From positions 1-49,518 of the forward strand of contig JAHJSA010000091.1 of NCBI GenBank assembly GCA_018830645.1: a DNA stretch of 49,518 nt. The letters run 5' to 3'. This document shows, in pieces, positions 1 to 49,518 of this stretch. A program made the translations under genes and the position numbers. The DNA comes from Actinomycetota bacterium (GTDB lineage Bacteria; Actinomycetota; Thermoleophilia; RBG-16-64-13). Below the pieces are notes generated by a model that was not told the DNA's origin, did not search any database, and saw nothing but the letters and a program-made list of their open reading frames with translations. Every line of letters begins with the position of its first letter. The first letter of the stretch is position 1.

Positions 1-72
1 GACGATGTTCAGGCGTATGCCCGCGTTATCCGCCTCCACCTCGAGGCGAACGGCGGCCGCCCGCTGGCCCAC
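1..72 (-). CDS. Possible N-terminal part of a gene running off the left edge
   Basis: Downstream of the YtxH-like gene, on the same strand, a reading frame stays open from a GTG at 72 to the window edge (24 codons, beginning MGQRAAAVRLEVEADN). An AAGGG stretch lies a short way upstream of the GTG. The fragment is too short to assign to a family, and open frames arise easily by chance at this GC content, so this is only a candidate. Confidence 0.2.
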   Translation of the reverse strand, partial: MGQRAAAVRLEVEADNAGIRLNIV

Positions 73-148
73 CGGCGCGCCCTTACCGATCCCCTCAACT
101 CGCCTTCCCTACGCTGATAGCCCAACGAGATGCGAGGGTGGACAGAGG

Positions 149-1759
149 CTAGTCGTCGTCCTCCGTGAGGGTGGTCTCGATGGTCGCGGCAACCTCCGGC
201 TCGACACCCAGATCACCTACATAAACCTCGCCCGGTGTGGTTGGGTTCTCGTCCCGCGAGAGTAGGACGGATTCGCCCTTCATCATGGCGTCGAACGCCT
301 TCGCCTTCAGCCGGTTCCGAGTCGCTTCGATCCGCTTCCGCATGCTCTCGTGGTTGAACTCCTCTCCCGAGTCGGGCAGCGGGGGAGGCGCCAGATCCTC
401 CCGCAAGAGGCTATCGACGGCGTCGACATCGTCTCTCGACGGCGTGACCAGCGGGGCAAACGGGGGTTCAGGCGCAAAGGGCGGCGACGGTGCGGCGGCG
501 GCGGGCTCCGCGGCGGGCGGCGGCGGCTCATACGCGGGCGGTTCGGGAGGTGCAGGCGGGGGCTCGAGGGGTGTCGCAACGGTCTCGTATGCAGCCTCCG
601 GCTCGAGCGCAGGAGCCGAGTACGGCGCAGGTGCGGGAGCAACGGTGTACTCCTCCTCCACCTCGAGAGGTGCGGGCGCCTCGAACGACTCGACTGGTGG
701 TTCGTACACGATCGCCCGTTCCGCAGCGTCTTCCTGAGTCCCGCCCATCACCGAAGCGCCACCGAAGATCGACGCCTCTTCCACGCTGGAGGTCGCCGAT
801 GCAAAAGGCTGATCGAGCTCGCGCTGGATACGGCGTCTCGTCTCCTCGATGCGCGCTCTCAAATCAGCTGTGCCGCCGGCTCCAAGCGAAACCGGTCCCC
901 GCCCCTCGGTGCCTTCCGAATCGACCACGCCTTCGACCGCAGCCCAGCCCGGGCCACCGATAGGCTCCTCAAGAATCTCGGGAGCCGGCACGACTACGGC
1001 GTTGACATCCCACGCCTGAGCCTCGAGCGCGCTGGAAGGATCGGAGATGCCGGATGTCTCGAGGGCAGTCACATCGGAGGGCTCATCCGGGACGGCGTAC
1101 TCCGGTGGTGCCTGCGGTTCCGTAACAGTCTCGTAGGCTGCCACCGGCTCCGCCTCGTAGGCGGGCTCGGGCTCGGGCTCCGATACGGGCGGCGGCTCGT
1201 ACACGAACTCGGGTACGGGCGGCGGCTCGTACACGAACTCGGGTACGGGCGGCGGCTCGTACACGAACTCAGGTACGGACGGAGGCTCGTAGGGCGTTTC
1301 GGTCCGTTCTTCGTAGACCGCCGGTTCGTCGTAGACCACTGGGTCAGAGACGGGGACGGGCTCGGGCTCCGATACGGGCTCGGGCTCCGATACGGGCGGG
1401 GGCTCGGGCGCGGGCGGCGGCTCGTAGGCCGGCGGCGGCTCGGGCTCGGGCGGCGGCTCGTAGGCCGGAGCGACTACCGGATCAGCGACAAGAGCTGGGG
1501 CGGCCACCGGGATGAACGTGGCAGCTGGAGGAGCCGACGCGGCCACTGTCGCGGGCGATGGCTCGAACAGCATCATCTCCGGCTCAGTGAAGAGATCCGG
1601 GCTGGAAGCCTCTGTCAATCGAGGGACATCGGACTCCAATCCGGTCGACTCAGGACCGAGAAGGGCGTCGCGCACGCGCTGCCCCCTTTTGGGCGACACA
1701 AGAAAACCGAAGAGCGCCCCAAGCAGACCTCCGAAGAGAAACTTCCCTAGGCCCTTCAT
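149..1759 (-). CDS. YtxH-like membrane-anchored Pro/Glu-rich repeat protein
   Basis: The first 20 residues (MKGLGKFLFGGLLGALFGFL) form a glycine-rich hydrophobic segment followed by SPKRGQRVRDALL, the pattern of YtxH-type small membrane proteins. The rest (about residues 60-470) is low-complexity Pro/Glu/Ala/Tyr sequence with YEPPP and SEPEP repeats. A charged C-terminal part (around 470-510, HESMRKRIEATRNRLKAKAF) is probably helical. The predicted topology is an N-terminal membrane anchor with a long extended acidic tail, which could be a scaffold or envelope spacer; function is unknown. The ATG has a good ribosome site (AAGGAGGGG, 9 nt upstream). It is the last gene of a minus-strand group with rarA and the 171-aa protein. 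Tandem 30-bp repeats lie inside it, so its length may vary between strains. Confidence 0.75.
   Translation of the reverse strand: MKGLGKFLFGGLLGALFGFLVSPKRGQRVRDALLGPESTGLESDVPRLTEASSPDLFTEPEMMLFEPSPATVAASAPPAATFIPVAAPALVADPVVAPAYEPPPEPEPPPAYEPPPAPEPPPVSEPEPVSEPEPVPVSDPVVYDEPAVYEERTETPYEPPSVPEFVYEPPPVPEFVYEPPPVPEFVYEPPPVSEPEPEPAYEAEPVAAYETVTEPQAPPEYAVPDEPSDVTALETSGISDPSSALEAQAWDVNAVVVPAPEILEEPIGGPGWAAVEGVVDSEGTEGRGPVSLGAGGTADLRARIEETRRRIQRELDQPFASATSSVEEASIFGGASVMGGTQEDAAERAIVYEPPVESFEAPAPLEVEEEYTVAPAPAPYSAPALEPEAAYETVATPLEPPPAPPEPPAYEPPPPAAEPAAAAPSPPFAPEPPFAPLVTPSRDDVDAVDSLLREDLAPPPLPDSGEEFNHESMRKRIEATRNRLKAKAFDAMMKGESVLLSRDENPTTPGEVYVGDLGVEPEVAATIETTLTEDDD
1181..1290. repeat. Tandem 30-bp minisatellite inside the YtxH-like gene
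   Basis: Three near-identical 30-bp units (1181-1210, 1211-1240, 1241-1270) and a degenerate partial fourth (1271-1290). Each encodes a 10-residue unit of the type VYEPPPVPEF on the minus strand. The unit is a multiple of three, so copy-number change would alter protein length without a frameshift. Shorter 18-bp units encoding SEPEPV lie nearby at about 1355-1400. Confidence 0.85.
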
Positions 1760-1966
1760 GGAGTACTCCCCTCCTTGTCGCCAGACGATGTCCGAGCCGG
1801 CCCTCGGATGGACATCTTACCACCCACTCCAGAAACCACATGAGCGCGGGGCACAGCCCCAAAGCTCCTATCGACCATTCAACGCGCGAAGTGTAGGGGA
1901 AGCTACTCCCCGCGGACCCCATTCGCGCGGAAGGGTCGATCTCCTCCGGACGCCCCCGGGGAAGTT

Positions 1967-2482
1967 CTACAGTACCCTTGTCACCTTGAGTCTCCCGTTG
2001 GGGTCTTCGGACGCCAGGATCCCCCAGTGCTGACCGAAGTCCGCAGTGGCCTGTGCCGCCAACTCCGTCAGAATCTTGCGCGCTCGGGCGTCGAGAAGGA
2101 ACTTCAATGGCATGGGCGGCTTCTCGCCCAATTGGAAGGTGATCTCACCGTCGCGACCGCGCTTCATGAAGACGGCCTCGTCCGTGATCTCCCTCAGCGC
2201 AGGCCCCGATTCATACAGTCGAGCTGATGCAGCCCCGGGTGAGAGACCGTCCGGCACCGGGGAGCTCGGCGGCACCAGGTCGACCGCACCGGTCGCCGAC
2301 CCCGCCGCACCCCCCCTCGTCGCGTCGCGATCGGCCCTCATCGCAGCCGCAAACCGGTCGGCGGGTGACGACTCCGCCCGACCTCGAGCCTGCAGCAGCC
2401 GGTAGGAGTAGTAGCCGAGGAATCCCACGAGGAACACCACGACCAGGGAGCCGATGGCGTAGAACGTCGTGGAAGCGTCCAC
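1967..2482 (-). CDS. Small single-pass membrane protein, unknown function
   Basis: A 171-aa protein with one clear N-terminal membrane helix (residues about 7-30, FYAIGSLVVVFLVGFLGYYS), a polar linker (about 35-85) and a compact C-terminal domain (about 90-171). No known family was recognised. The GTG start follows the rarA stop codon directly (TAG then GTG), with AGGAGGAGAGGG just upstream inside the rarA end, so translation is probably coupled to rarA. The C-terminal part would face the cytoplasm if the helix is a type-I-like anchor. Existence as a gene is well supported by spacing and ribosome site. Confidence 0.75.
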   Translation of the reverse strand: MDASTTFYAIGSLVVVFLVGFLGYYSYRLLQARGRAESSPADRFAAAMRADRDATRGGAAGSATGAVDLVPPSSPVPDGLSPGAASARLYESGPALREITDEAVFMKRGRDGEITFQLGEKPPMPLKFLLDARARKILTELAAQATADFGQHWGILASEDPNGRLKVTRVL

Positions 2483-3811
2483 CTACCCTCTCCTCCTCGA
2501 AGCACGGATGCGCCGCAAGAACTCACCCATCTCGGCCTCGGCTCCCTCTGTGGTGGGCCGGTAGTACTCGCGCTCGCCCACGCCGTCGGGGAGGTGCCTC
2601 TGCGCCGTGTACCCGCCTTCCGCGTGCGGGTACAGGTAACCCTCTCCATGACCGAAGGACCGGGCGCCTCGGTAGCTCGTATCGCGCAGGGAAGCGGGGG
2701 GCGCGTGGGCGCCGGCGGACTCGACCTCAGCCATGGCCTCCTTGATCGCCACGTACGACGCGTTCGATTTCGGCGCACAACTCAGGTAGGTGACCGCCTG
2801 GGCGAGATTGATGCGCGCCTCGGGAAGACCCACCACCGCGACCGCCTGCGCCGCCGCCACCGCTACTTGCAGAGCGTGAGGCTCCGCGTTGCCCACGTCC
2901 TCCGAAGCGAAGATCACGATGCGCCGCGCGATGAACATGGGATCCTCGCCTCCGGCGATCATCACCGCCAAATAGTACAGGGCGGCATCGGGGTCCGAGC
3001 CCCTCATACTCTTGATGAACGCGGAGGCGAAATCGTAGTGCGCGTCTCCATCCTTGTCGTACACCACAACCTTGCGCTGGGCGGCCCTCTCGACAGTGGC
3101 GGCGTCCAGCGTATCGAGTCCCTCACCGGCCGCGTGGGCCGCGGCCCGCTCGAGGAGGTTCAGGCAACGACGCGCGTCACCCGACCCGGCCGCCGTGAGC
3201 ATGTCGCGCACCTCGTCGGGCACGTAGAGTACGCTCCCCTGCAGCAAGCCGGGCGGATCGAGAGCCCTGTCGACGAGAGTGCGCAGATCGTCGTGGCCGA
3301 GCGGGAAGAACCGGTGGAGTTCGCACCGGGAGACAAGGGCGGGGATCACCTCGAAGTACGGGTTCTCGGTTGTGGCTCCGATGAGGAGCACGAGTCCGTC
3401 TTCCACCGCATGCAGCACGGAGTCCTGCTGAGCCTTCGAGAAGCGGTGGATCTCGTCGATGAAGAGGATCGTCCGAGCACCCGACTCCTCCCGCCGGTGG
3501 AGCGCCCGTTCCAGGACCTTCCTCACATCGGCCACTCCGGAACTCACCGCCGAGAGTTCCTCGAACACCGCGTCGAGACGTGCCGCTACCGCCCGTGCGA
3601 CGGTCGTCTTGCCTGTCCCCGGGGGGCCGAAGAGGATCATCGAGCCGGGCGAACCCGAGGTCACGTCCAGTCGGAGCGCACCCTGCCCCCCGAGCAGATG
3701 ACGCTGGCCCACGATCAAGTCAAGGTCGGCGGGCCGCATGCGGGTCGCGAGGGGGGCGGCGGCGCTCATGTCCTCATCGAGTGCTGTGGAGAAGAGGTTG
3801 CGATCAGCCAT
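2483..3811 (-). CDS. rarA: Replication-associated recombination protein A (RarA/MgsA), AAA+ ATPase
   Basis: A 442-aa clamp-loader-like AAA+ ATPase that acts at stalled replication forks. Numbering from the chosen start MADRNLFSTA, Walker A is at 62-70 (GPPGTGKTT), Walker B at 115-123 (ILFIDEIHR), sensor 1 at 147-150 (TTEN) and the arginine finger around 161-163 (SRC). The C-terminal oligomerisation region carries the family hallmark YDKDGDAHYDFASAFIKSMR. The frame is open further upstream to 4132, but that would overlap the divergent HNH gene and lacks family similarity. An extended -10 element lies directly before this ATG, so the message is probably nearly leaderless. The two downstream minus-strand genes follow closely. 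Confidence 0.95.
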   Translation of the reverse strand: MADRNLFSTALDEDMSAAAPLATRMRPADLDLIVGQRHLLGGQGALRLDVTSGSPGSMILFGPPGTGKTTVARAVAARLDAVFEELSAVSSGVADVRKVLERALHRREESGARTILFIDEIHRFSKAQQDSVLHAVEDGLVLLIGATTENPYFEVIPALVSRCELHRFFPLGHDDLRTLVDRALDPPGLLQGSVLYVPDEVRDMLTAAGSGDARRCLNLLERAAAHAAGEGLDTLDAATVERAAQRKVVVYDKDGDAHYDFASAFIKSMRGSDPDAALYYLAVMIAGGEDPMFIARRIVIFASEDVGNAEPHALQVAVAAAQAVAVVGLPEARINLAQAVTYLSCAPKSNASYVAIKEAMAEVESAGAHAPPASLRDTSYRGARSFGHGEGYLYPHAEGGYTAQRHLPDGVGEREYYRPTTEGAEAEMGEFLRRIRASRRRG

Positions 3812-3818
3812 GGTCAGG

Positions 3819-3827
3819 ATTCTACCA
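3819..3827 (-). promoter_or_regulatory. Extended -10 promoter for rarA, near-leaderless
   Basis: On the minus strand TGGTAGAAT (TGn plus a TAGAAT hexamer) ends 7 nt before the rarA ATG. There is no convincing -35 hexamer 17 nt upstream, consistent with an extended -10 promoter. The predicted transcription start is within about one nucleotide of the ATG. Confidence 0.5.
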
Positions 3828-3906
3828 GCAGTGCTTCCCATTGCGGGGACCACACTGCCACCCAGTGCGGGCACCACCACGCCGCGCCGCTCTGGGACGA
3901 CCACTG

Positions 3907-3935
3907 TTGAGCGGCCCTGAGCCATTCGATAGAAT
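3907..3935 (+). promoter_or_regulatory. Sigma70-type promoter for the HNH nuclease gene
   Basis: TTGAGC (3907-3912), a 17-nt spacer and TAGAAT (3930-3935) match the housekeeping sigma consensus. The expected start is near 3942, giving a short leader that contains the AAGGAGG ribosome site before the TTG at 3966. Confidence 0.6.
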
Positions 3936-3965
3936 CTCGCTCGAAAGCGGCGCCAAGGAGGGTCT

Positions 3966-4478
3966 TTGCCACGCCGAGTGCTGGTGTTGAACGCCACGTA
4001 CGAGCCCATCAACGTCTGCTCGACCAAGCGCGCCATCGTCCTGCTTCTGAAGAATCGGGCCGAGATCCTCGTGTCGGGAATGGGGGAGATCAGAGGGGAG
4101 AGCCTCTCGATGCCCCGGCCTCTGGTGATCAAGTTGTTGACCTACGTGGTCGTGCCGCGCGGAGAGAGGCGCCGGCTGTCGCGCCGAGTAGTCTTGGCCC
4201 GCGACGGGCATCGCTGCCAGTACTGCGGGAGCACCCGCCACCTCACCTTGGATCACGTGATCCCGCGAAGCCGTGGTGGCGGCACGTCGTGGGAGAACGT
4301 GGTGACCTCCTGCTTCCCCTGCAACACGCGCAAAGGGGCTCACCTGCCCACCGAGATAGGCATGGCGCCTCGTGTACGTCCCCGAAACCCCAGTCTCGCC
4401 GAGTTCCTCGTGGCCTCACCCACCGAGATCCCAGACGACTGGCGGCCCTACCTGGAGCCCACCACCGCCACGTCCTGA
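3966..4478 (+). CDS. HNH endonuclease family protein
   Basis: A 170-aa protein starting at TTG with a strong ribosome site (AAGGAGG, 5 nt away). The C-terminal half is an HNH nuclease fold. A zinc-binding CxxC pair (C84, C87) and second pair (C116, C119) enclose the catalytic DH (D96, H97) and the motif asparagine (N111), within LTLDHVIPRSRGGGTSWENV. The N-terminal 70 residues (VLVLNATYEPINVCSTKRAIVLL) are typical of the stand-alone HNH proteins common in Actinomycetota and Cyanobacteria, whose biological role is unclear. Divergent from rarA and followed by a response regulator. It could act in DNA repair, but this is inference. Confidence 0.9.
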   Translation: MPRRVLVLNATYEPINVCSTKRAIVLLLKNRAEILVSGMGEIRGESLSMPRPLVIKLLTYVVVPRGERRRLSRRVVLARDGHRCQYCGSTRHLTLDHVIPRSRGGGTSWENVVTSCFPCNTRKGAHLPTEIGMAPRVRPRNPSLAEFLVASPTEIPDDWRPYLEPTTATS

Positions 4479-4583
4479 CCGTGTACGCGGGAAGCCTCGA
4501 GGGCACCCTTCCTCAAGCTGTGGCCGCTTGATTCCGATACTGAGTCGGCCGGCGTATTTCCACAAGACACGGGAGCGGGAGAC

Positions 4584-4976
4584 GTGGACCCAGGAGAACG
4601 GCTTGTTCTCATCGTCGATGACGAGCCCGACATACGGACCTTCCTGCAGGACATGCTCGAGATCAAGGGGTTCCGCTGCGAATCGGCCGACAGCGGCTCG
4701 GCCGCGCTGGCGAAGCTGGCCTCGCTCGAGCCCGACCTCGTGCTGCTCGACATCATGATGCCGGGGATGAGCGGGATCGAAGCGCTTCGGCACATACGGG
4801 AGCGCAGCGACATCAGCCCGGCCATCGTGATGATCTCGTGCCTCACGCACCCCAACACCACGCTGCGGGCGCTGGAGGAAGGAGCCGATCACTTCGTGGT
4901 GAAGCCGTTCCGGGTGAACGAGTTGCTCGAGACCATCGAGATGGTCTTGGACCGCCGCGACGCCGAAGCTTCCTGA
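4584..4976 (+). CDS. Single-domain response regulator (CheY/Spo0F-like receiver)
   Basis: A 130-aa receiver domain with no output domain. The acidic pair is D12/D13, the phosphoacceptor D56 (in VLLDIMMPG), the conserved Thr/Ser position S85 and the conserved lysine K107 (VVKPF). It starts at GTG with a GGGAG-type ribosome site. No histidine kinase lies in the window, so its partner is unknown. Stand-alone receivers usually pass phosphate on or bind another protein; with no output domain it cannot itself bind DNA in the usual way. It converges on accA, 46 bp away. Confidence 0.92.
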   Translation: MDPGERLVLIVDDEPDIRTFLQDMLEIKGFRCESADSGSAALAKLASLEPDLVLLDIMMPGMSGIEALRHIRERSDISPAIVMISCLTHPNTTLRALEEGADHFVVKPFRVNELLETIEMVLDRRDAEAS

Positions 4977-5022
4977 GGGAAACGACACCTCACGATTCGG
5001 GGCGCCGCAGGCGCTGGAAACA

Positions 5023-5994
<972 letters not shown>

Positions 5995-6868
5995 AGCGAA
6001 CACCTCCTTCCAGCAAAGAGAGGACCCGGCCCAACCGCTCCTTCAGGTCGCGGCGATGGATCACCAGGTCGAGTTGTCCGTTTGCGAAGTTGGCTTCGGA
6101 TCGGCCGAACCCTTCGGGCAGCTTCTCGCGTGTGGTCTGCTCGATCACCCGAGGGCCGGCGAAGCACAGGAGAGCCCCGGGTTCAGCCACCACCACGTCG
6201 GCGAGAGTCGCGAAACTCGCGAGCACGCCCCCCGTGGTGGGGTGGGTGAGCACGGAGACGAAAGGCATCCTGACTACGGTGAGCGAGTCGAGAACCACGA
6301 CCGTCTTGGCCATCTGCATCAGAGAGAGGATACCCTCCTGCATGCGCGCACCGCCCGATGAGACCACGACGACCAGAGGAACGGAGGCGTCGGCCGCGGC
6401 TGCGACCAGAAGGACAAAGCGCTCACCCACCACCGAACCCATGGAGCCGCCCAGGAACCGGAAGTCCATCACCCCCAAAGCCACCGGTCGTCCCGACATG
6501 CGGCACAGACCGCCTAGGAACGCCTCCGACATGCCTGTCTCCGATTGCGCTTCCGCCAGACGTTCCACGTACGAGCGGGTGTCGAAGAACTCCAAGGGGT
6601 CGGCGGGGCGAAGCTGCTCGCCCACCGGCTCCCAGGACCCCTCGTCGGCCAGTTGGGCCACGCGGTCCGGCCCTGAGACGGGGTGATGGAAATCGCAATG
6701 TGGACACACGAAGAGCGCCGCCGCCAAGGCCACGCGAGTCAGATCCTCGCCGCACGCCTTGCACGTGTCGCCGGGACCGGTTGGCGCCGGTGGCGCCTCG
6801 CTCGGCCCCTTGGGGGTGATCTGGACTGTGACGTATTTCGTCAAATCACGAGGCGGAGCGGGGGCCGC

Positions 6869-8131
6869 CTACTCCTTGTGGCGCCCGAACAGCAGGGTCA
6901 CGTTGTGACCGCCGAAGCCGAAGCTGTTCGAGGCTACGTAGTCGAGCGATGCCGATCGGGCGACGTTGGGCACGTAGTCCAGATCGCAGCGCGGATCCGG
7001 ATCGTCGAGGTTGATGGTGGGCGGCACCGTACCGTGCACCATGGTCAGCACCGTGGCCGCCGCTTCCAGAGCGCCGGCCGCGCCCAGGCAGTGCCCGAAC
7101 ATGCTCTTGGTGGAGCTCACGAGCACCGAATCGGCGGCGGGGCCGAGGGCCGAGCGGATCGCCCTCGTCTCCATGGCGTCGCCAAGCGGGGTGGACGTGC
7201 CATGGGCATTGACGTAGCCGAGTTGCTCGGGCTGGATGCCCGCCATGGCCATCGCGCGCCGCATGGCGGTGGCCGAGGGCTCCCCGGTCTCGTCGGGTTC
7301 GGTGAGGTGGTACGCGTCGCCGGTCATGCCGTAGCCCAGGAACTCCCCGTAGATGTGGGCTCCGCGGGAGATCGCCCGCTCCCGTTCCTCGAGCACGAGG
7401 ATGGCCGCGCCTTCGCCCATGACGAAGCCGTCGCGCCCGGAGTCGAAGGGTCGGCTCGCGCGTTCGGGTTCGTCGTTGCGCGTAGAGAGCGCCCGCAGCG
7501 CGGCGAACGACCCTATGCCGATGTGGCCTATCGGGGCCTCGGCCCCACCGGCGAACACGACCTCCACGTCGCCACGCCTGATCATCTGGAACGCGTCGCC
7601 CAGCGCGTTGGCGCTGGCCGCGCACGCCGTGCAGGTGGCCGTGACCGGACCCTTGATTCCCAAGGACATCGATACGTGGGCCGCCGCCATGTTCGGGATC
7701 ATCATCGGGATGAAGAGCGGGCTGATCCGGTCGGGCCCACGCTCGTGCAGCACCTTGGTCTGATCGTAGAAGGTGTCGAGCCCCCCGATGCCCGAACCGA
7801 CAGACGCTCCCACGGAATACGGGTCTCCGTCCATGGGCAGACCGGAGTCCTCTCGAGCCAGCTGGGCCGCCGCCACCGCGTACTGCGAGTAGCGGTCGAG
7901 GCGGCGCGATTCGCGTTTCTCCATGTAGTCGAGAACGTCGAACGACGGTATCTCGGCCGCGATCTTGACCGCGTAGTCGGTGGTGTCGAACCTGGTGATG
8001 GTTCGCACAGCCGACCTGCCGGCCACGAGGCCCGTGAAGAACTCCTCGTGACCGAGGCCGAGGGGCGAGACCACTCCCAGACCGGTTATGACCACCCGCC
8101 TCGCGGGTTGCATGCCTGCAGTCGCACTCAT
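6869..8131 (-). CDS. fabF: Beta-ketoacyl-ACP synthase II
   Basis: The elongating condensing enzyme of type II fatty-acid synthesis (malonyl-ACP plus acyl-ACP). The thiolase-fold catalytic triad is visible: C170 (TATCTACAAS), H310 (VNAHGTSTPLGD) and H347 (SMFGHCLGAAG). At 420 aa it has normal length. The ATG at 8131 has a GGAGAGG ribosome site; an internal M7 (MQPARRVVITGLG) is an alternative. It sits 21 bp after fabG, exactly where an acyl carrier protein gene is often found, and none is present. Confidence 0.96.
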   Translation of the reverse strand: MSATAGMQPARRVVITGLGVVSPLGLGHEEFFTGLVAGRSAVRTITRFDTTDYAVKIAAEIPSFDVLDYMEKRESRRLDRYSQYAVAAAQLAREDSGLPMDGDPYSVGASVGSGIGGLDTFYDQTKVLHERGPDRISPLFIPMMIPNMAAAHVSMSLGIKGPVTATCTACAASANALGDAFQMIRRGDVEVVFAGGAEAPIGHIGIGSFAALRALSTRNDEPERASRPFDSGRDGFVMGEGAAILVLEERERAISRGAHIYGEFLGYGMTGDAYHLTEPDETGEPSATAMRRAMAMAGIQPEQLGYVNAHGTSTPLGDAMETRAIRSALGPAADSVLVSSTKSMFGHCLGAAGALEAAATVLTMVHGTVPPTINLDDPDPRCDLDYVPNVARSASLDYVASNSFGFGGHNVTLLFGRHKE

Positions 8132-8152
8132 CGCATCCTCTCCCCAGCCCGC

Positions 8153-8923
8153 CTAGATCCCAAGGCCGCCGTCGACGGGCAGCACCACGCCCGTGATGAA
8201 CTTCGCGGTGTCGCCGGCCAGGAAGGCGACGGCCTCGGCGACGTCACTCGGGTCCCCAAGCCGGTTCAACGGCGTGCCTCCCGCGATCGTGTTCTTCACT
8301 TCGTCGGGCAGGGCGGCCGTCATCTCAGTCTGGATGTAGCCCGGGGCCACCGCGTTCACGCGGATGTTCCGCGAGGCCAACTCGCGGGCGAGGGTCTTCG
8401 TCAGACCTATGAGACCGGCCTTCGCCGCGGAGTAGTTGGCCTGACCCGCGTTCCCGCGACGGCCCACCACGCTGGAGAGGTTCACTATGGAGCCCGAACG
8501 CCGCTTCATCATGCCCCTGGCCACCGCCCGGCTCATCAGGAAGGCTCCCTTGAGGTTCACGTTCAGCACGAGGTCCCAATCGGACTCTTCCATTCGCACG
8601 AAGAGACCGTCTCTCGTGAGACCGGCGTTGTTCACAAGTATATCCACAGGGCCGAGCGCCGCCTCGGCGGTCTCGACGATGGACTTCACATCTGACTCGT
8701 TCGAGACGTCTCCCAGAACCACCACGCCGCGCCGACCCATCGCCTCGAGTTCGGCGACCACCGCCTCGGCGGCTTCGGGCCGAGCCACGTCGTTCACAGC
8801 TACGTCGGCGCCCATCGCCCCCAGCTTCAGAGCGATCTCGCGGCCGATGCCACGCCCGGCGCCAGTCACGAGCGCCACCTTGCCTTCGAGAGATCCCGTC
8901 GCCGCTCCCGACAAGAGAACCAC
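8153..8923 (-). CDS. fabG: 3-oxoacyl-ACP reductase
   Basis: A short-chain dehydrogenase that reduces 3-oxoacyl-ACP with NADPH. The nucleotide-binding motif TGAGRGIG is near residue 20, the NNAG motif near 97, and the catalytic Ser-Tyr-Lys set appears as NLSSVVG and YSAAK. The C-terminus has the family ending ITGVVLPVDGGLGI. The GTG start has a GAAAGG site upstream; a start a few codons later cannot be excluded. Cluster context (between fabD and fabF) separates it from the many other short-chain dehydrogenases. Confidence 0.95.
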   Translation of the reverse strand: MVLLSGAATGSLEGKVALVTGAGRGIGREIALKLGAMGADVAVNDVARPEAAEAVVAELEAMGRRGVVVLGDVSNESDVKSIVETAEAALGPVDILVNNAGLTRDGLFVRMEESDWDLVLNVNLKGAFLMSRAVARGMMKRRSGSIVNLSSVVGRRGNAGQANYSAAKAGLIGLTKTLARELASRNIRVNAVAPGYIQTEMTAALPDEVKNTIAGGTPLNRLGDPSDVAEAVAFLAGDTAKFITGVVLPVDGGLGI

Positions 8924-8951
8924 CAGCCTTTCTCGCCTGGACCCCGCCCGT

Positions 8952-9878
8952 CTACCGGGCGGAACCCCTCTCGATCGCCGTGTTCAGATCAGTCGCGTCA
9001 CTCGTGCCCACCACGAGGAGGTCGCGCCGAACCCGCTTCACCAACCCGGCGAGCACGTTCCCCGGACCCACCTCGATGCCGAGGGCGGCATCCGCCAGCG
9101 CGATCTGCGCCGATTGGGTGAAGCGGACGGGCGACGTGAGCTGACGCACGAGGACGTCGCGCAAATCGCCGATGGAAGGATACCGCAGCTCGGTAGTCGA
9201 GAAGAACCTACCCTGTGAAGCCGGGAGGAATCGTACGTCGCCAAGAACCTGCTCCAGTTCTTCGGCGGCACCGGCCACCAGCGGGCTGTGGAACGCCCCT
9301 GACACCTGCAACGGCATCACCTTTCGAGCTCCCCGTTCCATCACCAGCTTCCCGAGGCGCTCGACGCCCGCCGGGCTCCCCGAGACCACCACTTGACCGG
9401 GCGAGTTGAAGTTCGCGGGCCACACCTCCCCGGCCTCCTCGCACGCCTGTTCGACGACCTCGTCGTCGAGTCCAAGCACAGCCGCCATCGTGCCGGCCGC
9501 CTGCTCCCCACAGGCCCACATCGCCTTCCCGCGGCGCTCGACCACGCGCAGGGCGTCGGCGAACGAGAGGTGCCCCACTGCCACGAGGGCGGAGTACTCG
9601 CCGAGCGAATGCCCCATCGCGACGTCGAAACCCACGCCACGCTCCTCCAGTACCCGCCAGGTCGCGACGCTGCACGTGAAGATGGCGGGCTGAGCACGAT
9701 CGGTGCGGGTGAGTTCTTCCGGCGGTCCGTGCGAGCAGAGACCGCGGAGATCCCACCCGAGAGTGTCTTCCGCTTCCTGGAAGGCCTGGAGGGCGACTGG
9801 GAACGCCTCCCACACGTGGCGCCCCATGCCCACCACCTGGCTGCCTTGCCCCGGAAATAGAAGTGCCGTGCCGCTCAC
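8952..9878 (-). CDS. fabD: Malonyl-CoA:ACP transacylase
   Basis: Transfers malonyl from CoA to acyl carrier protein. It has the N-terminal LLFPGQGSQ block, the nucleophile S91 in GHSLGEYSALVA and the second catalytic residue in SGAFHSPL. At 308 aa it has normal length. Its first 4 nt overlap the end of fabH (ATGA), implying translational coupling. fabG follows after 28 bp. Confidence 0.95.
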   Translation of the reverse strand: MSGTALLFPGQGSQVVGMGRHVWEAFPVALQAFQEAEDTLGWDLRGLCSHGPPEELTRTDRAQPAIFTCSVATWRVLEERGVGFDVAMGHSLGEYSALVAVGHLSFADALRVVERRGKAMWACGEQAAGTMAAVLGLDDEVVEQACEEAGEVWPANFNSPGQVVVSGSPAGVERLGKLVMERGARKVMPLQVSGAFHSPLVAGAAEELEQVLGDVRFLPASQGRFFSTTELRYPSIGDLRDVLVRQLTSPVRFTQSAQIALADAALGIEVGPGNVLAGLVKRVRRDLLVVGTSDATDLNTAIERGSAR

Positions 9879-10879
9879 GCCTCACCCCACTCCATCAGGC
9901 AGGCACCCCAGGTGAGTCCGGCGCCGAACCCCATGAGCAGCACCAGATCGCCCTCCTGAAGCCGCCCTTCCGCCTTGGCGTCGTGCAGGCAGAGAGGGAT
10001 GGAGGCACACGAGGTGTTGCCGTAGCGTTGCAGGTTGGTGTACACGCGGTCGTCACCGATGCCAAGGCGTCGCGTGGCCGCGTCGATGATGCGCAGATTG
10101 GCCTGGTGCGGCACGAACAGACGTACCTCGTCGATGTTGCGCCCACACTTCTCGAGCACGCGGCGGGCTGAGTCTACGACCACGCGGGTGGCGAATCGGT
10201 AGACCTGACTCCCGCTCATCTTGAGGTAGTGGGCGCGCGCACGAAGTGTCTCCTCACTCGCGGGCATTCGGGACCCTCCGGCGGGAAGACTGAGCATGTC
10301 TCCGCCGACGCCGTCGTTGCCCAGATCGAAGCCCAAGATGCGGCCGCCCCCGTTCGCCGGCGATACCACGGCCGCTCCGGCGCCGTCACCGAACAGCACG
10401 GCCGTCGATCGATCCTCCCAGTCCAGGACGCTCGAGATGACCTCGGCGCCCACCACCACCACATGCTGGTGGATGCCCGAGGAGACCATGCCCGTGGCGA
10501 GGGCGAGGGCGTACACGAAGCCGGTGCACCCTGCCGAGAGGTCGCACGCCCCAGCGTTGACGGCCCCGATCTCATAGGCCACCCTCGAGGCGGTCGCGGG
10601 GAAGATCTGGTCGGGGGAGATGCTCGCCGTTATCAAGAGATCGACGGAGGAGGGAGCGAGAGAAGCCGCCTCCAGTGCGCGCCGGGCGGCCACGATGCCG
10701 AGGTCAGACGCGCACACCCCAGGGTCGGCGATGCGACGCGTGCGTATGCCCGTGCGCTGCCCGATCCACTCGTCGGAAGTGTCGAGCGACTTGGAGAGTT
10801 CGTCGTTCGAGACCACCCGGTCGGGCAGTTCGATGCCCAACCCGGTGATGGTCGCCGCTCTTCCCCCCGACGGACCCAT
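9875..10879 (-). CDS. fabH: Beta-ketoacyl-ACP synthase III (initiation)
   Basis: Condenses acetyl-CoA (or a branched primer) with malonyl-ACP to start each fatty acid. The active-site cysteine is C118 in CDLSAGCTGF, with the His and Asn partners in LFVPHQANLRII and RYGNTSCASIPL. It has 334 aa, normal for the family. It starts at ATG 8 bp after fabZ and overlaps fabD by 4 nt. Whether it prefers straight or branched primers cannot be told from sequence alone. Confidence 0.95.
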   Translation of the reverse strand: MGPSGGRAATITGLGIELPDRVVSNDELSKSLDTSDEWIGQRTGIRTRRIADPGVCASDLGIVAARRALEAASLAPSSVDLLITASISPDQIFPATASRVAYEIGAVNAGACDLSAGCTGFVYALALATGMVSSGIHQHVVVVGAEVISSVLDWEDRSTAVLFGDGAGAAVVSPANGGGRILGFDLGNDGVGGDMLSLPAGGSRMPASEETLRARAHYLKMSGSQVYRFATRVVVDSARRVLEKCGRNIDEVRLFVPHQANLRIIDAATRRLGIGDDRVYTNLQRYGNTSCASIPLCLHDAKAEGRLQEGDLVLLMGFGAGLTWGACLMEWGEA

Positions 10880-10887
10880 CGCGTCGA

Positions 10888-11319
10888 TCAGGACGCGTCG
10901 AAGAGGGCGAACGTCAGGGTGGCGGCGCAGGCGAGTTCGTCGCCCACATACGCCCGCCCCTCACCCTTGCCGAGGGGCGGCCGGGCTCGGGTCATCTGCA
11001 CCTCCAGGCGCAACGTGTCCCCGGGCTGTACTTGGCGACGGAAGCGGACCTTCTCGATGCCGGCGAACAAGGCCAGCTTCCCCCTGTTCTCGGGAAGCGA
11101 CAACGCCGCGACCGCGCCCGCCTGTGCCAGTGCCTCCACCTGGAGCACCCCTGGGAACACCGGATATCCCGGAAAATGACCCCGGAACACGTCCATGTCG
11201 GGCGAGATGTCCTTCTCGGCGACCACGCTCTCGCCGGGCACGAACTCGAGCACCCGGTCGAGGAGCAGGAACGGATCGCGATGCGGGATGATCGCCTCTA
11301 TCTGTTCTTTGTCGAGCAT
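10888..11319 (-). CDS. fabZ: 3-hydroxyacyl-ACP dehydratase
   Basis: A 143-aa hot-dog-fold dehydratase with the catalytic histidine in [13 protein letters not shown] and the catalytic acid in [13 protein letters not shown] start it at the ATG of [16 protein letters not shown] because the family similarity begins there; the frame is open to 11490 but that stretch is not family-like and would overlap the divergent gene. First gene of the fatty-acid cluster; the others follow with short gaps or overlaps. Confidence 0.94.
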
Positions 11320-11413
11320 GCCTTCACCGGCCCCGATCGATGTGGAGACTTGGAGGAACGACTGACCCAGCGGGGGAACGCGAAGCCCATGCCACCGGGT
11401 CATGGATGGTAGT

Positions 11414-11442
11414 ATTCTCCGGGAAACGGGGCTCCATTTCAA
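11414..11442 (-). promoter_or_regulatory. Predicted promoter of the fatty-acid cluster
   Basis: On the minus strand TTGAAA (11442-11437), a 17-nt spacer and GAGAAT (11419-11414) form a plausible housekeeping promoter upstream of fabZ, with an expected start near 11407 and a leader of about 88 nt. On the plus strand the same place also offers TGGTAGTAT, an extended -10 for the divergent gene at 11482, so the two promoters may compete. Confidence 0.45.
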
Positions 11443-11481
11443 GGACGGCCCCTCCCACCACTTCCGAAAGAACACGCCCCC

Positions 11482-12123
11482 ATGAGGCAACAGTCATACA
11501 TCGATGAGACCCTCCGCTCGTTCCTGGTAAAGCTGGGCGCTCGCTCGCCTGAGCCCGCCGGCGGCGCCGCTCTGGCGCTCGCGGGGGCCTCCGCCGCGGC
11601 TTTGATGTCGCTCACCTGCCACGCCGACGCCGCAAGCGGCGATGACCAGAGAGCCGGTTCGCTGGAGACGTGCCGGCTCGATTCCGAGCGGCTCGGCCGG
11701 CATGTACAACACCTCATCGACGAGGACGTACGCGCCTATCGCTCGGTGATACTCGCCCTTCACCGGCCACAAGCCTCAGCGGGGGAGAAGGCCGAACGCG
11801 CCCGACTTCTCGATGAGGCCCTCAAGGAAGCGACCGAGGTGCCGCTCGCCGTAGCTGAGGCGGGTCTCCAGATGCTGTCACTCGCCGTGGGCGTGCAAGA
11901 CGGTGTGCGCGGACCGGTACTCGGAGACCTGGTCGCGGCCGTGCACCTGGCCGAAGCAGCCGTCAAGGGGTCTTTGCGGAACGCCCACATCAATGTCGGG
12001 GCGATGTCCGACCGGGCCTACGCCGCCGGTGTGGAAGACCGCATCACAGAGATGCGCGGCCGCCTCGAAGGGGCCGCTGAGACGATCGCCGCCTCGCTCC
12101 ACGCGAGGGGCGTCGCCGGCTAG
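11482..12123 (+). CDS. Cyclodeaminase/cyclohydrolase family protein (FTCD C-terminal-like, FchA-like)
   Basis: A 213-aa, mainly helical protein matching the formiminotransferase-cyclodeaminase C-terminal family. It has the conserved start pattern [20 protein letters not shown], then [11 protein letters not shown] and a later [14 protein letters not shown] block. Members convert 5,10-methenyl- or formimino-tetrahydrofolate in one-carbon metabolism; free-standing bacterial versions are often annotated as methenyltetrahydrofolate cyclohydrolase (FchA). The precise reaction is not settled by sequence. It starts 8 nt inside the open frame upstream of fabZ but not inside fabZ itself, and ends 21 bp before the DnaQ-UvrC fusion gene. 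Confidence 0.82.
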
Positions 12124-12144
12124 GGCTCGCGGCGGCTCGAGTCC

Positions 12145-14268
12145 GTGCAACTACAGCTCTCCCTCACACTCGCCGACGACCTGTACGACCTGCTGCTCAT
12201 GAGCGGCGAGCCCGTGGGATTCATGCACGCCGCCTGCCGGCTGCTCTCCCTCACGGAGGCCCCCGAGCCCTTGTGCCGCCGGGTCATGGACACGCTCGTC
12301 ACCGACGACCGACGCTTCGTCTGGAGCAGCCCCACCACCATCGGCCTCTGCGACTGGCGCTTCGCAGACCCCGACCTCGCCGACGTTGCCTTCGTGGTGA
12401 TCGACCTCGAGACCACCGGCACAAAGCCGGGGGCCGGCAAGATCACAGAGATCGGGGCGGTGCGCATCGAAGGGCTCGAGCAGGTGGCGACGTTCGAGAC
12501 GCTGGTGAACCCCCAGCGGCCCATCCCACAGATGGTGATCGAACTCACCGGCATCACGCCGCAGATGCTCCTGGGCGCACCGCGTATCGAGCAGGTGATG
12601 CCTCATCTCCTCGACTTCATCGAGGGCGCGGTGGTCGTGGCGCACAACTCGTCGTTCGACCTGGGGTTCCTCAACTACGAGCTGGCCCGGCTCAAGGGCC
12701 GCCGCCTCGGCGACGGAGCTATCGACACGGTGCCTCTCTCGCGATGCGCGGTTCCCGGCCTTCCTAACCACAAGCTGGGCACCGTGGCCGAGGCGCTGGG
12801 CTCCCCGGTGGCGGCCAACCACCGCGCTCTCGCCGACGCGCTCGCGACGGCCCACGTGTTCCTCACGTGCGTGGGGAGACTCCAGGAACGTGGTGTCACC
12901 CGTCTGGACGAACTGCGTACGCATATCGACCCCGGCCACCGGCGCGACCGCCACAAGCTGGCCCTCACCCGAGACATCCCTCGCACGCCAGGAGCGTATC
13001 TCTTCCTCGACGACGAAGGCAATGTGCTCTACGTGGGCAAGGCCGACCGGCTGCGCGACCGAGTACGTAGCTACTTCCTCTCGAATGTCGACCACTCGCG
13101 AAAGGTGCGCCAGGCGGTGCGTCGGCTGCGGAAGGTGGAATGGGAGGCCACCGGATCGCCGCTCCGCGCCGTGGTGAGGGAGCAGGAGTTGATCCTGGCC
13201 CATCGACCCACGTGTAACGTCTTCGGACGGCGGCCCGAGAACTACTGCTACGTGAAGCTCGGGGGACGCGGGACCGGCCTCCGGCTCTACTCCAGCGATC
13301 GGCCCGGGAGCCCGCCGAAAGCGCGCGGGCGAAAGAGCCCCAAGGCGGGCGCGCCCGCCCGTCCCGTCAGCCGTGAGGTCGGGCCCTTCCGGGGACGGTC
13401 GCGGGTGAGCGCGGCGCTTGGGCTGCTGCATCGCACCTTCCCGGTTCGCCAGTGCAGGAGCACCTCTCAGAACGAGCCCTGTCTCTTCGGTCAGACCGAG
13501 CGTTGTCTGGCGCCCTGCTCCGCGGACGGGCCGTCACTGGCCGCCCACGATCAGCTCGCCGCCGACCTGCTCGACTGGCTCGGGGGCGGCCCCGCGCCCG
13601 CTCTCGGCGACCCGCTGGAGCGGGCACGACACCACATGGAGCGCCTCGCCACACAGCAGCGCTACGAAGAGGCGCAGGAGGTGCGCGACGCTCTCGACGG
13701 CCTGACTACCCTACGTGGGTCATACGCCGCGCTCCGCGAGGCCCACGACACGCGTGTGGCGGTGCTCTGGCGCGACGAGAACGCCGACGACGACCCCCGC
13801 CTGCACGTGGACCTCGTGTGGCACGGACTGCCTCACTCCTCCGCCACCGTGAGCGCTTCGACCGCCGCCGTCGAGATCGGGCGCATGGTGCGATCGCTCC
13901 CCGCCGAGACGACCGCGGCCCACGGGCGGGAGAATGGGGGGCCCGGTGGGAGCGGGGCATCGCTCGAGCACATCGCGGTGCCACAGGATCGGCTCGACCT
14001 CCTGCTGGCGGTGCGGCGTTGGGTGATCGATGCTCCGTCGTCGGCGCTGGTGCGCTTCCCCGAAGACGCTGCGCCGGCCCCCCACGGAACGCCTACGCGG
14101 CCGGAAGCCGCCTTCTTGGAGCACGAACGACACGATGAAGCCGCGCGCCGCGAAGTGTGGCGTCAGGAGATACTGAGGGCGGGCCTCGCGCTGCTGCGGG
14201 AACGCCCCATGGTGCAAGAAGCACCCCCCATGCCCGCTACGGCCGGGGGGCGCTCCCCGGATTCATGA
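12145..14268 (+). CDS. DEDDh exonuclease fused to UvrC-like GIY-YIG nuclease
   Basis: A 707-aa fusion. Residues about 1-75 form an unrecognised N-terminal region. A DnaQ-type 3'-5' exonuclease follows (about 80-245), with D87 and E89 (VVIDLETTG), the Asp of HNSSFDLGFL and the His/Asp of NHRALADA, that is, the DEDDh set. A GIY-YIG nuclease domain starts near 280 (TPGAYLFLDDEGNVLYVGKA). A cysteine group (CRSTSQNEPC, RCLAPC) and a UVR-like helix (ERLATQQRYEEAQEVRDALD) resemble UvrC. The RNase-H-like second nuclease of UvrC is absent. Such fusions are typical of Actinomycetota and are presumed to act in DNA repair. The GTG start has only a weak ribosome site. Confidence 0.9.
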   Translation: MQLQLSLTLADDLYDLLLMSGEPVGFMHAACRLLSLTEAPEPLCRRVMDTLVTDDRRFVWSSPTTIGLCDWRFADPDLADVAFVVIDLETTGTKPGAGKITEIGAVRIEGLEQVATFETLVNPQRPIPQMVIELTGITPQMLLGAPRIEQVMPHLLDFIEGAVVVAHNSSFDLGFLNYELARLKGRRLGDGAIDTVPLSRCAVPGLPNHKLGTVAEALGSPVAANHRALADALATAHVFLTCVGRLQERGVTRLDELRTHIDPGHRRDRHKLALTRDIPRTPGAYLFLDDEGNVLYVGKADRLRDRVRSYFLSNVDHSRKVRQAVRRLRKVEWEATGSPLRAVVREQELILAHRPTCNVFGRRPENYCYVKLGGRGTGLRLYSSDRPGSPPKARGRKSPKAGAPARPVSREVGPFRGRSRVSAALGLLHRTFPVRQCRSTSQNEPCLFGQTERCLAPCSADGPSLAAHDQLAADLLDWLGGGPAPALGDPLERARHHMERLATQQRYEEAQEVRDALDGLTTLRGSYAALREAHDTRVAVLWRDENADDDPRLHVDLVWHGLPHSSATVSASTAAVEIGRMVRSLPAETTAAHGRENGGPGGSGASLEHIAVPQDRLDLLLAVRRWVIDAPSSALVRFPEDAAPAPHGTPTRPEAAFLEHERHDEAARREVWRQEILRAGLALLRERPMVQEAPPMPATAGGRSPDS

Positions 14269-14304
14269 ACTCAGTGGGTCACCGGCGACCCACCGCGCTG
14301 ATGC

Positions 14305-14490
14305 TCAGACTGCGGCCGCCTCGCGACTCTCGACGACGATACCCCTCGACTTCATCACCAAGGTGAGCAGGCTGCGGTCTATCTTCCCTTTGTAGATCGG
14401 GACGCTCTCCTCGACGCAGATCTGCACCACGTCTTTGGTCTCCATCCCGAACTCACGAGCCAGCTCTTGGGGAGTGAAGTGGTTCGCCAT
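14305..14490 (-). CDS. 61-aa IF2N-like small protein
   Basis: A compact 61-aa protein (MANHFTPQELAREFGMETKD...) whose helix-turn pattern and the ELAREFGM motif resemble the N-terminal domain of translation initiation factor IF-2 (IF2N). The ATG has an AAAGGAG ribosome site 8 nt upstream. The frame is open further upstream, but the extension is unlike any protein and contains the terminator. It lies behind a U-tract terminator and two hairpins, so its expression may be controlled by attenuation, or it may have its own unseen promoter. Function unknown. Confidence 0.7.
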   Translation of the reverse strand: MANHFTPQELAREFGMETKDVVQICVEESVPIYKGKIDRSLLTLVMKSRGIVVESREAAAV

Positions 14491-14556
14491 CACCGCTCCT
14501 TTCGAAGGCAGAAGTCCCCGGGCCCGAGCCCGGCTACCTACCTGCCCTAGAGGGAC

Positions 14557-14589
14557 AAAAAAAGCCTGGCAGCGCGCAGGCCACCAGGC
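14557..14589 (-). terminator. Rho-independent terminator
   Basis: On the minus strand GCCTGG...CCAGGC forms a stem, followed at once by seven U residues (plus-strand A-run 14557-14563). It lies about 260 nt after moeA and 66 nt before the 61-aa gene start, so it either ends the moeA transcript or acts as an attenuator for the small gene. Confidence 0.8.
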
Positions 14590-14606
14590 ATATCGGACGA
14601 TTTCGA

Positions 14607-14652
14607 CCGGAGTTCGGGATGAACGTCTCCCCTCCGGCGGGGGCAAGCCCCC
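14607..14652 (-). ncRNA. Two-hairpin structured element before the terminator
   Basis: On the minus strand two stems precede the terminator: GGGGGC/GCCCCC (14639-14652) with a 2-nt loop, and CCGGAG/CTCCGG (14607-14637) with an inner GGGA/TCCC pairing. The second contains CATCCCGAAC, a string also found in helix III of 5S rRNA. I recognise no known riboswitch class. The arrangement of stacked hairpins, terminator and then a small gene is that of a leader-controlled gene, but it may simply be the moeA 3' untranslated region. Confidence 0.35.
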
Positions 14653-14845
14653 TGACTCACATGAGGAATCATGACACTCGCATTCTACCCCCGACCGGCC
14701 CGACGCACAAGGCGGATCTCTGCCCGTCACGTCCCAGGTCGCTCTCCTGGTCATCGTTCTCGAGTCGTGGCGCCAGGGTCACAACCCCGGCGGCAGCCCC
14801 CGGGGTCGCTGCCCCCGGGTCGGGCCTCCGGCGGCGTGCCTCGCT

Positions 14846-16066
14846 TCAGGCCTCCCGCGCCTCGTCGCGCAACAACGTCATCTCGACCTCGTCCCCGGCC
14901 TTGATCCCATGGGTGTCGGCCGGCACGAACACCAGCCCGTCGGCGTTCACCATCGAGCGGAGGATGCCCGACCCCTGCGGACCGGTGCTGGTCGCGTACC
15001 AGCGATCGCCCACCCGCCGGGCGCGCACCCGTACCACCTGCACCCGCCCGTGTCGATTCGGCAGGTCTTCCTCGATGATCGCACGGTAGGTGGGGCGCAG
15101 AACCTTCCGATGACCCATCATGGTGAGCAGCGCCGGCCTCACGAACAGCTCGAACGAGACCATCGCGGCGACCGGGTTGCCGGGTACGCCAAAGACAAGG
15201 CACCCGCCGCGAACCCCGAAGACCAAGGGCTTCCCGGGCTTCATCGCCACCTGCCACAGCTTGCGCTCGACACCCAGCTCGTCCTGAACATCCTTCACGA
15301 AATCGAACTCCCCCACCGACACGCCACCCGAGGTGATCAGGACGTCGTAGCCAAGGCCCTTTTCGAGAAGGCGGCGGGTGGCCCCGCGTTCGTCGGGGGC
15401 GATGCCGAGCCGCTCGGCGTCGATGCCGACCTCACGGCACTGCGCCTGCATCGAGTAGCTGTTGGAGTTGCGGATCTGACCGGGAGCTATCGACTGGTCG
15501 ATCTCGACGAGCTCGCTGCCCGTAGACACGATCGCCACCCGGGGGCGTCGATGCACGAGCAGTACGGGCTGCCCCATGCTCGCCGCCAAACCTATCTCGG
15601 CGGGTCCCACGACGTCGCCCGCGTGCAGCACCGTATCGCCGGCTCTCACATCTTCGCCCGCGAAACGGACGCTCGTACCCACGTCGACCTGGCGGCATAT
15701 CAGGACATGGTCGCCATCGGCCTCCGTGGACTCGACCTCGACGACTGCATCGGCGCCCCGCGGCATCGGCGCCCCGGTCATGATCTTGACCGCCTCACCC
15801 GCGTTCAGCTCAAGGCGCGCGACATGGCCGGCGGGTACGGTCTCCGAGATGCGAAGTCGTATGGGCTTCTCGCCCGCGCCGGTCGTATCAGCGGCCCGCA
15901 CTGCGAAACCGTCCATCGCGGAGTTGTCGAAAGGAGGTATGGCGTGGGGAGCCACGACATCCCTCGCCAGCACACGTCCAAGGGTCTCGGCGACCGCAAG
16001 CTCTTCCGGCTGAAGGGCGGCGGCCTCGGCGAGAACGAGCCTCCGGGCCTCCTCGATGGTGATCAT
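14846..16066 (-). CDS. moeA: Molybdopterin molybdotransferase
   Basis: Inserts molybdate (or tungstate) into adenylated molybdopterin, the last step of cofactor synthesis. Family blocks are PPFDNSAMDGFAV, TGAPMPRGADAVV, ISTGSELV, TSGGVSVGEFDFV, KPGKPLVFG and GVPGNPVAAMVSFELFV. At 406 aa it has the usual length with domains I-IV complete. The ATG has a GGAGGGA ribosome site. No other cofactor gene is adjacent. It matters to this window because the aldehyde oxidoreductase at 47413-49293 needs a pterin cofactor carrying Mo or W. The 190 nt after its stop hold G/C-rich inverted repeats and no gene. Confidence 0.95.
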   Translation of the reverse strand: MITIEEARRLVLAEAAALQPEELAVAETLGRVLARDVVAPHAIPPFDNSAMDGFAVRAADTTGAGEKPIRLRISETVPAGHVARLELNAGEAVKIMTGAPMPRGADAVVEVESTEADGDHVLICRQVDVGTSVRFAGEDVRAGDTVLHAGDVVGPAEIGLAASMGQPVLLVHRRPRVAIVSTGSELVEIDQSIAPGQIRNSNSYSMQAQCREVGIDAERLGIAPDERGATRRLLEKGLGYDVLITSGGVSVGEFDFVKDVQDELGVERKLWQVAMKPGKPLVFGVRGGCLVFGVPGNPVAAMVSFELFVRPALLTMMGHRKVLRPTYRAIIEEDLPNRHGRVQVVRVRARRVGDRWYATSTGPQGSGILRSMVNADGLVFVPADTHGIKAGDEVEMTLLRDEAREA

Positions 16067-16183
16067 GCCGTTCCCTCCGATTGCACTCTACGTATAAAGG
16101 AGTGGGGCCTCCCGGCCGATATGTCAGGATAACATGGCCCCTGTCCCACGAGGCCGAACTCGACCAGGTAGGTGCGCAGAGAA

Positions 16184-16474
16184 ATGATCATCTCGCAGAC
16201 CGAGGTCCTCAAAATGATAAACCTTATGGACAGCAGCGCCGTGATCACGAGTCTCCTTCTTGCCTCCTCATCTCGAGGCGGCTCGGACGGCACCGCGACC
16301 CCCCTCGTATCGGCGGTGACGGCTATCGACGGCCAGGGTTACCGGAGAGGTCGGGTCGAGGATCTCCGACGCCTCTTCGCCAGAGGGGAATACGCCGTGG
16401 CGCCGCTCGACGTGGCCGACAAGATGCTCGGTCGCGCGTTCTGCGACCAGATGGCCCGTCTGTACGACAGCTGA
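16184..16474 (+). CDS. FlgM-like anti-sigma-28 factor homologue
   Basis: A 96-aa protein. The C-terminal third (RVEDLRRLFARGEYAVAPLD then VADKMLGRAF) matches the FlgM core pattern, in which a short helix, an Arg/Lys-x-Gly-x-Tyr turn and an ALA-K-ML-like helix contact sigma-28. FlgM binds FliA and holds back late flagellar genes. No flagellar gene is visible in this window, so the partner sigma factor is unknown. The N-terminus is polar and probably disordered. The ATG at 16184 is preceded by AGGTGCG; a GTG at 16172 is an alternative start. Divergent from moeA. Confidence 0.55.
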   Translation: MIISQTEVLKMINLMDSSAVITSLLLASSSRGGSDGTATPLVSAVTAIDGQGYRRGRVEDLRRLFARGEYAVAPLDVADKMLGRAFCDQMARLYDS

Positions 16475-16491
16475 GCGCGTAGAGGCCGTGT

Positions 16492-16520
16492 TTGTCGCCC
16501 GCCCCGCGGCGACCTACAAT
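16492..16520 (+). promoter_or_regulatory. Sigma70-type promoter for the M28-like membrane protein gene
   Basis: TTGTCG (16492-16497), a 17-nt spacer and TACAAT (16515-16520). Expected start near 16527, leaving a 23-nt leader that includes the GGGGAG ribosome site before the ATG at 16550. Confidence 0.6.
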
Positions 16521-16549
16521 GCAGCCTGACCGAACAGCGGGGAGACTCG

Positions 16550-18376
16550 ATGCAGTTCATCGGCCGCCGACGCATCGCGGACCGCATATGGCAGTCTAGG
16601 AAGATCACGTACTCGGCGAGCTCGATCGTCGTGGCCCTCGGCATGATCGCCGTCTTCCTCCTCATCTCGACTCCCTCTTCGGACATCACCGTATCCACCC
16701 AACCAACGTTCTTCGAGGCGCCGCGCGCGTTCCGGGCCGCGCAGGAGCTGGCCGAGCGGTTCCCCGACCCGGCCTTGGGCAGTGAACAGGCCGAACTCGA
16801 AGCGCAGTACGTGGCCGACCGTCTCGAGGAGTTCGATATACCGCACGACGAGCAGCGCTTCACTGTTCCGTTCGGACACACCGCGGTCGCACTGAGGAAC
16901 GTGTACACGGTCTTCCCCGGAGCGAGCCGCGAGGCGATCCTCGTCACCGCATCCCGCGATCCCGACCCCACGAGTCAACTGTCGCCGCTCGCCAACGCAA
17001 CAGGCACCGCCATACTTCTCGATCTCGCCCAGGTGTTTGCGGCCCGCCCGCATGAGCGGACGATCATCCTTCTCTCCACCGAGGGGGGAGCCTACGGTGG
17101 GTTGGGTCTCGCCCGTTTCCTGGAAGACGATCCCCTCGGGCAAGACGTACGAGTGGTCTTGGCGATCCGAGGATTGGGCCGGGAAGAGCGAAAGGTGCTC
17201 CACGGCGGCGTCTCCGGTCCCGACGGCTCGACACCCGGCTGGTACCTCCGGCTGGTGTCCCGCGCCTTGCGGGAGTCGAATCTGAGTCTGGAGACCACGG
17301 GTCTGGCGCGCCAGGTAGCCGATCAATCGCTTCGGATAGCCTGGGGCCCCCAGGTCGCCGGACTACGGGCGGGGATCCCCTCTCTGCTCCTGCATGACCC
17401 CGATGCCGGCGCGCCCTCCTCCGCGGGCATGGCTACACACGGGACGACCATCGAGCGGATCGTGATGAGTCTGGACAGCGGTGCCGAGATCCCAACCGAC
17501 CCCGGCACCGCCATCGTACTCGACTCGGGGCGGTTCCTGACGAGGCGGGCGATCTCCTTCCTTGGTCTGCTCACGCTCTTGCCTGCCGCCCTGATGGCGA
17601 TCACCTGGCTCGGCGTGTCCCGCGTGCGCCCCGAGGTGTGGGTGCGGTACCTGCGCAACCTGTTGTCGTTCGCGCTGCCCCTCGGGCTCTTCGTCCTCGT
17701 CACGTACGGCGCGGCGCGCATCGGGCTCGTTCCCCGCTATTCCCACCAAGCTCCTCTCGACGCCGTTCCAGCCAGAGACCCCGACTACTTCATCTCAATC
17801 GCCCTCCTCATGGTGGGGCTGATCCTATTCCTGCTCAGCCGCCACTACCTCGGCCACCTGCGTACGAGTGAGCCGTTGATCATGACCGAGACCATGAAGC
17901 TGAGTACGGGGCTCGTGGTACTGGTGGTGGGGCTCGGCGTCCTCACCTTCAACTCCCCGTTCTCGCTGCTCACGGGACTCACGGCAGCGTGGCTGTGGCC
18001 CCTCGTCACGTGTTTCGCCGAGCCTCGCGACGCGAGGAAGTGGCTGCGCCCGGCGAGGAAGAACTCCAGACTGCTCCTGGCCGGTCTTGCGGCCCCCGCG
18101 ATGCTCTACGCCTATCTGGTGCTCACCACCGACGTCCGTTGGTGGCAGGGCTGCTGGTACCTGCTGGTGCAGTCGGTCTCGGGGGCCTACGGGCTGTGGG
18201 GACCTTTGGCCTCGGTGCTGATCACGGCCGGGTTCTTCACGCTTCTCGGAGTGAGGAGACTCCAACTCATCCCTGTGGAGACCCTCGACGAAGAGGAAGA
18301 CTTCGACAGAGTGGGTCCGCCGGCCGGACGCGTCAAGAAGATGCGCGACGCGGGCGTCCCAGGCAATTACGAATAG
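16550..18376 (+). CDS. Multi-pass membrane protein with degenerate M28 peptidase-like domain
   Basis: A 608-aa protein: an N-terminal anchor helix (about 20-43), an extracytoplasmic M28-like domain (about 55-320) and five to six C-terminal helices (about 340-570). In the M28-like part the order of motifs is kept (AILVTASRD, SPLANATGTAILLDLAQVF, RTIILLSTEGGAYGGLGLARFL), but the zinc-site positions are changed: the usual DNxSG aspartate is Ala (ANATG) and the usual Glu-Glu pair is EGG. It is therefore unlikely to be an active zinc peptidase. The layout recalls Gaa1 of the GPI transamidase, another inactive M28 membrane protein. Role unknown; possibly binding or presenting a substrate. It has its own promoter and a GGGGAG ribosome site. 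Confidence 0.75.
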   Translation: MQFIGRRRIADRIWQSRKITYSASSIVVALGMIAVFLLISTPSSDITVSTQPTFFEAPRAFRAAQELAERFPDPALGSEQAELEAQYVADRLEEFDIPHDEQRFTVPFGHTAVALRNVYTVFPGASREAILVTASRDPDPTSQLSPLANATGTAILLDLAQVFAARPHERTIILLSTEGGAYGGLGLARFLEDDPLGQDVRVVLAIRGLGREERKVLHGGVSGPDGSTPGWYLRLVSRALRESNLSLETTGLARQVADQSLRIAWGPQVAGLRAGIPSLLLHDPDAGAPSSAGMATHGTTIERIVMSLDSGAEIPTDPGTAIVLDSGRFLTRRAISFLGLLTLLPAALMAITWLGVSRVRPEVWVRYLRNLLSFALPLGLFVLVTYGAARIGLVPRYSHQAPLDAVPARDPDYFISIALLMVGLILFLLSRHYLGHLRTSEPLIMTETMKLSTGLVVLVVGLGVLTFNSPFSLLTGLTAAWLWPLVTCFAEPRDARKWLRPARKNSRLLLAGLAAPAMLYAYLVLTTDVRWWQGCWYLLVQSVSGAYGLWGPLASVLITAGFFTLLGVRRLQLIPVETLDEEEDFDRVGPPAGRVKKMRDAGVPGNYE

Positions 18377-18436
18377 CGATAGCTCACGTGTACGTTCCCC
18401 TCGCCCGATACCCGCGTTAGAGAAGGTGAATGCGCC

Positions 18437-20113
18437 ATGCGGCGGTCGGCTCGCATGCCACACCAACCGAAGCTTCCGACCGAAGGACCGCCGAACGAGC
18501 GCCCAGGGGTGCCAGACGTGACATTCTCTGCCAAGACACACGACACGGCCGCGGTCCCGCCGGAGGACCACCCGCCGGAGGACCACCGACCGGCGCCCAC
18601 ACCGACGGCCCAGCGACAGCGCTCGAAGGCGCTCAGCCGGGGCGGCCCCATCCTCACGCGAGCCCGCGTGGCTCTGGTCTTCAAACTCGTGTGCGCTTCC
18701 GCTCTCACCGGCACCTTGCTCCTTTCGCCGCTCGACGCGTACCTCGGTCTGATCTTGGCAATCGGCTTCATGGCGGCCACCGTGCTGCTCGACTACTGGG
18801 TGTACCGCGCCGTGGGCGACCTGTTCAGGCGCCTGCAGGAGCGCAACCGCAAGGAAGCGCTCCGCGACGGAGCGGACGAGATCCACTCCGGCCTCGAACG
18901 GATGCTGGAGGGGGTCGTGAGCCGGAGCCCGGCCGAAGGTCTCGAGGTGGAGGCCGTCAGGGCCGATCTCTATCGCCTGCGCGACCTCAACAACCAGCTG
19001 ATCCGCTTGGGTGAGATCGCCCAGGAGTTGAACGCAGCCCTCCCCTACCGCGAGACCCGCACCAAGGCGTTGGGCCTCGCCCGACGTCTGCTCGCGGCCG
19101 ACATCGTGGCCCTGGTCGCTGAAGAGGGCGGCGAGTTCACGCTTGAGGGCGTCGACGGCTGCGAGGCAGGCGAGATCAACACCGCCTGCTGCGGCTACTA
19201 CAACCGATGCCCCGTACGTACGTCGTTCCGAGACGTCGAACGAGCGAGCACGGCGTCCCACCGGTGCGGCATGTTCCCACCGACCATGCGGGCTCAACTC
19301 TCCCTACCGTTCCGGCTCTCGGGCGCGCGCACGGTGGCATTGATCGCATCCGGGGCCCGACCCGGCGCTTTCGACGACCTGAGCGCCGTCGTGCTCGAGA
19401 CACTGGTGGGACACATCCACACGTCGCTTTCGACCGCCCTGAAATACGACCGCATCCGCCGCGAAGTGGTCACCGACCCGCTCACCAACCTCTACAACCG
19501 CCGATTCTTCGAGCAACGGGCACGTGAGGAGATCGAACGCAGCCTGCGACACCAGACCCCGCTCACGCTGCTGATGGTCGACGTGGACCATTTCAAGAAC
19601 ATCAACGACACCTACGGCCACCAGACCGGCGACCACGTTCTACAGAGCGTGGCCAAGTTCCTCAGCGACAGCGTTCGTCAGACGGATATCTGCGGCCGAT
19701 ACGGCGGCGAGGAGTTCGTCCTCCTGCTCCCGAACACCCCAGGCGGCAACGCGGTGTTCCTGGCCGACAGACTGCGTCGTGGCATTGCCGACCAACTCCA
19801 TACCGGCCTGGGGATCCCGGGCCACGTCTCCGTGACCGTGAGCGGCGGCGTGGCCACGTGCCCGCGCGACGCCACCGACGTGACCGAATTGATACGCCGC
19901 GCCGACGAGGCCCTCTACGACGCCAAGCGGTCGGGAAGGAACCGCATCGTCCAGGCGGGTCTGCCGGAGGCGGGAGCGCCCGAGGCGGGGGCGGCCGGGG
20001 TGCCCGCGGCAGAGGCGGAGTCGCCCACCCTGCTGGACGCCACACGAGTAACCCAGGCCCGCGCGAGCCGGGGCGGCGCGCGGGAGCCGGGACGCTTAGA
20101 CGATCAGAGGTAG
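18437..20113 (+). CDS. Membrane-bound diguanylate cyclase with Cys-rich GAF-like region
   Basis: Makes cyclic di-GMP from GTP. Residues about 1-70 are polar and low complexity; two membrane helices follow (about 75-130), then a coiled-coil-like linker, a GAF-like region (about 195-340) and a C-terminal GGDEF domain (about 350-520). The active-site loop is GGEEF and an RxxD product-inhibition site (RQTD) sits exactly five residues before it, so the enzyme should be active and feedback-inhibited. The GAF-like region has at least five cysteines within about 45 residues (CEAGEINTACCGYYNRC and HRCGMF), suggesting a metal, Fe-S or redox sensor. The 3' end overlaps the convergent CorA gene by 10 bp. 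Start chosen by the AGAAGGTGA site. Confidence 0.9.
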   Translation: MRRSARMPHQPKLPTEGPPNERPGVPDVTFSAKTHDTAAVPPEDHPPEDHRPAPTPTAQRQRSKALSRGGPILTRARVALVFKLVCASALTGTLLLSPLDAYLGLILAIGFMAATVLLDYWVYRAVGDLFRRLQERNRKEALRDGADEIHSGLERMLEGVVSRSPAEGLEVEAVRADLYRLRDLNNQLIRLGEIAQELNAALPYRETRTKALGLARRLLAADIVALVAEEGGEFTLEGVDGCEAGEINTACCGYYNRCPVRTSFRDVERASTASHRCGMFPPTMRAQLSLPFRLSGARTVALIASGARPGAFDDLSAVVLETLVGHIHTSLSTALKYDRIRREVVTDPLTNLYNRRFFEQRAREEIERSLRHQTPLTLLMVDVDHFKNINDTYGHQTGDHVLQSVAKFLSDSVRQTDICGRYGGEEFVLLLPNTPGGNAVFLADRLRRGIADQLHTGLGIPGHVSVTVSGGVATCPRDATDVTELIRRADEALYDAKRSGRNRIVQAGLPEAGAPEAGAAGVPAAEAESPTLLDATRVTQARASRGGAREPGRLDDQR

Positions 20114-21039
20114 TTCTTCCGCCAGAAGATCAGCGCGGCGGTGGTGGACAGAGCGAGTGAGATAAGGAGCACGAAGATCAAGGCGTTCGGGTCTTCCTGG
20201 AACGGGAGTGGGACGTTCATGCCGTACAGTGAGGCCACCATCAACGGGAATGAGAGGATGATGGTGATCGAGGCGAGGAACTTCATCACCATGTTCAGAT
20301 TGTTGCTGATGATCGAGGCGAACGCGTCCATCATGCCCGAGAGGATGCTCGAGTAGACCTCGGCCATCTCGATGGCCTGTCGGGTCTCGACTATCACATC
20401 CTCGAGAAGCTCCTCGTCCTCCTCGTACTTCTTGATGGCGGGTGTGCGCATGAGCTTCTGGAGTACGGCGTCGTTCGAGCGGAGCGACGTGCTGAAGTAG
20501 ACGAGGGCCTTCGCCAACGTGAGCAGGTCGAACAGCTCCTCGTTCTTCATCGACTGCCGGAGCCCGCGCTCGATCTTGTCGGTCTCCCGGTCGATGCGGC
20601 CCAGGTAGCGCAGGTAGAAGGTTGACACCTGCAGCAGGATCTGGAGCAGGAAGCGCGTCTTCTTGAAGGTGGCGAAGCTTCGCACGGTGCCGCGCTCGAA
20701 TTCGCCCAGGATGGGGTTCGGCTGGAGGCAGGTGGTGATGAAGTAATCGCGGTGTAGGAGCATACCGAGCGGGATGGTGTCGTAACCACGCTCGCCACCC
20801 ACGCGCTCTATGATCGGGATGTCCACGATCACGTGCGTGAGATCGTCTTCCACATCGATGCGCGACTTCTCTTCCGCGTCGAGCGGACCGCGGAGGAAGG
20901 CGAGGGGGATGTCAAGCCCTTCGGTGACGCGGTGTAGCTCCTCGTCGGTGGGACTGACGAGGTCGATCCAGGCGCCGGGCTCGAAATCCTCGAGCTCGAT
21001 CAGAGCGCCCGAAGAATCCGTCTTGAAGATATTGAGCAT
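20104..21039 (-). CDS. CorA-family magnesium/divalent cation transporter
   Basis: A 311-aa protein with a long charged N-terminal cytoplasmic region and two C-terminal helices. The pore motif YGMNVPLP lies in the loop between them, as in CorA. The C-terminus is basic (FWRKNYL), which faces the cytoplasm in the family. It starts at ATG with an AAGGGGGTGAG ribosome site. Selectivity for Mg2+ over Co2+ or Ni2+ cannot be told. The 270 bp upstream, to 21310, contain no gene I can support. Confidence 0.92.
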   Translation of the reverse strand: MLNIFKTDSSGALIELEDFEPGAWIDLVSPTDEELHRVTEGLDIPLAFLRGPLDAEEKSRIDVEDDLTHVIVDIPIIERVGGERGYDTIPLGMLLHRDYFITTCLQPNPILGEFERGTVRSFATFKKTRFLLQILLQVSTFYLRYLGRIDRETDKIERGLRQSMKNEELFDLLTLAKALVYFSTSLRSNDAVLQKLMRTPAIKKYEEDEELLEDVIVETRQAIEMAEVYSSILSGMMDAFASIISNNLNMVMKFLASITIILSFPLMVASLYGMNVPLPFQEDPNALIFVLLISLALSTTAALIFWRKNYL

Positions 21040-21310
21040 GACTCACCCCCTTGCGGCTGTCTGCGCGCGAGGCCTGGCGGGAAGACCGGCAGCCGGCGGG
21101 CAGCCCGAGCCGACCCCGAGTGAGGGCCTTTTCCGGTCGCCGGTCGACGGTCGGCGCGACACGAAAACACAACCTGTGCATTCTCTCACGTACCGAGGGT
21201 GGGTGCTACGAGGTGCGTGGACGCTCGTACCGGTCTGCCTGTGAAGACTTCTGCTCCGCTGTCGGGAAGTTGTAGAGCGGCGTGCAAATGTCACATCAGC
21301 GGAGGCGCCC

Positions 21311-22379
21311 GTGCCCCAAGTCGTCATCGAGAACCCCATCCTGAACTCTCCGTTCGAGGAGCCACGGCGCGACCAGACCACCCTCGTCCAAGGGAAGCTA
21401 CGGCTTTTCAGCAACGTCCAACACGATTCTCGTCGATAGCCGGCAGCTCGAGTCCAGCGAAGCCATGAGTCCCGACTTCAAGAAGATCGCCGCCCGGCAG
21501 ATCGAGGAGTTCAAGGCCGAGAACCGGAGCGCTTCCCGGGGCGCGACACCGCCGACCTCACCGACGAGGACCTCCATCGCCCGCCGTTGGCTCGACGAAT
21601 GCCTCACCTGCAAGGACAACGCCTTCCCCCAGCTCCTGCTCCTGACCGGGCTCACCCACGACGCCGCCGACCGCATCTACCAGGGTATCGTGGAGGCCGA
21701 CCGAGGGCCGGAGCGACTCAAACCCGTCCTCCAGCCCTACGACACCAAGGGCTCGACCCGCTGGGTGGATTTCGACACCACCCGCCCCGTCTACGCCACG
21801 GATCCCGCCAAGTGCCACCTCTCGCACGTTGTGGCCGACACCGAGTCCTGGGAACAGAAGATGGCCCAGACCCTGGAAGACATGCCCGAGGTCGAGGCCT
21901 ATGTCAAGAATCACAACCTCGGCTTCTTCATCCCGTACACCATCAACGGGGAGGAGCGGCGCTACGTCCCCGACTTCCTCGTCCGCCTGAGACTGGGGGA
22001 GAGCTCCGGCGCGGCAGACGGTGACTCGACAGACGGGGGCGCGACAGCCGGCGGAGCGACAGACGGTGGCGCGACTCTCAACCTGATCCTCGAGGTCTCG
22101 GGTGAGGCGCGCAAGGACAAGGCGGCCAAGGTGGCGGCCGCGCGGTCGCTCTGGGTGCCGGCGGTGAACAACCACGCGGGCTTCGGGCGCTGGGCCTTCC
22201 TGGAGATCAGCGACCCGTGGGACGCCCAGAGGGCCATCCGGGGTCTTGCGGCGGCGCCCACCGGCGAGGTCCTGCGCCGGGCATCAGGCGGGGTTGACGG
22301 CGAAAAGCGATCTCGGGTAGCTCTCTCACCTTGGCCTGATCGTCCCTACAGGGAGTGCTACAACGCCTCCCCTGGGTAG
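21311..22379 (+). pseudogene. Internally deleted type III-like restriction endonuclease (BPTD_3080-like)
   Basis: The GTG at 21311 (GGAGGC upstream) opens with VPQVVIENPILNSPFEEPRR, the N-terminus I associate with large (about 1000 aa) restriction proteins of this group. The frame stops after 42 codons. A second frame resumes with NTILVDSRQLESSEAMSPDF, a piece of the helicase C-terminal half. A one-base shift near 21535 separates it from FPGRDTADLTDEDL, and a deletion then joins RWLDECLTCKDNAFPQ onward. The final 250 residues read as the C-terminal nuclease part (YVPDFLVRL, then LNLILEVSG). The PD-(D/E)xK lysine appears replaced by Ser, and a repetitive Gly/Ala/Thr/Asp insert splits the site. 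An ATG-initiated 304-aa fragment from 21465 could still be translated, but an active enzyme is not expected. Confidence 0.7.
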
Positions 22380-22786
22380 AGCGCCCGAACATCTTCGGGC
22401 AGGCGGGTACGCTGTTGCTGGTCCAGCGTGACCAGGGTTGCGCCAAAACGACGCGCGGTGGCAGCGTAGATTGCGTCACTGCCCTTCAACGAGCTCTCCA
22501 GTGCGATCTGCATGCTTTCCTCGGCCATTTGCTCGTTGAGCGGCACGAAGATGACCCCGGGGATCCGTGCGATGCTCAAAGCGAGCGACTGAGCAGTCTC
22601 GGCGTTGCCGCTAATCCGGTGGGCGGAAGCCCCTACCTCGGGGATGACCAGCGTGGGGAGCACTACCGGCTGCGTGCTCGCGCCGAGCAGTTGCAGGAAA
22701 CGCAGGCTCTCGGCTTGGTGCGCTTCAGCGAAATTGTGGGCGCTGAGGAACACACTCGCATCAACGGTGATCGATCCCTGCACCAT
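22358..22786 (-). CDS. PIN-domain toxin (VapC-like), module A
   Basis: A 142-aa PIN-domain ribonuclease with the first acidic residue in ITVDASVFLSAH, the middle Glu in LVIPEVGASAHRI, and later acids in KGSDAIYAATARR and LVTLDQQQ. PIN toxins cut RNA (often initiator tRNA or rRNA) when the antitoxin is degraded. The ATG at 22786 lies 2 nt after the antitoxin stop, so the two are cotranslated. Its 3' end overlaps the restriction pseudogene end by 22 bp, tail to tail. Confidence 0.88.
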   Translation of the reverse strand: MVQGSITVDASVFLSAHNFAEAHQAESLRFLQLLGASTQPVVLPTLVIPEVGASAHRISGNAETAQSLALSIARIPGVIFVPLNEQMAEESMQIALESSLKGSDAIYAATARRFGATLVTLDQQQRTRLPEDVRALYPGEAL

Positions 22787-22788
22787 CG

Positions 22789-23049
22789 CTAACGCCGCAT
22801 CTCGTCGAGGACCTCCACGGCCGTCAGCGACGTTTTCCACTCTTGGCCCAGCCGCTCACTGGCCTCGAAGAACCGCGCCCAGCCCTCCTCGCGCGTGAGT
22901 ACCTCCCCCGCTTCTCTCGGTGAATAGGGGACGATCACCGCAACCGGCTGCCCCCGGTGGGTTACCACGTAGCGCGCACGGGTGTTGCGCACATCGCGCA
23001 TGACCTCAGACACGTGGATCTTGAGTTCGCGGACGCCGATGCTGGGCAT
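22789..23049 (-). CDS. Phd/YefM-type antitoxin, module A
   Basis: An 86-aa antitoxin. The N-terminal half (MPSIGVRELKIHVSEVMRDV then YVVTHRGQPVAVIVPY) is the Phd/YefM DNA-binding fold, and the C-terminal half binds the toxin. The ATG at 23049 has a CGGAGGA ribosome site; earlier in-frame codons up to 23136 lack one and run through the operator. A perfect 7-bp inverted repeat lies 20 nt before the start, fitting autoregulation. Confidence 0.88.
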   Translation of the reverse strand: MPSIGVRELKIHVSEVMRDVRNTRARYVVTHRGQPVAVIVPYSPREAGEVLTREEGWARFFEASERLGQEWKTSLTAVEVLDEMRR

Positions 23050-23068
23050 GGCAGAGTCCTCCGCCGTT

Positions 23069-23090
23069 TGTGGTTCTATCAGTAACCACA
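23069..23090 (-). promoter_or_regulatory. Operator-like palindrome for module A
   Basis: TGTGGTT, eight bases, then AACCACA: a perfect 7-bp inverted repeat just before the antitoxin gene. A TGATAGAAC extended -10 element lies within it on the minus strand, so a bound antitoxin would block the promoter. This is the usual layout of autoregulated toxin-antitoxin operons. Confidence 0.55.
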
Positions 23091-23305
23091 TAGTACTCCG
23101 ATCCTCCCGCCGTGTCGCTACCCGTTGCCTTCTCATCGACTCGGGACATCATGGGCCGCACGATATGGGAGTGGTATCGGTCTTTGGCTGCACGTTGGCG
23201 CGGCGCGCGTCGGGAAGGGCTCAAGAATGATCCCCGCCAGTTCGAGCCAGGGGCCCGGACGCGGGGGAGCTCCGACCTCCGGGAACGGCTCGCAAAGGAC
23301 CAACC

Positions 23306-23369
23306 GCCTCTTCGACCCGCCACGACGGGCAAGATCGCCGTCAAGGTGATCAACCACTATGGGGACGAG
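23306..23369 (+). pseudogene. 3'-end scrap of a type III-like methyltransferase gene, copy 1
   Basis: In frame, part of this stretch reads TGKIAVKVINHYGDE, a string I associate with the C-terminus of type III-like DNA methyltransferases that partner the restriction protein remnant nearby. A small indel before it breaks the frame (LFDPP in another frame). The 44-bp core (23326-23369) recurs at 26092-26135 with two mismatches. It stops exactly at the stop codon of the next toxin gene. Confidence 0.45.
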
Positions 23370-23807
23370 CTAGAAGAAGGCCCGGCACTCCATCCCCAGT
23401 GCGGCGGCGGCCTGCGCCATCACTCGATCCGCGGTGGCCAGCTCCTCGATACCGGCCGAGCGCATGACACCGAGGTGTAGAGCGTCCAGGGACCGGAGCG
23501 GGATGCTTGGATGAGCACCGAGCAACGATTCCGCCGTGAGAAATGACTCCACGGTATGAGGGAGCAGCACCAGATGACCCAGCGCGATATCGCCCTCGAA
23601 GGTGGCGAGCACCTTGCCTTGGGTCTCCGAGTCCACATGACGCTCCAGCGTCCGCCTGGCCATCAACGATCTCATCTCTATCTTGGTGAGCAGGCTGATG
23701 CAGACCGGGCACACCTGCCTCAGGTAGTCGTCGACATCCTCGGACCGAGCCTCGTTCAGATACCACTTCGCGAGCGCGCTGGTGTCCACGTAGATGCCCG
23801 CGGCCAT
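23370..23807 (-). CDS. PIN-domain toxin (VapC-like), module B
   Basis: A 145-aa PIN-domain protein with YVDTSALAKWYL (first Asp), LTKIEMRS (Glu), the RSLDALHLG motif (third acid) and LATADRVM (fourth acid). All four acids are present, so it is probably active. It begins 1 nt after its antitoxin. The last 107 bp or so of the gene (23394-23500) are duplicated at 24950-25056. Confidence 0.9.
   Translation of the reverse strand: MAAGIYVDTSALAKWYLNEARSEDVDDYLRQVCPVCISLLTKIEMRSLMARRTLERHVDSETQGKVLATFEGDIALGHLVLLPHTVESFLTAESLLGAHPSIPLRSLDALHLGVMRSAGIEELATADRVMAQAAAALGMECRAFF
23394..23500. repeat. 107-bp dispersed repeat, copy 1 (inside toxin B)
   Basis: Aligns without gaps to 24950-25056, offset 1556, with eight mismatches (about 92 percent identity by eye). 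Both copies have the same orientation. Copy 1 encodes the C-terminal RSLDALHLG...MAQAAAALG part of toxin B. Confidence 0.9.
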
Positions 23808-24035
23808 CTACCCCCGTTCTCGATCGGCCCTGACAAGGTCCTCGCTAGGAACGGCCATGTAGGGCATACCGGCGCGCAGATCGGCGTGACTGGGAGCGGA
23901 GCGGCACGGATTCAGAGGGACCAGTCTCACCAAGGGCCGCCCATGGCGGGTCAGCACAACGTCACCGTCCCTCTCGATGATCTCGCCAATCGAGGAGAGC
24001 GACCCTCGCAGTTCTCTGATCGACATGGTGCGCAT
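23808..24035 (-). CDS. Phd-type antitoxin, module B
   Basis: A 75-aa antitoxin with the Phd-like N-terminal fold (MSIRELRGSLSSIGEII then DVVLTRHGRPLVRLVPL) and an acidic/basic C-terminal tail for toxin binding. The ATG at 24035 has a GAAAGG site; the next ATG at 24026 is also possible. Two operator-like half sites lie about 40 nt upstream. Confidence 0.87.
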   Translation of the reverse strand: MRTMSIRELRGSLSSIGEIIERDGDVVLTRHGRPLVRLVPLNPCRSAPSHADLRAGMPYMAVPSEDLVRADRERG

Positions 24036-24069
24036 CGTGTTGGCCTTTCGCCTGGTGCCTACTCTGCAA

Positions 24070-24098
24070 TTGTGTCACAACCTACGACATTGTGCCAC
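24070..24098 (-). promoter_or_regulatory. Operator-like repeats for module B
   Basis: A perfect small palindrome TTGTGTCACAA (24070-24080) and a related TTGTGCCAC (24090-24098) begin 20 bp apart, close to two helical turns. This suits a dimeric antitoxin binding two sites on one face of the DNA. Confidence 0.4.
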
Positions 24099-24243
24099 GC
24101 ATCGGTAACTTCGCCATATTTGGGTGCCTACGGAAGGGGGGCGGAGAGCGACCGATCGCTTCGATTCCTCCATCATGGTCTTTTGGTGTATCCTCTTATG
24201 ACCTGTAGTGAACTCTGTTGTTGCACGGAATGGAGGAAGCGTC

Positions 24244-24510
24244 GTGACCACCGTCAGCGTGAGCGATTTCAAGGCGCATCTGAGTGCATACCTGGAGCAG
24301 GCCCGCACGGGCGAGAGAGTCATCGTCACGGACCGCGGTCGGGAGATCGTCGAAGTGGGGCCCCTGAGCCCCGAACGGCGGTGCGCCCAGGAGCTTGTGG
24401 CGGATGGCCGGGCCACGTGGAACAGCGGTAAGCCGGCCGGACTGCGTGGGGTCCGGGTCGAAGGCCCCCCGGTATCGGACACAGTGCTCGAGGACCGGCG
24501 CGACGTTTGA
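24244..24510 (+). CDS. Phd/YefM-type antitoxin, module C
   Basis: An 88-aa antitoxin beginning VTTVSVSDFKAHLSAYLEQA, then VIVTDRGREIVEVGPL, the Phd/YefM DNA-binding pattern. GTG start with GGAGGAAG just upstream. Its last 170 bp or so (24341 onward) recur as a loose fragment at 28798-28975. The toxin gene follows after 10 bp. Confidence 0.88.
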   Translation: MTTVSVSDFKAHLSAYLEQARTGERVIVTDRGREIVEVGPLSPERRCAQELVADGRATWNSGKPAGLRGVRVEGPPVSDTVLEDRRDV

Positions 24511-24520
24511 GCCCGACCGT

Positions 24521-25036
24521 ATGATCCTCTACATCGACACGAGCGCTCTGATCAAGGCCTACGTGACCGAGGACGCTTCAGAGGACGTACTGGCCCTGAT
24601 GGGAGAGGCAGACGTGGTGGCAACCTCCAGGCTGGCCTACCCGGAAGCCACAGCCGCGCTCGCGCGGCGCGGGCGTGAAGGCCATCTGGCAGCCCCGGCC
24701 CTCGCGCGCGCCACGGAAGCTCTTCGGGCACAGCGGCGGGAGTTCCTGACCATCGAACTGGACGAGGACTCGGCGGTGGCACTGGTCCTGCGCCATCCCC
24801 TGCGCGCGGCCGACGCGCTGCACCTCGCCGCCGCGCTCGAAGTCGCAGCCACAGCTCGCGAAGCCCACCTCGTGTTCGCCTGCTACGACCGTCGGCTGAA
24901 CGAGGCGGCCCGGGCCGAAGGACTCGCGGTGTTCGGGTCAACGCTCTCACCCCAGGGCAGCGGCGGCCTGCGCCATCACTCGATCCGCGGTGGCCAGCAC
25001 CTCAATACCGGCCGATCGCATGACGCCGAGGTGTAG
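24521..25036 (+). CDS. PIN-domain toxin (VapC-like), module C, with foreign C-terminal tail
   Basis: A 171-aa PIN protein starting MILYIDTSALIKAY, with Glu in RLAYPEATAAL, Asp in RAADALHLAAAL and the last acid in FACYDRRLNEAA. The core ends at about residue 143 (VFGSTLS). The remaining 28 residues come from reading the 107-bp repeat, an antisense piece of another vapC, in the plus direction. The tail is therefore a junction artefact, although all catalytic acids come before it. Start chosen by homology; earlier codons overlap the antitoxin. Confidence 0.88.
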   Translation: MILYIDTSALIKAYVTEDASEDVLALMGEADVVATSRLAYPEATAALARRGREGHLAAPALARATEALRAQRREFLTIELDEDSAVALVLRHPLRAADALHLAAALEVAATAREAHLVFACYDRRLNEAARAEGLAVFGSTLSPQGSGGLRHHSIRGGQHLNTGRSHDAEV

Positions 25037-25056
25037 AGCATCCAGGGAGCGGAGCG
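24950..25056 (-). pseudogene. Truncated vapC 3' fragment (second copy of the 107-bp repeat)
   Basis: On the minus strand it encodes the same RSLDALHLGVMRSAGIE...LATADRVMAQAAA segment as the end of toxin B but has no 5' part. It overlaps the 3' end of toxin C in the opposite direction. It is a relic of duplication or recombination between modules. Confidence 0.8.
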
Positions 25057-25107
25057 CGCGTCGCTCGGCTTCTCTTTGTTGACCGACCGTCCGCTCGACG
25101 CGCCCGG

Positions 25108-25542
25108 CTATCTCACCGTCGGGAGTTCGAAACCCTGTTCCCGGAAATGCCTGTCGAAGGCCAACGCGGACACAACTCCCAGGTCACTCATCAGTTCGAA
25201 TCCTGAGCAGTCGACAAGGCTCAGACCACGACGCCGCGCCACGGTCCACGCGGCAACGGCACGGACATGGAGTTCCCGTTCTACAAACACGATCTCGAGA
25301 GCAGGCAGAAGCCCTCGGTGCACTCTGAGTGCCACGTCTAGACCCAGCCGACTCTGCACAAGCGCCGTGAGCTCGGTTACCACGTAGTTGGTTGTGACAA
25401 GAACCGAACCCTCTTGAACAAGCGCCCGCATGATCGTTGCGGCCTCCGGATGATGCAAATCCCCGGAATCGAGAGCCGCGAAGAGACCGCTGGTGTCTGC
25501 GTAGACTACGCGCGATTCCTCATCGGCAGAGACCGCAGTCAT
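25108..25542 (-). CDS. PIN-domain toxin (VapC-like), module D
   Basis: A 144-aa PIN protein of the subgroup with VVYADTSGLFAALDSGDLHH at the N-terminus, TNYVVTELTALV (Glu), LSLVDCSGFELM (Asp) and AFDRHFREQGF (last acid). The start overlaps the antitoxin gene by 23 bp, so the pair is cotranslated. Confidence 0.88.
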   Translation of the reverse strand: MTAVSADEESRVVYADTSGLFAALDSGDLHHPEAATIMRALVQEGSVLVTTNYVVTELTALVQSRLGLDVALRVHRGLLPALEIVFVERELHVRAVAAWTVARRRGLSLVDCSGFELMSDLGVVSALAFDRHFREQGFELPTVR

Positions 25543-25810
25543 TCTCCTCCTCTATCGCATCTGCCAGGTACCTGTCGTGATTCTCGGATATGTCGGAGAG
25601 ACCCGAGGAAAACGCGCCGATCAACTCCAGCGCACGCGCGCGGACGGCAGACTCCCTCGCTCGAATCGGGCGGCGAAGATACGCCTCCAATGACCTGCGC
25701 ACTATCTCGGCCTGAGAGGCGCCCTCGGCTTCCGCCATCTGCCGCAACCTGCCCGCCTGTTCCTCAGTCAACTGCACCTGAAGTCGCTGCATGTGCTGTG
25801 ATGATGTCAT
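25520..25810 (-). CDS. Ribbon-helix-helix antitoxin, module D
   Basis: A 96-aa protein with an N-terminal ribbon-helix-helix pattern (QRLQVQLTEEQAGRLRQMAE then ASQAEIVRRSLEAYL). The longer open frame upstream to 26119 is made of a dnaK scrap and is not part of this gene. No clear Shine-Dalgarno site precedes the ATG at 25810 or the alternative at 25792; it may be leaderless (TATCCT lies 9-14 nt upstream). Confidence 0.8.
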   Translation of the reverse strand: MTSSQHMQRLQVQLTEEQAGRLRQMAEAEGASQAEIVRRSLEAYLRRPIRARESAVRARALELIGAFSSGLSDISENHDRYLADAIEEENDCGLCR

Positions 25811-25984
25811 AATGATGGAGGATACCACAACTCCGGCTGCAGGCGCACGGGCAGTGGCGGACCTGTGTGTCCTCTGCGTGCTACCGCTGCCGCGCCGCGA
25901 TTTACCGCCCCGCCGCATCCAGCCGCTCCAGGATCCGGCACTCCCCCAAGCCGGCCACAATGTAGAACAGCTCCGACCCCTGTT

Positions 25985-26062
25985 GACGGTCGGTTCGCCG
26001 CCTTCCACTACGGCCATGGCTGAGTTGGTCGTGCCGAGGTCGATGCCAATGATCTGATCCAC
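25985..26062 (-). pseudogene. dnaK (Hsp70) N-terminal scrap
   Basis: Starting with GTG at 26062 the minus strand reads VDQIIGIDLGTTNSAMAVVE then GGEPTV, the unmistakable first residues of DnaK including the phosphate-binding GIDLGTTNS. After about 26 codons similarity ends abruptly. Nothing else of dnaK is present. It sits back to back with the second methyltransferase scrap. Confidence 0.8.
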
Positions 26063-26070
26063 CCGCAGCC

Positions 26071-26135
26071 GCCCCTTCGACCCACCCTCCACGGGCAAGA
26101 TCGCCGTCAAGGTGATCAACCACTACGGCGACGAG
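26071..26135 (+). pseudogene. 3'-end scrap of a type III-like methyltransferase gene, copy 2
   Basis: Reads RPFDPPSTGKIAVKVINHYG then DEVLKA in one frame, longer and cleaner than the copy at 23306-23369. The 44-bp core differs from copy 1 at two positions. It marks the other side of the module B-D block. Confidence 0.5.
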
Positions 26136-26139
26136 GTGC

Positions 26140-26534
26140 TCAAGGCAGCGTTCTCTCCGACGCGCCGACAAGGGTAACGGACCCGAACTCCGTATTATCA
26201 AGACGATAGTACCCGCCTTCGTCGAGTCCCCACGAGGCCCCAAAGAAGCGGCTGGCCGCAGAGTCAATGTCATTCACCTTCGCTTCCAGGACGGCTTCTG
26301 CCGTCGGAGCCGATCCTACGATCGGGAACGCTCCAACTGACCGGTGCGGTCAGTTGAATTTCGTCGCGCTGCACGGTCCCAAGACGCACGCCCAGTGCTG
26401 GCGACAGCTCGCTGTGAGTGCCCGCGTTCTCGTAGATCGCCTGCAACCGCTGGCTCTGCTCTCGCGTCACGTGAACCGACGATCGCCGTTCGGGATGACC
26501 TCCCTGGGTTTCAGTATCACAAAGCGTGACCTTG
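26140..26534 (-). pseudogene. Probable frameshifted gene remnant, unknown family
   Basis: Two minus-strand frames read in succession like one protein: HVTREQSQRLQAIYENAG..., then, after a one-base shift near 26335, FPIVGSAPTAEAVLEAKVND followed by SAASRFFGASWGLDEGGYYR and a stop at 26140. The second part has the feel of a folded beta-rich domain, but I recognise no family. A 7-bp inverted repeat (CTGACCG/CGGTCAG) lies at the break. It fills the gap between the methyltransferase scrap and the protease gene. Confidence 0.3.
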
Positions 26535-26538
26535 ACCT

Positions 26539-27741
26539 ATGGGGAGCCCTGAAGCTCTCCGGCGGTTCCATTCTGGGGTCATTGGCATGCTACAGTGGAT
26601 GCCCAACCTGCGGCGATGGAGCAAAGCAGTGGCGAAGCCAACACGTCAGAACAGGCGTCAGTCACCCGAGAAGACGGCCCACACACCGAAATCTCAGCCC
26701 CAGGACTATCCGGAAACCACGCCGTCTGCGTTGCCTCGGATGCTTCTGGACAATCGTCCAGTGAGAAACGAACTAATCCGAGCCCTGGAAGCTGAACGTC
26801 AATCTCGAGTGATCGCGTACGTCACGGATCCTCGTGGCGGCACTCTCGGAACGGTGGTGGGAACCGACACAGTGCCGGTCTTGTATGAGCACTTGTCACA
26901 GATTGGACGCGTTGAGCGCATAGACCTACTTCTGAGCACTCATGGTGGACACACCACGGCCCCCTATCCGATTGTGAATCTCCTCCGCGAGTTCTGCACT
27001 CACCTGGCCGTCCTTGTACCCCGCACGGCTTTGAGCGCCGGTACCATGATTGCCCTTGGGGCTGACGAGATTGTGATGGGGCCATTGGGCTGTCTAGGCC
27101 CTGTGGACCCGACCGTCAATAACGAGTTCAATCCGGAAATAGACGTAACGCGGTCGGGGAGCGGCCCCTCAGAGAAGAGGCGTCTCGGAATAAGCGTAGA
27201 GGATGTCGCAGCGTATTTTGACCTCGTGAGGACCAAACTCGGGGACTCAGATGCAGTCATGACCGAGGCCCTGCGCGCCCTGACCGTCACGGTACATCCT
27301 CTCGCGCTCGGCAATGTGCAACGTCAGTATCTTCTCATTCGAAACCTGGCATCTAACCTCCTTGCCCTGCACATGGATGCCACTGAGGACAAGGCCCGCA
27401 TCGACCGTATCGTCGACCTACTCACAGAGAAGTTGTATGATCACAACTACCAGATTTACCGGTCCCAAGCGCGAGATCTCATCGGCCTTCCGGTCAAAGA
27501 TCCGAGCGAAAAGACAGACCCGCTCATGGCGGAACTCTATAGTCAATACCGGAGTGCTCTGCAGCTCGATTCTTTGAAGCTGGATGGGCCTTTCTTCCTC
27601 GATGCGGCCGTAATAGAATCTACTGCATGCGGTCATGCGTTCAGCTATGTAGGGACCGCGGCAAAGGGGGAGGATGGCCTCAACATCGAAATGAAGCAAC
27701 AAGGTTGGGGTCTGTTCGCAGACGGAGAGGCGGAATCGTGA
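26539..27741 (+). CDS. Serine dehydrogenase proteinase-like protein (ClpP/SppA fold)
   Basis: A 400-aa protein of the SDH proteinase family (PF01972), a ClpP/crotonase-fold group related to SppA. The GG oxyanion loop is LLSTHGGHT (131-139), the likely nucleophile S166 lies in TALSAGTMIALGADE, and GCLGPVDP follows (184-191). There is no signal peptide, so it probably acts in the cytoplasm. Residues about 1-60 are polar and poorly conserved in appearance; ATGs at 26587 or 26599 are credible later starts. Base composition is clearly lower in GC than the flanking core genes, a sign of transfer. The next gene overlaps it by 4 nt (GTGA), so the two work as a unit. Such proteins are scattered in accessory islands; a defence role is possible but unproven. 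Confidence 0.8.
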   Translation: MGSPEALRRFHSGVIGMLQWMPNLRRWSKAVAKPTRQNRRQSPEKTAHTPKSQPQDYPETTPSALPRMLLDNRPVRNELIRALEAERQSRVIAYVTDPRGGTLGTVVGTDTVPVLYEHLSQIGRVERIDLLLSTHGGHTTAPYPIVNLLREFCTHLAVLVPRTALSAGTMIALGADEIVMGPLGCLGPVDPTVNNEFNPEIDVTRSGSGPSEKRRLGISVEDVAAYFDLVRTKLGDSDAVMTEALRALTVTVHPLALGNVQRQYLLIRNLASNLLALHMDATEDKARIDRIVDLLTEKLYDHNYQIYRSQARDLIGLPVKDPSEKTDPLMAELYSQYRSALQLDSLKLDGPFFLDAAVIESTACGHAFSYVGTAAKGEDGLNIEMKQQGWGLFADGEAES

Positions 27742-28085
27742 AGACCATCATACGAGATGAAACCAAGGTTGTCATCACGGCCCCTGGGGGTGCTGCGCTG
27801 CGGCCTACGGTTAGTTCCTCTTCGGGCCTTGCCATTGTGCCCGTTGTGAACGTCATTTCCATGATGGAGACTCGACCGGCCAGCTCCTCCGTCATCCAGG
27901 CATCGTACGCGACTGTCCCCATTGGAGACACTGAACGGCTCGTTTGTAGCGTGAAGAGGACGACGCTGCCGGTGGTCGGCAGACAGGTGGGTGGCTTGGC
28001 ACGCATAGTCGGGAAGCACTCCGGGCCCGCATGGGATGCCATTTTGGACGAGATTGCTCGTGTACGAGAGGCCGCTGATTCCTGA
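27738..28085 (+). CDS. 115-aa partner protein of the SDH-like protease, unknown
   Basis: Starts at GTG overlapping the protease stop codon (GTGA), which argues strongly for translational coupling. The protein begins VKTIIRDETKVVITAPGGAA, has beta-rich segments (LAIVPVVNVISMME and VQASYATVPIGDTE-like stretches) and a helical C-terminus (AWDAILDEIARVREAADS). No family recognised and no membrane helix. It could be a substrate adaptor, inhibitor or regulator of the protease. It shares the lower GC content. Confidence 0.65.
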   Translation: MKTIIRDETKVVITAPGGAALRPTVSSSSGLAIVPVVNVISMMETRPASSSVIQASYATVPIGDTERLVCSVKRTTLPVVGRQVGGLARIVGKHSGPAWDAILDEIARVREAADS

Positions 28086-28112
28086 TCATCTGCGATCGCG
28101 ACAAGCGCCCCC

Positions 28113-28572
28113 TTGTTTCTCCTTGATACTGATGTGGTTACCCTATTCATTAGTGATAGATGTCCCACTTCTCTGAGGGACAGGGTGCTGTCGGCGGGAG
28201 TCTCGCGAGTATTCGTGGGTGCTGTCGGCGGGAGTCTCGCGAGTATTCGTGAGCGCTGTGACCGTTGAGGAGATTCTTCGAGGCGCTCTGGCTGCAATAC
28301 GGAGCGCGCAGAGCGCCAGGGGAGATGTGCCACGAGCCTACAGGGCGTTCGTTGACATCTTCGAGGACCTTCACACGTTCAACATCCTTTCCTTCGAGGA
28401 TCGCGACGAAGCTGCGTACGGGAAGCTGTCTGCAACCACCAAGCGACTTGGCTCCAACGACTGTCGTATCGCCGCAACTGCCATCACTCGTGACTACGCC
28501 GTGGTCACTCGGAACACCTCGGACTTCAGCCTGATTCCCGGTGCGCGGTGTGAGGATTGGACGCAGCAATGA
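28113..28572 (+). pseudogene. PIN-domain gene broken by a 34-bp tandem duplication
   Basis: From a TTG at 28113 the frame reads LFLLDTDVVTLFISDRCPTS, a PIN N-terminus. It is knocked out of frame by the second copy of a 34-bp unit (28184-28217, 28218-28251). Removing one copy restores a continuous protein of about 141 aa: ...VLSAGVSRVFVSAVTVEEIL, then LGSNDCRIAATAITRDYAVV and TRNTSDFSLIPG, with all PIN acids. As it stands, only a 117-aa N-truncated piece from the GTG at 28219 is open, lacking the first catalytic Asp. It follows the 115-aa gene by 27 nt and shares its lower GC. No antitoxin is adjacent unless the 115-aa protein serves as one. Confidence 0.8.
28184..28251. repeat. Perfect 34-bp tandem duplication
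   Basis: Two identical, directly adjacent 34-bp units beginning GGTGCTGTCGGCGGGAGTCT. Because 34 is not a multiple of three, the copy number decides whether the PIN frame is open (one copy) or broken (two copies). Confidence 0.95.
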
Positions 28573-28797
28573 CCAGCCTCGTCGACATCCCCGCAGCGTC
28601 GCAGCGTGGCTCTGTTGAAAGCGTGACAGGCCGTGGGGGTCACCATTACGCATGGATCCGAGCAGAGGGCCCTCCGCATGCAGTGAAAATGCTCCACACC
28701 ATCGTGCCAGAGAGCACTTGGTGCTCGAGCAGAGCCTCGCCGAGGGTCGCATAGAGCGCGCGGGGAGCCTATGTGGGGTGTGGCGGACGGCCAGGCC

Positions 28798-28975
28798 GGG
28801 AGATCGTCGAAGTGGGGCCCCTGAGCCCGGAACGGCGGTGCGCCCAGGAGCTTGTGGCGGAGGGCCGAGCCACGTGGAACAGCGGTAAGCCCGCCGGATT
28901 GCGCGGGGTCCGGGTCGAAGGCCCTCCGGTATCGGACACAGTGCTCGAGGACCGGCGCAACCTTTGAGCCCGACC
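28798..28975 (+). pseudogene. Antitoxin C 3' fragment (178-bp repeat)
   Basis: Aligns without gaps to 24341-24518 (offset 4457) with few mismatches and encodes REIVEVGPLSPERRCAQELV onward to the antitoxin stop. It lacks the DNA-binding N-terminus, and no toxin gene follows. The stretch 28573-28797 before it, and 28976-29191 after it, hold no gene I can support. Confidence 0.85.
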
Positions 28976-29191
28976 ACTTGAGCGACCACTCACCTATCGG
29001 GTGCTCGGACCGTGGGCTTGTGCCCTCTGGGACAGACGTCGATCTCACCGCCAGACCGAAGAGCTGGGTGGCGCACCACCTGCAAGCATCGGGCCCCGGA
29101 CCGCGCCTACCGAAGCCCCAGACCCGATGCTAGTATGAACCGTTCGGCCGCCGGCCGGCGGCGTGGAACCTCGGACGACGGGGCTGTACTC

Positions 29192-32100
29192 ATGCGACCC
29201 ACTCTGACCGCCATCGAACGCGACCTGCGCGGACTCCTTCGGGGAGACGTGGAGTTCGACGCCGTGACCCGCCACCTCTATGCCACCGACGGCGGCATTT
29301 ACCAGATCGAGCCCATGGGCGTGGTGTCGCCGTTCGACGCCGAAGACGTCGCCAGACTGGTGGCCTATTGCACCGAGCGGGGCGTGCCGCTGGTGCCTCG
29401 AGGAGCCGGCTCCGGCCTCGCCGGCGCGGCGGTGGGCGCCGGCCTTATGGTCGACTTCACCCGCTACATGAACAAGATCCTCGAAGTGGCGCCCGACGGC
29501 TCGTGGGCCCGGGTGCAACCCGGCCTGGTGATGGGCGTGCTGAACGCGCACGTGAAGCGCTACGGCACCTTCTTCGCTCCCAACCCCTCCAGCGAGAACT
29601 ACTGCTCGCTCGGCGGGATGATCGCCAACAACTCGAGCGGGGGACGGAGCGTCGCCTACGGCGGTACGAAGGATCACGTGCTGGCCCTGGACGTGGTGCT
29701 CTCGGGCGGTGAGCTCTTCCACGCCGGCCCGGTGACGCGCGGCTCCGATGCCCTGGCGGCCGTGCTCGGTTCGGGCGGGCGCGCGGGCGCGGCCTTCGCC
29801 GACCTCCTGCCTCTCCTCGACCGGAAACGCGGCGCCGTCGCCACCTCCATGCCCCGGGTGATGAAGAACTGCTCGGGCTACCGGGTGGAGACCGTGCTCG
29901 AATGGGGCGCCGACGCCCCCGGCTACGGCGCCTACGACGGGGCGGCGGCCCTGGCCGCCGCCGACGCGGAGTGGACGCGGGCCAACCTGCAGAAGCTGTT
30001 CGTGGGCTCCGAGGGCACCCTGGGCCTCGTGACCGAAGCCACCCTCAACCTGGTGCCCCTTCCCGGGCGGCGCGCCATCGGCATGGCCTACTTCCCCACG
30101 GTGTTCAGCGCGGGCGAGGCGGTGCACCCCATCCTGGCGCTCAAGCCCAGCTCGCTCGAAATCATGGACGCGAACTTCCTGCGGTTCGTGCGCGAGAGCA
30201 ACTCCAAGATCGACGCCATGCTGCCCAAAGTGGTGGACACCGCGCTCCTCGTGGAGTTCGAGGCGGCGGACGACGCCGAACTCGAGGAGAAGTTGGCGTC
30301 GCTGGAGGGGCTGCTGGCCGGGGGCGACGCCCTCGAGGTGAAGCGCGCGCTCGACCCGGGCGACCAGAAGCAGCTCTGGGCCGTGCGCCAGGCGGCGGTG
30401 CCGCTCCTGCAGAAACTGCCGGGGCCGAAGAAGATCGTGGAGTTCATCGAGGACGCCACCGTACACCCCGAGGTGCTGGCCGACTACATGAGTCGCCTCA
30501 ACACCATCCTCCAGAGCCACGACGTGCGGGCCATCATGTACGGCCACGCCGGCGACGGCAACATCCACACACGGCCGATCCTGGATATGCGTAACCCCGG
30601 CGACCTCCGCCTCATGAACGAGATCATGGAAGAGGTCATGGAGGTGATCCTCGACCTCAAAGCCACTCCCTCCGGCGAGCACGGCGACGGGATCGTGCGC
30701 TCGCCCTACGTGCGGCGCGTCTACGGCGACGAGGTCTACGGCATCTTCGAGCGGATCAAGGAAGCCTTCGACCCCACCGGCATCATGAACCCGGGGAAGA
30801 AGGTGGTGAACCCGGCGGAGACCGGAGGCATCGCCACCAACCTCCGCTACGGCCGCGACTACTGGACCCACGAGCAGTCCACCCAGCTGCACTTCCCCGG
30901 CGGCGAATACGAGCGCGAGATCGAGAAGTGTCACGGCTGCGCCCAGTGCAAGAGCATGGTGGCCACCACCATGTGCCCCACCTACAAGGCCACCCGGCGC
31001 GAGCACGCCTCGCCGCGGGCCAAGGCCAACGCGCTGCGGAACATCATCAGTGGCCGCCTCGACCCCGGCCTGCACACCGGCGCCGCCTTGAAAGAGGTCA
31101 CCGACTACTGCATCGAGTGCGGCATGTGCGCTCTGGAGTGCCCGTCGAACGTGAACATCCCCAAGCTCATGCTGGAGGCCAAGGCCAAGTACCGCACCGC
31201 CCATGCGGGCGGCCCCACCGACCAAGTGCTGGGCCGCGCGGAGTTGGTGTCCAAGGTGAGCCGCGCGGCCTCCCCCGTGGTCAATCCGCTGGCCGCCAAC
31301 CGGGTGGTGCGCCGACTGGGCGAACGTCTGGCGGGCATAGACCACCGTCGCACCCTGCCCGCGTACGCCCGCAAGAGCTGGGAGCAGATGCTGGCCGAGC
31401 GCCGGAAGGGCGCCGTTAATCCGCACCCGGTGCCGGAGCCGGGCGCGGGCACCGAAGCGGTCGGCGTCGCCGGGAACCCCGGCGGCTCCGGGGGCTCCTC
31501 AGCCGGGGACTCCGCGGCCCCCGCCGTCGCCGCGCCGGCCGCCGCGCCCGCGGCCGCGAAGCCCGTGGCCTTCTTCTACGACGTCTACGCCAACTACAAC
31601 GACCCCGGCCTGGCCCAGACCTTCGACTCACTCCTGCGCGCTCACGGGGTGCCGGTGGTGTACCCGGAGCAGAAAGGAAGCGCCGTCCCGGAGATGCTCT
31701 ACGGCTACATGGATCGGGCCCGGGCCACCGCCGAGTTCAACGTGCGGCACGCACTACCTCACGTGCGCGACGGAGCGTACGTCGTAAGCGGCGAGCCCAC
31801 GGCGAGCTTCGCCTTCAAGGTGCACTACCCCGACATCGTTTCCAGCGAGGACTGCTCCCTGGTGGCCAACGCAACCCGCGACCTGGGCGAGTTCCTGGTC
31901 TCGCGCCGTACGGAGCGCCCGGAGGCGGCGCCCCGACCGGTCGCGGATATCAAGCTCAAGATCGCTTATCACCAGCCCTGTCACCTGAAGACACAGCAGG
32001 TGGGCTCGCCCTTCTTCGACCTGCTCGAGGAGGTGCCGGGTCTGGAGCTGGTGAACCTGGACGCGGGCTGCTGCGGCATGGCCGGCACCTTCGGCATGAA

Positions 32101-32278
32101 GGCGGGCACCTTCGACCTCAGCATGGAGACCGGCCGCCCGCTGTTCGAGCGGGTGACGGACGTGTCCCCCGACCTGGTGGCTTCGGAGTGCAGCACCTGC
32201 CGCATGCAGTTGGCCCAGGCGACAGGCAAAGACACGGTGCATCCGGCGGAGCTGCTGGCCCGCGCCTACGGGATCTAG
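29192..32278 (+). CDS. Fused FAD-linked oxidase / Fe-S subunit (GlcD-GlcF type, glycolate or D-lactate dehydrogenase)
   Basis: A protein of 1028 aa from the ATG at 29192 (MRPTLTAIERDLRGLL), with an in-frame ATG at 29135 as alternative. The N-terminal half is a VAO-type FAD-binding oxidase: FDAEDVARLVAYC, VPRGAGSGLAGAAVGAG, NNSSGGRSVAYGGTKDHV, FVGSEGTLGLVTEATL and, later, GHAGDGNIH and EHGDG. The C-terminal half has two 4Fe-4S clusters (CHGCAQCKSM and CIECGMCALECP), an Ala/Pro/Gly-rich linker, and CCG-type domains (CCGMAGTFGMK near the end). Such fusions oxidise 2-hydroxyacids and feed electrons to the chain or to a flavoprotein. The lactate racemase homologue 12 bp downstream points to lactate as substrate, which is an inference. 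Confidence 0.92.
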   Translation: MRPTLTAIERDLRGLLRGDVEFDAVTRHLYATDGGIYQIEPMGVVSPFDAEDVARLVAYCTERGVPLVPRGAGSGLAGAAVGAGLMVDFTRYMNKILEVAPDGSWARVQPGLVMGVLNAHVKRYGTFFAPNPSSENYCSLGGMIANNSSGGRSVAYGGTKDHVLALDVVLSGGELFHAGPVTRGSDALAAVLGSGGRAGAAFADLLPLLDRKRGAVATSMPRVMKNCSGYRVETVLEWGADAPGYGAYDGAAALAAADAEWTRANLQKLFVGSEGTLGLVTEATLNLVPLPGRRAIGMAYFPTVFSAGEAVHPILALKPSSLEIMDANFLRFVRESNSKIDAMLPKVVDTALLVEFEAADDAELEEKLASLEGLLAGGDALEVKRALDPGDQKQLWAVRQAAVPLLQKLPGPKKIVEFIEDATVHPEVLADYMSRLNTILQSHDVRAIMYGHAGDGNIHTRPILDMRNPGDLRLMNEIMEEVMEVILDLKATPSGEHGDGIVRSPYVRRVYGDEVYGIFERIKEAFDPTGIMNPGKKVVNPAETGGIATNLRYGRDYWTHEQSTQLHFPGGEYEREIEKCHGCAQCKSMVATTMCPTYKATRREHASPRAKANALRNIISGRLDPGLHTGAALKEVTDYCIECGMCALECPSNVNIPKLMLEAKAKYRTAHAGGPTDQVLGRAELVSKVSRAASPVVNPLAANRVVRRLGERLAGIDHRRTLPAYARKSWEQMLAERRKGAVNPHPVPEPGAGTEAVGVAGNPGGSGGSSAGDSAAPAVAAPAAAPAAAKPVAFFYDVYANYNDPGLAQTFDSLLRAHGVPVVYPEQKGSAVPEMLYGYMDRARATAEFNVRHALPHVRDGAYVVSGEPTASFAFKVHYPDIVSSEDCSLVANATRDLGEFLVSRRTERPEAAPRPVADIKLKIAYHQPCHLKTQQVGSPFFDLLEEVPGLELVNLDAGCCGMAGTFGMKAGTFDLSMETGRPLFERVTDVSPDLVASECSTCRMQLAQATGKDTVHPAELLARAYGI

Positions 32279-32290
32279 GAAGGAGGAGCG

Positions 32291-33547
32291 ATGTACATCG
32301 ACGTACCCTGGGATACAGGCTCGGTGCCCCTGAAGCTGGACAGGGACAGGTTGGGCGAGGTCATCGAGTCTCGCACGCTCAAAGTGCGCGACGAGGCTGC
32401 CCACCTGAATGCGATCCTCGCCGGCCGCGACGGACGCCCTTCGTTCGACGAGTTCCTCGACTCCGCCGAGGGCCGCATCCTCTTCTTGGTGAACGACGCC
32501 ACCCGGCCGACTCCCAGCGGGCGCGTCATCGAGATCATCGCCGACAGGCTCCGCGGCCGCGACGTGGAGTTCATGGTCGCCACTGGAGCCCACAAGTTGC
32601 CCGGCGAGACCGAGCTCGAACAGATCTTCGGCAGGAACATGCGCGAGCGCTTCATCGACCGCATCTCGAGTCACGACGCGCGCGACAAGGCTTCCCTCGT
32701 ACACCTGGGAGAGACGTCGCGAGGCACCCCGGTGTGGGTGAACCGCCACTTGGCCGACGCCACTGATGTGGTGCTCATCAACTCTGTCGAACCCCACTAT
32801 TTCGCCGGCTACACCGGGGGCCGCAAGTCGATCTTCCCGGGTGTGGCGGGCTTCGCCACCATCGAGGGCAACCACAAGCTGGCGCTGGACCCCGCAGCCG
32901 ACAACCTGGCGCTCGAGGGCAACCCCGTGCACGAGGACATGATGGAGATGATGGGCATGCTCTCGGAGAAGCGCATGTACTCCATCCAGATGGTGCTCGA
33001 TCACCAACACCGCATCCACTACGCCTACGCGGGCGACCTCGAGGAGAGCTGGCGCACGGCGGTCGAGCACGCCGACGGGCACTACGTGGTCGAGTTGAAC
33101 ACGCGCTACGACATCGTGGTAGCGGCGGCTCCCTATCCCATGGACTACGACCTCTACCAGTCGCAGAAGGCCCTCGAGAACGGATCTCTTGCCCTGAAGG
33201 ACGGGGGCATCCTCATCCTGGTCTCGAAATGCCGCCACGGCATCGGCGACGAGACCTTCTTCACCCTGATGGCCAAGGCCGCCACCCCCGACCAGGTGCT
33301 CTCCTCGATCCTGGGCGACTACGTCCTCGGCTTCCACAAGGCCGGCCGCCTGGCCCTGATCGCCAAGCGCGGGGAGATGTGGGGCGTCACCAGCCTCCCC
33401 GACGAAGACCTCGAGGCCGCCTTCATCCGACCGTTCCCCAGCGTGCAGAGAGCCGTGGACGCCGCACTCGCCCGGAAGGGCCCGGAGGCCAAGGTGCTCT
33501 TCCTGATGGACGCCTCGATCACCGTGCCGCGGGTGAACGGGGGGTAG
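32291..33547 (+). CDS. LarA-type nickel-pincer racemase (lactate racemase homologue)
   Basis: A 418-aa protein of the LarA family (DUF2088), which uses a covalently bound nickel pincer nucleotide for hydride-transfer racemisation. Residues matching the L. plantarum enzyme are visible: R72 (DATRPTP), H101 (GAHK), H169 (EPHYFAGYTGGRKS), K179 (the lysine that holds the cofactor) and H195 (GNHKL). The genes that make the cofactor (larB, larC, larE) are not in the window and must be elsewhere if it is active. Start ATG has AGGAAGGAGG upstream, in a short gap after the oxidase, so the two are probably one operon. Homologues act on other 2-hydroxyacids, so the substrate remains open. Confidence 0.9.
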   Translation: MYIDVPWDTGSVPLKLDRDRLGEVIESRTLKVRDEAAHLNAILAGRDGRPSFDEFLDSAEGRILFLVNDATRPTPSGRVIEIIADRLRGRDVEFMVATGAHKLPGETELEQIFGRNMRERFIDRISSHDARDKASLVHLGETSRGTPVWVNRHLADATDVVLINSVEPHYFAGYTGGRKSIFPGVAGFATIEGNHKLALDPAADNLALEGNPVHEDMMEMMGMLSEKRMYSIQMVLDHQHRIHYAYAGDLEESWRTAVEHADGHYVVELNTRYDIVVAAAPYPMDYDLYQSQKALENGSLALKDGGILILVSKCRHGIGDETFFTLMAKAATPDQVLSSILGDYVLGFHKAGRLALIAKRGEMWGVTSLPDEDLEAAFIRPFPSVQRAVDAALARKGPEAKVLFLMDASITVPRVNGG

Positions 33548-33590
33548 AGGCCGGGCGCTGAGCGGGCACCCGATTCACCGGGGATCCGCT

Positions 33591-33619
33591 TTGAGTGCGC
33601 AGGGTCTCACGTGTAGGAT
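33591..33619 (+). promoter_or_regulatory. Promoter giving a leaderless mntA message
   Basis: TTGAGT (33591-33596), a 17-nt spacer and TAGGAT (33614-33619). Counting seven bases on, the predicted start is 33626, the A of the mntA ATG. No Shine-Dalgarno site precedes that ATG, which agrees with leaderless translation. Confidence 0.6.
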
Positions 33620-33625
33620 GACAGT

Positions 33626-33928
33626 ATGTTGGCCGCGCTCCACATCCACCACGAACACATCGTCGACTTCTGCCATCGCTGGGGCATCGTCGAGCTGGCG
33701 TTGTTCGGCTCGGTGTTGAGCGACAGCTTCGGCCCAGACAGCGACATCGACGTCCTGGTGACCTTCGCTCCTGACGCCCGGTGGGATCTGTTCGATCTGG
33801 TGAGCATGGCAGACGAACTGGAGAGTATCTTCGGCCGGCACGTGGACCTGGTAGAAGCCGGTGCCATCCGAAACCCCTTCAGACGACAGTCCATCTTCGA
33901 CTCCAAGCGCGTGATCCATGCGGCATGA
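33626..33928 (+). CDS. mntA: MntA-type minimal nucleotidyltransferase antitoxin
   Basis: A 100-aa minimal nucleotidyltransferase with the motif LFGSVLSDSFGPDSDIDVLV (GSx10DxD) and a third acid in RHVDLVE. In characterised HepT/MntA pairs this protein AMPylates the HEPN toxin at a tyrosine and so silences it. The start lies exactly at the predicted transcription start. The toxin gene overlaps its end by 11 bp. Confidence 0.9.
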   Translation: MLAALHIHHEHIVDFCHRWGIVELALFGSVLSDSFGPDSDIDVLVTFAPDARWDLFDLVSMADELESIFGRHVDLVEAGAIRNPFRRQSIFDSKRVIHAA

Positions 33929-34268
33929 GCCACGGGACGCCGCCTACGTCTGGGACATGCTCGAAGCAGCGAAACGCGCATACGCGTACGCCGGCGCGCT
34001 CAGTCTCGAGTCGTATCTTGCGGACCACATGGCCCAAGCTGCAACCGAGCGGGTCCTCGGGATCATCGGCGAAGCAGCCCGTCACCTATCTGCCAGCTTC
34101 AGAGAGGGCCACCCCGGTATCCCTTGGGCGAGCATCATCGGCCAGAGGAACGTGCTGGCCCACGAGTACGGATCGATCGACCAGACGCGAATCTGGGTGC
34201 TCGTGACGGACCGCATCCCGGAACTCATCACCCAACTCGAAGACGCGATGCCGGAACCTCCTGCCTGA
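33918..34268 (+). CDS. hepT: HepT-type HEPN ribonuclease toxin
   Basis: A 116-aa, all-helical HEPN protein. The RNase motif Rx4H is RNVLAH, followed by EYGSID, which supplies the tyrosine that MntA modifies (RxxxxHxY). The N-terminal helices include DMLEAAKRAYAYAG. The toxin cuts tRNA or mRNA when unmodified. It is the second gene of the pair, with an 11-bp overlap. Confidence 0.9.
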   Translation: MRHEPRDAAYVWDMLEAAKRAYAYAGALSLESYLADHMAQAATERVLGIIGEAARHLSASFREGHPGIPWASIIGQRNVLAHEYGSIDQTRIWVLVTDRIPELITQLEDAMPEPPA

Positions 34269-34299
34269 ACCCGACGTTCCCCGGCACCACTCTCTCGGC

Positions 34300-34503
34300 T
34301 CAGCTCTGCAGCGTGCTGATAAGCCACCACGAGGCGGCGAGAGGGACGATGAGAAGGAACGCCGGCGACACCACGTAGTGACGGTGCAAGACGAGCAACG
34401 CGGCGTACATCCAGTAGGCCGAGATAGACTCCGTGCCCGGGAGACCTCTGGGTGCGACGCCCGGATCGGTGCGATCCTCTTGGACCGGAAGGAGGCCGTT
34501 CAT
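34300..34503 (-). CDS. Doubtful small membrane protein (67 aa)
   Basis: A frame from the ATG at 34503 to a stop at 34300 has a hydrophobic C-terminal half (YWMYAALLVLH, then SPAFLLIVPLAASWWLIS) that could form one or two membrane helices. It starts opposite the YhhN gene start and has no clear ribosome site. It may be a real small protein or a chance frame; otherwise 34269-34501 holds only the YhhN ribosome site. Confidence 0.25.
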   Translation of the reverse strand: MNGLLPVQEDRTDPGVAPRGLPGTESISAYWMYAALLVLHRHYVVSPAFLLIVPLAASWWLISTLQS

Positions 34504-35338
34504 GACCCACACAGGTGCCGGCGGGACCCGCCCGGTCGACCTGGTCGAAAAACCTCGCGGCGGGTGGCCCGTGGCGCCTCTCGTCCTCTTGATCATTTGG
34601 GCGCTCCTGCTCTTCGGCGGCTTCGCCTTCGGCTCCGCCGTGGACGATCCCACCCACCGCATGCCCACCTGGACCCGTATGGCATCGTCCTTGGTCCTCG
34701 TGGCGGCGGGATGGGCGTGGTTCGCGCTGTCGCGCTCGCGGAGCGGTCGGGGCGATCGGGGCAGTCGGAGTGATCGGGACGATCGAGGCGTCACGCGCTT
34801 CTCACTGTTCGTGGCGCTCGGCATGACCGCCGGGCTCGCCGGAGACCTCATCCTGGCCGGGCTGCTGCCCGGTGGGGAGAACGTGCTCGCCGGCATCGCG
34901 GCCTTCGGAATCGGACATGTGCTCTACATCGCCGCGATCCTGCACTGGGCGGGGAGACGCGGCTTCAACCGAGCCGGCCCCCGCTGGGTGGCGTTCGCCG
35001 TGTGGTGGGTGGTCGGGGCGGTTGCCTGGTGCCTGGTCGTGTTGAGGGGGCAGGAGGCCACCGTGCTGCACTGGGCGGCCCTTCCCTACGCGTTGCTCCT
35101 GGCCGGCACCTGCGGCGCAGCCACCGGGGTGGCGGCGCAGACCCGGGCGTTCGTACCGATGGCGGTGGGCGCCGCGCTCTTTCTCGCCAGCGACCTCATC
35201 CTGGCCGCGCAGCTCTTCAACGACCTCGACTTCACCCTGATCGGCGATGTGATCTGGCTCACCTACGGACCGGGTCAGATGCTGATCGTGTACACCAACG
35301 CGGTCGCACGGAGACCCATCCGCGCCTCCATCATCTGA
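34502..35338 (+). CDS. YhhN/TMEM86 family membrane protein (lysoplasmalogenase-like)
   Basis: A 278-aa protein with about eight membrane helices. The family pattern is visible in FVALGMTAGLAGDLILAGLL (first Asp) and FLASDLILAAQLF (second Asp), with AFGIGHVLYIAAILHW between. YhhN/TMEM86 members cleave the vinyl-ether bond of lysoplasmalogens; plasmalogens are known in anaerobes, so this fits the setting, but activity is an inference. A polar repetitive loop (SRSGRGDRGSRSDRDDRG) occurs around residues 80-98. ATG with GGAAGGAGG upstream. Confidence 0.82.
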   Translation: MTHTGAGGTRPVDLVEKPRGGWPVAPLVLLIIWALLLFGGFAFGSAVDDPTHRMPTWTRMASSLVLVAAGWAWFALSRSRSGRGDRGSRSDRDDRGVTRFSLFVALGMTAGLAGDLILAGLLPGGENVLAGIAAFGIGHVLYIAAILHWAGRRGFNRAGPRWVAFAVWWVVGAVAWCLVVLRGQEATVLHWAALPYALLLAGTCGAATGVAAQTRAFVPMAVGAALFLASDLILAAQLFNDLDFTLIGDVIWLTYGPGQMLIVYTNAVARRPIRASII

Positions 35339-35486
35339 AGCGAGGCAACACCTCGTCGACAAGTAGCTCGATGGCCCGTCGCGGGTCGGGGCCCAGCGGC
35401 CCGCCGTGGGACACGCGCGACCACTCGACCAGACCGCGTGCGGAGGCCAGATGGTCCAGGAAGCGGACCCCGAACGTGGGTCTCAT
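35331..35486 (-). CDS. 51-aa protein coupled to the threonine-deaminase homologue
   Basis: An ATG overlaps the upstream stop (ATGA), opening a 51-codon frame that begins MRPTFGVRFLDHLASARGLV and ends AIELLVDEVLPRFR. The ending resembles the last residues of flavin-dependent luciferase-like or amidohydrolase-type proteins, so it may be the tail of a lost larger gene, or a real small protein. It overlaps the end of the YhhN gene by 8 bp, tail to tail. Confidence 0.4.
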   Translation of the reverse strand: MRPTFGVRFLDHLASARGLVEWSRVSHGGPLGPDPRRAIELLVDEVLPRFR

Positions 35487-36622
35487 CGCCGCCGATCCGA
35501 AGATCCTCCCCGCGGCTTGGGCCTGTTGCCTTCGGGCACGGCCAGCGCCGCCACCTCGGTCAGATGTATGCTGCCGCCCGAAACCACGCAGACCACCTTG
35601 CCGTTCCCGGCGCCACCGGCCAGCGCGCAGGCCACCGGGCAGGCGCCGGCGCCTTCCGCGATCACGTGGTTGTGTTCCGCCATCAGCAGGATTGCGGCGG
35701 CCACCGCAGATACCTCAGCCACCAGGCTCCCCGCCACCAACGGTCGGGCCCGCTCGAACATCTGCGGGAAGACCGTGGGGCTGCCGATGCCGTCGACGAA
35801 CGAAGGGGTGTATTCGATCTCGACGGGCTTCCCGGCCGCGAGCGCCGCGGCAAGGGGGGCGGCTCCGACCACCTCGGCCGCGTAGACCTGGGTCTCGGGG
35901 CGCAGGGCGCGGGCGGCGGCGGCAACGCCGCAGGTGAGGCCGCCGCCGCCCCAGGGAGTGATGATGGCGTCGGCGTCGGGCAGGTCTTCCAGGATCTCGA
36001 GGGCGATGGTGCCGTTGCCCGCCATGACCCGAGGATCGTCGAAGGCATGGATGAACGTGCCTTCCGCGCCGGGGTAGGCGTGCGCCTCGAAGGCGCGCCA
36101 CCACTCCTCGAACGGCACCCGGATCACGCGTCCGCCCATGCGTTCCACGGCGTCGGTCTTCACCTTCGGCGCTGACTCGGGGGCGACGACCGTACAAGGG
36201 ATGCCGCGCTCACGGGCCAGCCAGGCGACTCCCTGGGCCATGTTGCCCGCGGAGGCGGTCACCACTCCGTGGGCGAGTTCCTCGGCCGGAGTCGCGGCCA
36301 TGACGGCGGCAGCTCCGCGGATCTTGAACGAGCCGATGGGCTGCAGGTTCTCGAGCTTGAGGTAGATCTCGGGGCCTTCGCCTGCCGGTCTCGTGGCATC
36401 AAGGCGAACCAGCGGTGTGCGGATGGCTCCGGCGCCGCCGGGCGGCACGATGATGGCCGCGCGGGCAGCCTCGATGTCGGCGAAGGTGGGCAGGCCGGTC
36501 TCTGACCTCGTGCCGGAGTCGGCGGTCGCGCCGAAGGAGGGGGTCGCGCCGGAGTCGGGGGTGGCTGCGCGGGAGGCTGCGGTCGTGGGGTCCGGGTCGC
36601 CCGGGGCGCCCGTGCGGCTCAT
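35483..36622 (-). CDS. Threonine/serine ammonia-lyase homologue (PLP fold type II)
   Basis: A 379-aa PLP enzyme with the cofactor lysine K100 in ENLQPIGSFKIRGAA, the substrate loop TASAGNMAQGVAW and the phosphate-binding glycine loop TPWGGGGLTCG. It lacks the C-terminal ACT-like domain of biosynthetic IlvA, so it resembles catabolic threonine deaminase (or a serine racemase-type enzyme). The first 45 residues are a repetitive polar extension (PDSGATPSFGATADSG). It makes an enamine/imine intermediate that RidA, encoded in the same array, would hydrolyse. The start overlaps the upstream gene by 4 nt (ATGA). Confidence 0.88.
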   Translation of the reverse strand: MSRTGAPGDPDPTTAASRAATPDSGATPSFGATADSGTRSETGLPTFADIEAARAAIIVPPGGAGAIRTPLVRLDATRPAGEGPEIYLKLENLQPIGSFKIRGAAAVMAATPAEELAHGVVTASAGNMAQGVAWLARERGIPCTVVAPESAPKVKTDAVERMGGRVIRVPFEEWWRAFEAHAYPGAEGTFIHAFDDPRVMAGNGTIALEILEDLPDADAIITPWGGGGLTCGVAAAARALRPETQVYAAEVVGAAPLAAALAAGKPVEIEYTPSFVDGIGSPTVFPQMFERARPLVAGSLVAEVSAVAAAILLMAEHNHVIAEGAGACPVACALAGGAGNGKVVCVVSGGSIHLTEVAALAVPEGNRPKPRGGSSDRRR

Positions 36623-37599
36623 CGCTTCACCAAGGTGCCCACGCCGCGCTCGCGCGCCAGCGCATAGATGTGTGCGGCTGCGGCCACATCCTCCACGGCG
36701 ATGCCCAATGACTTGAACAGCGTCACTTCCTCGGGCGAGGTCCTGCCGGGGCGCAGACCCGCGAGCACCTCACCGATCGTCCCCCGCACGTGCTCCCGGC
36801 CTATCGCCCCAGAGGCCACCGCCGCGCGGTATTCGGCCGATTCGTTCTCGGCGGCGGTGCGATCATCCAAGAAGAGGGCGGATCGAGCCATGGCATCGTC
36901 ATCCACTTCGCACGCACCGGGCCCCCCGATCACGTTCACGTGGGCGCCGGGGGCGAACCAGGCGCCTCTGACCACGGGTGAAGTGGCCGTGGTCGCCACC
37001 ACTACGAGGTCGGCCTCACGCACCGCCTGCTCCACACTGTCGACCGCCGTGATCGGGAAGGAGAGGCGCGGGCCATGCTCCGCGGCGAAGCGGCGGGCAG
37101 TCTCGCCCGTGCGCGAGGCCACGCGCACACGGCGCAGGTCGCGCACCGCGGCCATCGCATCGAGGTGGTAGACGGCCTGTACGCCCGCACCCACCAGCGC
37201 CAGGTCGCCGGCGTCCTCGCGGGCCAGTAGACGGGTGGCCAGCGCCGACACCGCCGCGGTACGAATACCTGTGAGGGCCGACGCGTTCACCAACGCCAGG
37301 TTCTCGCCCGTGTCGGAGCTCATCAACAGCACCGCCCCCTGGTGCGAGTCGAGGCCACGAGCGCGGTTGCCGGGGAACACGCTGATCACCTTGATGCCGT
37401 AGGCCGGCGCCGGTCCGCCCAGAAAGGCGGGCATGAGGCCCATGAGACCGGCGCCCTGCTCCGGAGCCAGGACCGAACGCAGAGGCATGTGGCACTCGCC
37501 GCGGGCCAGGGCGACGAGGGCTTCCTCCATCACGGGGATGCACTCCTCGATCGAGAGCAGCTCCTCAACATCCGCGTCGCCGAGCACGAGCAGCTCCAT
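36619..37599 (-). CDS. Ornithine cyclodeaminase / mu-crystallin family protein
   Basis: A 326-aa NAD(P)-dependent enzyme. The family pattern is clear: N-terminal MPLRSVLAPEQGAGLMGLMP, then GIKVISVFPGNR, NASALTGIRTAAVSALATRL, the Rossmann motif LALVGAGVQAVYHL and NVIGGPGACEVD. Members act as ornithine cyclodeaminase, alanine dehydrogenase or ketimine reductase; sequence cannot choose. The ATG at 37599 has an AAAGGAGG ribosome site; the longer frame to 37935 runs into the next gene. It overlaps the threonine-deaminase homologue by 4 nt and lies 11 bp after the aldo/keto reductase. Confidence 0.92.
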   Translation of the reverse strand: MELLVLGDADVEELLSIEECIPVMEEALVALARGECHMPLRSVLAPEQGAGLMGLMPAFLGGPAPAYGIKVISVFPGNRARGLDSHQGAVLLMSSDTGENLALVNASALTGIRTAAVSALATRLLAREDAGDLALVGAGVQAVYHLDAMAAVRDLRRVRVASRTGETARRFAAEHGPRLSFPITAVDSVEQAVREADLVVVATTATSPVVRGAWFAPGAHVNVIGGPGACEVDDDAMARSALFLDDRTAAENESAEYRAAVASGAIGREHVRGTIGEVLAGLRPGRTSPEEVTLFKSLGIAVEDVAAAAHIYALARERGVGTLVKR

Positions 37600-37610
37600 G
37601 GAGCCTCCTT

Positions 37611-38603
37611 TCAGCGCACCCCGGGGCAGCTGAAGTACCCACCGATCCGGTGCCATTCGTCGTCGGTCAGATCGAGTTCGAGCGCGCGCAGGGCCGGCTC
37701 GAGCTGATCGGGGCGCCGCGGACCCACGATCGGCGCGGTGACCCGCGGGTGCCGAACCAGCCAGGCCAACGCGAGCGTGGCCATGTCGACGCCCCGCTCC
37801 GCGGCGTGGCCGCGCAGCGCGTCGAGCGAGTCGTGCACTCGCTCGCTCAAATAGCCTCCGTAGGGCTCGGGACGCAGGGTCATTCGCGACCCCTCGGGGA
37901 ACGGCTCGCCACGGCCGTACTTGCCCGTGAGCCATCCTCCGGCCAATGGACTGAACGGGGTGTAGCCCAATCCTTGGTCGGCAAGGAGCGGGAAGAGTTC
38001 GGCCTCGTCGTTCCGCTCAAGCAGGCTGAACGAGTTCTGCACCCACTCGAAGCGGGTCCAACCGTGCGTGTCGCTGAGCCAGAGCGCTTTCGCCGTGAGC
38101 CAGGCGGGCATGTTGGAGGCGCCGATGTATCGCACCTTGCCCTGTCGCACCAGGTCGTCGAGCGCCCAGAGGGTCTCCTCCAGCGGCGTCGTGGGGTCGG
38201 GCTCGTGGATGAGATAGAGATCGAAGTGGTCGGCGCCGAGGCGCCGCAGGCTGGCCTCCACCTGCCGCATGATGTGCCGCCGGGAGAGCCCCCAATCGTT
38301 GGGACCGTCGCCGACCGGATTGAACACCTTGGAGCTGAGGAGCAGAGAGTCGCGCGCCGCCGCGCCCTTGCGGGCGAGCCAGCGACCGATCATCTCCTCG
38401 CTGCAGCCGCCGCCATAAGCGTCGGCCGTGTCGAACACGTTCACGCCCGCCGCGAACGCGGCGTCCATGAGGGCGCCCGCCTGCCCCTCGGTCTCGCCCT
38501 GTCCGAAGAACGCCGGGGCGCTACCGATGCCTCCGAAGTTGCCGCAGCCCAGTATCACCGAGGAGACCTTCACCCCTGTGCGGCCGAGGCTCACGTACCG
38601 CAT
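37611..38603 (-). CDS. Aldo/keto reductase
   Basis: A 330-aa TIM-barrel NADPH oxidoreductase. Catalytic residues are visible: Asp and Tyr in FDTADAYGGGCSEEMIGRWL, Lys in LLLSSKVF, His in LYLIHEPDP. The cofactor-binding end has VTAPIVGPRRPDQLE. Start at MRYVSLGRTGVKVSSVILGC by homology. Substrate unknown; in this setting it may reduce a keto or aldehyde product of amino-acid breakdown. Seven bp after the regulator gene. Confidence 0.92.
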   Translation of the reverse strand: MRYVSLGRTGVKVSSVILGCGNFGGIGSAPAFFGQGETEGQAGALMDAAFAAGVNVFDTADAYGGGCSEEMIGRWLARKGAAARDSLLLSSKVFNPVGDGPNDWGLSRRHIMRQVEASLRRLGADHFDLYLIHEPDPTTPLEETLWALDDLVRQGKVRYIGASNMPAWLTAKALWLSDTHGWTRFEWVQNSFSLLERNDEAELFPLLADQGLGYTPFSPLAGGWLTGKYGRGEPFPEGSRMTLRPEPYGGYLSERVHDSLDALRGHAAERGVDMATLALAWLVRHPRVTAPIVGPRRPDQLEPALRALELDLTDDEWHRIGGYFSCPGVR

Positions 38604-38610
38604 ATCCACG

Positions 38611-39369
38611 CTACTCGCGCGCCGCTTTGGTCGCGGATTTCGCCGGCAACGGCTTGAACACCACGAGTCCCGTGCCGAGCAGTTCCTCCTTGGAGCGCCG
38701 AACGTGATCGAGTGCCGTGCGATTCGCGGCTGCCGCGTCGCGCGCCTTGATCGCATCGAAGATGCCCTGGTGATCGACCACCACGCGCGCCACTCGCGAC
38801 GGCAGGGCCATGATGGCCCGGCGGGCGTCGAGCACGTGGTCTTCCAGGTCGTTCAGGATGCGGGCGATGATCTGGTTGCCGCTCATCTCGCGGATGATCC
38901 GGTGGAACTCCGAGTCCGCGGCCACCAACGCCTCGTGATCCTGCGCCTCCACCGCTGCCTTCATCGCGATGAGCGCGCGCTCGAGGTGGGCGACGTCTGC
39001 GTCGGTGGCTCGCGAGGCGGCAAGCTCGGCCACCTTCACCTCCAGCGCCTCGTGCACCTCAAGCACCCGCACGACCTCTTGCCGATGCCCGAGAAGCCAG
39101 TGGAACCAGTCGTCGGAGAGCGTGGTGACCGGGCGCTCGGCTACGTAGGTGCCACGCCCCGGAGCCACGCGCAATACTCCCATGGTCTCCAAGGTGCGGA
39201 TCGCCTCGCGCAGGGAGGTGCGGCTGACCGACAGCAACTCCATCAGCTCGCGCTCGGGCGGCAGTTTAGCCCCAGCGGCCAGACTGCCATCGGAAACGAG
39301 CTCTTGGATCTGCTCCATGGCCCCGTCTGAGAGACGGCGAGGCTTGACCGGCTTGAATATCTTGTTCAC
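38611..39369 (-). CDS. FadR-subfamily GntR transcriptional regulator
   Basis: A 252-aa protein with an N-terminal winged helix (KLPPERELMELLSVSRTSLR then EAIRTLETMGVLRVAPGRGT) and a C-terminal helical FCD ligand domain with metal-type residues (EVHEALEVKVAEL, DSEFHRIIREMSGN, DHQGIFDAIKARD). FadR/FCD regulators usually respond to organic or amino acids and repress their own operon. GTG start at 39369. It sits in the middle of the colinear transport-catabolism array and is its likely controller. No operator was identified. Confidence 0.92.
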   Translation of the reverse strand: MNKIFKPVKPRRLSDGAMEQIQELVSDGSLAAGAKLPPERELMELLSVSRTSLREAIRTLETMGVLRVAPGRGTYVAERPVTTLSDDWFHWLLGHRQEVVRVLEVHEALEVKVAELAASRATDADVAHLERALIAMKAAVEAQDHEALVAADSEFHRIIREMSGNQIIARILNDLEDHVLDARRAIMALPSRVARVVVDHQGIFDAIKARDAAAANRTALDHVRRSKEELLGTGLVVFKPLPAKSATKAARE

Positions 39370-39410
39370 GCGCACGGCTCCCGATCGGCGGCTTCTAGAA
39401 CAGCGTTCCG

Positions 39411-42068
39411 TCAACCCCCCAAGTAGGCTTCCCTGATTGCAGCGTCGCCCGCAAGATTGCAGGCTTCGTCGGCCGCGACGATCCGACCCGTTTGGAGCAC
39501 ATATCCTCTGTGAGCGATGCTCAGAGCCATGCTGGCGTTCTGCTCCACCATGAATATGGTGGTGCCCAAGTCCTTGTTGATCTTTTGGATTATCTGGAAC
39601 ACCTGCTGCACGAGGATAGGCGAGAGCCCCATGGAAGGCTCGTCCAGGCAGAGTAGACGGGGCTCGGTCATGAGCGCCCGTCCGATGGCCAGCATCTGCT
39701 GCTCGCCGCCGGACAACGTGGCCGCCTTCTGGTCCCGGCGCTCGTACAGGATGGGAAACTGCTCGAACGCCCTCTCGATGCCCCGCTTGATCATGGCTTG
39801 ATCGCTGGTCGTATAGCCGCCTATCTTCAGATTGTCCAGCACCGAAAGCATCGGGAACACCCGCCTGCCCTCGGGAACCAAAGCGACCCCGCTCGAGACG
39901 ATGCGCCCCGTGGGCCAAGCTTCGATGCGCTGACCATCGAACTCGATGGTGCCGGCGCCGGCGCGGACGTTGCCCATGATGGTCTTGATAGTCGTGCTCT
40001 TCCCGGCCGCGTTGGCCCCCAACAGGGTGACTATCTCGCCCGAGTAGACGTCGATGTCCAAGCCTTTCAGGACCTTGATGGGGCCGTATCCTGCCTCCAC
40101 GCCCTTCAGACTGAGCAGAGGAGAGCCCGCAACGAGCGAAGGCTTGGAGGCCACCTCGCAGTCTTCCTGCTCGCCCAGATAGGCGGCGATGACTTTGGGG
40201 TGTGCCTGCATCTCCTTCGGAGTACCCTCCGCCAGCACCTGCCCCTTGTTCACGACGATGATACGGTCGGACACGTTCATGACCACCGGCATCTGGTGCT
40301 CGACCAGTATCACGGTGTAGCCGCTATCGCGCAGCTCCTTGATCTGCCGGGTGATCTCGCCTACTTCCGAGGGGTTCATCCCGGCGGCGGGCTCGTCGAG
40401 CAGCAGCAGGTTGGGTCGGAGGGTCATGGCGCGCGCGATCTCGACCCGCCGGCGATCGGCGTAGCTGAGGGCCGTCACGTAGTCGTCCTTGCGATCGGCG
40501 ACCGCGCGGTTGAAGAACGTCAGATTCCGGATGCCTTCCGCCTCGGCAACACGCTCCTCCTGGTTGACGGCGCCAGTTCGAGCGATAGAGCGAAAGATGC
40601 CGGCCTTGAGCCACGGATGGGCCCCTGCCATGACGTTGTCCAGCACCGAGAGCTGGGGGAACACGCGGATGTTCTGAAAGGTCCGCGCCAGACCGCGTGA
40701 AGCGACGCGATCAGGTGAGCTGCCCGTCAGGTCGTCGTCGCGGTACGTGACCGTACCGCTGTCGGGCTTGTAGATGCCGGTGATCAGGTTGAAGAGCGTG
40801 GTCTTGCCCGCGCCGTTCGGCCCGATGACCCCGAGGATCTCGCCCTCCCGGACCTCGAGTGTCACGTCGTCGACGGCGACGACACCACCGAAGCTCTTGC
40901 TGAGACCCTTCACCGAAAGGAGCACGTCGCCGATCTTTGGCGCGTGAGCCGGGTCCGTCTTCTCACGCAGCGGGATGATCGAAGGGGCGTCCGCACCCTC
41001 CGATGTGGAAGAGAGAGCCGACGGCGCCGCGCCCATCGCCTCGTCGATAGAAGTGATGCTCTTGCGCGCCCTGGCGCGGAGCAAGCCCTGCGGCAGCAAG
41101 ATGATGACCACCAGGAGGATCAGACTGAGGATGGCCATGCGCCACTGGACCAGGCTGGGGAAATACCGCAAGAACTCCCCGAGGAACGTGTAGGCCAGTG
41201 CACCCACAGCGACGCCGGCGGGATTGCCCGAACCGCCCAGAATGAGGATCAGGTAGACGGCCACAAGTTCGTCGAGGCTGAAGTTCTTGTCGAAGACGCC
41301 CGCCTGGAACGCGGCGAGCATAGCACCGGCAAGACCAACGATCGCGGCGGTCGTCAGGAACGAGAACACTCGGTAGCGGGGCAGGTTCACACCCATGCTC
41401 GAAGCCGTGATCTCGTCGTCGCGGATGCCGGCCCACGCACGGCCGGTGCGGGAGTACAGTAGGCGCACCGAGATGAAGAAGACCGCCGCCGCGAAGATCC
41501 AGTAGAAGTAGTAGTACTGGATCGGAGTCTTGATCACGAAGCCGAATAACGACGGCCGAGTGACGCCCGAGATGCCGTCGGGCCCGTTGGTGAGACCGTC
41601 CAGATTGAGTATCAGTCGCTGTACGATGTAGAAGAAGCCAAGGGTCACGATGGCAAGGTAGTCCCCACGCACCCGCAGACTAGGGATCCCGATGATAGCG
41701 CCGAAGATGACGGCGATGACCACGCAGATGGGCAGCGAAGGCCAGAATCCCAGATGGATCCCCAGCTGAGCCGAGTTCAGGATCGCATAGCTGTAGGCCC
41801 CGATCGCGTAGAAGGCGATGAAACCCATGTCGAGCAGACCTGTGATGCCCGCGATGATGTTGAGACCGTTGCCCAGGATCACGTAGACGGCCACGGTCAC
41901 CCCGACCCGGGTCCAGTAGCTACTCTGGACCAGCAGCGGGAAGACGACGACCCCGAGAGCGAAGATGGCATAGCGGAACTGGATCGGGATCCGGGAGGTC
42001 ACCCGGGTGACCGGTGCGAGGCCGCGGGCCAGGAAGCCACCGGCGCGCGCGTTGAACGATTCGGCCAT
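39411..42068 (-). CDS. Branched-chain-type ABC transporter: permease LivM fused to ATPases LivG and LivF
   Basis: An 885-aa single polypeptide. Part 1 (about 1-335) is a LivM permease with about ten helices (for example FRYAIFALGVVVFPLLV, YVILGNGLNIIAGITGLLDM and RAWAGIRDDEITASSMGV). After a polar linker, part 2 (about 380-640) is a LivG ATPase with Walker A GPNGAGKTT, signature LSYADRRRVEIARA and Walker B LLLLDEPAAGMNPSE. Part 3 (about 655-885) is a LivF ATPase with GANAAGKST, LSGGEQQMLAIGRAL and LLCLDEPSMGLSP. Both ATPase cores look complete. Separate genes are the norm; joining all three fixes a 1:1:1 ratio. The partner permease LivH is 10 bp upstream and binding protein LivK further on. 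Confidence 0.93.
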   Translation of the reverse strand: MAESFNARAGGFLARGLAPVTRVTSRIPIQFRYAIFALGVVVFPLLVQSSYWTRVGVTVAVYVILGNGLNIIAGITGLLDMGFIAFYAIGAYSYAILNSAQLGIHLGFWPSLPICVVIAVIFGAIIGIPSLRVRGDYLAIVTLGFFYIVQRLILNLDGLTNGPDGISGVTRPSLFGFVIKTPIQYYYFYWIFAAAVFFISVRLLYSRTGRAWAGIRDDEITASSMGVNLPRYRVFSFLTTAAIVGLAGAMLAAFQAGVFDKNFSLDELVAVYLILILGGSGNPAGVAVGALAYTFLGEFLRYFPSLVQWRMAILSLILLVVIILLPQGLLRARARKSITSIDEAMGAAPSALSSTSEGADAPSIIPLREKTDPAHAPKIGDVLLSVKGLSKSFGGVVAVDDVTLEVREGEILGVIGPNGAGKTTLFNLITGIYKPDSGTVTYRDDDLTGSSPDRVASRGLARTFQNIRVFPQLSVLDNVMAGAHPWLKAGIFRSIARTGAVNQEERVAEAEGIRNLTFFNRAVADRKDDYVTALSYADRRRVEIARAMTLRPNLLLLDEPAAGMNPSEVGEITRQIKELRDSGYTVILVEHQMPVVMNVSDRIIVVNKGQVLAEGTPKEMQAHPKVIAAYLGEQEDCEVASKPSLVAGSPLLSLKGVEAGYGPIKVLKGLDIDVYSGEIVTLLGANAAGKSTTIKTIMGNVRAGAGTIEFDGQRIEAWPTGRIVSSGVALVPEGRRVFPMLSVLDNLKIGGYTTSDQAMIKRGIERAFEQFPILYERRDQKAATLSGGEQQMLAIGRALMTEPRLLCLDEPSMGLSPILVQQVFQIIQKINKDLGTTIFMVEQNASMALSIAHRGYVLQTGRIVAADEACNLAGDAAIREAYLGG

Positions 42069-42078
42069 GACCGCCCCC

Positions 42079-42984
42079 TCAGACCTTCACCGGGATCTGC
42101 TTGCCCAGCAGTCCGGCAGGTCGGAACAGCAGCAGGACGATGAGCAGCCCGAACGCGATAACGTCCCGGTAGGCGGGGATGTACATAGCCCCCACGGTCT
42201 CGGCGCTGGCCAGGATCAGCGCGCCGAGCACAGCACCCCTCAGGTTGCCGATGCCACCCAAGACTGCGGCTGTGAAGGCCTTCATACCCAGGCCGAAGCC
42301 CATGGCGAAGTCCACCTGAGTGTAGTACAGGCCGGTCAGCACACCCCCGATGCCCGCCAACATAGCACCCACCAGGAACGTGGTCGAGATGACGCGGTTG
42401 ACCGAGATACCCATGAACGAGGCGGCTTCACGGTCCTGGGCAGTGGCCCGCATGGCCTTACCCATCTTGCTGCGCCCCATGAAGATCTCGAGGCCGATGA
42501 GGGTGATGATCGTCACGACCACGACCACGACACGACTCGCCGAGACCGTCACGTCGCCGATGTGCAGGGCCCAGGAGTCTGGGAGCAGCAGATCGGTGCG
42601 AACGGGGGCAGCGCGGAACTTCGTGAGCACTCCCACGACGTTTCGCAGAAGGATGGACATGGCAAGCGCGCTGATGAGAGGAGCCAGACGCGCCGCGTTG
42701 CGCAAGGGTCGGTAGGCGAAGAACTCGATGCTGACGGCGAGCGCGCCGCACACGACCATCGCAATCAGAAGCATCATGGCGATGATGAGGATGGGGTTCG
42801 CGGTGAGCTGATCGCCCTGCAGGAACTGCTGCTGGACGAGGTACCCCACGAAACCCCCGATCATGAAGACCTCGCCGTGAGCGAAGTTCAGCATGGTCAA
42901 GATGCCGTACACCATGGAGTAACCCAGGGCGAACAGTGCATACACTGAGCCGAGTGTGAGCGCATTGACGACGTGTTGGGTCAT
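42079..42984 (-). CDS. livH: Branched-chain-type amino-acid ABC transporter permease LivH
   Basis: A 301-aa inner-membrane protein with about eight helices. Family blocks are NALTLGSVYALFALGYSMVY, NFAHGEVFMIGGFVGY, KAMRATAQDREAASFMGI and AVLGGIGNLRGAVLGALIL. It pairs with the LivM part of the fusion protein. The ATG has GGGGGAGGAC upstream. A 39-bp inverted repeat stands between it and livK. Confidence 0.94.
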   Translation of the reverse strand: MTQHVVNALTLGSVYALFALGYSMVYGILTMLNFAHGEVFMIGGFVGYLVQQQFLQGDQLTANPILIIAMMLLIAMVVCGALAVSIEFFAYRPLRNAARLAPLISALAMSILLRNVVGVLTKFRAAPVRTDLLLPDSWALHIGDVTVSASRVVVVVVTIITLIGLEIFMGRSKMGKAMRATAQDREAASFMGISVNRVISTTFLVGAMLAGIGGVLTGLYYTQVDFAMGFGLGMKAFTAAVLGGIGNLRGAVLGALILASAETVGAMYIPAYRDVIAFGLLIVLLLFRPAGLLGKQIPVKV

Positions 42985-43074
42985 GTCTGAACCGTCCTCC
43001 CCCAGATCGAGATGGTTGGTTCCGCCATCTCGGCGGCCGCGACCTGCGTGGGACGCACGTCGCGCTCCCCCGCC

Positions 43075-43113
43075 GATCCCAGCCGGGGCGGCGGCGCCGC
43101 CCCGGCTGGGATC
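43075..43113 (-). promoter_or_regulatory. Strong intercistronic hairpin between livK and livH
   Basis: A perfect 18-bp inverted repeat (arms begin GATCCCAGCCGGGGCGGC) around a 3-nt loop, 21 bp after the livK stop. No U-tract follows, so it is not a normal terminator. Such hairpins often protect the 3' end of the upstream message and lower downstream expression, giving more binding protein than permease. Confidence 0.75.
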
Positions 43114-43134
43114 ACTACTACAAGCTGACTCGCC

Positions 43135-44361
43135 CTACGGCAGAGTCACCATCTTCACCGGAACGAACTCGGTCCCCTTCACTTGAAGGACGGTGATCCC
43201 GCCGCCCACCAGGTCACCCTCAGGGGTGAACGCGATGGGGAAGCCGAGGATGCCGCTGTAGTTCGATGCGCTGAGCGCAGCGTTGACGGCCTCGCGGTCG
43301 ATCTTGCCGTCCACGACGCCCACGGTCTTGATGGCTTCGAGTAGGACGTTGGTCGCCTCATACGACTGGGCGGTGAACGCGCTCGTCACTTGGTACTTGG
43401 CAATGTACTTATCGAGGAACGGCTTGGCCGAATCCAAGGTCTCGGGCATAGGACCGAGAACGGTGGAGTACATCCCCTCGGTCGCGCCACCGGCTGCCGT
43501 TATGAGTTCCCCGTCCTTGGTGCCGTCGGCTCCAAACATCTGGACCTGGAAGCCCATGCTCTTCATCTGCTTCGCGATAGCCGCAGCCTGAGGCGGGTTG
43601 GGAAGGGGGAGGAAGAGGATGCTGGGATTCATCTCCTTGACCTGCGTCAGGACGGTCGCGAAGTCCTTGTCGGCGCCGGCGATCTGGGCGCGCTTGACTG
43701 TCACGCCACCGGACGTCAACGCCTCTTCGGCTTGGTCGGCCAAGCCCTTGGAGTAGGCCTCGCCGTCGTCGATGATGAACACGCTCGTGGCCTTGAGGTC
43801 CTCGATCATGAACTTGGCGATCGAGGGACCCTGCACGCCGTCGCTCGGGCAGATGCGGTGGAACACCGAGAAGCCGAGCGTGGAGAGGTTGACATTGGTG
43901 GCCGACTGGGTGATCTGCGCCAGGCTCGCGTCGTTGAAGATCGGCAGCGCCGCCTGGACCGCGCCGCTGGTCATCGGGCCTACGACACCAACGACCGACT
44001 CGTCCGAGGAGAACTTCTCGGCAATCGTCGCGGCTTTGGCCGGATCGGCGCCATCATCGCCTACTTCGACAGTGAACGTCACGCCCGGCATCGCGCCGGA
44101 AGCATTGAAGTCCTCAACGGCCATTTGGATGGCCTGGAGAGCGTCGTTGCCGATCTTGGCGAGGTCGCCGGTGAACGGACCGGCCCCGCCGATTTTGAAG
44201 GTGTATTCCTCTACCGGCGCCGCCGTCGTTTCCGTAGGAGCGGCCGTGGTGCCGGTTGCCGCTGCCGTGGTGGTGGTAGTGTCGCCGCCACAGGCCGCGA
44301 GCAGCAGCCCGACGACCATGAGGAGTGCCAACACTGCCAACAGATTCTTTGATACTTTCAC
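43135..44361 (-). CDS. livK: Branched-chain-type amino-acid binding lipoprotein LivK
   Basis: A 408-aa periplasmic-binding-fold type I protein. It starts at GTG with AAGGGG upstream. The signal peptide is KNLLAVLALLMVVGLLLAAC with the lipobox cysteine in LLAACGG, so it is a lipoprotein anchored outside the membrane. A Thr/Ala-rich linker follows. The body has KIGGAGPFTGDLAKIGNDAL, GPMTSGAVQAALPIF and FIIDDGEAYSKGLADQ. It captures the ligand for LivH/LivMGF; ligand unknown but probably an amino acid. The 150 bp between it and ridA hold the promoter or leader and no gene. Confidence 0.94.
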   Translation of the reverse strand: MKVSKNLLAVLALLMVVGLLLAACGGDTTTTTAAATGTTAAPTETTAAPVEEYTFKIGGAGPFTGDLAKIGNDALQAIQMAVEDFNASGAMPGVTFTVEVGDDGADPAKAATIAEKFSSDESVVGVVGPMTSGAVQAALPIFNDASLAQITQSATNVNLSTLGFSVFHRICPSDGVQGPSIAKFMIEDLKATSVFIIDDGEAYSKGLADQAEEALTSGGVTVKRAQIAGADKDFATVLTQVKEMNPSILFLPLPNPPQAAAIAKQMKSMGFQVQMFGADGTKDGELITAAGGATEGMYSTVLGPMPETLDSAKPFLDKYIAKYQVTSAFTAQSYEATNVLLEAIKTVGVVDGKIDREAVNAALSASNYSGILGFPIAFTPEGDLVGGGITVLQVKGTEFVPVKMVTLP

Positions 44362-44512
44362 TGCGTGTACCCCTTCATCCGTGAACACATCAGATCGTAG
44401 GAATTGTCGATACTCAACCATCCCTGGTGCGCCTAGATTCTCGGCCCTCCCTTCCTCGCGAAGCCCGAATCGTCGCCCTCACCCTCACTATATGCCGTCG
44501 TGAAGCCGTGCA

Positions 44513-44899
44513 CTATCCGACCACCCGACAGACTGCGGAGACTTCCACTAGAGCGTCCTTGGGCAGACGGGCCACCTGCACGGTCTCCCGCGCCGGGGGT
44601 TCCTCAGGGAAGAAGCGGCCGTACACTTCGTTGAAGATCGAAAAATCGTCCATGTCGGCCAGGAAGCAGGAGGTCTTGACCACATGGGCCAAAGTGCCTC
44701 CGGCCGCCTCGATCACCGCCGCGAGGTTTCGGAGCACGCGGTCGGTCTGCTCCACGATGCCACCTGCCACAAGCGAACCCGTCGCCGGATCGAGCGGGAT
44801 CTGCCCGCTCACGAAGAGCAGGCCGCCCGAGCGAACCGCCTGGGAGTAGGGCCCTATCGCAGCCGGCGCACGATCCGTAGTGATGATCTCTTTGTTCAC
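44513..44899 (-). CDS. ridA: RidA family enamine/imine deaminase
   Basis: A 128-aa protein that hydrolyses 2-aminoacrylate and related enamines released by PLP enzymes. Family residues are visible: Y18 in GPYSQAV, LLFVSGQIPLDP, N89-type region SIFNEVYGRFF, R104 in PPARETVQVARLP and E119. It overlaps the upstream PLP enzyme by 4 nt (GTGA). Its natural source of substrate is the threonine-deaminase homologue or the class V enzyme in this array. Confidence 0.94.
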   Translation of the reverse strand: MNKEIITTDRAPAAIGPYSQAVRSGGLLFVSGQIPLDPATGSLVAGGIVEQTDRVLRNLAAVIEAAGGTLAHVVKTSCFLADMDDFSIFNEVYGRFFPEEPPARETVQVARLPKDALVEVSAVCRVVG

Positions 44900-46170
44900 G
44901 CGGACAGATCCTCCTCGAAGACGGCCTTCAAAGCATCCAGCGCGACGTCCAAGTCGTCAAGAGTGTTGTAGAAATGCGGAGCCAATCGGATGACCGGTCC
45001 TCTCGCGGCCGCCAGGATCCCGCGCTTCAGCAGGAGAGCCTCCACGCGGTGCGATTCGCCCTCAGGGCACACGAACGCCGTGCTCGGGGTCTTGCGCCGA
45101 GGATCATCGATGCCGTGGAGTTGGAATCCTCGGGCCCGGCCACCTTCGACAAGGCGCCGAGTGAGTTGCCCCGTCCAAGCGGCGATCGCGTCCACGCCGA
45201 TCTCGTTGATCGCGGCCATGCCGGCACGAGAGATGTAGGCGTTGATCACGGGAGGTGTTCCCGTGTCGAAGCGGGCGGCCGTGGGCGCCCAGTCCAGCCT
45301 TCTCGCATCGAACGAGAACGGGTCGGCACGCCCGAACCAGCCGGTCACGGCCGGTTCCAAGCGCTCCACCAAGCCGGGACGCACGTAGAGGAAGGCGATC
45401 CCGGGCACACCCAGCAGGAACTTCAAGTTGCCCGAGGCCAGGAAATCGATGTCCATGGCCTGCACATCGACCTCGGCGACACCCAGACTCTGATACGCGT
45501 CGACGTACAGCAGGGCTCCTTCGTCGTGAGCCTTCCGGGCGATCGCGGCGACGTCCTGCACGTAGCCGTTCTGGTAGTACGCGTGACACGCGGACACCAA
45601 GAGCGTCCGCTCGTCGATGACGTCGTCGTAGTCCTCGAGGTACACGATGTCGTCACGCACGGGCACCCAGTCGACCTCGAGTCCGTACTTGGCGTGAGCC
45701 TGCCACACGTGAGCCACCGAAGGGAACTCCGCCTCGGTGGTGACCACCTTGCGCCGCTCACCGCTGAAGTCGAGAGAACTCGCGAGGCTGGCGGTGGCCT
45801 CGCTCACCGAGCTGGAGACGGCGATATCGTCGGGCGAGGCGTTGATGAGCCGGGCGAACTCGACCTTGGCCCTGTAGGTCTCGGCCATCCACGCATCCCA
45901 ATCCATGCCGGCGTTGTTCCACGAGTCCAGATAGGCCTCCGCCGCCTCCCGCGTCACGTCGAGCTGAGGAGCCTGAGAGCAGTTATTCATCAGGACCAGC
46001 GACTTGAGGAGAGGGATGCGGCGACGCCAAGCGGCGATGTCGTACGCGGGCTGGGCCACCGGCGGACTCCCCACGACATCCTTGCTTTCGACGTCCGTGT
46101 GACCGACGTCCGCGCGAACGATGCCGGCGCGGTCGGTGTCCGTGTGGGTATGGCCGGTGACCGCGCTCAC
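44896..46170 (-). CDS. Class V aminotransferase-fold PLP enzyme
   Basis: A 424-aa enzyme of the cysteine-desulfurase/kynureninase-like class V family. The PLP lysine is K250 (ASGNLKFLLG), with D224 and Q227 in LLYVDAYQSLG and a TTEAEFPS loop. Residues 1-35 are a polar His/Asp-rich extension. The active-site cysteine loop of group I desulfurases is not obvious, so desulfurase activity is uncertain; it may be a beta-lyase, transaminase or epimerase. Encoded first in the array, downstream of a good promoter and coupled to ridA. GTG start with a weak GGAT site. Confidence 0.87.
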   Translation of the reverse strand: MSAVTGHTHTDTDRAGIVRADVGHTDVESKDVVGSPPVAQPAYDIAAWRRRIPLLKSLVLMNNCSQAPQLDVTREAAEAYLDSWNNAGMDWDAWMAETYRAKVEFARLINASPDDIAVSSSVSEATASLASSLDFSGERRKVVTTEAEFPSVAHVWQAHAKYGLEVDWVPVRDDIVYLEDYDDVIDERTLLVSACHAYYQNGYVQDVAAIARKAHDEGALLYVDAYQSLGVAEVDVQAMDIDFLASGNLKFLLGVPGIAFLYVRPGLVERLEPAVTGWFGRADPFSFDARRLDWAPTAARFDTGTPPVINAYISRAGMAAINEIGVDAIAAWTGQLTRRLVEGGRARGFQLHGIDDPRRKTPSTAFVCPEGESHRVEALLLKRGILAAARGPVIRLAPHFYNTLDDLDVALDALKAVFEEDLSA

Positions 46171-46310
46171 CCGCTGATCCGCCCTATCCCCACGGCGTGC
46201 TCCCCTTGACTTGATTCAAATGATGAGGTCTTTCCGCCGCCGGACCCACATGCGATGCCCGTCTGGCGGAGCGGCCGGCACAACCGCTCGTGGTAGACAG
46301 ATTGGACCGC

Positions 46311-46339
46311 AGCATACGGCAGCGAAGAAGCCCTGTCAA
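46311..46339 (-). promoter_or_regulatory. Consensus sigma70-type promoter for the amino-acid array
   Basis: On the minus strand TTGACA (46339-46334), a 17-nt spacer and TATGCT (46316-46311). Expected start near 46304, giving a leader of about 134 nt before the class V enzyme gene. It lies just past the end of ltaE, so the array does not depend on ltaE transcription. Confidence 0.7.
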
Positions 46340-46381
46340 CGCGCCCCTGTACGGGGTCCAGTGACTTCCGACAACCCACGT

Positions 46382-47416
46382 CTATCCCGTCGCCGCCCGA
46401 GCCGCCCGCAGCGCGGCATCCACTCCGAGTGCCTCCACATCCTTGTGCGTGACGAAACGCACGCGGGTCGCACCCACTGCCCCCGCGCGCACCCCCGCCG
46501 CCGCCAAGCCGGCCACGAACGAGGCCGCGTCCAGACCGCGCGCGACGACCTCCACGAACACCATGTTGGTCTGCACTGTCTCGAGATCCACGTCCAGTCC
46601 AGGGATACCGGCCAGCCCCTCGGCCAGCCGCCGCGCGTTCGCGTGATCCTCGGCGAGACGTTCCACCATGGTCTCGAGGGCCACGATCCCGGCCGCCGCC
46701 AACACGCCCACCTGGCGCAGGCCGCCGCCCAACATCTTGCGGGCGCGGCGGGCCTCGGCGATCCAATCCGCCGGTCCCGCCAGCATCGACCCCACCGGAG
46801 CGCAGAGACCCTTTGAGAGACAGAACATCACGGAATCCGCGTGGGCCGCGATCTCGGCCGCGGGCACCCCCAGGGCCACCGAGGCGTTGAAAAGCCGCGC
46901 GCCATCGAGGTGCACCACCAGACCGCCACGGCGCGCCGTGGCGCAGAGCTCGGCCATCAGGGCGAGGGGAGCGACCGTGCCGCCCCCGAAGTTGTGCGGA
47001 TTCTCCAGACACAGCAGGCGGCTGCGGGGAAAGTGCACGTCGTCGGGACGGATCGCGGACTCCACCTGCTCCGACCGCAGTAGACCCTTGGCGCTCTCGA
47101 GTGGGCGGGCCTGGACGCCGGAGAGGACGGCCAAGCCGCCCACCTCGGCGTCGTACACGTGGGAGGTGAGGTCGCAGATCACCTCGTCGCCGCGGCGGGT
47201 GTGCGTGAGCACCGCGATGCCGTTGCCCATGGTGCCACTCGGCACGAAGAGGGCCGCTTCCTTGCCCACGCGCTCGGCCGCCAGCTCTTCCAGGCGGCGC
47301 ACCGTAGGATCCTCCCCGTAGACGTCGTCGCCGAGTTCGGCCGTTGCCATCGCCCGCAGCATCTCAGGCGTGGGAAGGGTGACGGTGTCGCTGCGCAGAT
47401 CGACGACCGCGCTCAC
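46382..47416 (-). CDS. ltaE: Low-specificity threonine aldolase
   Basis: A 344-aa PLP enzyme that splits threonine (or allo-threonine) into glycine and acetaldehyde. Family blocks are VDLRSDTVTLPTPEML, the HLDGARLFNA motif (169-178) and K202 in FCLSKGLCAPVGS, with NFGGGTVAP before it. GTG start overlaps the aldehyde oxidoreductase stop by 4 nt. Product acetaldehyde is a suitable substrate for that neighbour. Confidence 0.93.
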   Translation of the reverse strand: MSAVVDLRSDTVTLPTPEMLRAMATAELGDDVYGEDPTVRRLEELAAERVGKEAALFVPSGTMGNGIAVLTHTRRGDEVICDLTSHVYDAEVGGLAVLSGVQARPLESAKGLLRSEQVESAIRPDDVHFPRSRLLCLENPHNFGGGTVAPLALMAELCATARRGGLVVHLDGARLFNASVALGVPAAEIAAHADSVMFCLSKGLCAPVGSMLAGPADWIAEARRARKMLGGGLRQVGVLAAAGIVALETMVERLAEDHANARRLAEGLAGIPGLDVDLETVQTNMVFVEVVARGLDAASFVAGLAAAGVRAGAVGATRVRFVTHKDVEALGVDAALRAARAATG

Positions 47417-49293
47417 CCCTCCGCGCCTCCATCTCCCCGGAGGCCCAGCTCGGCGAGCTTGGCCGGGGTGGGCAGGCCGGTGGCCACGTCCCAGCCGCGC
47501 GCCTCGTAGTATTCGTCGAGCATCTGGTCGAGGTCGACCATCGCCCCGGCCGACGGGCTGTCGGACGGCCCCAGGGGCTCCTCCAGGAAGCGGCGGGGCA
47601 GGGTGTCGTCCTTGCGGGTGACGCCCTCACGGGCGATGAAGAGCCGCTCGAGGTTGACGATACGCTCGCCCGCCTGCCGCACCTCCTCGCCGGTCATATC
47701 CCAGCCGGTCGAGGCGTTCAGGAGGTCGGCGGTCTCCTGCCAGTCGAGCACCTCCATGTTGTTGTAGGTGTTCTTACAGACCCCCAGGGAGTCGCAGACG
47801 GCGGCCATCTCCTCGAAGTGCTTGACCACACGACCTTTGCCTGTGTGCTCCAGGCGGAAGGCCGACTCGGCCACGCCGTAGCGGCGGATACCCTCCTCGG
47901 CGTCGCCCGAGAACTCGAACCAGGGCTCGGAGCGCAGGTGGTCGGCGCCTCGGCTGGAGACCGCGTTGCCGAGGGCGTAGGCCTTGACGGTGCGCGGGTC
48001 GGCCTGGAACACCTCGAGGCCCTTGGAATGCATGGCGATCTCCTCAGAGCCGCCACCCACCCGCGCGGCCGCCGCGCGTACTCCGTCGGCCAGCACGTCG
48101 CCGAATCCTTCCCGGCGCATGATCTTGTCGATCAGAGCCAGAACCGCCTCCATGTTCCCCCAGGAGAGGTCGAGACCGTCGGTATCCGCAGGCGTGAGGA
48201 TGCCCCGTTCCTGGCACTCCATCGTCCACGAGATCACCTCGCTGAGAGCGATAGCGTCCATACCGTAGCGGTTGGCCAGGTCGATGCAACGCAGGGCGAA
48301 GGCAAGATCACCGTTGCCTATGCGCGAGGTGAACCCGGCGAGGGGCTCGTACTCCGGTCCCTCGAGCTTGAGTCCGGGGAAACGGGGATCGTCCACCACC
48401 AAGAAGCGGCTGCAGGGGATGGTGCACGAGAAGCACGCCTTGCTCTTCACCTTGAAGCGCGCTTCGATCGTCTCGCCGCTCACCTGGTCGGCGTATTCGA
48501 AACGGCCCTCCTTGAAGTGCCGAGTAACGATGCCGCCGATGCCGTTCATCGCCTTCACCAGCTTGGTCGTGCCGAGACGCACCCTGATCTCGTACTCTTC
48601 GTGCGAGTAGATGCGCTCATCGACCATGTCGATCAACCGCTGGAATCGCGCCATGTCGGCCACCGGCACCGTCCCGGTGCCCCGCACGGCCACGGCCTTC
48701 AGGTTCTTGGAGGCCATGAGTGACCCCATGCCCGTACGGGCGGCAGCCCGCACCAGGTTGGAGAAGACCCCGGCGAAACGCACCCCGTTCTCCGCCGCGG
48801 GACCGATCACCGCCGTCTGCACGTCGCGGTCGCCGAGCGCGGCCCGGATGGCCTCGGTGGTCTCGGTGACGTCGAGTCCCCAGAGACCGGAGGCGTCGCG
48901 CAGCTCCACCCAGTCGTCCCACACCACCAGATAGACCGGGCTCTCGGCGCGGCCTTCCACGATCAGTTGATCCACGCCCGCGAACTTGAGCTCGGGGCCG
49001 AAGAAACCGCCGGCGTTGGAGTCGCCCAAGATGCCGGTCTGCGGCGACATGCCGCTCACGTTGAAGCGGGAGCCACCGGGGAAGAGCGAGCCCGCCAGCG
49101 GTCCCACCCCGAAGATCAACTTGTTCTCGGGAGCCAGCCCGTCGGTGTGGGCCGGCACCTCGTCCCACAGGCGCTTCACGTTGAGGCCGCGTCCACCCAG
49201 GAAAGAACGGGCTTCCGCCGGATCGACGGGTTGCCGGGTGATCGCTCCGGTCGTGAGGTCGACGCGCAAGATGGAGCCGCCGTAGCCGTTCAC
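47413..49293 (-). CDS. Aldehyde:ferredoxin oxidoreductase (tungsten/pterin type)
   Basis: A 626-aa AOR-family enzyme that oxidises aldehydes to acids and reduces ferredoxin. The N-terminal part has GGRGLNVKRLWDEV and SGMSPQTGILGDSNAGGFFG; the pterin-binding ARTGMGSLMASKNLKAVAVR follows. The 4Fe-4S ligands are C287, C290, C294 (CFSCTIPC) and C506 (SLGVCKN). All are present. The enzyme needs a bis-pterin W or Mo cofactor; moeA elsewhere in the window supports that pathway. No dedicated ferredoxin is nearby. GTG start with AAGGAGGGGG upstream, overlapping a possible upstream gene end (GTGA) and coupled downstream to ltaE. Confidence 0.94.
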   Translation of the reverse strand: MNGYGGSILRVDLTTGAITRQPVDPAEARSFLGGRGLNVKRLWDEVPAHTDGLAPENKLIFGVGPLAGSLFPGGSRFNVSGMSPQTGILGDSNAGGFFGPELKFAGVDQLIVEGRAESPVYLVVWDDWVELRDASGLWGLDVTETTEAIRAALGDRDVQTAVIGPAAENGVRFAGVFSNLVRAAARTGMGSLMASKNLKAVAVRGTGTVPVADMARFQRLIDMVDERIYSHEEYEIRVRLGTTKLVKAMNGIGGIVTRHFKEGRFEYADQVSGETIEARFKVKSKACFSCTIPCSRFLVVDDPRFPGLKLEGPEYEPLAGFTSRIGNGDLAFALRCIDLANRYGMDAIALSEVISWTMECQERGILTPADTDGLDLSWGNMEAVLALIDKIMRREGFGDVLADGVRAAAARVGGGSEEIAMHSKGLEVFQADPRTVKAYALGNAVSSRGADHLRSEPWFEFSGDAEEGIRRYGVAESAFRLEHTGKGRVVKHFEEMAAVCDSLGVCKNTYNNMEVLDWQETADLLNASTGWDMTGEEVRQAGERIVNLERLFIAREGVTRKDDTLPRRFLEEPLGPSDSPSAGAMVDLDQMLDEYYEARGWDVATGLPTPAKLAELGLRGDGGAEG

Positions 49294-49518
49294 TCGATCC
49301 CCCCCTCCTTCCGCGACGTTCTCTCTGGGCGCGGCGTCCCTGCAGGCGGACGGTTCGCACGGAAGCGGGAGGGCGCGAGGCCGGAGGCCCCCGTAGGTTC
49401 GAGGGGGACGCCGGAACCGGCATCGGCGGCCTGGGTGACGCCGGGGCCTTGAGTGACGCGGGGGCCGCCGGGGCCGCCGCCTGAGTCGCCGCCGCTGGAG
49501 GCGCCGCTGCGCGCGGCA
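49290..49518 (-). CDS. Possible C-terminal end of a gene entering from the right edge
   Basis: A frame open from the window edge ends in RKEGGIE and a TGA that overlaps the oxidoreductase GTG (GTGA). The 76 residues are Gly/Ser/Pro/Ala-rich and match no family. The overlap fits the pattern of this region, but open frames in such GC-rich sequence can arise by chance. Confidence 0.3.
   Translation of the reverse strand, partial: AARSGASSGGDSGGGPGGPRVTQGPGVTQAADAGSGVPLEPTGASGLAPSRFRANRPPAGTPRPERTSRKEGGIE

Follow-up and report, generated by a model that had tools for sequence, protein, structure and literature searches.

The window, by which we mean the whole stretch of 49,518 nucleotides analysed here (contig JAHJSA010000091.1 of assembly GCA_018830645.1, Actinomycetota), carries a putative diguanylate cyclase gene on its forward strand with the following layout.

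18437..20113, + strand: putative diguanylate cyclase open reading frame, 558 aa, ATG start, stop included
18665..18805, + strand: predicted transmembrane hairpin with a very short (outer) loop, residues about 77-123, from hydropathy only
18932..19030, + strand: helical/coil segment ahead of the GAF core, residues 166-198, a helix in the AlphaFold2 model and conserved in the alignment
19031..19441, + strand: GAF-like sensor domain, residues about 199-335, from profile matches, the AlphaFold2 model and fold comparison
19469..19945, + strand: GGDEF domain, residues 345-503, Pfam PF00990, E 1.9e-50
19676..19687, + strand: I-site R414-Q-T-D417, read from the sequence; RxxD in 17/17 orthologue rows
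19703..19717, + strand: GGEEF signature, residues 423-427, read from the sequence

With a PF00990 score of 171 bits against a cut-off of 23.8 and an intact GGEEF signature, membership of the GGDEF family (Pfam) is certain, and the 558-residue product is, as judged from its sequence, a diguanylate cyclase with predicted enzyme activity. The RQTD I-site named in the original prediction is present five residues ahead of GGEEF, and both R414 and D417 belong to the invariant columns in an alignment of 13 orthologues. As the hairpin precedes them, the GAF and GGEEF domains are predicted to be cytosolic. We also observed that two cysteines inside the GGDEF domain, C419 (19691-19693) and C475 (19859-19861), are present in all 17 orthologues; a cysteine at the C419 position is rare elsewhere (4 of 87 other diguanylate cyclase frames).

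The protein contains eight cysteines, at residues 86, 242, 251, 252, 258, 277, 419 and 475. The original prediction placed a cysteine cluster ahead of the GGDEF domain at 19140-19290, and this cluster is real: five GAF cysteines lie within that interval at 19160-19267, in the arrangement C242-x8-C251-C252-x5-C258-x16-H275-R-C277, where H275 is the one histidine in residues 241-280. The motif was given as C-x9-CC-x5-C, a spacing that reaches the second cysteine of the pair, and is corrected to C-x8-CC-x5-C; likewise, the cluster spans 36 residues rather than about 45. In 200,000 random placements of the eight cysteines, 561 (0.0028) had at least five of them within 36 residues. The residues of the cluster and their occurrence among 17 orthologues are as follows.

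19160..19162, + strand: C242, 5/17, family f1 only
19187..19192, + strand: C251 and C252, 16/17 each, at least one of the pair in 17/17
19208..19210, + strand: C258, 17/17, followed by proline in 16/17
19259..19261, + strand: H275, 15/17
19265..19267, + strand: C277, 17/17

These orthologues were collected in two steps. A search of 61 genomes with the full-length protein gave thirteen (L001-L013), and a profile of their 13 sensor regions (A2) was then run on genomes of the class, the family and a sample of the phylum. Carriers amount to at least 17 of 399 class genomes, 5 of the 18 genomes in the window's own family, and at least 1 of 396 in the phylum sample, this one being the window's own genome; in the class and phylum searches the candidates scored per genome were capped at 8, which leaves room for misses, and the family search scored every candidate. 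The 17 carriers span 9 genera and two families (f1, n = 5; f3, n = 12), and each encodes a GGDEF domain within the same reading frame. L031, the same protein as L004, was left out of the counts, and L111-L113, L115, L116 and L119-L126 repeat loci already counted. Mean pairwise identity of the 17 orthologues is 49% over the coil plus GAF region and 69% over the GGDEF domain.

The conservation of the cysteines, on which the original prediction depended, thus holds for C251/C252, C258 and C277 and fails for C242. Losses in the pair are only two and occur in different members (L013 lacks C252, and C251 is Asp in L127); H275 is replaced by Ala in L005 and shifted in L013. Because C242 and H275 are not kept throughout, we take CC-x5-C-x18-C as the conserved unit, and the five cysteines plus histidine are ruled out as a functional unit. 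In all 17 proteins, three conserved cysteines (C251 or C252, C258 and C277) are available as candidate ligands.

Cysteine density was compared with that of other diguanylate cyclases of the class. Among the control loci L014-L030 (n = 17), 10 comparable upstream regions were counted (L015, L016, L017, L025 and L029, with no usable open reading frame, as well as L024 and L030, were left out), and 9 of these never exceed 2 cysteines per 36 residues. The tenth, L018, has 5 in 36 residues in a different motif, CWEVKKC...NCPVY; this class cyclase (L018:1-2049, + strand) reads CWEVKKC...NCPVY...RCW...YC before its GGDEF domain, on a stretch that no Pfam family matches. In a further control of 65 regions from L032-L110, the maximum per 36 residues was 0 or 1 in 56, 2 in 4, 3 in 3 and 4 in 2.

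The claim that the cluster sits in a GAF-like domain is borne out by profile matches, an AlphaFold2 model and fold comparison, with a Pfam match below cut-off. GAF_2 matches the window's domain at E 0.017 (18.1 bits, cut-off 28.6) and 4 of the 13 members at E up to 1, the best at 9.3e-5. An NCBIfam search of the 13 members gave none above cut-off and a single weak NorR match (E 0.0083), and a PDB search with the A2 profile returned mostly chance matches (ig-h3) plus the weak GAF matches 3ci6 and 6oap. The A2 profile also aligns over the whole domain with ordinary GAF-GGDEF proteins of the class, such as L014 and L021 (domain E 2e-5 for L021). The AlphaFold2 model built from an eight-row alignment reached a pTM of 0.74 and, compared with solved GAF domains, matched 5hl6 best (Z 14.6), with MsrC-type reductases and phytochromes also matching; since the input alignment included GAF proteins, this fold result is not independent of the choice of alignment. 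The model from two rows had a mean pLDDT of 38.8.

By the eight-row model and the fold comparison the sensor domain has a GAF fold in which the cysteine loop is placed at low confidence. Model residue n corresponds to protein residue n+168, and pLDDT falls below 50 at model residues 90-108, a stretch that begins at C258 and stops just before C277, so that ligand geometry is not readable from the model. The cysteines are mostly located where the model has no regular secondary structure.

The best-supported step in our interpretation is that constraint acts on a cysteine core within a cytosolic GAF domain, which a helix joins directly to the GGDEF domain. Beyond it, we tentatively favour, with a probability of roughly 0.45, a reading in which the conserved cysteines bind a metal centre, most likely iron-sulfur, that senses redox, oxygen or nitric oxide, and we place a structural zinc second and a thiol-disulfide switch third. 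The CC-x5-C-x18-C loop, usually with a histidine two residues before the last cysteine, would occupy the place of the ordinary GAF ligand-pocket helix and loop, and three or four of its residues would bind a single centre, most likely an iron-sulfur cluster. Oxidation, loss or nitrosylation of the cluster would alter the GAF conformation, the GAF-GGDEF joining helix would pass the change to the cyclase, and the RxxD site would provide product inhibition, all in a protein predicted to be anchored in the membrane with its GAF domain in the cytosol. The analysis itself shows the order of the domains, conservation of the cysteine core, the GAF fold by model, and the motifs for catalysis and inhibition; metal binding, the identity of the metal, the signal sensed and the direction in which the cyclase responds are what we infer here. 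CC-x5-C-x18-C was not recognised as a known iron-sulfur motif in any of our analyses.

Zinc would fit nearly as well as iron-sulfur. Three cysteines with His275 or a fourth cysteine would then hold a zinc ion that steadies a loop no longer having the regular GAF structure, and the sensed ligand would be something else. A Cys3-plus-His or Cys4 set exists in 17/17 proteins if the fourth ligand may vary, the loop lacks regular secondary structure in the model, and the CZB domain offers a precedent, in another fold, for a zinc-binding input of diguanylate cyclases (in the part of PMC8846402 on such inputs). Against this, the fourth ligand would indeed have to vary, given L005 and L013, and we regard a purely structural zinc as unlikely, while ranking it ahead of the remaining alternatives.

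Next in order comes a thiol-disulfide switch of the GAF pocket that needs no metal and would respond to peroxide or to disulfides of low molecular weight. Its model would be the cysteine-based free methionine-R-sulfoxide reductases (fRMsr; MsrC/YebR), which combine a GAF fold with redox cysteines and differ in being enzymes, not sensors. In E. coli MsrC, C66-x9-C76 has the spacing of C242-x9-C252; MAFFT pairs C252 with MsrC C76 in two of three modes and C277 with MsrC C100 in one, and the fRMsr structures 1vhm, 3mmh, 3rfb and 3ksf, together with 8dgd, which we take to be one as well, rank in the top 50 of the fold comparison. However, position matching to MsrC varies with the alignment mode, hhalign to MsrC covers the C-terminal half only (E 0.14), and the C242 equivalent is absent from 12 of 17 orthologues. 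The three cysteines of fRMsr are thus not all found, the remaining ones being alignment-dependent, and we rejected fRMsr membership. Moreover, cytosolic thiols are usually in the reduced state. We favour a metal site over a plain disulfide because C258 and C277 are accompanied by a third cysteine in every orthologue, and the switch seems to us improbable.

That the cysteines are kept for folding or by descent only, with the GAF domain binding an unrelated small molecule, is more improbable still. Strict invariance is indeed not significantly enriched among them (2 of the 5 GAF cysteines fall in the 22 invariant columns of 156; hypergeometric P 0.15), and the domain has many other residues, not cysteines, that are just as invariant; yet four clustered cysteines occur at 16-17/17 where 9 of 10 class controls have at most two per 36 residues. 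Least probable of all is a cofactor known from other GAF sensors, either haem held through Cys258-Pro259 or a covalently attached bilin. The Cys-Pro dipeptide (16/17 orthologues) and the many phytochromes among the fold matches speak for it, although the latter may reflect the common fold only; against it, three or four cysteines are more than haem or bilin needs, and H275 is absent in 2/17.

Returning to the metal centre, several sensors with iron in or near a GAF domain can be set beside the window's protein. AirS (YhcS), a Staphylococcus aureus sensor kinase, has a GAF domain. Its [2Fe-2S] cluster is assigned, in the passages of PMC4601167 on this kinase, to C-x7-C-x-C-x17-C, which, compared by printed spacing only, resembles C-x8-CC-x5-C-x18-C as a cysteine cluster in the N-terminal region; AirS differs in its histidine kinase output and middle spacing, and the first cysteine is dispensable in our family. 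NorR also houses iron in a GAF domain, and its NCBIfam model weakly matched one of the 13 members; its mononuclear non-haem iron, which senses nitric oxide, is held by Arg, three Asp and one Cys (passages on NorR in PMC4601167), unlike the cysteine core described here. The same source, where it treats NreB, gives a [4Fe-4S] cluster in a PAS domain. The chloroplast sensor kinase CSK and Hik2 carry a [3Fe-4S] cluster with one ligand cysteine within the GAF domain and have a redox-controlled output (corresponding passages of PMC6949291); the likeness is a GAF-located iron-sulfur ligand cysteine, a candidate one in our case, and the difference a single tested cysteine ligand, the lack of a cysteine motif and a kinase output. 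The GAF passages of PMC8063818 cover haem.

A look-alike closer in output was found in Geomonas (L032, 4533-5039), where a GAF domain before GGDEF reads DHCWAMRLGQPH...RCQH. Used as a tblastn query, it matched 46 plasmid records; in 5 of the 6 records inspected (L129-L134) C-[WF]-x-L-x-x-G is followed by C-x-H, and L130 has both cysteines without the histidine. This C-W/F-A-L-R-R-G...C-x-H subtype ahead of GGDEF is widespread over several phyla (Rhizobium, cyanobacteria, Vibrio, Nitrobacter, Geomonas), and we know of no function for it. It shares with the window's domain two cysteines in the corresponding stretch, with x18 in L032 as in C258-x18-C277, and differs in lacking the CC pair and in having CxH where the window has HxC; similarity is too low for a settled alignment, and as the alignments disagree on which window cysteines are paired, we call it a look-alike and not a shown relative. 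The window's own domain, as a plasmid tblastn query, found one Deinococcus diguanylate cyclase (34.6% over 42%) without the cluster.

The genome neighbourhood differs between f1 and f3 and gives no common function. In f1 (5/5), an M28-type peptidase frame precedes the gene, a CorA transporter follows, and an FAD oxidase/CCG protein lies downstream (Pfam). In f3, for six of the twelve carriers (L139-L144), a histidine kinase gene, PilS-like/GAF, is upstream in 6/6, and a stand-alone receiver gene lies between kinase and cyclase in at least 3/6 by motif (Pfam-confirmed in L142). From these neighbours at six f3 and five f1 loci, the cyclase adjoins a two-component system in f3 and not in f1. Within the window we also noted an FAD oxidase fused to Fe-S/CCG domains (29012-32278, +), a lactate racemase LarA-like gene (32291-33547, +) and an aldehyde ferredoxin oxidoreductase gene (47413-49293, -).

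The argument that a redox input would suit an anaerobe is weak: the window's genome encodes a haem-copper oxidase and cytochrome bd, so that the host is probably not a strict anaerobe, though it also has the aldehyde ferredoxin oxidoreductase gene. COX1 matches occur in 11/17 carrier genomes and cytochrome bd in 15/17, with at least one of the two in 16/17, and we rejected the strict-anaerobe reasoning. [FeFe]-hydrogenase-type domains are found in 12/17 carriers (12/12 in f3, none in f1). For an organism that meets oxygen, sensing redox state or oxygen would nevertheless be sensible. The exception, G003 (98% complete), has neither COX1 nor cytochrome bd matches; its orthologue is L005, with Ala for His275, a single case.

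The inputs of most diguanylate cyclases are, to our knowledge, unknown. A review of cyclic di-GMP inputs names bilin, haem, CZB zinc, hemerythrin and periplasmic disulfide, and the term iron-sulfur is absent from its main text (PMC8846402). Our literature search, over titles and abstract openings, found no paper on a diguanylate cyclase with an iron-sulfur, metal or thiol GAF domain; within the reach of that search, the reading proposed here, if true, would give the first GAF-housed iron-sulfur input to such an enzyme. It would tie cyclic di-GMP to the redox state of the cytosol in an actinobacterial class that has received little study and whose members possess terminal oxidases as well as enzymes of the oxygen-sensitive type. 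The cysteine GAF, being conserved and a single domain, lends itself to expression and testing in a single experiment. The fuller proposal, that the CC-x5-C-x18-C GAF with an iron-sulfur cluster would be a clade-restricted subtype through which oxygen, nitric oxide or redox in the cytosol directly gates cyclic di-GMP synthesis, is more doubtful than the metal centre as such. Another kind of iron-sulfur architecture appeared among the control loci: in Actinomycetota bacterium Yes70-03 (L074:3627-5525, + strand), one 633-residue frame ending in GGDEF carries, N-terminal to it, 4Fe-4S domains, an [FeFe]-hydrogenase large-subunit C-terminal domain and an FeS domain, and is possibly a hydrogen- or redox-sensing diguanylate cyclase.
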